This document shows positions 1-64,000 of a stretch of DNA of 64,000 bases, one piece after another. This stretch comes from Gigantopelta aegis (lineage: Eukaryota > Mollusca > Gastropoda > Neomphalida > Peltospiridae), in NCBI RefSeq assembly GCF_016097555.1, contig NC_054703.1, positions 38,746,169 to 38,810,168 on the forward strand. The letters are read 5' to 3'. Made by a program: the position numbers and the translations under genes. The notes below the pieces were generated by a model. It was not told the DNA's origin and did no database searches. It saw only the letters and a list, made by a program, of their open reading frames with translations. How positions within the stretch are numbered: position 1 is the first letter of the stretch; each line of letters starts with the position of its first letter.

Positions 1-690
1 TCTTAAGCTAGTTGCTAATACAGTTTTAAAGGTACTGCCTTTATTACTATAGACATGCAGCTACTAAAGTCAAAGACTAATAACTGCAGAACTTTAACGA
101 TTGGGGAATATCTACTCTACGTGTAGTAATTCAAAACATAAAGAGAACACTTATTATTGTTGACATAATCCAAGTTATACTTCTTTAGAATGATTCCCCG
201 TGGTATACACCGTGTCCTTTATAATTTAACTATAAACAATAGTTCATAGTTTTATCTGATATATTGAAGTTTTAATTAAACCTGACCTTTAAGTAACGAT
301 GTAGCCTAAATAAATAAGTAACTGGTGTTTTATTTATCTAGTGAATGAAAGTAGTACTGAACGTATGGATATTATTTGTTTACTGAGGCATTTGTATTAC
401 TGCCCCGATGCCATAACGGAGCCTGGTCACCCCTAGATCGATACACCAGTCATGGAATATTCTTCCGTATGTATGTGGAGAGTGGACACCGTGACAGTTG
501 GGTGCACACAACTACAACAAGTAATAATCTACAGGAAACACACTTTACATAAGCACTTTGCAGACGGAGATAATACTATAAATAATTACATTAAAACTGT
601 AAGAAAACGAACTGGAAATTAATGTACATAATGAGCATGACTTTTATTCGTTTGCAGGTGGCACCATTGCACGATATCAAACATAACCAC
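1..690 (+). other. 5' flank and intron end of GPCR copy 1, shared with copy 3
   Basis: No reading frame of note. The stretch aligns, inverted, with 47730-48430 upstream of the third receptor copy; the blocks around 170-330 match around 48060-48270 closely. A polypyrimidine tract ending in TTTGCAG lies at about 650-658 and would be the 3' splice site joining a 5' non-coding exon to the coding exon. The first exon and promoter are not identifiable by eye. Confidence 0.6.
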
Positions 691-691
691 T

Positions 692-1956
692 ATGGCTCTA
701 AATGAAACAGCTGGTACTTTTGATGAAATTGAAGATATAGAATCTATCTTTAACTCGACTAATACAAGCACAGGAATAAACGCTGCAGCAGGAAATCCCT
801 GGATTTACTTCCGAAGTCCAAATACTGCCTTTTTGGTCAGCGAGTTTATTATCGTCATAGTAGGACTAGCGGGGAACTATTTAGTGTTTGTTTTACTGAG
901 AGACGTCAAGTTTTCCTTGCTATCCTACCAAATATATATGAGATTTCTGGCAGTGTCGGATAGTTCTGTTTTAATTACATATGGCATACACCAGTCTCTG
1001 AGATACTTTCACATGTTTCATGTTATCAGGAATCATGACTCTGTCTGTGGTTTATGGATGTTTATGAGGAGGACAGTGATGATCCTATCCCCATGGTTGT
1101 GGTTGGACTGACGGTGGATCGGTTCTACTGCGTTGTTTTCCCGCTGAAACGCGACAGATTCTGCACTCGAAGAAAGGCCGCGATCGTCTGCTCGTGTCTG
1201 ACTACTTTGTCAGGTGTGCTGACGCTCCCGCTAGTGCTTGACGTGAAGAAAGTAAAAGGCATAAACACACAATGCTATGTGAAAGATCAATATATGGGCT
1301 ATTATTATTTCGTACGTCTAGTTCTCACCTCAACCCTCCCCTGCCTCTTGATTCTCATCTTCAACATTGTGATTGGTATCCACATCCAGCGCAGCGCCAC
1401 GTTTCAGAAGAGATTCACCTCGTCGAACAACTCTGCCAACACTGATACGAAGCTGGACAAGTCGTTTCGTCCTCTTATGCTCATCTCCATTTTGGCTTTC
1501 GTAACAATTGTTCCTTTGGCTATCACGGACTGTATCCTTGCGATCCTGTTGGTAACTAAATCGCATTTTGAAACCGTAGGGATCCTGGTCAAACTGTGGC
1601 CAATATTCAACATTGTATACCTGATCAATTTTGGACAGAATCTGTACATCCTGATGGCCAGTTCAGCTAACTACAGGAAGATCATGAACACAAAGCTGAC
1701 GTGCAGGGGAAGGAAATCCTCCAGACAGAAAGACAAGGTCACAGTGTCACGATTTCCATGGCAGGTTTCTGAACCCACCAATTTCGGGACAGATGGATCA
1801 GAATCCGCAACCAGACTGTCGTTTGCAACCAACATCACGTTAGTTAACAGAGCCACCAATTTCGGAACAGATGAATCGGAATCCGGAACCAGACTGTCTT
1901 TTGCAACCAGCATCACGTCAGTTAACTCTCCTGTCAAGGATTCCGAAGATCGTTAA
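692..1956 (+). pseudogene. class A (rhodopsin-like) GPCR, copy 1, frameshifted
   Basis: An orphan seven-helix receptor by family resemblance; the ligand is unknown, and a peptide or chemosensory role is only a guess. The start at MALNETAG follows a TTTGCAG splice acceptor and is shared with copies 3 and 4. The first frame (692-1111) carries TM1 with the GN motif, TM2 and the TM3 cysteine. The second frame (from about 1100 to 1956) carries DRF, TM4 to TM7 and NFGQN. The frames are joined by loss of one G near 1098, in the codons for the end of TM3 (SPWLVVG in the intact relatives). All other landmarks are kept, so inactivation is recent or is an assembly indel. The C-terminal tail holds a 26-residue tandem duplication. 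Confidence 0.85.
1774..1929 (+). repeat. 78-bp tandem duplication in the GPCR tail
   Basis: Two copies (1774-1851 and 1852-1929) each encode a 26-residue unit beginning TNFGTD and containing SES-TRLSFAT. The third receptor has one such unit. The duplication is in frame. Confidence 0.85.
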
Positions 1957-1984
1957 AAACATGTCAAAGCAAAAACTAAGTAAA

Positions 1985-2290
1985 AACGTTAAAGTTTGTT
2001 TTGTTTAACGACAACACTAGAACACATTGAAATACTGATCATCGTCTATTGGATGTCAAACATTTGGTAATTTTGACATGCGGTCTTAGATAGGAAACCC
2101 GCAACATGTTTCAATTAGTAGCAAGGAATCTTTTATATGCACCGTCCGACAGACATGATAGCACATACCACGACCTTTGATATTCCAGTCGTGTGAACTG
2201 GCTGGAACTAGAAACAGACCAATGAGCCCTTCGACGGGGATCGATCAAAAACTAACTAAATCCAATACCTACTATAGGTTAACTACGTAT
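1985..2290 (-). repeat. SINE, family A, 3' of GPCR copy 1
   Basis: Read on the minus strand this has the tRNA-like body, the block ending TCTGTCGGACGG, and the conserved tail with GATGACCAAT-like and GTCGTTAAAC-like motifs. The tRNA-like head is decayed. A homologous SINE sits at the same place beside the third receptor (46200-46483), so it predates the segmental duplication. Confidence 0.75.
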
Positions 2291-2442
2291 GAGCACAAAA
2301 ACACACATCAATACACAGTACTCCCCCACCCCACCCCACCCCCACCCCTTACACACTCGCACAGGCAGACACACTAGATGGGTCATGTGACCAAAGTATT
2401 ACATCATATGATACGGAATTGGCAGTCTGCCATTAAGGAGGT

Positions 2443-2695
2443 AAACCCGATCTCGGTGGTGTCGGACATAACGCTGGTAGGTACAAGATTTTGCAGCCCG
2501 GTACCAGCTCCCGCTCAGAACGAGTTCTTAACTCATTTGGTAGGTGTAAGACCACTACACCCTCTTCTTTCTGTCTAATCACTAAAAACCTAACCTACTA
2601 CTATGGACAGACAACCCAGATATCTGATGTGTGTGTGCCCAGGACAGCGTGTGTGAACCTTACTTGGATATAAACACGAACATAATTTTAAATTA
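2443..2695 (+). repeat. SINE, family D (tRNA-derived head)
   Basis: Begins with a diverged tRNA-like box A region. A box-B-like block (TTTTGCAGCCCGGTACC) follows, then GGTAGGTGTAAGACCACTAC and a tail ending CCTTACTTGGATATAAACAC. The same family occurs at 13623, 33772, and reversed at 6006 and 49453. Confidence 0.7.
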
Positions 2696-2829
2696 ATGAA
2701 TAAGGGGAAAAACATAGGAAAACACAACGAAGTATTGATATTTATTGATTTTTTTTTACAAAATCCTAACTTTTACAAATGTTAGAAGAACATAATACAA
2801 AGCAACATAATAGAATAGAGCTGCTACAA

Positions 2830-3000
2830 CCTTACGAGTTGATAATAAGACGGATAAACCGAGATACAGGTGTGAATGAATTTGGAAATAAACTGTTAAA
2901 TTTGTGTGAAGCTTCAGGTTTGGTTATTTTAAAGTTAAGGATTTTGCACATAAAGATCGCCATAGATTTACCTGTTTGTGGTTCCGCATTATCTATTGTT
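2830..3000 (+). mobile_element. LINE endonuclease fragment at the minisatellite edge
   Basis: Encodes a stretch with NEFGNKLLNLCEASGLVIL, which resembles the late part of the AP-endonuclease domain of non-LTR retrotransposons (the FG-KLL-LC--GL-I-NGR block). It is disrupted after this block. The last 40 bases run into the 24-bp array and match, in reverse, the far flank of the array ending at 41140. Recognition is from the motif alone. Confidence 0.5.
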
Positions 3001-4969
3001 ATGTCCTGATATTTCACCACTGATATTTCCTGATATTTCACCACTGATATGTCCTGATATTGTACCACTAGTATATCCTGATATTGTGCCACTGATATGT
3101 CTTGATATTGTACCACTGATATGTCTTGATATTGTACCACTGATATGTCCTGATATTGTACCATTGATCCGTCGTGATATTTCACCACTGATATGTCCTG
3201 ATATTGTACCACAGATATGTCCTGATATTTTACCATTGATATGTCCTGATATTGTACCACTGATATGTCCTGATATTGTACCACTAATATGTCCTGATTT
3301 TTTACCACTGATGTGTCCTGATATTGTGCCACTGATATGTCTTGATATTGTACTACTGATATGTCCTGATATTGTACAATTGATATGTCCTGATATTGTA
3401 CCACTGATATGCCCTGATATTGTGCCACTGATATGTCTTGATATTGTACCACTGATATGTCTTGATATTTCACCACTGATATGTCCTGCTATTGTACCAC
3501 TGATATGCCCTGATATTTCACCACTGATATGTCCTGCTATTGTACCACTGATATGCTCTGATATTGTACTACTGATATGTCTTGATTTTTACCACTTATA
3601 TGTCCTGATATTGTACCACTGATATGTCCCGATATTGTGCCCTGATATGTCCTGATATTGTACCACTGATATGTCCTGATATTGTACCACTAATATGTCC
3701 TGATATTTCACCAGTGGTATGTCCTGATATTTTACCACTGATATGTCCTGATATTTCACCAGTGGTATGTCCTGATATTTTACCACTGATATGTCCTGAT
3801 ATTGTACCACTGCTATGTCTTGATTTTTTACCACTAATATGTCCTGATATTGTGCCACTGATATGTCCTGATATTGTACCACTGATATGTCCTGATACTG
3901 TGCCACTGATATGTCTTGATATTGTACCACTGATATGTCTTGATATTGTACCACTGATATGTCCTGATATTGTACCATTGATCCGTCGTGATATTTCCCC
4001 ACTGATATTTCACCACTGATATGTCCTGATATTGTACCACAGATATGTCCTGATATTTTACCATTGATATGTCCTGATATTGTACCACTGATATGTCCTG
4101 ATATTGTACCACGAATATGTCCTGATTTTTTACCACTGATGTGTCCTGATGTTGTGCCACTGATATGTCTTGATATTGTACTACTGATATGTCCTGATAT
4201 TGTACAATTGATATGTCCTGATATTGTACCACTGATATGCCCTGATATTGTGCCACTGATATGTCTTGATATTGTACCACTGATATGTCTTGATATTTCA
4301 CCACTGATATGTCCTGCTATTGTACCACTGATATGCCCTGATATTTCACCACTGATATGTCCTGCTATTGTACCACTGATATGCTCTGATATTGTACTAC
4401 TGATATGTCTTGATTTTTACCACTTATATGTCCTGATATTGTACCACTGATATGTCCCGATATTGTGCCCTGATATGTCCTGATATTGTACCACTGATAT
4501 GTTCTGATATTTCACCACTGATATGTCCTAATATTTCACCACTGATATGCCCTGATATTGTATGTCCTGATATTCCACCACTCATATGTCCTGATATTGT
4601 ACCACTGATAAGTCCTGATGTTGTACCACTGATATGGCCTGATATTGTACCACTGATATGGCCTGATGTTGTACCACTGATATGTCCTGATATTGTACCA
4701 CTGATATGGCCTGATATTGTACCACTGATATGTCCTGATATTGTACCACTGATATGTCCTGATGTTGTACCACTGATATGTCCTGATATTGTACCACTGA
4801 TATGGCCTGATGTTGTACCACTGATATGTCCTGATATTGTACCACTGATAAGTCCTGATATGTACCACTGATATGTCCTGATATTGTACCACTGATATGT
4901 CCTGATACTGTACCACTGATATGTCCTGATACTGTACCACTGATATGTCCTGATGTTGTACCACTGATA
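3001..4969 (+). repeat. 24-bp minisatellite, about 82 copies
   Basis: The monomer reads ATGTCCTGATATTGTACCAC plus TGAT, with variants such as TTTCACC and GGCCTG. Within it a higher-order unit repeats with an offset of 828 bp: about 3050-3690 is nearly identical to 3878-4500, including shared variants (TTGATCCGTCG and ACAGATATG). The reading frames on both strands (PLICPDIV or SVVQYQDI repeats) exist only because 24 is a multiple of three and the monomer lacks stops; I do not regard them as genes. Confidence 0.95.
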
Positions 4970-5014
4970 GATCCATTTCTTGCGTGTAACGTCAACGAAG
5001 TGTCAGACCAGCGA
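4970..5014. other. conserved right flank of the 24-bp array
   Basis: The bases after the last monomer, read in reverse (GTTACACGC-AGAAATG then GATCTATCAGTGG), match the left flank of the inverted array at 39085-39120 (GTTACACACAATAAATGTAT). The match stops a few bases further out. Confidence 0.7.
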
Positions 5015-5330
5015 AGGAAGGACATGTTTTATTTAACGACGCACTCAACACATTTTATTTTCGGTTATATAGCGTCGAACATTTGGTTAACAACCACACA
5101 GATATTGAGGTAGGAAACCCGCTGTCATCACTTCATGGACTACTCTTTTCGATTAGCAGCAAGATATCTTTTATATGCACGATCCCAGAGACAGGATAAC
5201 ACATACCACGACCTTTGATATACCAATCGTGGTGCACTGGCTGGAGCGAGAAAGAGCCCAATGGATCCACCGACGGGGATCGATCCCAGACCGACCGCGC
5301 ATCAAGCGAACGCTGGGCTACGTCCCGCCC
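5015..5330 (-). repeat. SINE, family B, near full length
   Basis: The tail (ACATGTTTTATTTAACGACG) is at the left and the tRNA-like head is at the right (reverse complement GGGCGGGACGTAGCCCAGCG). A box-B-like GGGATCGATCCC-type core lies near 5275. Its body (CAGACAGGATAACACATACC) is shared with family A. Confidence 0.8.
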
Positions 5331-5399
5331 GGTCCTCCCAAGGAGGAGAACCTGATAGTGGATTGGTAAATCAATGACGACTTGATCTAACGTCCTTTC

Positions 5400-5560
5400 G
5401 ACTCTGCCTTGTCCAGAGATACGGACCTGATCACGGTTTGCACCAAAAGTGTCTGTTATTAAACAGAACCTATGTATTTCTATAGGAAATATTAGCTCTG
5501 TATTTAAAGATATGTTTGAAACGTCAGTATATCGAATGTGTGTATATATTAAACTACACA
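5400..5560. repeat. dispersed repeat R, copy 1
   Basis: The block from the CAGAGATACGGACCTGATCA segment to the ACACATTCGATATAC-type segment is found, inverted, at 36585-36660 plus 37228-37275. There it is interrupted by about 570 bp. No coding capacity. Confidence 0.6.
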
Positions 5561-5749
5561 ATATACTATGTCATGTTTTGCTGTGCTATAGTTCCCAGTT
5601 GATTGTACAATGTTGGCTTCATTGAATCTGCACACACTGTTTGTAAGTCACCTCCTTGTATCGCCGTATTGTGAACTGAGTATAAATAAATTTCTGTTCT
5701 GTTTCTTTATTTCAACTTCTTTATTTGTTCGTACTTATATACAATTAAA
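5561..5749. other. no gene seen; possible retroelement 3' end
   Basis: AT-rich, ending with a GAGTATAAATAAATTTCTG block followed by TTTATTTC runs. It looks like the 3' end of an unidentified retroelement, but nothing decisive is visible. Confidence 0.3.
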
Positions 5750-5978
5750 AAAAGTTTATTTTATTTAACGACGCCACTAGAGCACATTGATTTTTTTTTA
5801 TCTTATCATCGGCTATTGGACGTCAAACATATGGTCGCCACATATAGCATTGCGGAGCACTCACTCAGGGTTTGGAGTCGGTATCTGGATTAAAAATTCC
5901 ATGCCTCGACTCCGATCCGAACCCAGTACTTACCAGCCTGTAGACCGATGGCCTATCCACGACGCTACCGAAGCCGGT
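5750..5978 (-). repeat. SINE, family C (second tRNA head, family A tail)
   Basis: The right end reads in reverse ACCGGCTTCGGTAGCGTCGT with a clear box B (GGGTTCGGATCGGAG). The left end carries the shared GACGCCACTAGAGCACATTG tail. Same head as the elements at 33056 and 48457. Confidence 0.8.
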
Positions 5979-6005
5979 ATATATACAATAAGTTTCATGG
6001 ACGCT

Positions 6006-6442
6006 GTCCTTGACACACGTCAACTATCTGGGCTGTCTGTCCACGACAGTGATTAGGAAGGAAGGACATGTTTTATTTAACGACGCAGTCAACACATTTT
6101 ATTTATGGTTATACGGAGTAGGACATATAGTTAAGGACGACACAGATATTGAGAGTGGAAACCCGCAGTCGCCACTTCACGGGCTACTTTTTTCGATCAG
6201 CAGCAAGGGATCTTTTATATGCATGATCCCTCAGACAGGATAGTACATACCACGGCCTTTGTTACACTAGTTCTGGAGCACTGGCTGGAACGAGAAATAA
6301 TCACGACAGTGATTAGTATTGTGGTCTTACACCTACCCATTGACTTAAAACTCGCTCTGGGTTGGAGTCAGTATCGGGCTGCGAACCCAAGACCTTCCAG
6401 CTTTATGTCCGATGGCTTAACCACTACACCATCGGGGCCGGT
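6006..6442 (-). repeat. SINE, family D, split by a family B SINE
   Basis: The head is at the right (reverse complement ACCGGCCCCGATGGTGTAGT, box B GGGTTCGCAGCCCG). The tail piece at 6006-6056 has TATCTGGGCTGTCTGTC. The two pieces are separated by 6057-6301 and share the 15-bp CACGACAGTGATTAG at 6042-6056 and 6302-6316. Confidence 0.85.
6057..6301 (-). repeat. SINE, family B, head-truncated, nested in family D SINE
   Basis: The tail starts GAAGGACATGTTTTATTTAA. The body stops at CGAGAAATAA, so the tRNA-like 5' part is missing. It is bounded by an exact 15-bp direct repeat, the expected mark of LINE-type target-primed insertion with 5' truncation. Confidence 0.85.
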
Positions 6443-7319
6443 GTTCTGTCTGTGTTCTGGTGTTCATCTTTATATGGCTGTGTGTAACTAGCTAGCTTCA
6501 TTTGCATATTCGTTAAACGTTAAATAAGCGAGAAATCGTAAACATAATAATAAAGATGTATTCAATTCAAAACAGTATTATTTTATTTTCGTGGGTTACT
6601 GGTAAGGCAAAACAAAATACATTCCTGGTGTCTGGTCAGCTTTTAATTTCCCACGGTATGACTTGGATTTTTGTCGGTCTTTTCTTGGTATTAATTAAAC
6701 CCGCATTTGGAGCCAACATGTCATTTCGCATGAACTAGGGCGTGCTTGGACCATTGCTGTATTTAATTTCTCTCTAAAACAGGTCCTATTGTTCTGAAGT
6801 AGTAGCATGACTTGTTTTAAAAAAACATTTGCGGTCAAAGTCGAAGTCATAAAATTGCCTTGGCTATATGGAATATGTAAAGGAAACTATATATTTAGAG
6901 TACGAAGGCAAATGAGGGGGCGCCATGGTCATTGAGGATGGACCAAGACAGATGGGAAGGACGAAAAATACCTAAATATACACAACCTTTCTGTGCAATC
7001 CATGCTCAAAAACAACATCAAAAAAAATAAAACAAGAAAGAAAGAAAAACACGCATCGTCGCATCACTTCTGGAACTCTGGTCTGACCAGAGACCGATTT
7101 TAGTTCTTTTTTTGTTGGCCTAAGCAGAAGAACGAACACGCAGTGACGTCATTTTATTCGTCAGTTTAATTTCTCTACAGAACAATACCCGCTGTATGCA
7201 CTGATCCTCACCCCATTAGACAAATTACAACACAATAGCGGTAGCAATGACTAATCGTAAGAATGCATCATGCTGATTTGTAACTAAATAGCATAACTAA
7301 CTTTGTCACTAGCTAAATC
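6443..7319. other. no gene recognised
   Basis: AT-rich sequence with only short reading frames (the best, near 6556-6738, has no recognisable motif). No repeat family identified apart from simple A-rich runs near 7020. Confidence 0.5.
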
Positions 7320-7870
7320 CTCTCTTGACAAATGTGATGAAAAGTCACCATTGACTTCTAATTACATTGCCCGACTCACTAGTGGACAGTCTACAGGAAA
7401 TGGAAAGAACAATGGAACAAGAATTGCAAAACCTATTGTAATAACAGACCAGGGCCCCGTCCATGAAGGAACGTAGCTAAGGTTCATTACAACGACTTAC
7501 GAATAATTTTACGCCTGTCATATGTTCCGCAAAGCAAATGGTAGCTTCTTTAACTATCAATATCTTCAAGTGCGAATTAGTAAACTAATGCATTGGTTAC
7601 CGACCAGTTGGAACATACTGAATGCATTCAGTGGTATCGCATATCCACGAGGTAACGTTGTCAGTGTATTTGCCAAGTGATAATTGCCAAATGCATAAGA
7701 CATGAGAGTTATCTCCCGTAGTTACGCGTGAAGGTCGTATTGTCTAATATGTTTTCCACCGAACGCCGAGTTTTGTAGAATGTATTGTGGGTACATTAGA
7801 TCCATTTTTACACAAATAGTTTTTTGTATCCTTCCTAGAAAACCGTCATCTTACTGTTATTTGACATCCA
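7320..7870 (+). repeat. dispersed repeat Q, copy 1
   Basis: Contains AACAATGGAACAAGAATTGC, then ACCAGGGCCCCGT, then blocks with AATGCATAAGACATGAGAGTT and CACAAATAGTTTTTTGTATCC. The same ordered blocks appear inverted at 25330-26240, and a part at 24735-24867. Probably a decayed non-autonomous DNA transposon; the superfamily is not determined. Confidence 0.6.
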
Positions 7871-9487
<1,617 letters not shown>

Positions 9488-9890
9488 GGTCACTGCTATA
9501 ATTAAATAAGATATTCATATGTCTGAATAAGATACAGCTATTATAAGATGGGAATCTGTCATCACCATTACTGATATTTGTTAGGGTCCCAAGTCTTTTC
9601 GGCTGGGAGCCTATTGTTTGTTTTTATTATTATTATTATTATTATTTATAAGCAGCCTATTTTGTCATTTTCTGAGAAACGTGCTGGGACGATTTCGTGG
9701 ACATTTTATAGGTAAGAAGGTCCTGGGGGGGGGGGGGGGGGGGGATGATTGAAGATATTAAAATATTATGTGTATTGGCCTCTATCGTGAATTATGTGAA
9801 ATTATATTTTTAAAATTCTTCAGCCGTCTGTTGTTTTGTCCTTTTGTAAAAAGAAAAAAAAAAAAGAAAAAAAAAAGCAACCTCCCCCAC

Positions 9891-9926
<36 letters not shown>

Positions 9927-10329
9927 CCACACCTACATATGGGCACATATAGCTGAAATTTGGTAGGTAGGTAGGGCCGCCAGGGGGATTGATTGTGTTT
10001 TTAAAAATATGTTTATAGGTTCTGCGTGTTGGCCTCTATCGCGAATTTCGGACTGTATATCAGTTTCTATGAAAATTACAGGTGAAACGTCTTGCTATTA
10101 GTGTTATTGTTGTTGATGTTATTGTTACTGCTATATTGATGTTAAGTGTTTTGTAACGTGTGTTACGTATAAATATAAAAACCTAGTGTTTCAACACTGA
10201 TGCCTAGTTTTCTCTATTAGAGTCGAATCACTGAAATCAAACACTATTTATATTTCATTGTTTATATAATCCATATATAACTAAACTTAGTGTCTGTGTT
10301 TACGTGTTGAAACTAGAGTCTGCCACTGG
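9488..10329. other. no gene; G-run and A-runs
   Basis: A run of G at 9725-9743 and A-rich runs at 9847-9925. The phrase TTGGCCTCTATCG-GAATT occurs twice (about 9774 and 10030), which hints at a small local duplication. Confidence 0.6.
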
Positions 10330-10698
10330 GGAGCGGGATTTAGCTCAGTCGGTTGAGTATTCGCCCGAGGTGCTTGCGTCGTAGGATCGAACAACTGATT
10401 GGTTTTTTTGTCGTTCCAACCAGTGCATTCAACTGTTTTGGGTCTTTTTCGTTTCAACCAGTGCGCAACAGCTGGTCAAATGACGTGGTATATGCTTTCC
10501 TGTCTGCGGGGAAGTGCATATAGAAGATCCCTTGCTGAATTAGGTCAAATGTAGCGTGTTTCCTTTGATGACTACGAGCGTGTTTCCTCTAAGACTATGT
10601 CAAAATTACCAAATGTTTGACACCCAAATAACCGATGACTAATTAATCAATGTGCTCTAGTGGTGTCGTTAAACAAAATAAACTTTAACTTTAACTTT
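10330..10698 (+). repeat. SINE, family A, full length
   Basis: The head GCGGGATTTAGCTCAGTCGG has a good tRNA box A. The body contains GTATATGCTTTCCTGTCTGC. The tail reads TTTGACACCCAAATAACCGA then GTGCTCTAGTGGTGTCGTTA and ends in ACTTTAACTTTAACTTT. Confidence 0.9.
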
Positions 10699-11345
10699 CT
10701 TAAGAGGAAACTCGCTATATGTATTCATTAGTAGCAATGATACTTTTATATCACCTTCCCACAGACAACACAGCACATACCACGCTCTTTGATATACCAG
10801 CCATGGGATACTGGCCGTGACTGGGGAGAAAACGTTCCACTGAGGAGGTTCTATCCTATGACACAATCACCACAGACAACACAGCACATACCACGCTCTT
10901 TGATATACCAGCCATGGGATAATGGCCGTGGCTCGGGAGAAAACGTTCCACTGAGGAGGTTCTATCCTATGACCCAATACAACACAGCACATACCACGCC
11001 CTTTGATACACCAGCCATGGGATACTGGCCGTGACTGGGGAGAAAACGTTCAACTGAGGAGGTTCTATCCTATGACCCAATACAACACAGCACATACCAC
11101 GCTCTTTGAAATACCAGCCATGGGATACTGGCCGTGACTGGGGAGAAAAAGTTCCACTGAGGAGGTTCTATCCTATGACCCGATCACCACAGACAACACA
11201 GCACATACCACGCCCTTTGATACACCAGCCATGGGATACTAGCCGTGACTGGGGAGAAAACGTTCCACTGATGAGGTTCTATCCTATGACTCAATCACCA
11301 CAGACGAGTTCTCTAACTACTGAGCTAAATCCCCCCCCCCCCCCC
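10699..11345 (-). repeat. SINE body amplified into five tandem units
   Basis: Units of 103-111 bp begin at CAGCACATACCACG at 10771, 10882, 10985, 11088 and 11199. The right end has the family A head in reverse (CTGAGCTAAATCCC followed by a C-run). The amplified part is the SINE middle, so the long frame through it (repeated YQPWDTGRDWGENVPL) is not a gene. Confidence 0.9.
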
Positions 11346-11689
11346 CCCCCCTTATATGAGAGGTGGCGGCTTGTTACTCTAATCAAAGAGACTTGACAAT
11401 AACGATAGCCAGCATAAAACTAATCGCAATTTCTAAGTAGCTTATTGATAGTAGAACTTCCTTATTAATTCAGACATCTGAGAATGGTAATTAGTAGATT
11501 AAAATATACTAATTTTCTAATTCTCAAATATTAACAGTGCATGTTTATCTTTCCTAAGAGTTATTGTGTTTCCTTGCGAGTTTAATTATTGTTTTCTTGA
11601 AAACTCGCTTTTTTTTATATTATCCTAAGCAACATTTAGAATTCAATAATATTAACTTCTGCAGAAATTTAATTAAATTGGTTTGCTAA

Positions 11690-11733
<44 letters not shown>

Positions 11734-12759
11734 TCACTTCTGACAGAACACATATTAATATTTCCAAAATGGACACAGCGACGTGATTGAATATTGTATA
11801 TGCGCATGTGGAGTTCGTTTTACTAATTTGTTTCTTAAACATGCATAAAGCTTTATAAATACATGGTACTGTTGGTCTGCGCAGTGCAGCAGTTGCTCTG
11901 AGCAAATTGTCCAGCGCAAGAATACACGGTGAGATAATATAGTCTCAACTTTCTTGCAATATTTCTTGATTGGAATTGTGTTGGTATGTGAACACGCTAT
12001 CTTACATGTAAGATATATTTTATTATTGGGATATTTAGATATATTACACGTTTTGTTTTCATCTATATGCTCGTTCTGCCAATGAACGAATTGTTGTCTG
12101 TTTTGTCGTTTAAGGTAACGACGTCTACGTAGGTGAGGCGCAAACAAAATGTTTTATTTTATCTATCAACATGTCGGTTATCTTTTATACAAACTAATAC
12201 CAATGTTACATATTTTCTCTTACAGAATTCATCGCATACAATTTAAGAACATTAAAGTTATTTCATGTGATTAATTTGACTTAATTATTTACCTTCTTAA
12301 TTTACTAAGCACCCACCCCCCACCAACACCCCCCCCCCTCCGTCCTGGACCCCCCCTCAGTGGTGGGAGCGCTCGATAATGTCTGAATGCGGCGAAATGT
12401 CAATCTATGGTCGATTCCCGTCGGTGGGAGAAATTGAAAATGAGCTTGTATCCTGATCTCGTTCACCAGGCTATTTCTCGTCTGACCCAACAGTCTAGTG
12501 TTTGACAGTATCTGGGAATGGTGTTATAATCCAGAAATGGCTGTGGGCACTTTTGTTAATCTCGGGCAAAAATCTGCCTGCCTACCCCGTCCCGTACAGC
12601 GTGGGAGCCACGTCTGTGTGGTCATTTACTAACCGTCCCTCTGTAACGTTTTTCGAGTATAAGAAGGCTTTTAATAACCAATACATATTAACTGCATTTC
12701 GTTTAAACATGGTACATATTCGTTATATTCCTTTGGGGAGGGGGGGGGGGGGGAGGGTG
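11346..12759. other. no gene recognised; TA run at 11693-11730
   Basis: AT-rich unique-looking DNA. A short tRNA-SINE-like scrap (GTCGATTCCCGTCGGTGGG) lies near 12410-12430, and C-runs near 12305-12355. I see no domain in the short reading frames. Confidence 0.5.
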
Positions 12760-13086
12760 ATGAGCGTGGACGTATCTCAGTGGTTAACAAGCGCTGTCCT
12801 GATGCGCGATCAATCATGGCGATTTCCCGTCGGTGGGGCCGTTGGGCTTTTTCTCGTTCCAGTTAGTGCTCCACAACTGATGTAAACAAGGCGGTTATAT
12901 ACCTCTTCCTCTGTGGGATGGTGCATATAACACATCACTTGCTGCCTAATCGAAAAGAGTAGCCCATTGAAAAAATGGCGACAGCGTGTTTCGTCTCTGT
13001 GTGATCCTTAACTATATGTCCGACGCGATATAACCGTGAATAAATTGTCTTGAATGTGTCGTTAAATACAACATTGCCTTCCTTCC
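12760..13086 (+). repeat. SINE, family B, full length
   Basis: The head contains GACGTATCTCAGTGGTTAAC. The body has CTGTGGGATGGTGCATATAA and CCTAATCGAAAAGAGTAGCC. The tail ends GTGTCGTTAAATACAACATT. Confidence 0.8.
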
Positions 13087-13100
13087 ATATATTCAGTGTG

Positions 13101-13268
13101 CTTCTGGTAGTACTAATCCCAGCAGTTGCTCATCTTATTTACTTCTGGTAGTACTAATCCCAGCAGTTGCTCATCTTATTTACTTCTGGTAGTACTAATC
13201 CCAGCAGTTGCTCATCTTATTTACTTCTGGTAGTACTAATACCAGCAGTTACTCATCTTATTTACTTG
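13101..13268. repeat. 41-bp tandem repeat, four copies
   Basis: The unit begins CTTCTGGTAGTACTAATCCC at 13101, 13142, 13183 and 13224. The first three are identical by eye and the fourth has two substitutions. Confidence 0.95.
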
Positions 13269-13442
13269 TGCATACATTTGATCCTATTACTGAGAAGAAT
13301 CTAATACGAGTATTATGTAAGCGACAGGGTGAATAGAAACACGTCTAATGTCTCGGACCAGACCAGTCGCTATCCAGAGGCTGGGCCCGGGATGGACATG
13401 TCCGAAACCTTAATTGGGCATGTTAAAAGGGTACTTTCTCCC

Positions 13443-13570
<128 letters not shown>

Positions 13571-13622
13571 GTAAACACTGGAGTTCTGAGGAGAATATAG
13601 TTGAAGTTAGTTTGTGTTATTT

Positions 13623-13879
13623 ACCGGCCTCGGTAGTGTCGTGGTTAAGTCACCGGACATAGGCTGGTAAGTACAGGGTTCGCAGCCCGGTACCTGCTCC
13701 CACCCAGAGCAAGTTTTAATAACTCAATGGGTAGATGTAAGACCACTACATCATCTTCTCTCTTACTAAGCATTAACAAGTAGCAACTCGCACACTGTCC
13801 TAGACAGACAGCACAATTAGCTGAGGTGTGTGCCCAGGACGTTTGAACGTTAATTGGATATAAGCTGAAATGAATGAAA
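13623..13879 (+). repeat. SINE, family D, full length
   Basis: The head ACCGGCCTCGGTAGTGTCGT is followed by box B AGGGTTCGCAGCCCGG. The body has GGGTAGATGTAAGACCACTA. The tail reads AATTGGATATAAGCTGAAAT then GAATGAAA. The best-preserved family D copy here. Confidence 0.85.
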
Positions 13880-13883
13880 AACA

Positions 13884-15330
13884 TTGTTAGTTAACCACAT
13901 CACTAGAACATAATGATGTATAAGACGTCGGCTGTTGGATGTAAAAAGAATGGTAAACCTGACACGTTGTCCACAACCCCATTACATTTTCAACATACAG
14001 CAAGAGATCATTACTAAGACTTTTCCTACAGGCATGACATCACATACCACGACAAATGATATACCAGTCGTGGGTCACTGTTTAGGACTGGGAAATATCC
14101 AATCAGTTAAAAAGTTAAAATGTGTTTTGTTTAACGACATCACTAGAGCAGATTGATTTACTAATCTTTAGTTATTGGATGTCAAACACTTGGTAATTCT
14201 GACATAGCCTTAGGTAATAATAATATTAAAGCCGCACACCCTACTTCCATCCAGCGAAAATAAATTATAATTTGGTTAATCTACAAACCTGTAACACACT
14301 TAGATCACGTTTTTATCAAATGGAGTGAAAAAAAAAGGTTTTATATCGATAAATACCATGGGAATCCCCATGTCCCAATTGCTTGAAATAATTTTGAAAG
14401 TTAGTATTCTGATGTCACCGGTAGATGTCGCTCGAAGCACAACTATGCCTACGTGACGACAAATTTCACAGAGTGCGCACAGACTTGGGGTGCGTTCTTT
14501 TCACCTCTCCTGGACATGTTCCAACTGCTCCGTCCTGGTTGTATCCCCTCTCCAGATATCGTAAGACTTAGCAAAATTATTGGTTTTAAGGGTTTGTAAC
14601 GTTTTGTATTGAGACACTTACTTGTCTGAACTTTATTGTTACTGAAAATGTTCACGAACTGTGAAGAAAAATCTCACAAATGAACAACAACAAATCGGAT
14701 GTTGATTTCGCGAACCGTGCACGAGAAAACAAACCGAACCAAAATGATAACGTTCACGTGGTATACCAACGTCTGTGACATTGAAATGGAAATATCCCGT
14801 CTAAAAATAGATTAGACCTTGTCTGCTCAACGTTTTTTTCTCAAACGTCAAGTTTTTAAGAAATACGAAAAATGCATTTTGTGGTATTACAAAAAACAGG
14901 ATTACCAGGATTACCAAAAAACACTTCAGGTGAATGGAAATGTATATTCTAAATAATAAACGGTAAAGTAAAGTGCAATTTTATTTGTAAAAAAATGGGT
15001 TTAATAGCGAAAAATACAACGCCGTAATGGTTAACAACTAGCCGTAACTAGGGTGTGTCCCTTTAATAAAAAACCTCTACATTTGTCCATTAGTAGCAAG
15101 GAATCATATATATTAATTTTCCTACATACAGGACAGCACATACCACGACAAATGATATACCAGCCGTGAGGCACTGTTTGGGACTAGGAAATATCAAATC
15201 AGTTAAACCGTTTCAAAACATGTATTTAACGACATCACTAGAGCATATTGATTTACTAATATTTAGTTGTTGGATGAACAAGTCGTGTGGTACTATTTGG
15301 GACAGGAGAATATCCACTCAGAGAATTGAC
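13884..15330 (-). repeat. three consecutive family A SINE pieces, all cut at one point
   Basis: Pieces at 13884-14108, 14114-14216 plus 15067-15202, and 15213-15325 each start with the tail motif (AACGACATCACTAGAGCA type). Each ends at the GGAAATATCCAATCAG-type block without the tRNA-like head. The middle piece is split by the MITE at 14226-15066. This looks like a tandem SINE variant rather than three independent insertions. Confidence 0.65.
14226..15066. mobile_element. MITE family M1, about 840 bp, flanked by TTAA
   Basis: The ends read TTAAAGCCGCACACCCTACT and, inverted, TTAAAGGGACACACCCTAGT. The element lies inside a SINE whose two halves resume on either side. Internal blocks (ACAAACCTGTAACACACTTA and TAATAAACGGTAAAGTAAAG) recur at 18015-18352. 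TTAA at both edges suggests a piggyBac-type target, though no transposase is present. Confidence 0.75.
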
Positions 15331-16235
<905 letters not shown>

Positions 16236-16479
16236 ATGTGTGCTCTGCGTGTGTCTGTGTCTGCCTCTGTCTATCTGTCTTTCTGTCTTTGTCTCAATGT
16301 ATGCATGTCTATCTTTCCCATACTTCACCTCTCTCTACAATGATATTAGGACATTTGCACATTAACAAAATCATTTCTGGCCTCACAAACTGTCTCTCAC
16401 GTGTTTGCTAGAATAGATACAACATATGGATCCCTGTCTTCCGACGTTCCTAGACATCCATCCCGTGTATTTATATCTG

Positions 16480-16532
16480 GGGCGGGACGTAGCCCAGTGG
16501 TGACGTTAAGCAAAATAAACATTTGTGTCTAT
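16480..16532 (+). repeat. SINE with internal deletion
   Basis: The head GGGCGGGACGTAGCCCAGTG is fused directly to the tail GACGTTAAGCAAAATAAAC. The whole SINE body is missing. Confidence 0.6.
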
Positions 16533-16737
16533 ATTTAATTAGGATGTGACCTTTGAACTAAAACATGGATAGTTACCACGCACACAGATTGCAACCTTCC
16601 CCCTCCTCACAAAACAACAACTATATTATGTTGATATGAACAAAGTCTTTTGTTTAGAACAAGATGTAATGATAACCTAAGTGCTGTTCTAAATGATGCA
16701 TTATTTCTTACAGAACTAGATATATGTGAACTAACGT

Positions 16738-16912
16738 CCACTCCACCCCACTGTCCTAGACAGACAGCCCAGATAGCGTGTGCCTATGACAGCGTGTCTG
16801 AACCTTAATTGGACATAGGTACGACCATACGTTTAAATGAAAGTCCACTCCACTCTTAATTGGACATAAGTACGAACATACGTTTAAATGAAAGTCCACT
16901 CCACTCTTAAAG
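16738..16912 (+). repeat. SINE, family D, 3' part with a duplicated tail
   Basis: Contains CACTGTCCTAGACAGACAGC and the CTTAATTGGACATAGGTACG tail. The tail plus GAAAGTCCACTCCACTC is repeated once more in tandem. Confidence 0.65.
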
Positions 16913-17049
16913 GTAAAATTCGCCCACTAATAAACCATATGCTTATATTACAACTAATAACAACGCAACCATTGTTATGAAATCTTTTTCCTGGATAACT
17001 ACGGCAATTGCAGATAAGAATCGATCGTTTTTATCTATGCTCTATGACA

Positions 17050-17371
17050 AAAAAAAGTGTTTTGTTTAACGACACCACTAGAACGCATTGATTTATTAAT
17101 CATCGGCCATTGTATATCAAACATTTAGTAATGTCCACATAGTCTTAGAGAAACACGCTACATTTTCCCTAACGCAGTAAGGTATCTTTTATATGCACTT
17201 TCCCACAGACAGGAAATCATACACCACAGCCGTTGACCAGTTCTGATGGACTGGCTGGAACGAGAAAAAATAATCAATTGAATGAACCCACCGAGGTAGT
17301 CCGATCCTACGACGCAAGCACCTCAAGCGAGCACTTACCCGACTGAGCTAAATCCCCCCCCCCCCCCCCCC
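17050..17371 (-). repeat. SINE, family A, full length
   Basis: The tail at the left is GTTTAACGACACCACTAGAA. The head at the right reads in reverse GGGATTTAGCTCAGTCGGGT and ends in a C-run. The body has CCCACAGACAGGAAATCATA. Confidence 0.85.
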
Positions 17372-17605
17372 TGAAACCAGATAAACAACACGGACAGACA
17401 TACACACTTATTTGTTTATATCTCCATTTGTATAAATAAGAAAGAAAGATTAAAAAAAAAAAAAAAAAAACGCAAGAAAAAATAATGCAGCAATGGATAC
17501 AATTCACAAGTCACTCTGGAAAAAAACCCCCTATATATTTAAACAGTGACGATAATTAATTTCACTTTAGATAATTGTATACATACTTTCTATAACTATT
17601 GAGCT

Positions 17606-17945
17606 ACACTTTTCGATTAGCAGCTCTGGATAATTTATATGGAGCATCACACAGAAGGATAGTACATACCACGGCCTTTGGTAAACTAGTTGTGAAGTAC
17701 TGGCTTGAACGAGAACTAGCCCAATGGATCCACTGTCGGGGATCTATTTTAGTCCGACCGCGCATCAGTTGAGCGCTTTACCACTGGACCAATGAATGAA
17801 TGAATAACAACATCCCAGCATGAAACATACATCGCTTATTGGGTGTCAAACTATGTACCACTGGACCAATGTAATGAATGAATAACAACATCCCAGCATG
17901 AAACATACATCGCTTATTGGGTGTCAAACTATGTACCACTGGACT
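17606..17945 (-). repeat. SINE, family B, with a roughly 76-bp tandem duplication at its head
   Basis: The body contains ACTTTTCGATTAGCAGC and GGATAGTACATACCACGG. The segment from ACTGGACCAATG through GGGTGTCAAACTATGTACC is present twice (about 17783-17858 and 17859-17936) before the final CTACGTCCCGG. Confidence 0.7.
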
Positions 17946-18014
17946 ACGTCACTACGTCCCGGCCCTCATTAGTTGGTGTTACATTGAATTTTGGATGGCT
18001 CTTACACAACAATG

Positions 18015-18352
18015 TTAAAGGCGCAGAAATGGTGACTACGTTTGGCTAAGTTACAAACCTGTACACATTTGGGTAACGTTACAAGAGTGAAACAAGAGTC
18101 TGTGACCTTGAAACGGTGAAATACCCTTTCGACTAGACTAAAACTCGACTCCATAACTGTTGGGTCTCAGAAGCACGTGCGTTTTTAAATATATGTGCTT
18201 ATATATAAATGTGTTTGCTGGTATTAGAAACACCAGGATGACCAGAACAACTTCGATTGTACTGAAGTAGATAATCTAAACAATAAAATGTAAGTAAAGT
18301 AATAGTGAAACATATGCTTTAGTGTTTACAAAACTAGGATCTGTCCATTTAA
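18015..18352. mobile_element. MITE family M1, internally deleted, in an intron
   Basis: Flanked by TTAA (18015-18018 and 18349-18352). It shares ordered blocks with 14226-15066: ACAAACCTGTACACATTTGG, GTCTGTGACCTTGAAACGG, and AACAATAAAATGTAAGTAAAG. It lies about 60 bp upstream of the splice acceptor of the second receptor gene. Confidence 0.7.
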
Positions 18353-18389
18353 AGATGTCAGACAACAAACACAAATGCTAATATTGTCC

Positions 18390-18410
18390 TTGATTCTGCT
18401 TTTTTGGCAG
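18390..18410 (+). promoter_or_regulatory. probable 3' splice site of GPCR copy 2
   Basis: A polypyrimidine tract with TTTTTTGGCAG ends at 18410. The related genes have TTTGCAG at the equivalent place, so the in-frame ATG at 18375 is intronic and ATG 18417 is the start. Confidence 0.7.
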
Positions 18411-18416
18411 GTTACG

Positions 18417-19583
18417 ATGTTCAACATTACCGGACCCTCTATGCCTGGAGAAAACAATGACGTGGACGGGCTCCTTAGAGGGGCGAATTTCAACACGAAC
18501 TACAACGGAACAGATCACAATTCCATCCACAATAGAGGCTACGCCTACTGGTTCTTCAACGTCATTACTGTTGCTATAGGACTGGTGGGAAATGTCATGA
18601 TTGTTCCTTTAATGGGGGACGTGAAATTATCCTTCCTGTCGTACCCGGTGTACTTGGGATGTCTGGCTTTTTTGGACAGTTCAGTGCTCATTATTTTCGA
18701 CATAAAGGAATCGTTCATATATTTCCAGTCCTCCTACCTTATTGAGAGTAATTTGGCCGTCTGTACGCTAACGAAATTCATACAATACGTGGCGACGACT
18801 CTTTCTCCTTGGTTGATGGTTGGACTGACTCTGGATCGCTTCGTCTGTGTTGTTTTCCCGCTGAAACGCGACGGACTCTGCACTCGAAGAAAGGCTACGA
18901 TCGTCTGCTCGTGTCTGACCGCTGTGTCCGTAGTTATGACTCTCCCACTGTTGAATGGGCTGGAGAAAGTTGAAGGGTCAGAGATATGTTTTATAAAAAA
19001 TTACTTAGTGAGGTACGCGACATTTGTACGTATTGTTTTCAACGCTAACCTTCCTTGTCTGTTGATTCTCGTCCTCAACACTGTGATTGGAATCCACATC
19101 CAGCGCAGCGTCACGTTCAGAAAGAGATTTACATCCACCTCCACCAGCTCTGGCGCCACTGAAAACACGCTGGACAAGTCAGTTTTTCCTCTCATGTTGA
19201 TCTCGATATTGGCTTTCGTAACTCTCATACCTTCATCCATTGCAGACAGCATTGTTTTGATCCTATATATTACTAAATCGGATCCTGAAACTCTGGCCTT
19301 CATCCTCTTCAAACTGTGGCCGGTGCTTAATATTTTATACCTTATGAATTTTGGTCAGAATTTCTACATCCTAATGGTCAGTTCAGCTAACTATAGAAAA
19401 ATTATAAAGGCGAAACTGAAATGCCAGAACCTCTGTGGACGGAATGACGATGTTACAGTGTCACGAGCTCTTGCTCAGGTTTCAGACTGTGTCGACGTCA
19501 GGACAACTATGACAGAATTGAACACTATACAACCTGTACCACCCAGCTCGGTTGCCTCCGCTACTCTAGAATTTGGTAACTGA
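18417..19583 (+). CDS. class A (rhodopsin-like) GPCR, copy 2, intact
   Basis: A 388-residue seven-helix plasma-membrane receptor, orphan by inspection. The N-terminus has NIT and NGT glycosylation sites. TM1 carries GN (residue 59), and C116 at TM3 pairs in principle with C191 in the second outer loop. DRF (140-142) replaces DRY. TM7 ends NFGQN (311-315) instead of NPxxY. The third inner loop is about 20 residues, rich in Ser/Thr. The start MFNITGP was chosen because the earlier in-frame Met at 18375 lies before a splice acceptor that is conserved in position among the four copies. It is more diverged than copies 1, 3 and 4 are from each other. A neuropeptide or chemosensory role is possible but not shown. 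Confidence 0.88.
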   Translation: MFNITGPSMPGENNDVDGLLRGANFNTNYNGTDHNSIHNRGYAYWFFNVITVAIGLVGNVMIVPLMGDVKLSFLSYPVYLGCLAFLDSSVLIIFDIKESFIYFQSSYLIESNLAVCTLTKFIQYVATTLSPWLMVGLTLDRFVCVVFPLKRDGLCTRRKATIVCSCLTAVSVVMTLPLLNGLEKVEGSEICFIKNYLVRYATFVRIVFNANLPCLLILVLNTVIGIHIQRSVTFRKRFTSTSTSSGATENTLDKSVFPLMLISILAFVTLIPSSIADSIVLILYITKSDPETLAFILFKLWPVLNILYLMNFGQNFYILMVSSANYRKIIKAKLKCQNLCGRNDDVTVSRALAQVSDCVDVRTTMTELNTIQPVPPSSVASATLEFGN

Positions 19584-19689
19584 ACTAATTTCGCGGAAAT
19601 TACTAACTAAACGCGATCATTCGTCATCGGCTACTAATTGTGAAGTATTAGATTATTATGAAGGCTATACTGAACATTTTGTCAGTAGT

Positions 19690-20138
19690 TCAGCAAGTAC
19701 CACGATCGTCGTTGTAATCGCGGTTAAACATCTGAGACTTTGTTAAACAAGCACCACGATCGTCGTTGTAATCGCAGTTAAACATCTGAGACTTTGTTAA
19801 ACAAGCAGCACGATCGTCGTTGTAATCGCAGTTAAACATCTGAGACTTTGTTAAACAAGTACCACGGTCGTCGTTGTAATCGCAGTTAAACATCTGAGAC
19901 TTTGTTAAACAAGCACCACGATCGTCGTTGTAATCGCAGTTAAACTTTATCTGAGACTCGTTGTAATCGCAGTTAAACATCTGAGTACCACGGTCGTCGT
20001 TGTAATCGCAGTTAAACATCTGAGACTTTGTTAAACAAGCACCACGATCGTCGTTGTAATCGCAGTTAAACATCTGAGACTTTATTAAACAAGCACCACG
20101 ATCGTCGTTGTAGTCGCAGTTAAACATCTGAGACTGTA
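19690..20138. repeat. 54-bp minisatellite, about eight copies
   Basis: The unit contains CACGATCGTCGTTGTAATCG and CAGTTAAACATCTGAGACTT; ACGATCG recurs at 19702, 19756 and 19810. One partial unit lies near 19946-19985. It begins about 105 bp after the receptor stop codon. The minus-strand repeat peptide (QMFNCDYNDDRG) exists because 54 is a multiple of three. Confidence 0.95.
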
Positions 20139-20833
20139 TTAAAGGGACAGTCCTCAGATTGCTACAAGATGTTATCGACTAACAGAGACTTTTTAACGAT
20201 TGTAATTACATATCTAACATATTTTTCTGCATAAAGTACTAGTCGCTCTATATTAAACGTGTTTCTGATCGTTTGTTTCGTTTTCGTATGCACAAAATTA
20301 TCTGAAGATAAAAATCCAGTTTGGGCTTCTTACAAATATTAAGACCAGAAACACATTGATTATACAGACATTGATATTCTAAACAAAATAATATATTTAA
20401 TGCGTGTTTTTAGACGTAAAAACTTGTTCTTAGTCGGAATCATCTTGCAGTGCAGAAAATTCAGGACATTCCTGAGTTTTCTGCAATTTGTAAGATGTTA
20501 TCGACTAACAGACTTTTTGACGACTAAGTACATATCAAATATATTTTTCTGCATAAAATATTAGTGGCTGTATATTAAACGTGTTTTTGATCGTTCTAGT
20601 AATTGTACTAGGTTAAATTTCATTTTATTTCCTAAAATATTGGTATGAAACTATTTGAAAACAAAATCCAGTTTGGGCTTCTTATAAATATTAACACGGC
20701 CAGAAACACATTGAATATACAGACACTGATGTTCTTAACAAGAACATATATTTAATATGTAAGTTTAATCGTATAAATATTTTATTAGTCGGAAACATCA
20801 TACAATACAGCAAACTCGGGAATGCCCCTTTAA
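20139..20833. mobile_element. MITE family M2, two copies in tandem
   Basis: The left end TTAAAGGGACAGTCCTCAG and the right end, inverted, TTAAAGGGGCATTCCCGAG flank two roughly 330-360 bp bodies joined near 20465 (ATTCCTGAGTTTTCTGCAAT). Each body has GATGTTATCGACTAACAGA and CCAGTTTGGGCTTCTTA. It entered the TTAA present in the 54-bp monomer (TATTAAAC). Confidence 0.85.
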
Positions 20834-21186
20834 GACATACCACACACAACGGCAAATAATGTTTTAAAACAATAATATGATTATCTAAAAATGTCTAGGC
20901 TAGTCTTAATTATTTCCAACCCTTAGTGTACCTACCACCTATGGGGTGCTCTAGACGCACCTGTTTATAGACAATTTTCACGAATACGTTTTCTGATGCA
21001 CACTTTTTTGGAGTCATATTTCATAGGTAAAAAACCCCTAAACTTACTAACTAATACAAATTACATTTCTGGCAGCAGATCTGCTTTAGTGTTGTCGTGG
21101 ATAATTCATTATCGTTATGTTATATGATTATATAAATGGACAAAATTGACGTGAGAAAGTAAAAGGGAAACCAACGTCGTAGCCGT
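20834..21186. other. no gene recognised
   Basis: Unique-looking AT-rich DNA. Confidence 0.4.
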
Positions 21187-21280
21187 TATGGGACACGACA
21201 GACGCTATGGGACACGACACACGCTATGGGACACGATATGGGACACGACACACGCTATGGGACACGACACACGCTATGGA
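21187..21280. repeat. short tandem repeat, about 19 bp
   Basis: CGCTATGGGACACGACACA repeats about four and a half times, with one shortened unit. Confidence 0.85.
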
Positions 21281-21283
21281 TGG

Positions 21284-21391
21284 CAAGGGATAAACGACAG
21301 AATGGATTACTCTTTTCAATTCAGTTTAATTTCTAGAGGCAATTCATGTTGTTGGTTTTGTTTGTTTGTTGTCAGACTTCTTTTTTGTGCG

Positions 21392-21442
<51 letters not shown>

Positions 21443-21965
21443 TTCTGTTTTTAAGTGATGCCTGGTTTGGATTGATGTGTAAGAAGCCAATCAGAGGCTT
21501 TTAAATTGATATTCAACATGTTTCATTTCGTCGTGACAACGTTTTACACAGAGGTACGCTTGGTAATTATTGTAAATAATTCACATTTGTTTAGAGCATT
21601 TGACACTGTTCTTTTGCCACTTTTCGTATTTATAGTTAGGTCTATAAATCTTCGGACTACTGAACATTCTGACTATTGAACCTTCTGACTATTGAACCTT
21701 CAGACCATTGAACCTTCGGACCATTGAACCTTCGGACTATAGAGCTGTAACCCAGTAGATAACGCCATCTACCAACGTCGTCAAGTTCGTCAGTTCGTGC
21801 TAAAAAAAACAACGCAACCTCCTAACGTCACCCCCTCAGGACACAGGGGATAAACGACAAAATGGATTACACTTTTCAATTCAGTTTAATTGTTAAAGGT
21901 AATTTCAAGTTGTTGTTTTTGTTTGTTTGTTCTTCATGCGTCTTCTTCTTCTTCTTTTTTGTGCG
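21284..21965. repeat. two copies of a roughly 100-bp block, plus 16-bp repeats
   Basis: GGGATAAACGACA-AATGGATT and TTTTCAATTCAGTTTAATT occur at 21287-21385 and 21848-21960. A GT run is at 21397-21440. Between the copies, GACTATTGAACCTTC-type 16-bp units repeat about five times (21653-21741). Confidence 0.8.
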
Positions 21966-22264
21966 TGTGTTTGGTGTTTATTCGGATTTTAAGGGATGTA
22001 TGAACATTTACAAGGGAGATAACAGAAGCACGAACTTGCTCACAAAATATAAACATCATTTTAAAATTTTAACTGTAACCAAACAAACAGTGAGTGTATA
22101 ATGTTTACGGTAAAACATATGACGTTTTCACCGAATATTTTATGTTGGTTTGTTTTTTTGTGGATCTGTACATTTCATGACTATGCGTCTAATAAATGTT
22201 CTTATAGATAGGGTTTATTAAAAGTTGCGCGGCCATATTACGAGTGCTTCAGAGTAGATTGGAT
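21966..22264. other. no gene recognised
   Basis: AT-rich, no recognisable frame or repeat. Confidence 0.4.
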
Positions 22265-22330
22265 AATTTATTAACGTGCTAATATCCAATTAAGGTTCAA
22301 ACACGTCTCTCCTAGGCACAATATCTGACT
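22265..22330 (-). repeat. SINE, family D, tail scrap
   Basis: ATATCCAATTAAGGTTCAAA followed by CTAGGCAC is the reverse complement of the family D tail. Confidence 0.55.
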
Positions 22331-22699
22331 TCGCCAGTTACTGGTTCTGGGACAGAAAGGGTGGGGGTGGGTAAATGGTCAGAATTTTCAAAATAGCTAT
22401 TAGTAATAATAATAATAATTATAATAGTATAGTATAATAGTAATTAATAATAAAATAAATTCAAATATAAAAATAATTGACTGCGTGGCCAAATGTGGAA
22501 CATTTTAGAAGGACAGTCCAAACATAAATAAGAGAAAGACGATAGGATAGGACTATTTAATAATATTACAAAAAGAAAGTAATTTCGACAAAACATTTGA
22601 ACGGTCTAAATTTGTTTTAATAATCTCTGCCCTGTGCTAATGTTGATTAGTAAACTAGTCTGAGAGTGGCAGTCGTCTTTAATCGCGTCTTATCTCTCT
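22331..22699. other. no gene recognised
   Basis: AT-rich with small AAT-type runs near 22405-22470. Confidence 0.4.
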
Positions 22700-24348
<1,649 letters not shown>

Positions 24349-24734
24349 CAGACAGAGAGACAGAGCGAGACCAACATACACACAAAGAGACAGGCAAAGA
24401 GATAGAGACAGAGACAGACTGACAAACAGACATGCATACACACATATAGAGAAACAGACAGGAAATAGACATAGAACCGGATATGAGGATCTCTACAGCA
24501 AGTCTGTGGTCTACGAACACTGTAGAGTTGATCAGGTATACGTTAATTGCTGAAACATCATATCTAATCAGCGTAGAACCAATGAGTCCTCTGTCCGTCT
24601 CAAATGTAGGTCTAATAATAGTACGTGCAATTCAGGATTCAGTCGCAAAACGAATCTGTCACACGCTAGATTTACAACCACATCGGAAAGCAACTTTTCA
24701 TACGAACAATTTAAATTATACTTTGGTTGCTGGC
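24349..24734. other. no gene recognised
   Basis: A purine-rich edge of the microsatellite, then unique-looking DNA. Confidence 0.4.
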
Positions 24735-24867
24735 TACTTAGAACATCTCGAATGCCGAAAGAAAATTACTCGATGGTGTGGTTTATTTGTGAAGCGATAC
24801 TTACCGAATGCATAAGACATCCGCGTTATCTCCCATATTTCAGTGTGAAAGTCGTATGGCATAAAAT
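24735..24867 (+). repeat. dispersed repeat Q, part of copy 2
   Basis: ATACTTACCGAATGCATAAG and GTTATCTCCCATATTTCAGT match 7670-7735. Its partner part lies inverted at 25330-25600 on the other side of a SINE. Confidence 0.55.
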
Positions 24868-25153
24868 GTTTCTTTGTTTAATCACCTTAAAAAAGGAAGG
24901 GAGGACCACACATATATTGAGAATGGAAATCCACTGTCGCCAACTTCATGAGCTACTCTTTTCGATTAGCAGCAAGGGATCTTTTATATGCACCATACCA
25001 CAGACAGGATAGTACATACCACGGCCTTTGTTGCACGAGTTGTGGAGCACTGGCTCGAACGAGACATAGCCCAATGGGTCCACCGACGGGAATCGACCTT
25101 AGACCGACCGCGCATCGAGCGAAGGCTTTACCACTGGGCTAAGTCCCGCCCTT
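24868..25153 (-). repeat. SINE, family B, full length
   Basis: The head in reverse is GGGCGGGACTTAGCCCAGTG. The body has GCAAGGGATCTTTTATATGC. The tail at the left is decayed (TTTGTTTAATCACCTTAAAA). Confidence 0.85.
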
Positions 25154-25329
25154 TAGTTTCAAAAAAGGTAATGCCATACAAATTAACCATAATAACATTT
25201 ATTTTAGTGTAGTCTTAAACTTGTCCTCTCAATATTGGAAGAATGGTCTACATTTGCTCATATATTTCAAAACCTAATAGCGAATATTCTGAAATGTTTT
25301 CTCAAGGTTCCTGTACCTATACTAATATA

Positions 25330-26240
25330 AACGGCAGTTAAATGATGGTTTTCTAAGAAGGATACAAACTATTTGTGTGAAAATGGATCTAATATATCCA
25401 TAATGCCTTCTACAAAACATTCTAGGTCATACGACCTTCACACAAAAACATGGGGCAAAAGTATCAAGTCTTGTGCATTTGGAAATTACCATTCGGCACA
25501 TTCACTGAGAAAGTTACTTCATGGATATCCAATAGCATTGAACATATCCAAGATGTTACGAATATTCGGTGACCAATCCATTATTTAACTACTATAAGTA
25601 TGTTCAGCTGTATAGACCCAAAGTTCTGTTTTGTAAATGTTACGTTTAATTCCTATTCAGTACTTGTTTTCTTTACATACACGTGAAAACAAACCCAAAC
25701 CCCGACATATTTCCATTTTACAACCCGCCTCCCCCAAAAAAAAAACAACAAAAAACAACAACAACACCAACAACACAAAAACAAAACAAAAACAACAACA
25801 AACAAACCCAAACAAACAACAACAACAAAACAACAAACAACAAACAAAACACAAACACAAAACCCCCACCAATAACAAACACATAGAGAGAGTTTTGCAA
25901 AATGGAAATAAGTCCACTACGTGCATTTTAGATATGCATGTGTATATAATACCTGTCGGTGTTTGGGTTTGTTTTCATGCAAATGTAAAGAAAACAAGGG
26001 TTGAATAGGACTTGAACGTAACATTTGCAAAAAACAACAACAACATAGTATTTACTTCTTCGCAAATAAGATATTGGTCGTTAAAGAAACACTTACGACT
26101 ACCACTTGCTTTGTGGAACGTACGACAACCATAAACCTCACCGTAAGTCACCACAATTAACTTTACCTACAATTCGTTCGTGGAACGGGGCCCTGGTCTT
26201 TTTCTAAAAATAGGTTTTGCCATTCTTGTTCCATTGTTCT
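25330..26240 (-). repeat. dispersed repeat Q, copy 2, with a foldback insertion
   Basis: In reverse this matches 7380-7860 in order, including the ACCAGGGCCCCGTTCCACG block near 26190-26210 and AACAATGGAACAAGAATGGC. The match is interrupted by the inverted-repeat element at 25631-26022. Confidence 0.6.
25631..26022. mobile_element. foldback/MITE element with roughly 85-bp terminal inverted repeats
   Basis: The left arm has AAATGTTACGTTTAATTCCT, TTGTTTTCTTTACAT and GAAAACAAACCCAAACCCCG. The right arm gives the same blocks in reverse (AAATGTTACGTTCAAGTCCT, AAACACCG). The middle (25735-25885) is an A/C-only low-complexity tract rich in CAA. Confidence 0.8.
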
Positions 26241-26439
26241 TTCCATCTCCCGTAGATTATCCACTATGGGTTCCACCTTATGCATCTTGCGACCTGGGAT
26301 ATTCCAGTTATGTTTCAGCAAGTTGAGGTGTTCTGGGTTTGGCATTCGTCTTCCAATGCTCGTTCCATTTCCTGAATATTGACCCTTGGTGGGTCCCACC
26401 GTCTGTACTGTACGCCGCGGAATATTGCAGGTGCTATAT

Positions 26440-26640
26440 CAGGACTGGTATATCAAATACCGTGGAATGTGCTATCTTTTCTACGGGATGGTTGATTATA
26501 TATATCCCTTGCTACTAATGGAAAACATATAGCGAGTTTCCTCTGTAATACTGTATTTAAAATTACTAAATGTTTGGCATCCAATAGCCGATAATTAATT
26601 AATCAATGTACTCTAGATGTGTCAATCGAAACAAACTACT
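26440..26640 (+). repeat. SINE, family A, head-truncated
   Basis: Starts in the GGACTGGTATATCAAATACC block and runs to the tail CATCCAATAGCCGATAATTA and GTGTCAATCGAAACAAACTA. Confidence 0.75.
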
Positions 26641-27198
26641 TTATTGATATTATACATGTCCTCAAATGTTTTAGAAATATAGAAACGAAACGTAAATCTT
26701 AAAGACAAAATGGCTTGTAATGATCAAATTGTATCTCTGCACATTGCAGTCTAATGGACGTTTAACAAACAGTGCTGGGTTCAATAAACCTCTGTCGTGT
26801 GTCTCGCCTCCATTGGGACAGCCAACCTCGAGGAGATGATTTATTGTTAGTGGTGTAACAATACATTGAACTATCGATATGTTGCGACAGTCAGTGCCTA
26901 GATAGCAATGCGACGATAGTTAATTCAACTGTCGATAACTATTGCAATTATTTGCTCAACTATCGATAGTTTCGATAGTATGCATAGTGAAATATGGTCT
27001 ACGACCAACGCATAATGTCACTATCTAGTAACATTATTACAAATAACTAAGTGCAAATACAGACACACATACACACACAAAAACACGTACATACGCATAC
27101 ATACTCAAACAAACGCATGCCTACCTACCTACATACCTACCTACATAATACATACTTACCTGCCTACCTACATAATATATACTCCCTTTTTTTCGTCT

Positions 27199-27470
27199 TT
27201 TTTAACGACATTACTGGAGGATATTGATTAATTAATCATCGGCTATTGGATGCCAAACATTTGTCAACTCCGACACATAGTCATCAGAGGAAACCCGGCA
27301 CATTGTCCCAACGCCGCAAGGTATCCCCCATATTCACCACCATCCCATAGACTTTGATATACCAGTCGTGGTGTACCGGCTGGAACGAGAAATAGCCTAA
27401 TGGGCCCACCAACGGGGATCGATTCCAAACCGATCACGCGAGCGCTTTACCACTGGGCTACGTCCCACCC
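27199..27470 (-). repeat. SINE, family A, full length
   Basis: The tail at the left is TTTTAACGACATTACTGGAG. The head in reverse is GGGACGTAGCCCAGTGGTAA. The box-B-like region is GGGATCGATTCC. Confidence 0.85.
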
Positions 27471-27494
27471 CCTACACACATACATACATACACG

Positions 27495-28170
27495 CCAGGA
27501 CCCATATTCACAAAAAAGTGTAAATTTACGTCTACGACTAGCACTTACGTGTGCCGTAGATTTACGTTTACGTGCAAGAAGCACCTTATTCTCAAAGATG
27601 GTCGTAAATGTAAACGTAACTTAGTTGGACGTAAATCTACGATTTAACATTCTCACTGGAGTAATTAATAAAAACACATTAGAAACGATGGTTACTGGGT
27701 AAATAACAAATGCGCAAAACGCAATTTTGTTTGTCGTCTGCTAACAATAACATTGCGAACACTGAACCATGGCATTTTGGTATTGGTAGGGATCCGCGTT
27801 TTGGTACGAACTTGAGGACATTACTTAAAAAGGAAAAGATAACTCAGGAGAAATTGGCCAAGTCGAAAACATCCGTTCGATCACGAACAAAAATATGTTC
27901 AATCCGTGGGCGTTCGCCATAGCAAACTGCTTCATTTATTGGAAATGCTGCTAGTTTCCGTAAATAATAGTAAATAACGGCGATCGTGCTTGATTTATTA
28001 TATGTACACAACTTACGTGCAGCGTTAGTTGCAACCTGAGGCACTCTTATATTTACGTCCAACTTTACACGTAACTTACGTTTTCGTGGTTTCGTGAATA
28101 GCTCTTCAGTCGTAGATTTACGTTTACGTGTAAAACTAGGCTTACGATATTTTGTGAATATGGGTCCTGG
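27495..28170. mobile_element. foldback element with CCAGGACCCATATTCAC ends
   Basis: The terminal inverted repeats match perfectly for about 21 bp (27495-27515 and 28150-28170). Further in, related TTTACGT-rich blocks pair imperfectly (CGTAGATTTACGTTTACGTG on both sides). Short frames inside have no recognisable domain. Confidence 0.8.
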
Positions 28171-28261
28171 TCTGCCCACTGTTTCGTGCACGTAAGCGGG
28201 ATCGACCGCGTAATTTGTAGGCCCTATGCATATGGCTGAGTTAACGAGCATCCGTTTTATG

Positions 28262-28345
28262 CATGCCTCAATAGCTCAGAAGGTATCGTGGCAAGTCTGC
28301 AATTTGCGGGTAATTCGGTACCATAGGTTCGAGTCCCAGCAACGG
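28262..28345 (+). repeat. tRNA-like segment, probably a SINE head
   Basis: AATAGCTCAGAAGG resembles box A and ATAGGTTCGAGTCCCAG resembles box B, about 50 bp apart. The expected acceptor stem does not pair, so I do not call a tRNA gene. Confidence 0.4.
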
Positions 28346-28654
28346 CACGGAACACTTTGTGAGACTAGAAAGGATTTAATTATCCCCTGCGCCAGTGCGT
28401 TAATATCTACGTATGTAACAGTCATCCACGACATACATACAGTATTTAGATATTCATACATCAATACATACATGCATACTGTTACATATTGGAAGACTGA
28501 GGTAAATAGTTTTGCGAAATATCTATTCATAGTACTGTTATCAAGCGATTTACGAATTCACGATACTATTGCGATACTATCACAAGAGTAATTTAACTAT
28601 CGCAATACTATTGCAATAGTACAACTGATCGCAATAGTCACCCCTATTTATTGT

Positions 28655-29350
28655 ACATTCAACAGTCCTGCACCGCTTAAGGTTCTAATAGACCAAATCA
28701 ATTCCTATTGCCGATAATGTTAACGTTTACTGATACAACTGATATATGCAGCGTATCAACACACCCAGAAAGTACGGCAATAAAAAGTGTGGCACCCTGC
28801 ATCCAATCTACCAGCAAGAAAATAGAGGGTCACATACCATTTAAGTCATTTAATTAATGTTTCTAATAGCAACCGTCATTTGTGCTGAAAATTGCAGTTC
28901 TATTTTGAGGGGTACCCCGCATTAATTTCAACCTCAGGTATATAATGCATAACAACTGTCTAACGAATAAAAGTGTATTCATCTATTGTCAGCTGATAAT
29001 AGTATTTGCACAAATAATTAATGTCACATATTACTACCAACCACAGCTGTTTTTTTCTCCGTAAATAGTAGACGGTACACCTCGAACTTTGACACGGAAC
29101 TCTCTTCTCCATGTAACCTCTAAAATGAATTGGCTAGTTTGCTCAATCAAAACTGGCACAAGACAGAGCTCATTAGAATTAATATGGCTGTGATGAGATG
29201 CACTGATGAATCACTGTCAAAACAGTGACAATATCATGTATTCGCGAAAGATAGGCACGCCCTACCCACCGGAAGTTCATGATAAAGGTCATGATGTTTA
29301 TAAAAAAACATCACCTTAAACAATAAAACGATGAAGAACTACTGAAGTCT
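28655..29350. other. no gene recognised
   Basis: AT-rich unique-looking DNA. Confidence 0.4.
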
Positions 29351-29358
29351 GGAATTTA

Positions 29359-29430
<72 letters not shown>
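29359..29430. repeat. (TA)n microsatellite
   Basis: Two TA runs split by one AA step. Confidence 0.98.
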
Positions 29431-29433
<3 letters not shown>

Positions 29434-29517
29434 CACTGATGGTTATCATTAAAGGCTTGAAAGGTGCTCAATACTTTAAGAGAGAGTAGAGCATGCAATA
29501 AATATATATTTGATGTC

Positions 29518-30702
29518 ACAATGGGCAGTTACGACGGTTCTGAAGTGTGCGAACTTGTTGGCCTTCTAATTCTAGTAACGATACGAAAAACAATCAACAA
29601 CGCAAATACCGGTCTATATAGAGACGACGGACTCGTAGTACTCAGAAACTGCTCAGGAAGCCAAGCAGACAGAACAAGAAAAATACTCATACAAATTTTC
29701 GAACAATTTGGCCTCAAAATAACAACACAAACCAATCTAAAATGTGTCAACTTCCTCGACGTCACACTAAACTTACATACAGGAAAATACAAACCTTACA
29801 GAAAACCCAACAACGAACCGGTGTACATAAATATACACTCAAACCACCCACCCAGCATTATAAAACAGATACCCGCATCAATCAGCAAGCGAATCTCAAT
29901 GCTATCATCCAACGAAGAAGATTTCACGGAAGCCGCACCCACGTACGACAAAGCACTAAAGGAAAGCAACTACACAGAACGCATACTATACACACAAACA
30001 GGAATCCACACAACACAAAACAAAACAAGAAAGAACAGAAGCAGGAAAATCATATGGTTCAACCCACCATACAACAAAGCTGTGAAAACAAACATCGGAC
30101 AATTATTCATAAAATTAATATCCAAACATTTCCCCTCCACACACAAATACCACAAAATATTCAACAAAAATAACGTCAAAATCAGCTACAGTTGCATGAA
30201 AAACATCGGCACATTAATCAAAAACCACAACTTTAAAATTATTAAAGATCCAGTCAGCGTAACACCAAAAGAAAATTGCAACTGCAGAAATAAAGAAAAC
30301 TGCCCACTCAACGGACAATGCCAAGCAAGTTCGATAGTATACAAAGCAAGCGTAACAACTGGCGCAACGTCAAAAACATACATCGGTCTATCTGGCGGTA
30401 ATTTCAAACAACGATACAACAATCACACGAAATCGTTCAAACAAGAAAAATACTCGAAAGAAACCGAGCTATCTAAACATGTCTGGGAACTAAAAAAACA
30501 GCGAACAAATTATGAAATAAGCTGGCAAATTATCAAACAGTCGAACACGCACAAACGAAACTCCGGCCAATGTAACCTGTGCATTGAGGAAAAGCTCGCC
30601 ATCCTACAAACAAAAGACAAAAACAATCTCAACAAAAGGACTGAGCTCATCTCAAAATGCCGTCACACCAGTAAGCTCAAACCACGCAACCGTACTACAT
30701 AA
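29518..30702 (+). CDS. PLE polyprotein fragment: RT C-terminus plus GIY-YIG endonuclease
   Basis: An open frame of about 395 residues starting at the conserved TMGSYDGSEVCELVG. The frame stays open slightly upstream to an ATG at 29464, but that part is not PLE-like. Numbered from that ATG, YRDD (52-55) is the RT motif C, then the thumb region (NFLDVT near 97) and IWFNPPY (197-203). A C-x-C-x5-C-x5-C cluster (272-286) precedes the nuclease, which shows the paired Y/YIG strands (293 and 306-308), R317 and a conserved E335. A second pair of cysteines is at 370-373. No internal stop, so the fragment is young. On its own it cannot reverse transcribe because the first RT motifs are missing. Confidence 0.85.
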   Translation, partial: TMGSYDGSEVCELVGLLILVTIRKTINNANTGLYRDDGLVVLRNCSGSQADRTRKILIQIFEQFGLKITTQTNLKCVNFLDVTLNLHTGKYKPYRKPNNEPVYINIHSNHPPSIIKQIPASISKRISMLSSNEEDFTEAAPTYDKALKESNYTERILYTQTGIHTTQNKTRKNRSRKIIWFNPPYNKAVKTNIGQLFIKLISKHFPSTHKYHKIFNKNNVKISYSCMKNIGTLIKNHNFKIIKDPVSVTPKENCNCRNKENCPLNGQCQASSIVYKASVTTGATSKTYIGLSGGNFKQRYNNHTKSFKQEKYSKETELSKHVWELKKQRTNYEISWQIIKQSNTHKRNSGQCNLCIEEKLAILQTKDKNNLNKRTELISKCRHTSKLKPRNRTT

Positions 30703-30736
30703 AAATAAAAACCCTGCAATCTTTTCACCAGTGTCA

Positions 30737-30780
30737 GCTATCTGAAGATCGTCGAAGGGCGTGAAACTCGGAGTAATAGC
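30737..30780 (+). ncRNA. hammerhead ribozyme motif in the PLE 3' UTR
   Basis: The core strands CTGAAGA (30742-30748) and GAAA (30763-30766) fit the CUGANGA/GAAA consensus. Stem I is GCTAT (30737-30741) pairing with ATAGC (30776-30780). Stem II is CGTC pairing with GGCG (30750-30753 with 30758-30761) around a GAAG loop, with a T-T mismatch next to the core. Stem III is ACTC pairing with GAGT (30766-30769 with 30771-30774). The cleavage site would follow GTA at 30775. Hammerheads are known in PLEs; this copy's fold is read directly from the sequence, its activity is not known. Confidence 0.75.
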
Positions 30781-30800
30781 GTAGGACAAAAGTGCAATAT

Positions 30801-30801
30801 A

Positions 30802-30865
<64 letters not shown>
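30801..30865. repeat. (TA)n microsatellite
   Basis: Begins directly after the PLE 3' UTR. Confidence 0.98.
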
Positions 30866-30866
<1 letters not shown>

Positions 30867-30975
30867 CCTGCATGATGATATATCCTAAATTATGCTATCA
30901 AAATGCGTGGCTTTAACATTCTCTCATTAATCAAGCCTCTTAATACGAGCTATGTTGATTGACCTGACTAGTGGT

Positions 30976-31368
30976 TTAAAGGGACATTCCTAAGTTTACT
31001 GCAATTTTTAAGATGTTATCGACTAAGAGAGACCTTTTAACGATTGAAATTACATATCAAATATAGTTTCTGTATAAAATATTATTGGCTGTATATTAAA
31101 CGTGTTTCTGATCGTTCTAATATTTCTAATAGGTTAAATTTCATTTTATTTCCTAAAATATAGGTTTTTTTTTGTATGTACCAAATTATTTGAAGACAAA
31201 ATCCAGTTTGGGCTTCTTATAGATATTAACACGGCCAGAAACACATTGAATATACAGACACTGATGTTCTTAACAAGAACATATATTTAATATGTAAGTT
31301 TAATCGTATAAATATTTTATTAGTCGGAAACATCTTACAATGGAGCAAACTCAGGAATGTCCCTTTAA
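30976..31368 (+). mobile_element. MITE family M2, complete, about 390 bp
   Basis: TTAA at each edge (30976-30979 and 31365-31368). Terminal inverted repeat AGGGACATTCCTAAGTTT against AGGGACATTCCTGAGTTT. The body has AGATGTTATCGACTAAGAGA and GGTTAAATTTCATTTTATTT. Confidence 0.9.
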
Positions 31369-32182
31369 CATTTACCATATACCACTGTGGTTTCGAACAC
31401 GCCTATCTTGAGTCCGGCCTCAATAAGATCGGTGCAGGAATCACCTAACTACTAGGGACAATTTAGAAATTTAGAACATTAAAACCAAAGATATTAATGG
31501 GAGGGGGGAAATGGAGGTTAATAAACTTTGACTGCGCCCGTAAAGCAAAAAAAAAATAAAAATTTGACGCAATTTTTGATGGGATAGTCTGAGTATATTA
31601 TATTATTTTTATTATATAATTTATACCCCTAGAGGTTAGGAGGGGAGGTGAAAAGGTTGGCTCCAAGTCCCCAGAAAAGTTCGTTAATAAGTTTTGAAAA
31701 TATAACATTACCAATGATATTTCGAACACTAGTGTGTGACCAAATGGAGGCCGGGGTATGTTGATCAATAATTACGACTACCGTAATTAACTAATTTTAA
31801 ACTGTATTTAGATTTATCGTCGGTTGATATTGCCTTTTAGCGCGTCCAGGGTGTCTGGTTGCACGTGCTTTGCTTGTCACTGCTGTTATCAAACATTCAC
31901 ATCATGGAGTATGTTTATGCCAATACCAAACGCATTTTACATTCACGGTCGAACGACAGTTGACTTTTGCAGGTGACGTATACCAAAATTAAAAAAACAA
32001 AACAAATCAAGGTGTGGATTTATCAATAAATTGCAGTTGCTGTAAAGCAGATCATATCATAAATATCTGAAATAATTGGACGACCTAAGTGAACAAAACA
32101 AGAAATCAAGAAACGAATTTTTGTTTTAAATAATAAGATAAAAGTTACTAATATAAAATGTAATTATAAATCAATGGTACAT

Positions 32183-32233
<51 letters not shown>

Positions 32234-32554
32234 AAAAAAAATCAAGATTCGTTTGTTTATTGTTTTTTTTAAAGAAGAGAAACTCAGGTAATAATTAGAA
32301 GTCAGTACCGTCACATGGACTTCAGCTAATGACAAAATCATTTATGCTATTTAATTACAAAACAACATGTTGCATGCCATCTCATTAGTTAACTTGTAAT
32401 TGTTTTAATGGGGTGAGGATATTGGCATGTAGAGAAATTAAATTGAAGAAGAAAATGACGATAATGCGTGATCATCTGTCTAGGTAGATCAAGCAAATAT
32501 TCCAGAACTGGTGCTGCGATGCGTTTTCTTTATTTTTTTTATTATTATTTTTTT

Positions 32555-32590
<36 letters not shown>

Positions 32591-33043
32591 AGAAAGATGA
32601 TGTTGACGCGCGAGGATCAATATCGACACGAGCGTTGACCAGAAACGAGACATTTATTTTGGTTTGCCTTACCAGTGACACACGAAAACAACATAATATT
32701 GTTTTGAATTGAATATATCCTTATTATTATTATTATTATGCTTACTGTTTCTCACTTATTATTTTTATTATTATTATTTTTATTTTTTTTATCCCACTGC
32801 CCCCTTTTCCTTTCTCTTCTTTGAATTCCATCTCATGTCTTGCCGATCTGGCAACTCCTCCTATCTTTAAACTTCTTTCTCTGTCCACCACATCCCAGTC
32901 CTTGTCTCTCCAACCGCGACAGGTGTTTTTCTCGTGTGGCTATCTGTGCCACACACCTGCCATTCCACATCAGCTTTTAACTGTGGGCTTAGTCTGACCA
33001 CTTCGGGGAGTGTTCAGAAGTTACTTCTGGCATTGTTAAGAGG
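31369..33043. other. no gene recognised; A-run at 32189-32228
   Basis: AT-rich DNA with a poly-A tract and TTA/AAT microsatellites near 32535-32590 and 32720-32790. No recognisable frame. Confidence 0.5.
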
Positions 33044-33055
33044 CACTTGTAACCA

Positions 33056-33446
33056 AAGAAAGAAAGAAATGTTTTATTTAACGACGCACTCAACACATTT
33101 TATTTACGGTTATATGGCGTCAGACATATGGTTAAGGACCACACAGATTTTGAGAGGAAACCCGCTGTCGCCACTTCATGGGCTACTCTTTCGGATTAGT
33201 AGCAAGGGATCTATTATTTGCGCTTCCCACAGGCAGGATAGCACAAACCATGGCCTTTGTTGAACCAGTTATGGATCACTGGTCGGTGCAAGTGGTTTTA
33301 CACCTACCCATTGAGCCTTGCGGAGCACTCACTCAGGGTTTGGAGTCGGTATCTGGATTAAAAACCCCATACCTCGACTGGGATCCGAACCCAGTACCTA
33401 CCAGCCTGTAGACCGATGGCCTAACCACGACGCCACCGAGGCCGGT
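33056..33446 (-). repeat. SINE, family B tail with family C head, full length with TSD
   Basis: Flanked by an exact 12-bp duplication CACTTGTAACCA (33044-33055 and 33447-33458). The tRNA-like head in reverse is ACCGGCCTCGGTGGCGTCGT with box B GGGTTCGGATCCCAG. The tail ends at the left in AAAGAAAGAAAG. The clearest complete copy in the window. Confidence 0.95.
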
Positions 33447-33458
33447 CACTTGTAACCA

Positions 33459-33771
33459 CCTACTATGCACCCCTACTATCGGCGGTCGTTAGTTAGTGCC
33501 GTGGATCAGACCAGCTTTATTAGCGGCAGAGGACGAGGATGCCAAGTGGGTGCAGGGAAATACACAGAGACTGCACCCGTGGAGGAAGTTGAGACAGGTA
33601 GGCGATGGTGTGGACAGCTCAGAAGACAGAGTCGGAGGAAATTGACAGAAAGGGTCGAAACAGATTGAAATCGTGGGAGAAAGTTTCTCACTTATTTAAC
33701 GTTAATCAATATGTACATGAAGCTAGCTAGTTACATATAGCCATATAAATATGAAACAATACACACACAGA
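33459..33771. other. no gene recognised
   Basis: A GC-richer stretch (33480-33670) continues the sequence interrupted by the SINE at 33056. It has frames of 60-70 codons on both strands and no recognisable motif. Confidence 0.35.
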
Positions 33772-34020
33772 ACACCGACCTCTGTGGGGTAGTAGTTAAG
33801 CCATCGCACATAAGACCGATAGGTCCTGGGTTCGCAGCCCGGTACCGGCTCTCACCTAGAGCGAGTTTTCACGACTCAATGGGTAGGTGTAAGACCAGTA
33901 CACCGACTTCTCTCTCACTAACCCACTGTCCTAGTCAGACAGCCCCGATAACTGAAGTGTGAGTCCAGAACAGCGTGCTTTAACCTTCTTTGGATATAAG
34001 CAAGAACAAATAAAGAAACA
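33772..34020 (+). repeat. SINE, family D, full length
   Basis: The head ACCGACCTCTGTGGGGTAGT is followed by box B GGGTTCGCAGCCCGG. Body GGGTAGGTGTAAGACCAGTA. The tail is CTTTGGATATAAGCAAGAAC. Confidence 0.85.
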
Positions 34021-34182
34021 GAACAGACATTTATTTACACTCAGATCACAATATGGCGATACATGGAGGTGATTCACAAACATTGTGAACAGACGCATTG
34101 AAGCCAGAGTAGTACAATCAACTGACAACTATAGCACAGCAAAACGTAACATAGTATCATGTGTAGTATATATATATATATA

Positions 34183-34992
34183 CACGCGGAAAAAAGATCC
34201 TGTGCAAATAGAATATAATTGACTTGAAATCTGGTCATAAACGTTTCGGTAAATGAATGTGTAACCACTCACTTTGATATTCCACAGGTGTCCTGTCAAT
34301 TGCACGAGCTATTCTTGCTTTGTTATCATAAGTTGTATTACTAGCATTCTTGGTCATGTGCTCCTGTTTGACGTCATTTTTCTTATCATTGGACTCTAAA
34401 AATATTGTATGGATTGTCATCACTCAGAAAAATACTTGTAATAATATACTGATCGTCGTCAGTGTGACGTCACGCCTCCAAGAAAATGATATTCTTCGAA
34501 GGATGGGTATTATTGATATTAGAATGGCACAAACGTTGTTGCTAGTCATTTTGGTGTTTATTGGTGTTTATGAGAAAACTATGCAGTGTCTGTGGAGATG
34601 TTCTCGGCAGTTTAGGGATATTAGGGATTCTTCATATGTAAGGAGTCAACACCTAAAGTCACGTTAATAAATTGTCAATATCAAGGGGGTTTACATATGG
34701 AAATGACAAGTTTAACATCCCAAGACAAGGACAATCAGTAGAAGGACTGTACGCAAACGATTAATTGATTACAAAGTACGACCATGACCGTACATCAGTA
34801 CGTCGTTCTGTTGCATTGTCGCCGACAGCTCACCAAGCATTGTGTAGACCATACTTCAAGTTCAGAAGACAGAAGAGGATCACTGTACTTTTAATAGATA
34901 AATAGTACATCTATGTAAAACACAATATTTTTAAATTTTAAAAGGTAGTCTCACTGTAATTGTAATGATGCACAGGAAATTTTTTCCGAGTG
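34183..34992. mobile_element. non-autonomous Tc1/mariner-like element, 810 bp
   Basis: The ends CACGCGGAAAAAAGATCCTG and, in reverse, CACTCGGAAAAAATTTCCTG match at 21 of the outer 24 positions. TA flanks both sides, within TA runs. No transposase frame is recognisable. Confidence 0.75.
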
Positions 34993-35029
34993 TATATATA
35001 CATATATATATATACAGTATATATATATA

Positions 35030-36523
35030 CTCTTCAAAAAAAGAAACGCAAAAGGGTACAAATGGGTTATAACTCCGATTTTATGTTTCCTACCGGTTCA
35101 TGCTTTGTGAATATAAGGTCATTGCATGTCCCAAACACATTCCCACGGTTACATTCGATAAAACGCAGCTACTGTACAATAAAGTTCCAAAATGTGAATA
35201 TTCGCAAAAACGCAGCCACGTGCAAACCATGTCACCACTGCACGTGCGTTGTCTGCACGTGCAACATGAACACCGACAGTATAAAAGTGCAGGGTGTTCG
35301 CTTGCCTGGCCTCTGTATCTGGCCGACAGTTGACAATCCAGGACATGCCACGTCTCAGTGAACCGCAGAGAAACAATGCCATCGGCCGACTAGACGCAGG
35401 CGAATCCAGAACGGCCGTTGCCAGGGCATTCCATGTGTCCCCAAGCACCATCTCCAGACTGTGGGACCGTTACCAGCAACATGGATCAACACGTGACCTC
35501 CCTAGAAGCGGTTGACCACGGGTCACTACCCCCGGGCAGGACCGCTACATCCGGGTACGCCACCTTCGGGAACGATTGACTACTGCCACCTCCACAGCCG
35601 CAGCAATACCAGGTTTGCGCAGGATATCCGACCAGACCGTACGGAACCGCCTACGTGAGGTAGGAATTCGTGCCAGACGTCCAGTTCGAGGTGTCATCTT
35701 AACATCACAACACCGTCGACTCCGACTGCAGTGGTGCCAGATTCATCGACAATGGCCTCAACTGCGATGGAGACAGGTGTGGTTCAGTGACGAGTCCCGA
35801 TTTCTGCTCCGACGTCATGATGGAAGATGTCGCGTGTATAGGCGTCGTGGTGAACGTTATGCGGCAAACTGCGTGCAGGAAGTGGACAGATTCGGCGGGG
35901 GGTAGTGTCATGGTGTGGGCAGCCATCTCACACACTGGCAGAACTGACCTGGTCCACGTGCAGGGCAACCTGAATGCACAGGGCTACATTGACCAGATCC
36001 TCCGGCCACACATCGTTCCAGTTATGGCCAACGCCAACGCAGTGTTCCAACATGACAACGCCAGGCCTCACACAGCACGTCTCACAACGGCTTTCCTACA
36101 GAACAACAACATTAATGTCCTTCCTTGGCCATCGATATCACCGGATTTGAACCCAATTGAGCATCTATGGGACGAGTTGGACCGACGCCTCCGACAGCGA
36201 CAACCACAGCCCCAGACCTTGCCCGAGCTGGCAGCAGCCTTGCAGGCCGAGTGGGCCACCATCCCCCGGGACGTCATCCGTACTCTGGTTGCTTCAATGG
36301 GCAGGCGCTGCCAGGCAGTTGTCAACACACGCGGAGGCCACACCCGGTATTGACTCCAGATGACCTTGACCTTGGTGGTGTGTCCTATCACTTACTCACA
36401 ATGGACTAGAGTGAATTGTGAACAATCCTGCAACATTTGGTAATTATCGGACTCACCATTCAATAATGAAATCAATTCTCCAAATGTTACGACAATGTGG
36501 TTTTGCGTTTCTTCTTTTGAAGA

Positions 36524-36524
<1 letters not shown>
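35030..36524 (+). mobile_element. Tc1-like transposon, copy 1, 1495 bp
   Basis: Terminal inverted repeats of 24 bp beginning CTCTTCAAAA, one mismatch between ends, and TA at both borders inside TA runs. About 99 percent identical by eye to 57269-58762. Confidence 0.95.
35345..36353 (+). pseudogene. Tc1 transposase, copy 1, inactivated
   Basis: Same protein as 57584-58591, but with CGA changed to TGA at 35513-35515 (in the SGRPR linker after the DNA-binding domain) and one extra G in the run at 35896-35902, which shifts the frame just before GSVMVWAA. Everything else aligns, including FSDESRF, QHDNARPHTA and NPIEHLWD. The two lesions are absent from the sister copy, so they arose after or during the last transposition. 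Confidence 0.92.

Positions 36525-36581
<57 letters not shown>
36525..36581. repeat. (TA)n microsatellite
   Basis: Directly abuts the Tc1 right end. Confidence 0.97.
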
Positions 36582-36584
<3 letters not shown>

Positions 36585-36588
<4 letters not shown>

Positions 36589-37135
36589 GACACATTCGAA
36601 ATATCGACGTTTCAAACGTATCGTTAAATAGAGAGCAAATATTTTTTTTAAAGAAATACATAGATATTAAAGAATCCTTCATATGTGTCCATGAGGGACT
36701 ATTCCACCCTGACATTATATTATGTACCCGAGGGTGGAATAGCCTTGTCCCACATGAATACATAATGGAGGATTATTTTTCTCCTTCCCAGTAGATGAAA
36801 AAGAAACATTTGGGGGAAAACGTGAAAAACCTAAAAAATATATATATATATATTTTACAATAAAATAATCATAACCATTGAAAAGATCGTACCCAAAAAT
36901 GGTTTATACCAGAAGTATAAACCGAAAATGATAGTATAATTTCATTATGACAGCAGGTTTCCTTGTTTTTATGAAATATAAAAAGCATTTCTTGCGTTAT
37001 TTTGCCGTTTACGTGACGTCACCCAATGTTAATATCAGCTCAAACAATAGAAGTCACGTGGTCATGCAAGACCGATTTATTCCACATGGGATGACGTCAT
37101 GGAATACTCCTGTCTTGCATGGCTAGGGGTGGGAG

Positions 37136-37230
<95 letters not shown>

Positions 37231-37281
37231 TTAATAACAGACACTTTTGGTGCAAATCATGATCAGGTCCGTATCTCTGCA
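36585..37281. repeat. dispersed repeat R, copy 2, interrupted
   Basis: 36585-36660 and 37228-37275 match in reverse the two parts of 5400-5560. Between them lie a hairpin (36668-36775, GGGACTATTCCACCCT against GGTGGAATAGCCTTGTCCC), a second hairpin at 37063-37125 (CATGCAAGAC against GTCTTGCATG), and a TA run at 37138-37226. Confidence 0.6.
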
Positions 37282-37905
37282 TAATGCAGTGGTAAAGCGG
37301 TCGCTTGATGGGCGGTCGGTGTGGGATCGACCCCCGTCGGTGGGTCCATTGAGCTATTTCTCGTTCAAGCCAGTGCACCACGACTGGTATATCACAGACC
37401 ATGGCACGTGCTATCCTGTCTGTGGGATGGTGCATATAAAATATACCTTGTTACTAATGGAAACATGTAGAGGACTTCCTCTCTAAGACTATATGTTAAA
37501 ATTACAAATGTTTGACATCCAATAGCCGATGATTCATAAACCAATGCGCGTTAGTCGTGTCATTAAGGGGACATTCCTGAGTTTGCTGCAATTTTTAAGG
37601 TGTTATCGACGAACAGAGACTTTCTAACGATTGTAATTACACATTTTTCTGCATAATATATTAGTGGCTGTATATTAAACGTGTTTCTGATCGTTCTAAT
37701 ATTTGTACTAGGTTAAATTTCATTTTATTTCCTAAACTATATTTTTTCGTACGTACACAATTATTTGAAGACAAAATGAAGTTTGGGCTTCTTACAAATA
37801 TTAAGACGACCAGAAACACATTAAATATACAGACACTGATATTCTAAACAATATAATGTAGTAAACTCAGGAATGTCTCTTTAAACTAAACAAACTTCTT
37901 CTTGT
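37282..37905 (+). repeat. SINE, family A, tail split by a MITE
   Basis: Head AATGCAGTGGTAAAGCGGTC, box-B-like GTGGGATCGACCCCC, body GTGCTATCCTGTCTGTGGGA. The tail's CGTGTCATTAA is cut by the M2 MITE and resumes after it as TTAAACTAAACAAACTT. Confidence 0.85.
37563..37884 (+). mobile_element. MITE family M2, inserted in a SINE tail
   Basis: TTAA at 37563-37566 and 37881-37884. Ends GGGGACATTCCTGAGTTTGC and, in reverse, AGAGACATTCCTGAGTTTAC. The SINE tail normally contains a single TTAA here, so a TTAA duplication is directly visible. Confidence 0.9.
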
Positions 37906-38156
37906 CATTGTACCGTCCCGTTTCTATCTCTAAAATGTGTGCTGATAATCTAAGTTGTGTTAAGATTATACGATTACAATTAGTGTTATAATATGTTGCC
38001 TTCATTTCTTTTATACTCTCGTTTTAATTTCCTTTCTAATAGTTGATAACTTCTCTTTTTAATTTTCAGATTCACATAAATTCAGATAAATAACTGTGTC
38101 GGATTCGTTTTAATTTCTCATCAAACCATGGTCTATCTTCCACATTGCTATATACT

Positions 38157-38955
38157 TTAAAGGAAATGTTCTGAGTTTCTTGCATTGTAAGTTATTTCCA
38201 ACTAATACATATACAGAACTTCACATACGTTGTCTTGGCTTCCTTTTCATTGCTTTATTTTGCGCAAGAATATATACCACGAGACGTATGTGAAGTTCTG
38301 TATTTATTACATACCTTCTTTTATGTTTTACAAAAACGGTTTTAATTTAACTAATAACAACACTTTCTTAAATCTATGATTAATACTCCTTTCATGGATT
38401 TACTTAACGTTAAAAATCATACTCTGCAGCAGCCTTGTGTAATGTTTCAAATACGATGTGACGTCATTTGTAAATCATATATGACGTCAGCAAATAAAAG
38501 GCGCCAACTGCAGTAGAAATAAAAATGGAATTCGACATTTAAAAGTTCCTGTCCAGATCGCACATATGTGCAAAATAATTTTATCACATGGTTAGAAAAT
38601 GTATTTATCACTATAGTAAGATTGAATAAGTATGCAATAAAATCGTTTAACGTGTAAAAATACACAGTAAATATATTATCTTGTTTAGAATATCAGTGTC
38701 TGTATATTCAATGTTTCTGGTCGTCTTAATATTTGAAAGAAGCCCAAACTGGATTTTGTCTTGAAATAGTTTCGTACCAATATTTTAGGAAATGAAATGA
38801 AATTTAACCTATTACAAATACTAGAACGATCAGAAACACGTTCAATATACAACCACTAAAATTTTATGCAGAAAAAAGAAGAACATTTAATATGCAATTA
38901 CAGTCGTAAAAAGTCTCTGTTAATCAATAACACCTTTAAAATTATTACAAGCTGA
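38157..38955 (-). mobile_element. MITE family M2, reversed, split by a palindrome-bearing insert
   Basis: Starts TTAAAGGAAATGTTCTGAG. The rest of the body (CAGTGTCTGTATATTCAATG, GAAGCCCAAACTGGATTTTG) follows from about 38650. The intervening roughly 450 bp carries perfect 19-bp inverted arms TACAGAACTTCACATACGT at 38212-38230 and 38284-38302. Confidence 0.75.
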
Positions 38956-39110
38956 ATATGCTGATTTTTTAATTTATCTTTCCATTTAAATAAAGATCTC
39001 TTTGTACCAGCAGTATTCTCAGTACCATGTACATAGAAAGTTAAATATCAGCCTTAAATGTAAGGGGGCGTGGTATGAAAATTATTTGAAGTTACACACA
39101 ATAAATGTAT

Positions 39111-39493
39111 CTATCAGTGGTACAATATCAGGGCATATCAGTGGTACAATATCAGGGCATATCAGTGATAAAATATTAGAACATATCAGTGGTACAATAT
39201 CAGGACATATCAGTTGTACCCTATCAGGACATATCAGTGGTACAATATCGGGGCATACCAGTGGCACAATATCGGGACATATCAGTGGTACAATATCAGG
39301 ACATATCAGTGGTATACTATCAGGACATGTCAGGAGTACAATATCAGGACATATCAGTGGTACAATATCAGGCCATATCAGTAGTACACTATCAGGACAT
39401 ATCAGTGGTGAAATATCAGAACATATCAGTTGTACAATATCAGGACATATCAGTGGTACAATATCAGGACATATCAGTGGTGAAATATCAGGA
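39111..39493 (-). repeat. 24-bp minisatellite, about 16 copies, inverted
   Basis: CAGTGGTACAATATCAGGAC plus ATAT repeats; this is the reverse complement of the 3001-4969 monomer. Confidence 0.95.
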
Positions 39494-40134
39494 CTTATTA
39501 TATACATAGCAATAAAATATATAGATCTACGGAAATCATAAAAGTCATATCCGGTGAAAAGTCATATTTTCACTATATTTTAGCTACAGTGAAAACATAG
39601 AAATCGTATTTACTTTCTTGTAAAAGTGCATGATTAAATTATCTCCCTTTGGCTCGTTTCTTCGTATTTAAATTTGATGATTACCAATGCATCTGATCGT
39701 ATGCATTGGTCTGATCTGATCGAAAGAGTAATTTAAACAACTGTACCTCTAAAAAAGGGACACGAAGTGGAATTACGATAAAATATCTAAAACGAATTGA
39801 ATACGAAGCTAAATAATGATGACACAATGTAGTGTCATAGATTGTAAGTGTAAGAATTTAACGGCGTTCGACTCGTTTTGTTTTTATGGGAGTTTTTGAA
39901 GGATTGCTTTGTCAGGTATGTTTGCACCGCAGTATTGTTAAATAAATTTTAATAAAGATAAATTTTATTCAAATTTCTTTTTAAAAGTCTATGGTCAAGT
40001 AAATTTTCTGACAAAGTTCCATAGGAAGAAATATATCATGACGTTACGTGTTTTCGATAGGATAAGCGAAAAATATTACCAAAAAGCGAAAGATATTGTA
40101 AAAAAATTAGGAAATATGTATATAATAAATAGAC
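39494..40134. other. no gene; spacer between arrays
   Basis: AT-rich, with a short GTGAAAA-type inverted repeat near 39555-39595. No frame of note. Confidence 0.4.
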
Positions 40135-40289
40135 CATTTCATGGTGTTTTTCCCGAATACGATTTTCATGTCAACTCGTGACGTGTAAAAACCATATTTT
40201 CACTCACTGCTTCGCAATTCGTGAAAATATGGTTTTCACACATCGCTCGTTGACATAAAAATCGTATTCGAAAAAAAAAAACATGAAAT
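40135..40289. mobile_element. 155-bp near-perfect palindrome (foldback MITE)
   Basis: Left arm ATTTCATGGTG, CGAATACGATTTTCATGTCA, AAACCATATTTTCAC; the right arm repeats these in reverse to CATGAAAT. Centre near 40212. It sits against the start of the next 24-bp array. Confidence 0.85.
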
Positions 40290-40300
40290 AGCCTCTATAT

Positions 40301-41140
40301 ATCAGTGGTACAATATCAGGGCATATCGATGGTACAGTATCAGGGCATATCAGTGATAAAATATCAGGGCATATTAGTGACACGATATCAAGACATATCA
40401 GTGGTAGAATATCAGGGCATATCAGTGGTACAATATCAGGAAATATCAGTGGTACAATATCAGGACATATCATGGTACAATATAAGGACATATCAGTGGT
40501 ACAATATCAGGACATATCAGTGGTATAATATCAGGACATATCAGTGGAGAAATATGAGGGCATATCAGTAGAGAAATATCACGACGTATCAGTGGTACAA
40601 TATCAGGATATATCAGTGGTACAATATCAGGACATATCAGTGGCACAATATAAGGACATATTAGTGATGAAATATCAAGACATATCAGTGGTACAATATC
40701 AGGACATATCAGTGACACAATATCAGGACATATCAGAGGTCCAATATCAGGACATATCAGTGGTACAATATCAGGACATATCAGTGGTACAATATCAGGA
40801 TATATCAGTGGTGAACTCTCCGGATATATCAGCGACACAATATTAGGACATATCAGTTGTACATTAGCAGGGCATATCAGTGGTGAAATATCAGGACCTA
40901 TCGGTGGTACAATATCAGGACATATCAGTGGTGAAATATCAGGACATGTCAGTGGTGCAATGTCAGGACATATCAGTGGTGAAATATCAGGACATATCAG
41001 TGGTACAATATCAGGACATATCAGTGGTACAATATTGGAACATATCAGTGGTACAATATCGGGACACATCATTGATACAATATCAGAACATATCAGTGGT
41101 ACTATATCAGGACATATCAGTGGTACAATATCAGGACATA
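40301..41140 (-). repeat. 24-bp minisatellite, about 35 copies, inverted
   Basis: Same monomer and orientation as 39111-39493, with more variants (GTGACACAATATC, GTGGAGAAATATG). Ends at GGACATAGCAACAGATAATC. Confidence 0.95.
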
Positions 41141-41210
41141 GCAACAGATAATCTCACACCATTAGAATCACAAAACTTAAAATCTTGGGCAAATCTATGT
41201 CGATCTTTAT

Positions 41211-41762
41211 GTAAAATAGAAATGACCCGTCAAATGGCGCGTGGTATTGTTTGTTATTGTTTCTTGTTTTTTTGGTAGCAGTTGCTTTTATCTGTATAAA
41301 TTTGTCATAATATACTATTATATGAACTACATTATGACAGTTGCATTAAAGTAGAATAAGTATCACTGTTCATGTCTAAAAAAGGTACAAATACAATATA
41401 ATAGTTGTAATCAGACGGCATAAACAGTCATAGAAAAGCGCCATTTCCCTATTTCTATTTATAAACAACAAGTCATGTGACATCACATTTCTCGCCATAC
41501 AATTTGACAGCAGTCGTACACATTGCTTGCATGTGCTGCTAATTGTTTTCATTAATAATTACAACGTGTTTACTTATACTACAGCAGACGATATTCTAAT
41601 TAGCTATGTTTGCTTGAACAGTTACGTCGACTGCGTGATCGAAAACGTACATGTGCTCTGTATTCGCCGTTGTTTTGTTGTGTTGTTTTTCTGCCAGTTT
41701 TCCCTTTTTCCGTTTCAACATTACATATTACATTCACACTGGTATTGATCAGTACTGATTGG

Positions 41763-41817
<55 letters not shown>

Positions 41818-43559
41818 TAGTATTATTATTTGTCTCCTTTTTTTAATGAATTACAAACGATGGGTTACGAATATCTGCTGAACTAGTCTGAGGAATACCA
41901 TGACCTATATTATTTATTTGTTTAGTATTATTACTGAAATACACTAAAGCATGTACACAGGTGTGTGTGCTGGGATTTTAAGTCGGGGTGTCTGGAGAGC
42001 GAAGTTTATAGGGGATTTCTGTCATGCTCCGCCGGAATATATATATTGACTTTTTTTTTAAAAAAAATTTTTATAGATCTGCTTGAGCAGAGACCGGGAG
42101 GGGGGGGGGGGGGGGGGGGCGGTCGACCCACTCCCTGCACACGCATCTACAAATGTTATAAAGATAAAATAATCATCATGAGGTAAACCGCAGTTGTGTT
42201 GGATATATTGTGTTTTGATAAATATATTAGTACCAAAAACTAAATTTGGGCGAAAACGACAGAAATATTCGGGCGAAATGAGCTGGCCTGAAACCTTTTT
42301 CATCATGTACTAATATTTCCACCATTTGTCCCACAATATTAGTTGTGTGTAGTGCTTCGTGTGAAACCCTATATTATATATAGCTGGTTGGCAGTAACGC
42401 TATAAATTTAATAAATGTTCGTTTTTCAGTTTCGGGTATTTTCGTTTAATTCGGGCACAAATTAGCCTGCTCCTCTCCCCTTCCCACTTTTACAAAACAA
42501 AACGGGATCCCGTACGCTGATGATTAGTACATCAGGCCTGTACCAATGGGTGTGGGTGCGTGGGGGATGTACACACCCTCACCACGAGGTCCAATTTTTT
42601 CCACGCAACAGTTATCGACCGTCTTTTAGAACACTGACACAGTCCTTTTTCGTGTTGCGCAACACCCCAAAAAAAATCGTGCGATAGGTATGGAGCTATA
42701 AAATATGTGAAAATTACTGCAGGATAATGGTTTGCAATAGATTCCGAGTAAGTAATCGCGTTTTTTATTTTAAAAATATGGTGATAAATATTTTTGTGTA
42801 AAAAAAAAAAAAAAAAGAAGAAAAGAAGACCACGTGATTTAGCAGGGCGGACGCTCCGTTGTGTAGGCAACATTGTTTTTGTCTCAAAAATCGTTAAACA
42901 AATTATTTCATGCAAATAAAATGTTGTATTCAGGATGTAATAATCACAAATCATAAAACGATCCTACATTGTTGATAAAAATATCAAAGAAAAATCGCTA
43001 AAACTTCAAAGTGTAGTTGACCTATATTATCGCCGTTTGACCCAGATACAATACTTCGCGGGACCAACAGCCAGTGATTGATTCTTCTTTCACTTCCTCT
43101 TTGAACATGTCAGAAGAAGTTGCACAAATTCATGATTCCGATAATAATGTTTTTAACAATTACTTGTGTGACATCTCGAGTGACCTATTGCGGTAGGGCG
43201 CACATTTTCTACGTCCGTTCGGGCTACCGTGCGTCATGCCTAAACGTTTCACGTTTTTGACTTCTCAAAAACTTCATCATCAGTTCCAACTACATTTTGT
43301 GCCACACATAAACAAATTCTGACACCCCTCTCCAAGGGCCTATGCGACAGGGCCCAAAATGATTTAACAAAATTATGCGGCATAAGCGTACGGGCTCCAA
43401 TTTTGGTTGGGGATGCAGGCAGATTGTTGCCAGAGTTAAAAGAAAATCCCCGAATCTGTTTAACAATAATTATTCATATTAGCTTTACTGCCAAGTAGCA
43501 GGGCCGTAGCTAGGGTGGAGGGTCAATGATATTGAGATAATTGTTTTTGTTTTTGTTTT
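41211..43559. other. no gene recognised
   Basis: AT-rich. Contains an ATA run (41768-41817), a G-run (42099-42119) and A-runs near 42799. A 140-residue minus-strand frame at 42532-42954 crosses a poly-F tract and shows no known domain. A GC-richer patch at 43190-43440 has no recognisable product. Confidence 0.45.
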
Positions 43560-43830
43560 TTGTTTTTTTAATTTAACGACACCACTAAAACACATTGATG
43601 TAGGCCTATTAATCATGGGCTATTGGATGTCAAAAATTTGGTAATTTTTACATATAGTCTTAGAGAGTAAACCCGTTGCATTTTTCCATTAGTAGCAGGG
43701 CATCTTTTATATGCGCCATCCCAGTCGTGGTGCATTAGCTGGAACGAGAAATAGGCCAATGGGCCCGCCGACGGGGATCGATCCCAAACTGACCGCGCTT
43801 TACCACTGGGCTATGTCCCGTCTCTGGTGT
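43560..43830 (-). repeat. SINE, family A, full length
   Basis: Tail TTTAACGACACCACTAAAAC at left. Head in reverse GACGGGACATAGCCCAGTGG. Box-B-like GGGATCGATCCC. Confidence 0.85.
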
Positions 43831-44876
43831 GGGAGAAAGTCAAAGGGTGTGTGTGTGGGTGTAAAATAATAGAAAATTACTGTTTCCTGATACTGATGTT
43901 TTAAGTATGTAATCTCCCTGAAATGGCCGCAAAATGGTATTTCAGAGCTTCTAGAAAATGTCAGGGTGTGGTTCACGCCCCCAGGTCCCCTAGTGTCTTG
44001 CACCTTCCACACATTGGTTCATTGTTTAAATCATAGTTACAGCCCTGAACAGCTATATAGATTGCAAATGAATCACTACGTATTTTTGCATGGATTACAA
44101 CTAATATTGTGTCGGAGTAAAATGATGGAAATATATGGTGAAACGGTTTTAGGCCAGCTCATTTGCTCTAAATGCTATACCTGGATAGTATTCAAATATA
44201 TGTAAAGGCAAATAGATGACCAGTGTATATAACTTGTGAATGTCCCTGGGATGGAGTTCACGATAGTTATATAGAAATTGCATTTAAACTAATTTGTTCA
44301 GATCTACTAGAACATATCCGTGACCCATTTCCTTATGAATTTGGTCATTCCACCCCTCTTCCAGGATCCTAAGGGTGTGGCACAAATAGGGGAAAATTAA
44401 CCAGTTGTCTTGTTCAGGAATACCAGGACTTTTTTTAAGTGAATGGATATTTTACATTATTGTTTTTTCTTTACAATTGTGACCGTGTGAAGTCATGTTC
44501 ACCTTAAGATACTACTGAAAGTATCTTGTGTCGCAGTAAATTACTGAAATGCATAAAATCCGTTTTACTATTTATAGTATTCTAATATCAGAGTCCAGGG
44601 TTTCTGCCAGAGGGTATGAAGGGTAAACTTATATACCCTAAAATCTTGGGAGTTAATGGAAATATTTTAATAATTTTTAGAACGATTATAGTAAGAGAGC
44701 TGCTGTTTAAAATGTGTACATGAAATACAGAGTCCAATTTCAAGATTCCAAACCCATAACCACCTAGTAGCGGCAGTTATGCTGTTTGGGTTTTTAAGTA
44801 CCCTCAAATTATTGATTACTGTCTGGTGTCCTTTACTTTTGACCTAGTGACCCAAATAGTTTGCAGTTTTACATAA
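43831..44876. other. no gene recognised
   Basis: AT-rich, no frame longer than about 80 codons and no recognisable motif. Confidence 0.4.
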
Positions 44877-45612
44877 CTTACCATGGCAACCAAGAGTTTG
44901 CATTAGTTACCATGGTAACAGTTTTGAACTGGGTTCCATGGCAACAGATAGTTTTGAACTGGTTACCATGGCAACAGAATTAATAATTTTCACCTATCTT
45001 TTCTACAGGCATAGTACAATTTATGTCACTATACATTGGTTGTTTCTCAGTCCTTGAAAATGATATTTGTTTAGAAATTTGTTTTCTGTGTTTTGCATTG
45101 GTTACCATGGTAACATAATTCACAATTTTCACCCTTCTCTTGTAAACAGCTGAGAGCTTATTGTTATGTCATTATACAGTGATTTGTATTCAAATAAATT
45201 AATTTGAAACATTTCATATGGGAAAAGTTTCCTCTTTTTGCATTGGTTACCGTGGTAACAGAATTAATAATTTTCATTTGAAAATGACAGGAATTGAAAG
45301 GGCATATACGTTTTTTGAAATCATGTGTCATTTGACGAATATATATAAAGTAATAGAGAAAGTATTCATGTTTTTAGTGTCTAGGGAATGTTGAACATTA
45401 TGTCCACAATTTACAAAAGTGTGTTGATGGTAGTATGTGCATTTGACACTATTATTCAAAAACATTTTTTTTTTTTTTTAAATCGAGTAGTATAGTTAAT
45501 AAACCACAGCATAGACTTAAATTAAAAGACAAATATTAGTTTTAAATTAAAGTTTTCATAATTATTAATGAACAAATGGTATAGTGAAATTTGCAGCTGT
45601 TGCCATGGTAAC
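44877..45612. promoter_or_regulatory. cluster of seven X-box (RFX-type) palindromes
   Basis: GTTACCATGGTAAC or close variants occur at 44877-44890, 44906-44919, 44933-44945, 44962-44975, 45101-45114, 45246-45259 and 45599-45612. They fit the palindromic RFX consensus (GTTRCC--GGYAAC). Several are embedded in a repeated context (TTTGCATTGG before, AGAATTAATAATTTTCA after) spaced about 140 bp, so part of the cluster is a diverged tandem repeat. Regulatory use is inference. Confidence 0.5.
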
Positions 45613-45799
45613 ATAAATAATATAACTGACTACAAAATGTTAGCGTTACGTAAGTGGATATTCTTAGTATATGTGTATGTACTTTCATGCTGAAATGTCA
45701 ACTGATTTTAATAATATTACTAGAAATATATAATAGTTAATGTTGGATATTATACGATAGTGTCTTTGGTTTGGTCCTTTGTATCTGTCCGTGCATGTG
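45613..45799. other. no gene seen
   Basis: AT-rich spacer. Confidence 0.4.
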
Positions 45800-46190
45800 T
45801 GTGTGTGGGTGGGAGAGTAAGCGTTCGTACTTGAGTGCGTATGTATGCGTCCGTGCATGTGAGTGTGTGTGTGAGAGTGTAAGCGTTCGTACTTGAGTGC
45901 GTATGCATACGTCCGTGCATGTGAGTGTGTGTGTGAGTGTAAGCGTTCGTACTTGAGTGCGTATGAATGCGTCCGTGTCTGTGAGTGTGTGTGGGGGGGG
46001 GGGGGGGGGAGTCTAAGCGTTCATACTTGAGTGCGCATGTATGCGTCCGTGTTTGTGAGTGTGTGTGTGGCAGTGTAAGCGTTCGTACTTGAGTGCGTAT
46101 GTATGCGTCTGTGTTTGTGAGTGTGTGTGTGGGAGTGTAAGCGTCCGTACTTGAGTGCGTATGTATGCGTCCGTGTTGGTGTGCTCATGG
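45800..46190. repeat. 62-bp minisatellite, about six copies
   Basis: AAGCGTTCGTACTTGAGTGC recurs at 45819, 45881, 45941, 46015, 46077 and 46139, with GT-rich filler and one G-run expansion. The equivalent place beside receptor copy 1 (about 2290-2376) has only a degenerate single-unit version, so the array grew after the segmental duplication. Confidence 0.9.
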
Positions 46191-46199
46191 ATAGTCAAC

Positions 46200-46483
46200 C
46201 TATAGTAGCTATTGGATTTAGTTACTTTTGGATCGATCCCCGTTGGTGCGATCCGTGGCCTATTTCTCGTTCCACTCAGTGCAGACGACTGGAATACCAA
46301 AGGTCGTGGTATGTGTTATCCTGTCTGTAGGACGGTACATAAAAAAAGATACCTTGCTACTAATTGAAACACGTAGTGGGTTTCCTATCTAAGATTATGT
46401 CAAAATTTCCAAATGTTTGACGTCCTCTAGCCGATGACCAATATATCAATGTGCTCTAGTGGTTTTGTTAAATAAAACAAACT
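46200..46483 (+). repeat. SINE, family A, orthologous to that at 1985-2290
   Basis: GGATCGATCCCCGTTGGTGC, GGTCGTGGTATGTGTTATCC and the tail GTGCTCTAGTGGTTTTGTTA. Its flanks match those of the copy at 1985-2290. Confidence 0.85.
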
Positions 46484-47728
46484 TTAACGTTTTTGGTTAG
46501 TTTGTGTCTTGATATGTTTTGAACGATCTTCAGAATCTTTAGCAGGAAAGGTAACTGATGTGATGGACATCTCAATATACTGTCTGGTTCCGGATTCTGA
46601 TCCATCCATTCTGAGATCAGCGGATTCAGAAACCTGCCATGGAAATCGTGACACTGTGACCTTGTCTTTCAGTCTGGAGGATTTCCTGCCCCTGCACGTC
46701 AGCTTTGTCTTCATGATCTTCCTGTAGTTAGCTGAACTGGCCATCAGGATGTACAGATTCTGTCCAAAATTGATCAGGTATACAATGTTGAAAATTTCCC
46801 ACATTTTGACTAGAATCACTACGGTTTGAAAACCTGATTCAGTTATTAACAGGAACCTAAGAATGCATTCTACGACAGTTAAAGGGACAATTGTGACGAA
46901 AGCCAAAATGGAGATGAGCATAAGAGGACGAAGCGACTTGTCCAGCTTCGTCTCTGTGTTGGCAGAGTTGTTCGACGAGGCAAATCTCTTTCGGAACGTG
47001 CTGCTGCGCTGGATGTGGATTCCAATCACAATGTTGAAGATGAGAATCAACAGGCAGGGAAGGGTTGAGGTGAGAACTAGGCGTACGAAATAATAATAGG
47101 CCATATATTCATCTTTCACATAGCATTGTGTGTTTAAGCCTTTTATTTTCTTCAAGTCAAGCACTAGCGGGAACGTCAGCACACCTGACAATGTAGCCAG
47201 ACACGAGCAGACGATCGTGGCGTTTCTTCGTGTGCAGAATCTGTCTCGTTTCAGCGGAAAAACAACACAGAAGAACCGATCCACCATCTATCCAACCACC
47301 AACCACGGGGATAGGAGCACCACTGAGTACCTCATGCACATCCATAAACTACAGACAAAGGCATGGTTCGAGATAATATGAAACACGTGAATGTATCTCA
47401 GCAACAGGAGGATGCAATGTATAATTACAACAGAACTGTCTGACACTGCCAGAAATTTCAAATATATTGGGTAGAATAGCAAGGAAAACTTGATGTCTCT
47501 CAGTAAAATAAGCACCAACAAGTTCCCCACTAGTCCTACTAAGCCGATAATGAAGTTGCTGACCACAAAGGCAGTCTTTGAACTTCGGAAGAAAACCCAG
47601 GCATTTCCTGCTGTAGCTTTTATTCCTGTGCTTGTATTCGTCGAGTTAAAGAGAGAGTCCGTATCTTCAATTTCATCAAACGTACCAGTTGTTTCATTTA
47701 GAGCCATAGTGTTTATGTTTGACATCAT
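46484..47728 (-). pseudogene. class A (rhodopsin-like) GPCR, copy 3, one nonsense codon
   Basis: Same receptor as copy 1, in an inverted duplication. The frame is continuous from 47728 to 46484 except for one TAG at 47288-47290, where relatives have CTG in VVGLTVDRF. It lies at the end of TM3 directly before the G-protein-coupling DRF. Upstream are TM1 with GN, TM2 and the TM3 cysteine; downstream are TM4-TM7, NFGQN and a tail with one SES unit. An extra in-frame ATG pair (MMSNINT) precedes the family start MALNET at 47707 and lies inside the exon, so either could start translation. As written the product would be about 147 residues. Confidence 0.88.
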
Positions 47729-48430
47729 GCAATGTTGCCACCTGCAAACAAATAAGAGTCATGATCATTATGTACATTAATTTCCAGTTCGTTTTCTTAC
47801 AGCTTTAATGTAATTATTTATTGTGTTATCTCCGTCTGCAAAGTGCTTATGTAAAGTGTGTTTCCAATAGATTATTATTTGTTGTAGTTGTGTGCACCCA
47901 ACTGTCACAGTGTCCACGCTTCACATACATATGGAAGAATATTCCATTACTGGTTTATGGATCTAGAGATAACCAGGCTCTGTTATGGCATCGGGGCAGT
48001 AATAAAAAATGTCTCAATAAACAAATAATCTCCATAAGTTCAGTACTACTTTCATTTACTAGATAAATAAAACACCACACAGCTAATCATGTCTTACTTA
48101 TGTATTTAGGCTACATATCTATATGACACATACTTCCTTAAAGGTCAGGTTTAATTAAGACTTCAATATATCAGATAAAACTATGAACTATTGTGTATAG
48201 TTAAATTATAAAGGATACTGTGTATACCACGGGGAATCATTCTAAAGAAATATAACTTGGATTATGTCAATAATAATAATAATTTTCACCTTACGTCTAA
48301 GGCTGAATCGTGAATTAATACACGTAGAGTAGATATTACCCGATCGTTAAAGTTCTGGAATCATAGTATTTGACTTTAGTAGCTACAGGTCTTACGTAAT
48401 AAACGTAGTACCGTTAAACCTCTACAAATG
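47729..48430 (-). other. 5' flank of GPCR copy 3, duplicated from the same source as 1-690
   Basis: Reads in reverse as TTTGTTTGCAGGTGGCAACA (splice acceptor), then blocks matching 1-690 up to about position 31. No coding capacity. Confidence 0.7.
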
Positions 48431-48456
48431 ATACTTAGCCCTAGCATAAGACAATG

Positions 48457-48843
48457 ACACATACCGGCCACGGTCTACAGGCTGGTAGGTACTGAGTTCG
48501 GATCCCAGTCGACGCATGGGATTTTTAATCCAGATACCGACTCCAAACCCTGAGTGAGTGCTCCGCAAGGCTCGGTGGGTAGGTGTAAACCACTTGCACC
48601 GACCAGATATCCATAACTGGTTCAACAAAGGCCATGGTTTGTGCTATCCTGCCTGTGGGAAGCGCAAATAAAAGATCCCTTTCTGCCTGTCGTAAAAGAG
48701 TAGCATATCTGGCGACAGCGGGTTTCCTCTAAAAAAAACAGTGTCAGAATGACCATATGGTTGACGTCCAATAGCCGATGATAAGATAAAAACATCAATG
48801 AGTTTTAGTGTTGTCGTTAAATAAAACACACTTTACTTTACTT
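48457..48843 (+). repeat. SINE, family C head, full length with TSD
   Basis: TAAGACAATG flanks it at 48447-48456 and 48844-48853. Box B TGAGTTCGGATCCCAG. Body GTGCTATCCTGCCTGTGGGA. The tail contains GTTGTCGTTAAATAAAACAC and ends in ACTTTACTTTACTT. Confidence 0.92.
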
Positions 48844-48947
48844 TAAGACAATGCCACAGAAAAAAGGATCTTATCATGCCCTGCTGACAAAACCTCTCCA
48901 CGTCCAACATAAAACAAACATATCCAAGGTGATTCGCCACTTGACAA

Positions 48948-49007
48948 GGAAATGTTTTATTTAACGACGCACTCAACACATTTTATTTATGGTTATATGG
49001 CGTCGGA
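48948..49007 (-). repeat. SINE tail-only insertion (60 bp) with TSD
   Basis: Only the 3' end remains (GGAAATGTTTTATTTAACGA to ATATGGCGTCGG). CCACTTGACAA flanks it at 48937-48947 and 49008-49018. An extreme 5' truncation. Confidence 0.9.
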
Positions 49008-49018
49008 CCACTTGACAA

Positions 49019-49452
49019 ATGCCCGTAGTCGACACCATTGGTTTCAAAACAATTACCTATGTGTACGCTAATTACATTTACTGGACGAAGGAAACTCTTT
49101 CTACATACCATCCCAGGTTTGGACTCTGACATCGCCAGTGACCAACTCTGGGACGAGAATGGGGAGGAAGGGGGTGAGAAGTAATGTGTATTGATACATT
49201 TAGAAATGTTTAATTATACGGCCTAATCTATCAAAATGGGTTAATTGGGGACTTTAAAAAGAATTTTAAGGCGCTCTCAATAAAATATATAGTGATATTG
49301 TGTTTAAGATAATTAGTAGGTGCATAGTTTTCCATTGGGATGGCCTAATCATATTTACTTAAAATTATATTTTAATAAACATTTACCATTGACTGGACTC
49401 CTCGTGTTAAACCCCTTGTTTCAACGTTCATTCATTAATTTCAAGTTGTGTT
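49019..49452. other. no gene recognised
   Basis: AT-rich unique-looking DNA. Confidence 0.4.
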
Positions 49453-49640
49453 CGTGCTTATATCCAATTAAGGTTCCAACACGCTGTCCTGGGCACACCT
49501 CAGCTATCTGGGCTGTCTGTCTAGGACAGTGGGTTAGTTGGTTAGTGGTTAATGATATAGAAGAGGGTGTAGTCACCTTACGCCTACCCACTGAGCTCTT
49601 AAGAACTCGCTCTGGGTTGGAGCAAATTGGGAAGGTATCT
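49453..49640 (-). repeat. SINE, family D, head-truncated
   Basis: CTTATATCCAATTAAGGTTC, TGTCCTGGGCACACCTCAGC and CGCTCTGGGTTGGAG are family D in reverse. Confidence 0.8.
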
Positions 49641-49764
49641 AGGAAATGTGTAGCAGTGGATGGGTCATTTGTTTACAAGTCAACATGACCTATATACCTG
49701 AGAATAAAGTTTTCAAATATTTAGTTAAAATACGTCAAACTAAGTTGTGCTAATCGTCTTTAGA
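49641..49764 (+). repeat. dispersed repeat shared with 55740-55870
   Basis: GGATGGGTCATTTGTTTACA, ACCTATATACCTGAGAATAA and TTTAGTTAAAATACGTC-type blocks recur in the same order and orientation at 55740-55870. Identity unknown. Confidence 0.5.
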
Positions 49765-51690
49765 ATTGTCTGTTATTAAACATGTTTTACGGTTCATTGG
49801 TTTTGATCCGTCCATTGCCCAGTGGTTCAATACTTTTATAGTGATGTTTCGAGTTGCATACTAAATAATGGACATTTGTCTCCTTTTTTCCAATAGAAAG
49901 GGGTGTCAGACAAGGCGACCCACTGTCACCATATCTATTCATAATAGCAGTTGAAGTTTTAAGTGCAGCGTTAAAATACGACCCCAATATTAATGGAATT
50001 AAAATTAATAATACAGAATATCTTATCACGCAATATGCTGATGATACATCCCTTATGTTGGACAACACGGAACAGTCACTGAATAGAGCACTTCTTTTAG
50101 TAGACAAATTCGCCGCCTGTTCTGGTCAGAGCACATTTTGATAAAACACAAGCTATATGGATTGGGGCAAGACGGGGTCGTGGTGTGGGATACCACACAA
50201 ATCAAACAATTATATGGCATCATGATGGGAAATTTAAACTTCTCGGTATTAAATACAATGTAATGCAAGTTGACAACTATTCTGAGAATTTTAGGGATAA
50301 ATGTCAATCTTTAAAAAAAACTCTTAAACGATTGGTCTTTCAAAAATATATCTATAATTGGAAAAAACAACTGTAATAAAATCATTGACATTACCAATTT
50401 TACTTCAAATCTTGACAGTCCTCCCAGATCCACCACTTCATTATTTAAAATAATTACAGTCCACACTATTTAACTTTATATGGAATGGAAAAGTTGATAA
50501 AGTTAAAAGAAATGTACTTATAAAGGGATATGACAAAGGCGGCCTGAAAACACCTCATATCATGTCTTTCTCTTGTGCGTTAAAAATATTATGGTTAAAA
50601 ACTCGTTGATCCTTTTAATTTATCTGCTTGGAAGAGCCTCCTTGTAGATGATTTGGAGGATCTGGGAGGAGACAACATTTTATGTTTACATAAGGACTGC
50701 TATAAGAAAGTAATATCTAGATTTAATCAATTTTGGCAGGATGTATTTTCATGTTGGGCTGAAGTTCAACAAAACCCCACCGCAACCGAACAAGACATTC
50801 TATCTCAGCATCTGTGGTTTAATCCATGTATTAAAGTAAATAATAAGTCAGTTATTTATAATTCTTGGTGTACAAAAAACATCTATTTTGTTAACGATCT
50901 GATGAATAATCAAGGTAATTTGTTTTACTTATGAGGATTTTTGTAGGTTTTATCAACTGAATATAAATTATTTATAGTATTATTGACTTTTGGATACCAA
51001 ATGAATGGAAACACACACTAAGATTTAACAATTTTAATAAATTAGATAAAATACACAATTCGAATGTAAATCTTCTAAAAAAAACACGAGAAAGTAACAA
51101 AGCCATTTTACAGGCTTTTCATTGATAAAATAAACGAAAAAACAATTAAATCACAACAAAAATGGCAACACAAATTAAATAAAGGGATCAATTGGGAAAA
51201 TGTTTATAAAATGCCTTTTCGAATAACTGACGATGCAAAATTACAAACTTTTCAGTTCAAAATTAATCACCGAATATACTGTACTAACAGGAAGCTGATG
51301 CAATGCAAACTTTTTGAAACTGAATTATGTACATTTTATGGTGATACTAAAGAAACTTGTTCATTTATTTGTTGAATATCAGTATGTTAAAACTATTTGG
51401 TATTGCTTCCTAGATGACCTAAATGTAAAATGCGGCACTGTCATACCTAATGCCGCTGAGGTACTTCTTTTTGGTATTTTTATCAATAGTCCAACTATTG
51501 ATATTATCAATCTTTGTTTGCTTTAAATAAAATACTATATACATATTATTAGAATGAAAAAAAACCTCAGCCAAATTATATTTCATGTTTAGCTAACATA
51601 CGTCGTTATAAGCAGAATGAATTGTATTCTCTTTATCTTTACCCCCGGAAAAAGCTAGTAACACAAGAAAAAAGTGGCAATATCTTAGTA
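49765..51690 (+). mobile_element. degenerate LINE, reverse transcriptase to 3' end
   Basis: Non-LTR retrotransposon remains, many stops and frameshifts. One frame gives RGVRQGDPLSPYLFIIAVE and QYADDTSLMLDNTEQSL (RT motifs with catalytic ADD at about 50036-50044). Further on come the connector (PILLQILTVLPDPP, KGYDKGGLKTPHIMSFSC in shifting frames), then LFVEYQYVKTIWYCF, like the terminal zinc-knuckle region. It lacks ORF1, the endonuclease and the first RT motifs. It looks L1-like rather than RTE or CR1, but clade assignment by eye is uncertain. Confidence 0.85.
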
Positions 51691-51994
51691 GAGTACTTCA
51701 CATGCAATACATATTTTCTTGTATTAATTAATAACTGTGGGTTTTAACAAAAAAATTAACATTTCATTATGTACTGTAATAGTGTGTGTTTGAAGCTCCG
51801 AATAAAAGAAACAAGAATTAAAAAAAAACAAAAAACAAAACAAAAAACCTCTGCAGTAGAGCGGGTATGACCCTTGGTTTGCTTCACTCTCTTTGGTGTA
51901 CATGTCAAACATTTTAATTACAGTAAGGTCTGGAGACAGATACTCATATGCTGAATTGTTTCGGCAATACTGTAATTCCATTCTTGGAAAACTA
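51691..51994. other. no gene seen
   Basis: AT-rich with AC-rich A-runs near 51820-51850. Confidence 0.4.
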
Positions 51995-52360
51995 GACCTC
52001 CTCTTGCCTCTCCTGCCTTCACCCCAGCATCATCAGTCGTCTTCCTAACCGTGCAAACTTGTTTGTCCGTTACATCCAGTGTGTTTAAAAACATCTGCCT
52101 GCAAACTTGAATATGATGTTCATCAGTGGTGGATACAGAATAAGTCCAAGATTTTCTTGAGTTATTTGCCCGTGCAGTAGTAGGTGATTTCCTCGTCACA
52201 TGCCTTTTGATCCACTGTCGTTGATCATGCAGATCCACCATTGAATAATAGCGGGACAATATTTCTTGTCTTCGTTCTTCACTAACATCAGAACACTGGA
52301 AACCCTTCATTTGACAATACTTCTCATTGGAGCAACGAGATTTTGTGGTTTTTTATGATT
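51995..52360 (-). pseudogene. fragment of a widespread, probably transposon-linked protein family
   Basis: Reads C-SNEKYC-QMKGFQC, then SEERRQEILSRYYSMVDLHD and QRQWIKRHV, later HIQVCRQMFLNTLDVTDKQV and a KAGEARGG turn. This layout (Cys-rich start, R--I---YW-L-D---QR-F, and VC--FFLNTL) is that of a family of uncharacterised invertebrate proteins usually found in many genomic copies, which I take to be transposon-derived. The start and the DDE-like remainder are missing. Family name not determined. Confidence 0.5.
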
Positions 52361-53589
52361 ATATTTTTCTGTATAATAGGGCATTCCTCGGTTACGATAT
52401 TTCTTTACTACTTTTCTTCTGTTTTAGTGACTTCCTTCTACAGCATAGTCTACTGGAGCAGTTGGGGGACATTAGTAAATACGTTTTATGCCAGATCAGA
52501 TCAGATGATCATTTGTATATTTAATTGATGTCATTGATAAGAGTAGGCTTTCGCATGTGTCATTGTCACATCATGGCCTGTAATAGTTTTCGATATCGTA
52601 ACACTCAGATAACTTTGAAAATCTGTAGCCTGGTTAGTGGAAATATATAATGTCATCTTTCATAAATATTAGTGTGTTACACCCATGTAACCATCTAATA
52701 GTGAATCAAAGCATGCAGGAAATGCTTCTCATCACTGACAACATATAAGACAGGTTAGAAGTGAATTTCTGCACCAGACACAGACTTCATTCTTATCCTG
52801 AGAAGATCACACGCACTGATCCCAATAATTATCGGTACAGACATAAGTCGCAACCAGATCAACATGCGGAGGTCATGGTACTAAGCTCAAGGGTCATTTG
52901 TACAATCGATGAAGCTGTTCTGAGAGGAAAGAAGTTCAATACACCATCGCCAAACCAAAGTGTGGAAACACTGCCAAATATGTAATAACAGCATACCCAA
53001 GGAGCATATCTCCAAGCAAACATCCTAGCTTAGGATTCCATGCTACATCCAGAGATCTAGACCCACGGTTGGATCAAGGAGGATATATTTGTAAATGTGG
53101 TTGAAGGTGCAAGCTGCACCAGAGGCTGTGATAGAACTGATCATATGCAACTTTGGTATCAGTAAGTGTTCAGGTAGACGAACCTGTAAGGAATACAACC
53201 TGCAATGTACATAACTCTACAAGTGGAGATGGTTGCTGCAGTACACATGCCATTACAGACTAAGTAGACTAGAATTAGATTTAGTCAATTTTCAGATACA
53301 TGTATGTTGGGTATTTGTTTAGAAATTATTAAAAATTGGCTAATTTAAACAACATTCTATTAGCCAGATTCTAAATGTTGTAGCCAGTTTGTATAAAATA
53401 ATAAGCAATTGGCTAATTTGGCATGAGCAGGGTGAGCCCTGCTGATGTGTCATTGTGAATTACAGTTTACAATTGCTCTGTTCCTTTATTTCATTAGTTT
53501 AAAATCTAGAACATGAAAGTCATTAGCAATGCAATATTTTAATTATTTGACAAAAAATGTATGTGGACTAGAAGGAAAAGTATTTGCCA
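52361..53589. other. no gene recognised
   Basis: A plus-strand frame at 52761-52985 (74 codons) shows no known motif. The rest is AT-rich. Confidence 0.4.
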
Positions 53590-54130
53590 AATGATAAAAT
53601 TGGTGGCCATTTTAAAATTTCTATATGGCTGCCATTATGAATTTTAACGTGGGTCCATGACTGATGATAAAAATGCCACCGTTTAATTCATTGATTCTAA
53701 AAATGTACAGACATAAATAATTGTGCCTCTGCCTTAACCGGAAGTTACGATATATAAAAAATACATTAAAATGGTGGCCATTTTGAATTTCAAGATGGTT
53801 GCCACGATTGGATGACTATAAAATTGTCATTAATAAATTCATGACAAAATAATTGTACAATTAGACAAAAAAATATTGTGTTTCTATGTTAATCGAGAGT
53901 TCAGATATATGGGAAAATATATTAAAATGGCGGCCATTTTGAATTTCAAGATGGATGCTTAGGTCAGACAACAATTTTTGTTTTCACAACTTCATTCACT
54001 AAGCTCATAAATGTAAACAAATACCTAAATTGTTGTTGTGGGTCAGTTGTGGGTAAAGATATATATAAGAATATTTAATTGGCGGCCATGTTGAAATTCA
54101 AGATGGCTGTCATGCCCAAATGGCTAAATA
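53590..54130. repeat. diverged tandem repeat of about 150-170 bp, four units
   Basis: Each unit has a GGYGGCCATTTTGAATTTC block and a CAAGATGGYTGCC block (near 53601, 53772, 53928 and 54081), then AT-rich filler. The last three also share a GATATAT-type step upstream. Confidence 0.75.
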
Positions 54131-54966
<836 letters not shown>

Positions 54967-55565
54967 ACTGGCATTCCAAACGTGTGGCACCATGTTTCAA
55001 CAGTTTCTAAGTGGTGCAACAAATGGACACAAACACCGTTAATGTGTAGCCTAACGTACTCACTAAATCCCGATTAAAGTACTTGCATCGTGTTTAACAA
55101 AATACATCTTCCAACGACAACATAAAACTTTACCCCGCTATTTTAAATTTGCTAAATAGATGGAAGCAACTTGCCCTTGCACATTAAGAAATCTATCTAC
55201 TTAATGTGCGCCCTGCACTAATAATGAACATGAACCCGGGAACATGCAACATATTGGAAGTACAGCTTAACGATGATTAACAAATTTTATAATTATGCAA
55301 GAAATTACACTGGTGTAAAGTATACAAAATTGTTAAGTTTCTTTGTGTGTTCTGATCATTTATGGAGAGTCCTAGTGGGTTTTGTTTTCAACACTTCGAT
55401 CCAATGTTCGAATAAATGAAATGTTTGAAAATAACGGGACACTTATTAATTTTAACAGTGAAACAAAATCACATGCTCGGTGTCTGATATATTGACTGTA
55501 TTACGAACAGAGTTTCTTAGCTGGTTTATCATTAGGCAATACCAGGAATACCGAATACTTCACAT

Positions 55566-55567
<2 letters not shown>
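54967..55567. other. no gene recognised
   Basis: AT-rich. A short inverted pair (AATGTGCGCCC against CTTGCACATTAAG) near 55175-55212. Confidence 0.35.

Positions 55568-55644
<77 letters not shown>
55568..55644. repeat. (TA)n microsatellite
   Basis: About 76 bases, symmetrically flanked by ACAATA and TATTGT. Confidence 0.98.
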
Positions 55645-56685
<1,041 letters not shown>

Positions 56686-57190
56686 TCAGATTTAGGAAAT
56701 TATATTTTAAAAACACAACTTGGCGAACCTGTGCTTGACAGACTGTTTAAAGGAGGACTTTCTACCCTCGACCTAAAGTATACAATATATAGACAGGGCG
56801 ACAATCCAGCTACTAAATACCCCTTTGCACGTCCATGCATTTGTCTAACAAAATTGTTGGACAGGACAAAGGAAATTTTCCGACTTGTGCACATTTTTAT
56901 AAAGTTCTGTCAAAAGGATGCCACATTCCTGAACTTTTTTCCACATTTCAACAGACAAAAAAGCTGCCACAACCACCAAAGCTGCAATTAAGTTTAGTGG
57001 AAACATTAACATATTTTCTTCAAAATTGTATTCAAAAGCAAAAAAAAATTCCTATGACCAACCTGTTTCTTAAAATATCACCCAACGTTAAAAACGGAAT
57101 GTGTCATTAAAGATTAGGCACTAAGGTCGACGATATTAATCTTTCGCATCCTTGTTTCGACTTCGTACACAATAACTCAAAATATATCCA
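56686..57190 (+). other. unidentified sequence with two overlapping frames
   Basis: Frames at 56665-56991 and 56835-57110 hold FARPCICLTKLLDRTKEIFR and PNVKNGMCH respectively. The codons look protein-like, but no family is recognised. Possibly a fragment of a mobile-element protein. Confidence 0.25.
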
Positions 57191-57195
57191 AAAGG

Positions 57196-57196
<1 letters not shown>

Positions 57197-57268
<72 letters not shown>
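57197..57268. repeat. (TA)n microsatellite
   Basis: Target run of the next Tc1 element. Confidence 0.98.
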
Positions 57269-57269
<1 letters not shown>

Positions 57270-58761
57270 TCTTCAAAAAAAGAAACGCAAAAGGGTACAA
57301 ATGGGTTATAACTCCGATTTTATGTTTCCTACCGGTTCATGCTTTGTGAATATAAGGTCATTGCATGTCCCAAACACATTCCCACGGTTACATTCGATAA
57401 AACGCAGCTACTGTACAATAAAGTTCCAAAATGTGAATATTCGCAAAAACGCAGCCACGTGCAAACCATGTCACCACTGCACGTGCGTTGTCTGCACGTG
57501 CAACATGAACACCGACAGTATAAAAGTGCAGGGTGTTCGCTTGCCTGGCCTCTGTATCTGGCCGACAGTTGACAATCCAGGACATGCCACGTCTCAGTGA
57601 ACCGCAGAGAAACAATGCCATCGGCCGACTAGACGCAGGCGAATCCAGAACGGCCGTTACCAGGGCATTCCATGTGTCCCCAAGCACCATCTCCAGACTG
57701 TGGGACCGTTACCAGCAACATGGATCAACACGTGACCTCCCTAGATCCGGTCGACCACGGGTCACTACCCCCGGGCAGGACCGCTACATCCGGGTACGCC
57801 ACCTTCGGGAACGATTGACTACTGCCACCTCCACAGCCGCAGCAATACCAGGTTTGCGCAGGATATCCGACCAGACCGTACGGAACCGCCTACGTGAGGT
57901 AGGAATTCGTGCCAGACGTCCAGTTCGAGGTGTCATCTTAACACCACAACACCGTCAACTCCGACTGCAGTGGTGCCAGATTCATCGACAATGGCCTCAA
58001 CTGCGATGGAGACGGGTGTGGTTCAGTGACGAGTCCCGATTTCTGCTCCGACGTCATGATGGAAGATGTCGCGTGTATAGGCTTCGTGGTGAACGTTATG
58101 CGGCAAACTGCGTGCAGGAAGTGGACAGATTCGGCGGGGGTAGTGTCATGGTGTGGGCAGCCATCTCACACACTGGCAGAACTGACCTGGTCCACGTGCA
58201 GGGCAACCTGAATGCACAGGGCTACATTGACCAGATCCTCCGGCCACACATCGTTCCAGTTATGGCCAACGCCAACGCAGTGTTTCAACATGACAACGCC
58301 AGGCCTCACACAGCACGTCTCACAACGGCTTTCCTACAGAACAACAACATTAATGTCCTTCCTTGGCCATCGACATCACCGGATTTGAACCCAATTGAGC
58401 ATCTATGGGACGATTTGGACCGACGCCTCCGAAAGCGACAACCACAGCCCCAGACCCTGCCCGAGCTGGCAGCAGCCTTGCAGGCCGAGTGGGCCACCAT
58501 CCCCCGGGACGTCATCCGTACTCTGGTTGCTTCAATGGGCAGGCGGTGCCAGGCAGTTGTCAACACACGCGGAGGCCACACCCGGTATTGACTCCAGATG
58601 ACCTTGACCTTGGTGGTGTGTCCTATCACTTACTCACAATGGACTAGAGTGAATTGTGAACAATCCTGCAACATTTGGTAATTATCGGACTCACCATTCA
58701 ATAATTAAATCAATTCTCCAAATGTTACGACAATGTGGTTTTGCGTTTCTTCTTTTGAAGA

Positions 58762-58762
<1 letters not shown>
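57269..58762 (+). mobile_element. Tc1-like transposon, copy 2, apparently complete
   Basis: 1494 bp. The 24-bp terminal inverted repeats are the same as copy 1 (CTCTTCAAAA start; single G/A mismatch between ends), with TA on both sides. About 16 differences from copy 1 by eye. Confidence 0.95.
57584..58591 (+). CDS. Tc1 family transposase (DD34E), intact
   Basis: A 335-residue DDE transposase that cuts and pastes its own element at TA. Start MPRLSEPQRNNAIG was chosen because it aligns with MPRIPNNLRERAIG of the other Tc1 family here; the in-frame ATG at 57533 only adds 17 residues. Residues 1-60 form a paired-like helix-turn-helix (TAVTRAFHVSPSTISRLWDR), followed by a GRPR linker and a second helix-turn-helix. 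Catalytic D in VWFSDESRF, D in FQHDNARPHTA, and E in NPIEHLWD, with 34 residues between the last two. No stop or shift. Whether it is expressed cannot be told. Confidence 0.93.
   Translation: MPRLSEPQRNNAIGRLDAGESRTAVTRAFHVSPSTISRLWDRYQQHGSTRDLPRSGRPRVTTPGQDRYIRVRHLRERLTTATSTAAAIPGLRRISDQTVRNRLREVGIRARRPVRGVILTPQHRQLRLQWCQIHRQWPQLRWRRVWFSDESRFLLRRHDGRCRVYRLRGERYAANCVQEVDRFGGGSVMVWAAISHTGRTDLVHVQGNLNAQGYIDQILRPHIVPVMANANAVFQHDNARPHTARLTTAFLQNNNINVLPWPSTSPDLNPIEHLWDDLDRRLRKRQPQPQTLPELAAALQAEWATIPRDVIRTLVASMGRRCQAVVNTRGGHTRY

Positions 58763-58820
<58 letters not shown>
58763..58820. repeat. (TA)n microsatellite
   Basis: Abuts the right end of Tc1 copy 2. Confidence 0.97.
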
Positions 58821-58821
<1 letters not shown>

Positions 58822-58962
58822 CCCCGCTGACGTTATGACGTTAGTTTGGAGACGTCACGTTTTTCTCGACTGTCATGTCTCTCGTTGATGAGATTTTACA
58901 AACGACAGTTAATGTTCAGTTAAATAAATGCAAAATAAAACGAATCAACGCATTCATGTATC

Positions 58963-59406
58963 TTAAAGAAAGATCCTCCACCTCAGTGTGAACACTGTCA
59001 GTGTCTTCTGACGGTGCGACACATTTTGATGGTGTGTAAGCATCTGCATGGAACTCGAAAAGATATATTTGGACAAACAAATGTGATGGAATCATTTCGA
59101 TTCCATCCAGAATTAGTTTTATAATTTGTACGTGATGCTAACTTTTACTCTGAATTTTAATTTGATATATCTATGATATTTGTAGTTTGTGCACAGTTCT
59201 TTACACTATGTTTTAATTTAACTATTGAACTTTTATATTGATTTTGATCATCAAATTTGTTTTGCATTTACCATAGTTTGACACCCAATAGCCGATGTAT
59301 TTTTCGCGCTGGGGTGTCGTTAAACATTCATTCATTCCTCCATTCATTCATTCATTCATCCATTCATTCATTCATTCATTCATTCATTCATTCATTCATT
59401 CATTCA
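58963..59406 (+). mobile_element. LINE 3' end: last codons, 3' UTR and (CATT)n tail
   Basis: 58963-59124 reads LKKDPPPQCEHCQCLLTVRH then ILMVCKHLHGTRKDIFGQ to a TAA. This is the C-terminal Cys/His block (C--C---LTV-HIL--C---R---F) typical of I/Jockey-group LINEs with an RNase H region. The 3' UTR ends TTTGACACCCAATAGCCGAT then GGGGTGTCGTTAAACATTCA and a CATT run. That ending closely resembles the SINE tails in this window. Confidence 0.8.
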
Positions 59407-59719
59407 GTTGCATACACCAATATTTGTTTATTATGTGCACTCTCTTGCTTAGGTTTGATTTGTGAACCTAAAAATATTTTGACGTCATTGCTTTTCTTTA
59501 GTGACGTCATCAGTTTCCTCGGACGTTCACGTCTTGTGTATTATATAGTTTGTGTCATGTAAGAAGTTTAAAGTTTAACTTTCTAAACTATTTACACTAT
59601 GGGTAATAAATACAATAACTCAACCGATACTCGGAATTACAGATTATCTGTCCCTCATGAAATTAATGTTGTCAGTCACTGGCTACAGATGATCAGTCAT
59701 TCGTCTTAACTCGTAAGAT

Positions 59720-59722
<3 letters not shown>
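59407..59722. other. no gene recognised
   Basis: AT-rich, with two TGACGTCA-like sites near 59481 and 59501. Confidence 0.4.

Positions 59723-59793
<71 letters not shown>
59723..59793. repeat. (TA)n microsatellite
   Basis: Target run of the third Tc1 element. Confidence 0.98.
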
Positions 59794-59794
<1 letters not shown>

Positions 59795-61260
59795 TGAACA
59801 CAATAAGAAACTTCCGCTAACTTTGCATCGTTTGCTGCAAAAATCATGGCCATAGGTTAACAGAAACTGGGAGAAATTTTGACCAAGTGTGGTAGGGGTT
59901 AAAATAAAAAAAAACCCACTTAATAACGGGTATGACCACCTCTTGAATTGACCACTGCAGTGCATCGCAAGCGCATAGAATTGACTAAAGTGTTGATTTC
60001 TGCCTGTGGAATATTGTTCCATTCCCGAATGAGCGCTTGACGAAGTTCATTGACGTTAGCGGGTGGGTTGGGACGACGCCGCAATCGTCTGTCCAGACTA
60101 TCCCAGACATGCTCGATGGGGTTGAGATCAGGACTTTTAGCGGGCCAGTCATCAATGAAATCAATATTATTTGTCCTAAGACAATTTACAGTCTTTCTAG
60201 CTGCATGAGAGGTGGCATTATCATGCTGAAAAATCGAAATGTTGGCGTTGCTATGGAACAGAGTAATGACGTGATGAGCGAGAATGTCATCGCGGTAACG
60301 TTGAGCATATAAATTGCCATCAATGACGACTAGTCGTGAACGATAACCATGGACAATGGCTGCCCAGACCATGACAGAACCCCCACCCCCGAAACGATCT
60401 CGTTCAAGAACACAACAGTCAGCATAGCGTTCATTTCTCCTACGGTAGACGCGCACCCTGCCATCACCACGTTGTAAAGAAAATCTGGATTCATCCGAAA
60501 AAAGAAAGGTATTCCAGCGTCGCCGTATCCAACGAGTGTATACACCCTCCCAATTAAGACGATTTAGACGATGACGTTGCGTTAAAACGCATCCGACGTA
60601 AGGACGTCGTGCATGTAAACCATTCTCCCGCAGGTGATTACGAACAGTTTGCCCACTGATTCGATTATTATGAAGCCCAGGTGTGTTAGCATAAGTAGCA
60701 GTGGCAGTTTGGAATCGATTGCGCAAATGCGTGTTCATGATATCGCGGTCTTGACCACGCATTGTAACACGCGGACGTCCACGACGTGGCAAGTCGTTGG
60801 TGCTTCCTATCGTTCGAAATCTTACGCGAAGATTTCGTATCGCTCGACTAGAACTCCCAACATGCCTTGCAACGTCTTCTGTCGACATGTCAGCATCAAG
60901 CATGCCAATGGCCCGTTCGCGTAAATTATTGGGTATTCTTGGCATACTAAAATTGCTACAATGTAAAAAACGTTAATCTTTTTTACAAATTTTGAAGCGT
61001 TTTCGTTCACTTGACAACAATGTCAGTAAGAGAAGTAAAACAAATTGACCGAATACTACACGGGACATGTCGAACCATGCATGCACGTGCAAATTGAATT
61101 TCACGTTGTCGACGATTAACAGTGCATAAATAATCGATAACATTCATGAATCCTGATAACACAGCTCAAGACTAATACCTCCTATATAATTGCATTACAC
61201 AATGATTTATTTAACACAACAAATACTATATGTACAAATCGAAAGGTGTTTTTTTGTATA
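59794..61260 (-). mobile_element. second Tc1 family, transposase open, one end unclear
   Basis: The end at 59794 (CTGAACACAATAAGAAACTT) follows TA in a TA run, as expected. The other end should lie near 61260 before TATATATATA, but I cannot match a clean inverted repeat there, so that terminus is diverged or lost. Confidence 0.75.
59920..60945 (-). CDS. Tc1 family transposase (DD35E), intact
   Basis: 341 residues, starting MPRIPNNLRERAIG. Helix-turn-helix with TEDVARHVGSSSRAIRNLRV, linker RRGRPRVT, catalytic D in FLFSDESRF, D in FQHDNATSHAA, E in NPIEHVWD (35 residues between the last two), ending NSRGGHTRY like the other family. The usual DNARPH is changed to DNATSH, and it has one more G in FGGGGSVMVWAA than the first family. 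No internal stop. The two Tc1 families share the overall plan and the C-terminal GGHTRY, so they are related but clearly distinct. Confidence 0.92.
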   Translation of the reverse strand: MPRIPNNLRERAIGMLDADMSTEDVARHVGSSSRAIRNLRVRFRTIGSTNDLPRRGRPRVTMRGQDRDIMNTHLRNRFQTATATYANTPGLHNNRISGQTVRNHLRENGLHARRPYVGCVLTQRHRLNRLNWEGVYTRWIRRRWNTFLFSDESRFSLQRGDGRVRVYRRRNERYADCCVLERDRFGGGGSVMVWAAIVHGYRSRLVVIDGNLYAQRYRDDILAHHVITLFHSNANISIFQHDNATSHAARKTVNCLRTNNIDFIDDWPAKSPDLNPIEHVWDSLDRRLRRRPNPPANVNELRQALIREWNNIPQAEINTLVNSMRLRCTAVVNSRGGHTRY

Positions 61261-61569
61261 TATATATACTTTCTATTTATTTCATCTTTTAAAATTTAAA
61301 CTTAATATTTTGTCCAGAATTATGATAAATTAAAACATACCGACGAGTAAACAGCGTTGTCTCCTTGTTATATCATTGTCATAATATATCTAATTTTGAA
61401 TTTGAATGACGTCAGTATTCCAATGACGTCCCTTTGTATCTCCTTACAATACCAATACACTGAATACATGACATTTTCCTTTTAACAACCCTGTAAAACG
61501 CTTTTTTTTAAACATTACTAATGCAACTGGATGTGTTTGAAGAGAAATTTGTACCTTCTTCAAAATTTG
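61261..61569. other. no gene recognised
   Basis: AT-rich unique-looking DNA. Confidence 0.4.
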
Positions 61570-61950
<381 letters not shown>

Positions 61951-62925
61951 AACCAACCACTACATGTGCAGAGATACTGTCTTACTCGTGCATAACGGTT
62001 TTGTCTTTCAGATCAAATTGATCCAGAAAATAACAAATAAACGCGAATCTAATAACAATGACTTTTAAAAAAAAAAAATTCAACTTGTCTATGCATTGCA
62101 TATTATGACCAGATGGTTTAGAGTGCACAGTCGTTAGAATAGATGTCGTTTTGTGTTGTAGATTCTGACTGAGACAGCTTTACTCATATATTTCTTTGTA
62201 TTCTTGTATTGTAGCATCGAAAATGTCAATAAGTTTCAGTACTTGTTGAGGTGACTACATGTTTTCCTCTTCAATGGAGACTGCCATTTTGGATATCATG
62301 CAATATAAAGCGTTGGTTGGTCATATTGTTCACACAATGTGTCTGATTAGAGAAATGTCGGGAGAAGCTTCAACATTTGTTGGAGGTTGTCCCATCATGT
62401 CCATCGTTATACAAAAACGGTCTACATAGACATACATAATATGTTGTGAAACAAGTCAGAACAGTTTATCCTGAATAAAGATAAGTTATATGAATTTGTT
62501 TATTTCAGTTTAGTATCGTGATCCAATTAAAGAATACACTCATAGAGACAAGCTAAAGCTATAGCATGTCCCACACGGAATGCATTTAGCATGCTGCAGA
62601 ATTTACTACAAGTTATTTAATTCTGAGCTGACTGTTTTGTGAACTGGACACAACAATAGTTTTTTTTTCCGTCAAACAAAATTGAAATTATTTACAAGAA
62701 ACAAAAATTGTAGGAGGATGGGATGGACTATAGCGTGACACACGGTATTGTCTTTTCTTGGATGTTTCGGTGATTTTGTATTTGTGTCCGTGCGTGTGTT
62801 GAGCTAAGCTATTGGATTTGGTAAGTCTTTGTCCTCATACGTCCTGGACCAACGTCAACGTCAGTAGCAAGAAAGGTAACTGATGTGAAGCTGGTTTCTA
62901 AAGACAGTCTGGTTCTGGATTCTAA
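61951..62925. other. 3' flank of GPCR copy 4; no further gene
   Basis: AT-rich. 62840-62925 continues in frame the tail of the receptor beyond its stop codon (ESRTRLSLETSFTSVTF). Confidence 0.6.
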
Positions 62926-63969
62926 TCAGGAATCAACAGAGGCAGCAGGTTGCCATGGAAATCGCGACACTGTTACATTGTCGTTCAGTCTGGAGGAGTT
63001 CCCGCCCCTGCACGTCAGCTTTGTCTTCATGATCTTCCTGTAGTTAGCTGAACTGGCCATCAGGATGTACAGATTCTGTCCAAAATTGATCAGGTATAAA
63101 ATGTAGAACATTGGCCACAGTTTAGTGAGGATCGCTACGGTTTGAAATCCTGATTCATTTACTATCAGGAACCCAAGAATGCACTCTATTATAGCTAATG
63201 GGACCATTGTTACGAAAGCCAAAATGGAGATGAGCATAAGAGGACGAATTGACTTGTCCAGCTTCGACTCAGTGTTGGCAGTGCTGGTCGATGAGGTGAA
63301 TCTCTTTCGGAACGTGGCGCTCCGCTGGATGTGGAATCCAATCACAATGTTGAAGATGAGAATCAAGAGGCAGGGAAGGGTTGAACTGAGAACCAGACGT
63401 ACGAAATAAAAGTAGGTTATATGTTGATTTTTAAAAAAGCATGCTGTTGTTAATCCCTTTACTTTCATTGGGTCAAGCACTAACGGTATCGTCAGCACCC
63501 CTGACAAGGTAGCCAGACACCAGCAGACGATCGTGGCCTTTCTTTTAGTGCACAATCTGTCACGTTTCATTGGGAAAACAACACAGTAGAACCGATCCAC
63601 AGTCAGTCCCACGACCAGCCACGGGGATAGGAGCATAGATGAGTAACTGATGAACATCCATAAACTACAGACATAGTTCGAGATAATATGAAACACGTGA
63701 AAGTATCTCAGCGACTGGAGTATGCCATACGCAATTAAAACAGCACTGTCCGACAGCGCCATAAATCTCAAATACATTGGGTAGGATAGGAAGGAAAACT
63801 TGACGTCTCTCAGTAAAACAAACACCAAGACGTTTCCACCTAGTCCTGCTATGATGGTAATCAAGTTGCTGATCCAGAAGGGAGCGGTTGGTCTTATGAA
63901 GTAAATCCAGCCATTTCCTGCTGTAGCGTTTATTCCTGTGTTTGTACCAGCTGTTCCATTTAGAGCCAT
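62926..63969 (-). CDS. class A (rhodopsin-like) GPCR, copy 4, intact with shortened tail
   Basis: 347 residues. Start MALNGT (63969) was chosen because the frame further upstream runs through the splice acceptor TTTGCAG. N-glycosylation sites NGT and NAT precede TM1 (31-53, GN at 45-46). C101 and C177 would form the conserved disulfide. DRF at 125-127, TM6 with P257, and NFGQNLY at 295-301. It lacks about 17 residues of the N-terminal stretch seen in copies 1 and 3. A TGA after AASVDS ends the protein, although the sequence beyond still encodes the family tail in frame, so the tail was lost by a stop. Orphan receptor; ligand unknown. Confidence 0.88.
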   Translation of the reverse strand: MALNGTAGTNTGINATAGNGWIYFIRPTAPFWISNLITIIAGLGGNVLVFVLLRDVKFSFLSYPMYLRFMALSDSAVLIAYGILQSLRYFHVFHIISNYVCSLWMFISYSSMLLSPWLVVGLTVDRFYCVVFPMKRDRLCTKRKATIVCWCLATLSGVLTIPLVLDPMKVKGLTTACFFKNQHITYFYFVRLVLSSTLPCLLILIFNIVIGFHIQRSATFRKRFTSSTSTANTESKLDKSIRPLMLISILAFVTMVPLAIIECILGFLIVNESGFQTVAILTKLWPMFYILYLINFGQNLYILMASSANYRKIMKTKLTCRGGNSSRLNDNVTVSRFPWQPAASVDS

Positions 63970-63986
63970 AGTGCCTATGTTTCCAC

Positions 63987-64000
63987 CTGCAAACAAATAA
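63987..64000 (-). promoter_or_regulatory. 3' splice site of GPCR copy 4
   Basis: Reads in reverse TTATTTGTTTGCAG, identical in layout to copies 1 and 3. The upstream exon lies beyond the window. Confidence 0.7.

What the first reader, a model, noticed from the sequence alone, without database searches (positions are those of the whole stretch)
30737..30780. Complete hammerhead ribozyme fold at the 3' end of a Penelope-like element
All three stems and both core strands can be drawn: GCTAT/ATAGC, CGTC/GGCG with a GAAG loop, ACTC/GAGT, cores CTGAAGA and GAAA, cleavage after GTA. It has unusual details: A at the variable core position, a T-T mismatch beside the core in stem II, and a one-base loop in stem III. 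Hammerheads are known in PLEs, so the presence is expected, but the exact variant may be new.
Basis: partly seen in the sequence, partly recalled or inferred. Interest (0 to 1): 0.75.

Follow-up and report, generated by a model that had tools for sequence, protein, structure and literature searches.

The report
Dimer-type hammerhead in snail retrotransposon
Next to a broken copy of a Penelope-like jumping gene in a deep-sea snail sits a short motif with the form of an RNA-cutting hammerhead ribozyme, of a kind already known from such jumping genes; it looks real, and its odd details have been described before.

Summary
A general type I hammerhead descriptor finds it once in the window; 400 shuffles gave 1 loose match and 0 at its stem lengths. 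It begins 34 nt after the stop of a 5'-truncated Penelope-like element (PLE) ORF; the fold models support a telomerase-like RT and a GIY-YIG endonuclease. A relative, tandem PLEs on a Solemya symbiont scaffold (evidently host DNA, L002), has a 44-nt hammerhead between its two ORFs: 8 of 12 shared pairs change on both sides, 4 are unchanged, 0 break, with the same U-U mismatch in stem II and the same stem III layout. Rfam finds the relative (RF00163, below gathering, E 0.0006) but not the window motif. The 'one-base loop' is better read as a self-complementary segment for a double hammerhead, as published for PLEs. The U-U mismatch, the free core position and palindromic short stems III are each in print. 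New member of a known kind. Copies in the same genome could not be examined (genome search did not complete). Activity is untested.

The parts
30737..30780 (+). Type I hammerhead motif, 44 nt: stem I 5' strand, CUGAAGA, U.U, stem II (CGUC-GAAG-GGCG), GAA, ACUC-G-GAGU, A, stem I 3' strand
   Evidence: covariation with L002 1250-1293; cmsearch with the L002-derived model lists it first in the window, narrowly (16.1 bits, E 0.012; next 15.6 bits)
30766..30774 (+). Stem III segment ACUCGGAGU, self-complementary apart from the central G; predicted to pair with the same segment of a second hammerhead
   Evidence: self duplex of 8 pairs at -9.7 kcal/mol (L002's 9-mer -13.0); about 2% of random 9-mers have this symmetry
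30775..30776 (+). Predicted cleavage site, after A (H17) of GUA
   Evidence: position in the motif; RUH site rule from PMC7936874 passages; activity untested
29464..30702 (+). Open frame of the 5'-truncated PLE: end of RT (YRDDG box), following region, GIY-YIG endonuclease; homology begins at 29497-29509 depending on the query
30703..30795 (+). 3' untranslated end of the element holding the hammerhead; inferred element end at 30795
   Evidence: no second copy in the window by short-word blastn; boundary inferred from the candidate target-site duplication
29501..29511 (+). Candidate target-site duplication, upstream copy (AATATATATTT); its last letters overlap the start of the coding homology
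   Evidence: identical to 30796-30806; low complexity, so weak
30796..30806 (+). Candidate target-site duplication, downstream copy, at the edge of an (AT)n array 30797-30864

Best explanation
It is the hammerhead ribozyme that PLEs carry in their terminal repeat (pseudo-LTR), left at the 3' end of a 5'-truncated copy in the genome of the vent snail Gigantopelta aegis. Proposed mechanism (inferred): in RNA from tandem PLE copies, two such motifs pair through their self-complementary stem III segments (4+4 pairs around a G.G) into a double hammerhead; each then cuts after the GUA (30775), trimming a multimer into unit-length RNA. No second motif was found in this window, so here it is most likely a remnant that could cut at best poorly or in trans. 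Shown here: the motif, the element, and in a relative the tandem arrangement and the covariation. Inferred: dimer folding, cleavage, role.
For: Motif and chance level. Relative L002 with ORF - hammerhead - ORF in tandem and 8 of 12 pairs changed on both sides, 0 broken, U.U kept. The L002 motif is a full-length RF00163 hit on a short stretch (22.5 bits, E 0.0006); in that alignment the RF00163 consensus has a stem III of 4 pairs with no loop positions. A model from L002 alone lists the window motif first of 12 matches in 64 kb (E 0.012); the sequence-only model does not list it among 9. L001, another PLE relative, carries CTGACGA-GTGC-GTAA-GCAC-GAAACTC beyond its ORF, cut by the contig end (RF00008 18 bits, E 0.053). 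RT and GIY-YIG folds. Dimer mechanism in PLEs from the literature.
Against: No Rfam hammerhead hit for the window motif at any setting tried, and none for whole L001 and L002 at E<=5. With the L002 model a place in a GPCR gene, 47179-47235, scores practically the same (15.6 bits, E 0.016) through a shared stem I sequence without the CUGANGA core; the L002 model does not find the cut-off L001 motif at E<=10. Monomer folding does not favour the hammerhead in window or L002. L001 has the usual G-C at the base of stem II, so the U.U is not general in this group of PLEs. Only one complete relative. No copy from the same genome was seen.
Confidence: 0.87

Rival explanations
1. Chance resemblance: an ordinary 3' UTR that happens to spell a hammerhead.
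For: No Rfam hit; folding energy not unusual; core letters alone are common.
Against: 1 loose and 0 matching-length hits in 400 shuffled windows; 0 of 120 viral loci picked for the variant core pattern satisfy the stems; a covarying counterpart between the tandem PLE ORFs of L002.
Confidence: 0.03
2. A decayed hammerhead: the A at position 7, the U.U mismatch and the weak stem III are damage in a dead, truncated copy.
For: The copy is 5'-truncated; L001 has the canonical G-C at 10.1-11.1; Rfam misses the window motif but finds the L002 motif.
Against: L002 shares the U.U mismatch and the stem III layout while its stem sequences differ; position 7 is free by consensus; the frame stays open over 412 codons.
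Confidence: 0.15
3. The motif acts as a structural 3' signal (RT start or binding fold) and not mainly as a cutter.
For: In the Anolis PLE, hammerhead mutants still insert normally in vitro, no RNA ends were seen at the cut site, and cleavage needed the protein (PMC11167929 passages). In Terminons the hammerhead is described as a 3'-terminal fold (PMC6431247 passages). Here the inferred element end is 15 nt after the motif.
Against: Both core strands and an RUH site (GUA/GUU) are kept in window and L002, which a mere structure would not need.
Confidence: 0.2

Closest known systems
[quoted passage not shown] Lunse et al. 2017; neither held, known here only through passages of citing papers)
   Same: Type I layout, very short or absent stem III, self-complementary stem III for dimers, place in PLE terminal repeats
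   Different: U.U at the base of stem II, A at position 7, A at the cut site; the first two are in print for hammerheads elsewhere; the combination was not seen in the passages read
Rfam RF00163 Hammerhead_1
   Same: The L002 relative matches the full model; consensus stem III is 4 pairs without loop positions
   Different: L002 is below gathering score; the window motif is not reported at all
HHR_Amex2 of axolotl retrozymes (PMC7229834 passages)
   Same: U.U mismatch at the base of stem II, short stem III
   Different: Non-autonomous tandem repeats, not a PLE; stem III of two pairs with a tetraloop
PAc, the PLE of Anolis (PMC11167929 passages)
   Same: RT + GIY-YIG ORF with a hammerhead near the pLTR/ORF junction
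   Different: There the ORF starts at stem II of the motif; in L002 142 nt lie between the motif and the next ATG

Membership tests
Type I hammerhead ribozyme | Core CUGANGA ... GAAA with A15.1-U16.1 and an NUH cut site | tested here: met
   CUGAAGA, GAAA, A-U, GUA
Type I hammerhead ribozyme | Three stems in type I order, kept by compensatory change | tested here: met
   8 of 12 pairs double-changed, 4 unchanged, 0 broken between window and L002; two sequences only
Type I hammerhead ribozyme | Covariance-model recognition (a detection threshold, not a definition) | tested here: inconclusive
   Window: no Rfam hit. L002: RF00163 E 0.0006, below gathering. Model from L002 lists the window motif first at E 0.012, with an unrelated place next at 0.016
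Type I hammerhead ribozyme | G10.1-C11.1 pair (usual, not defining) | tested here: not met
   U.U in window and L002; documented natural exception (PMC3088659 section 8)
Type I hammerhead ribozyme | Self-cleavage | not testable with these tools
   needs a transcript assay
Penelope-like element | Telomerase-like reverse transcriptase | tested here: met
   Model of relative P0024 (pLDDT 90): first Foldseek match is TERT 3du5, E 2.6e-8; by VIA-align other RT groups score as high or higher. The window copy keeps only the end of the RT
Penelope-like element | GIY-YIG endonuclease | tested here: met
Penelope-like element | Tandem copies with pseudo-LTRs | tested here: inconclusive
   Tandem in L002; the window copy is single and truncated, its 3' end occurs once in the window
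Penelope-like element | Short target-site duplication | tested here: inconclusive
   11-bp AATATATATTT on both sides, but AT-repeat sequence

The most novel reading that the evidence does not exclude
A PLE lineage of molluscs (snail and, presumably, Solemya host) has fixed a hammerhead form that combines the U10.1.U11.1 mismatch with a stem III that exists only as an intermolecular 8-pair duplex around a G.G, so that it is switched on only in tandem (multimeric) RNA and escapes standard annotation.
Probability: 0.3. Interest if true: 0.4.

Novelty: new member of a known kind. Interest (0 to 1): 0.25.

Why it matters
It adds a gastropod example with a covarying counterpart to the PLE hammerheads, and shows two such motifs that fall below Rfam's threshold, so this kind may be under-annotated. 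[quoted passage not shown] an element with a dimer-type stem III is a usable test case, but not a surprise to a specialist.

Tried and rejected
PLE relatives in viral contigs: none with the window protein or two alignments. tblastn in phages and plasmids: none. Rfam on whole L001 and L002 at E<=5 found nothing; only short stretches gave the L002 and L001 hits. MAFFT misaligned the two motifs, so pairs were counted on segments cut by hand-set lengths. Pfam found no RT and only a weak GIY-YIG hit; 6 of 22 members matched the Dam methyltransferase model (best E 0.00046), which I take as spurious and did not pursue. Profile search of PDB sequences found nothing at E<=1. Papers: Cervera 2014 and Lunse 2017 are not held. 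A library search for hammerhead ribozyme, U-U mismatch, stem II, 10.1-11.1 (at least 3 of 4) returned one paper, PMC3088659. Naming the PLE clade (recalled candidates: Hydra or Neptune type) was dropped for lack of reference sequences.

Full report
What is there. With the stems, a general descriptor hits once in 64 kb, against 1 hit in 400 shuffled windows for the loose form and 0 for the stem lengths seen. A scan allowing one core mismatch found no second copy in the window.

Relatives with DNA. One scan of genome contigs gave 2 loci, both evidently animal DNA in symbiont or metagenome assemblies (inference). L002 (Solemya elarraichensis gill symbiont record) holds the end of one PLE ORF (stop ending at 1129), a 44-nt motif at 1250-1293, and the start of a second ORF in the same direction with its ATG at 1436. 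The motif has core CUGACGA, U.U at the base of stem II, stem III ACGG-G-CCGU and cut site GUU. Between window and L002, 13 pairing positions can be compared: 8 pairs differ on both sides and still pair, 4 are the same, 0 are broken, and the U.U is the same in both. L001 (bin 'Cli_8'; a sponge source is my guess from the code) has two head-to-head PLE copies, one of them truncated; beyond the ORF of the other lies CTGACGAGTGCGTAAGCACGAAACTC, cut off by the contig end, with the usual G-C at the base of stem II.

Independent models. Rfam reports RF00163 for L002 over the whole model, 22.5 bits, E 0.0006, gathering 34, and RF00008 weakly for L001, E 0.053; on the whole loci it reports nothing at E<=5. 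A covariance model made from L002 alone lists the window motif first in 64 kb, 16.1 bits, E 0.012, practically tied with 47179-47235 at 15.6 bits, which shares L002's stem I letters but lacks the CUGANGA core. The same model without structure does not list the window motif among its 9 matches. So what links the two motifs is largely structure. The model does not find the cut-off L001 motif.

How it probably works. A one-base loop is not possible in a hairpin, and the monomer hammerhead is predicted 5.6 kcal/mol less stable than the best fold (-4.3 vs -9.9; L002 -7.2 vs -12.7). The stem III segment is self-complementary around a central G in both, with self duplexes of -9.7 and -13.0 kcal/mol; about 2% of random 9-mers would be so. 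The energy of a whole double hammerhead was not computed. Passages of reviews state that PLE hammerheads act as dimers in tandem copies and that palindromic stem III sequences are needed (PMC6466107; PMC7761336). L002 shows the tandem arrangement of the element. I therefore read the motif as half of a double hammerhead. In this window there is only one, so the local copy is probably idle. The direct repeat AATATATATTT at 29501-29511 and 30796-30806 would put the element's end 15 nt past the motif, but it is AT-rich and next to (AT)n arrays.

What is known. U10.1-U11.1 mismatches in natural hammerheads, and their tolerance, are stated in PMC3088659 section 8 (read), and for axolotl HHR_Amex2 (PMC7229834 passages). 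CUGAnGA leaves position 7 free (PMC10085705 passages). Weak palindromic stems III are in PMC3088659 (passages). The combination in one PLE motif was not seen in the passages read; the two key PLE papers were not held, so no claim of novelty is made. A paper on gastropod non-LTR elements says that gastropod PLEs lack detailed characterisation (PMC11203168 passages).

Limits. Two complete motifs are few. The own-genome check failed 17 times for technical reasons. Cleavage is not shown.

Noticed in passing
window 35787-36353, 57533-58591, 59920-60945 (-): Three transposase ORFs: all match Pfam DDE_3, and the last two also HTH_Tnp_Tc3_2, so Tc1/mariner type; the first two share long stretches (by eye).
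   Followed up: partly
window 1054-1956, 18375-19583, 46484-47287 (-), 62926-63996 (-): Related GPCR genes: three match Pfam 7tm_1 and the fourth (18375) falls in a large Gigantopelta aegis receptor family.
   Followed up: partly
window 26568-27262: Inverted repeat arms of 56 nt, 88% complementary, 583 nt apart: could be a MITE-type element.
   Followed up: no
window 25623-26038: Inverted repeat arms of 85 nt, 85% complementary, 246 nt apart.
   Followed up: no
window 29357-29430 and 30797-30864: (TA)n arrays on both sides of the truncated PLE; possible preference of the element for TA repeats, or coincidence.
   Followed up: partly
L001 1-3787: Head-to-head PLE copies, one truncated within the coding region, on a contig filed as bacterial: evidently animal DNA in a metagenome bin.
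   Followed up: partly
L002 2810-6109 (-): Beyond the truncated second PLE ORF, an open frame of 1099 residues on the opposite strand that reads by eye like a LINE-type RT with RNase H.
   Followed up: no
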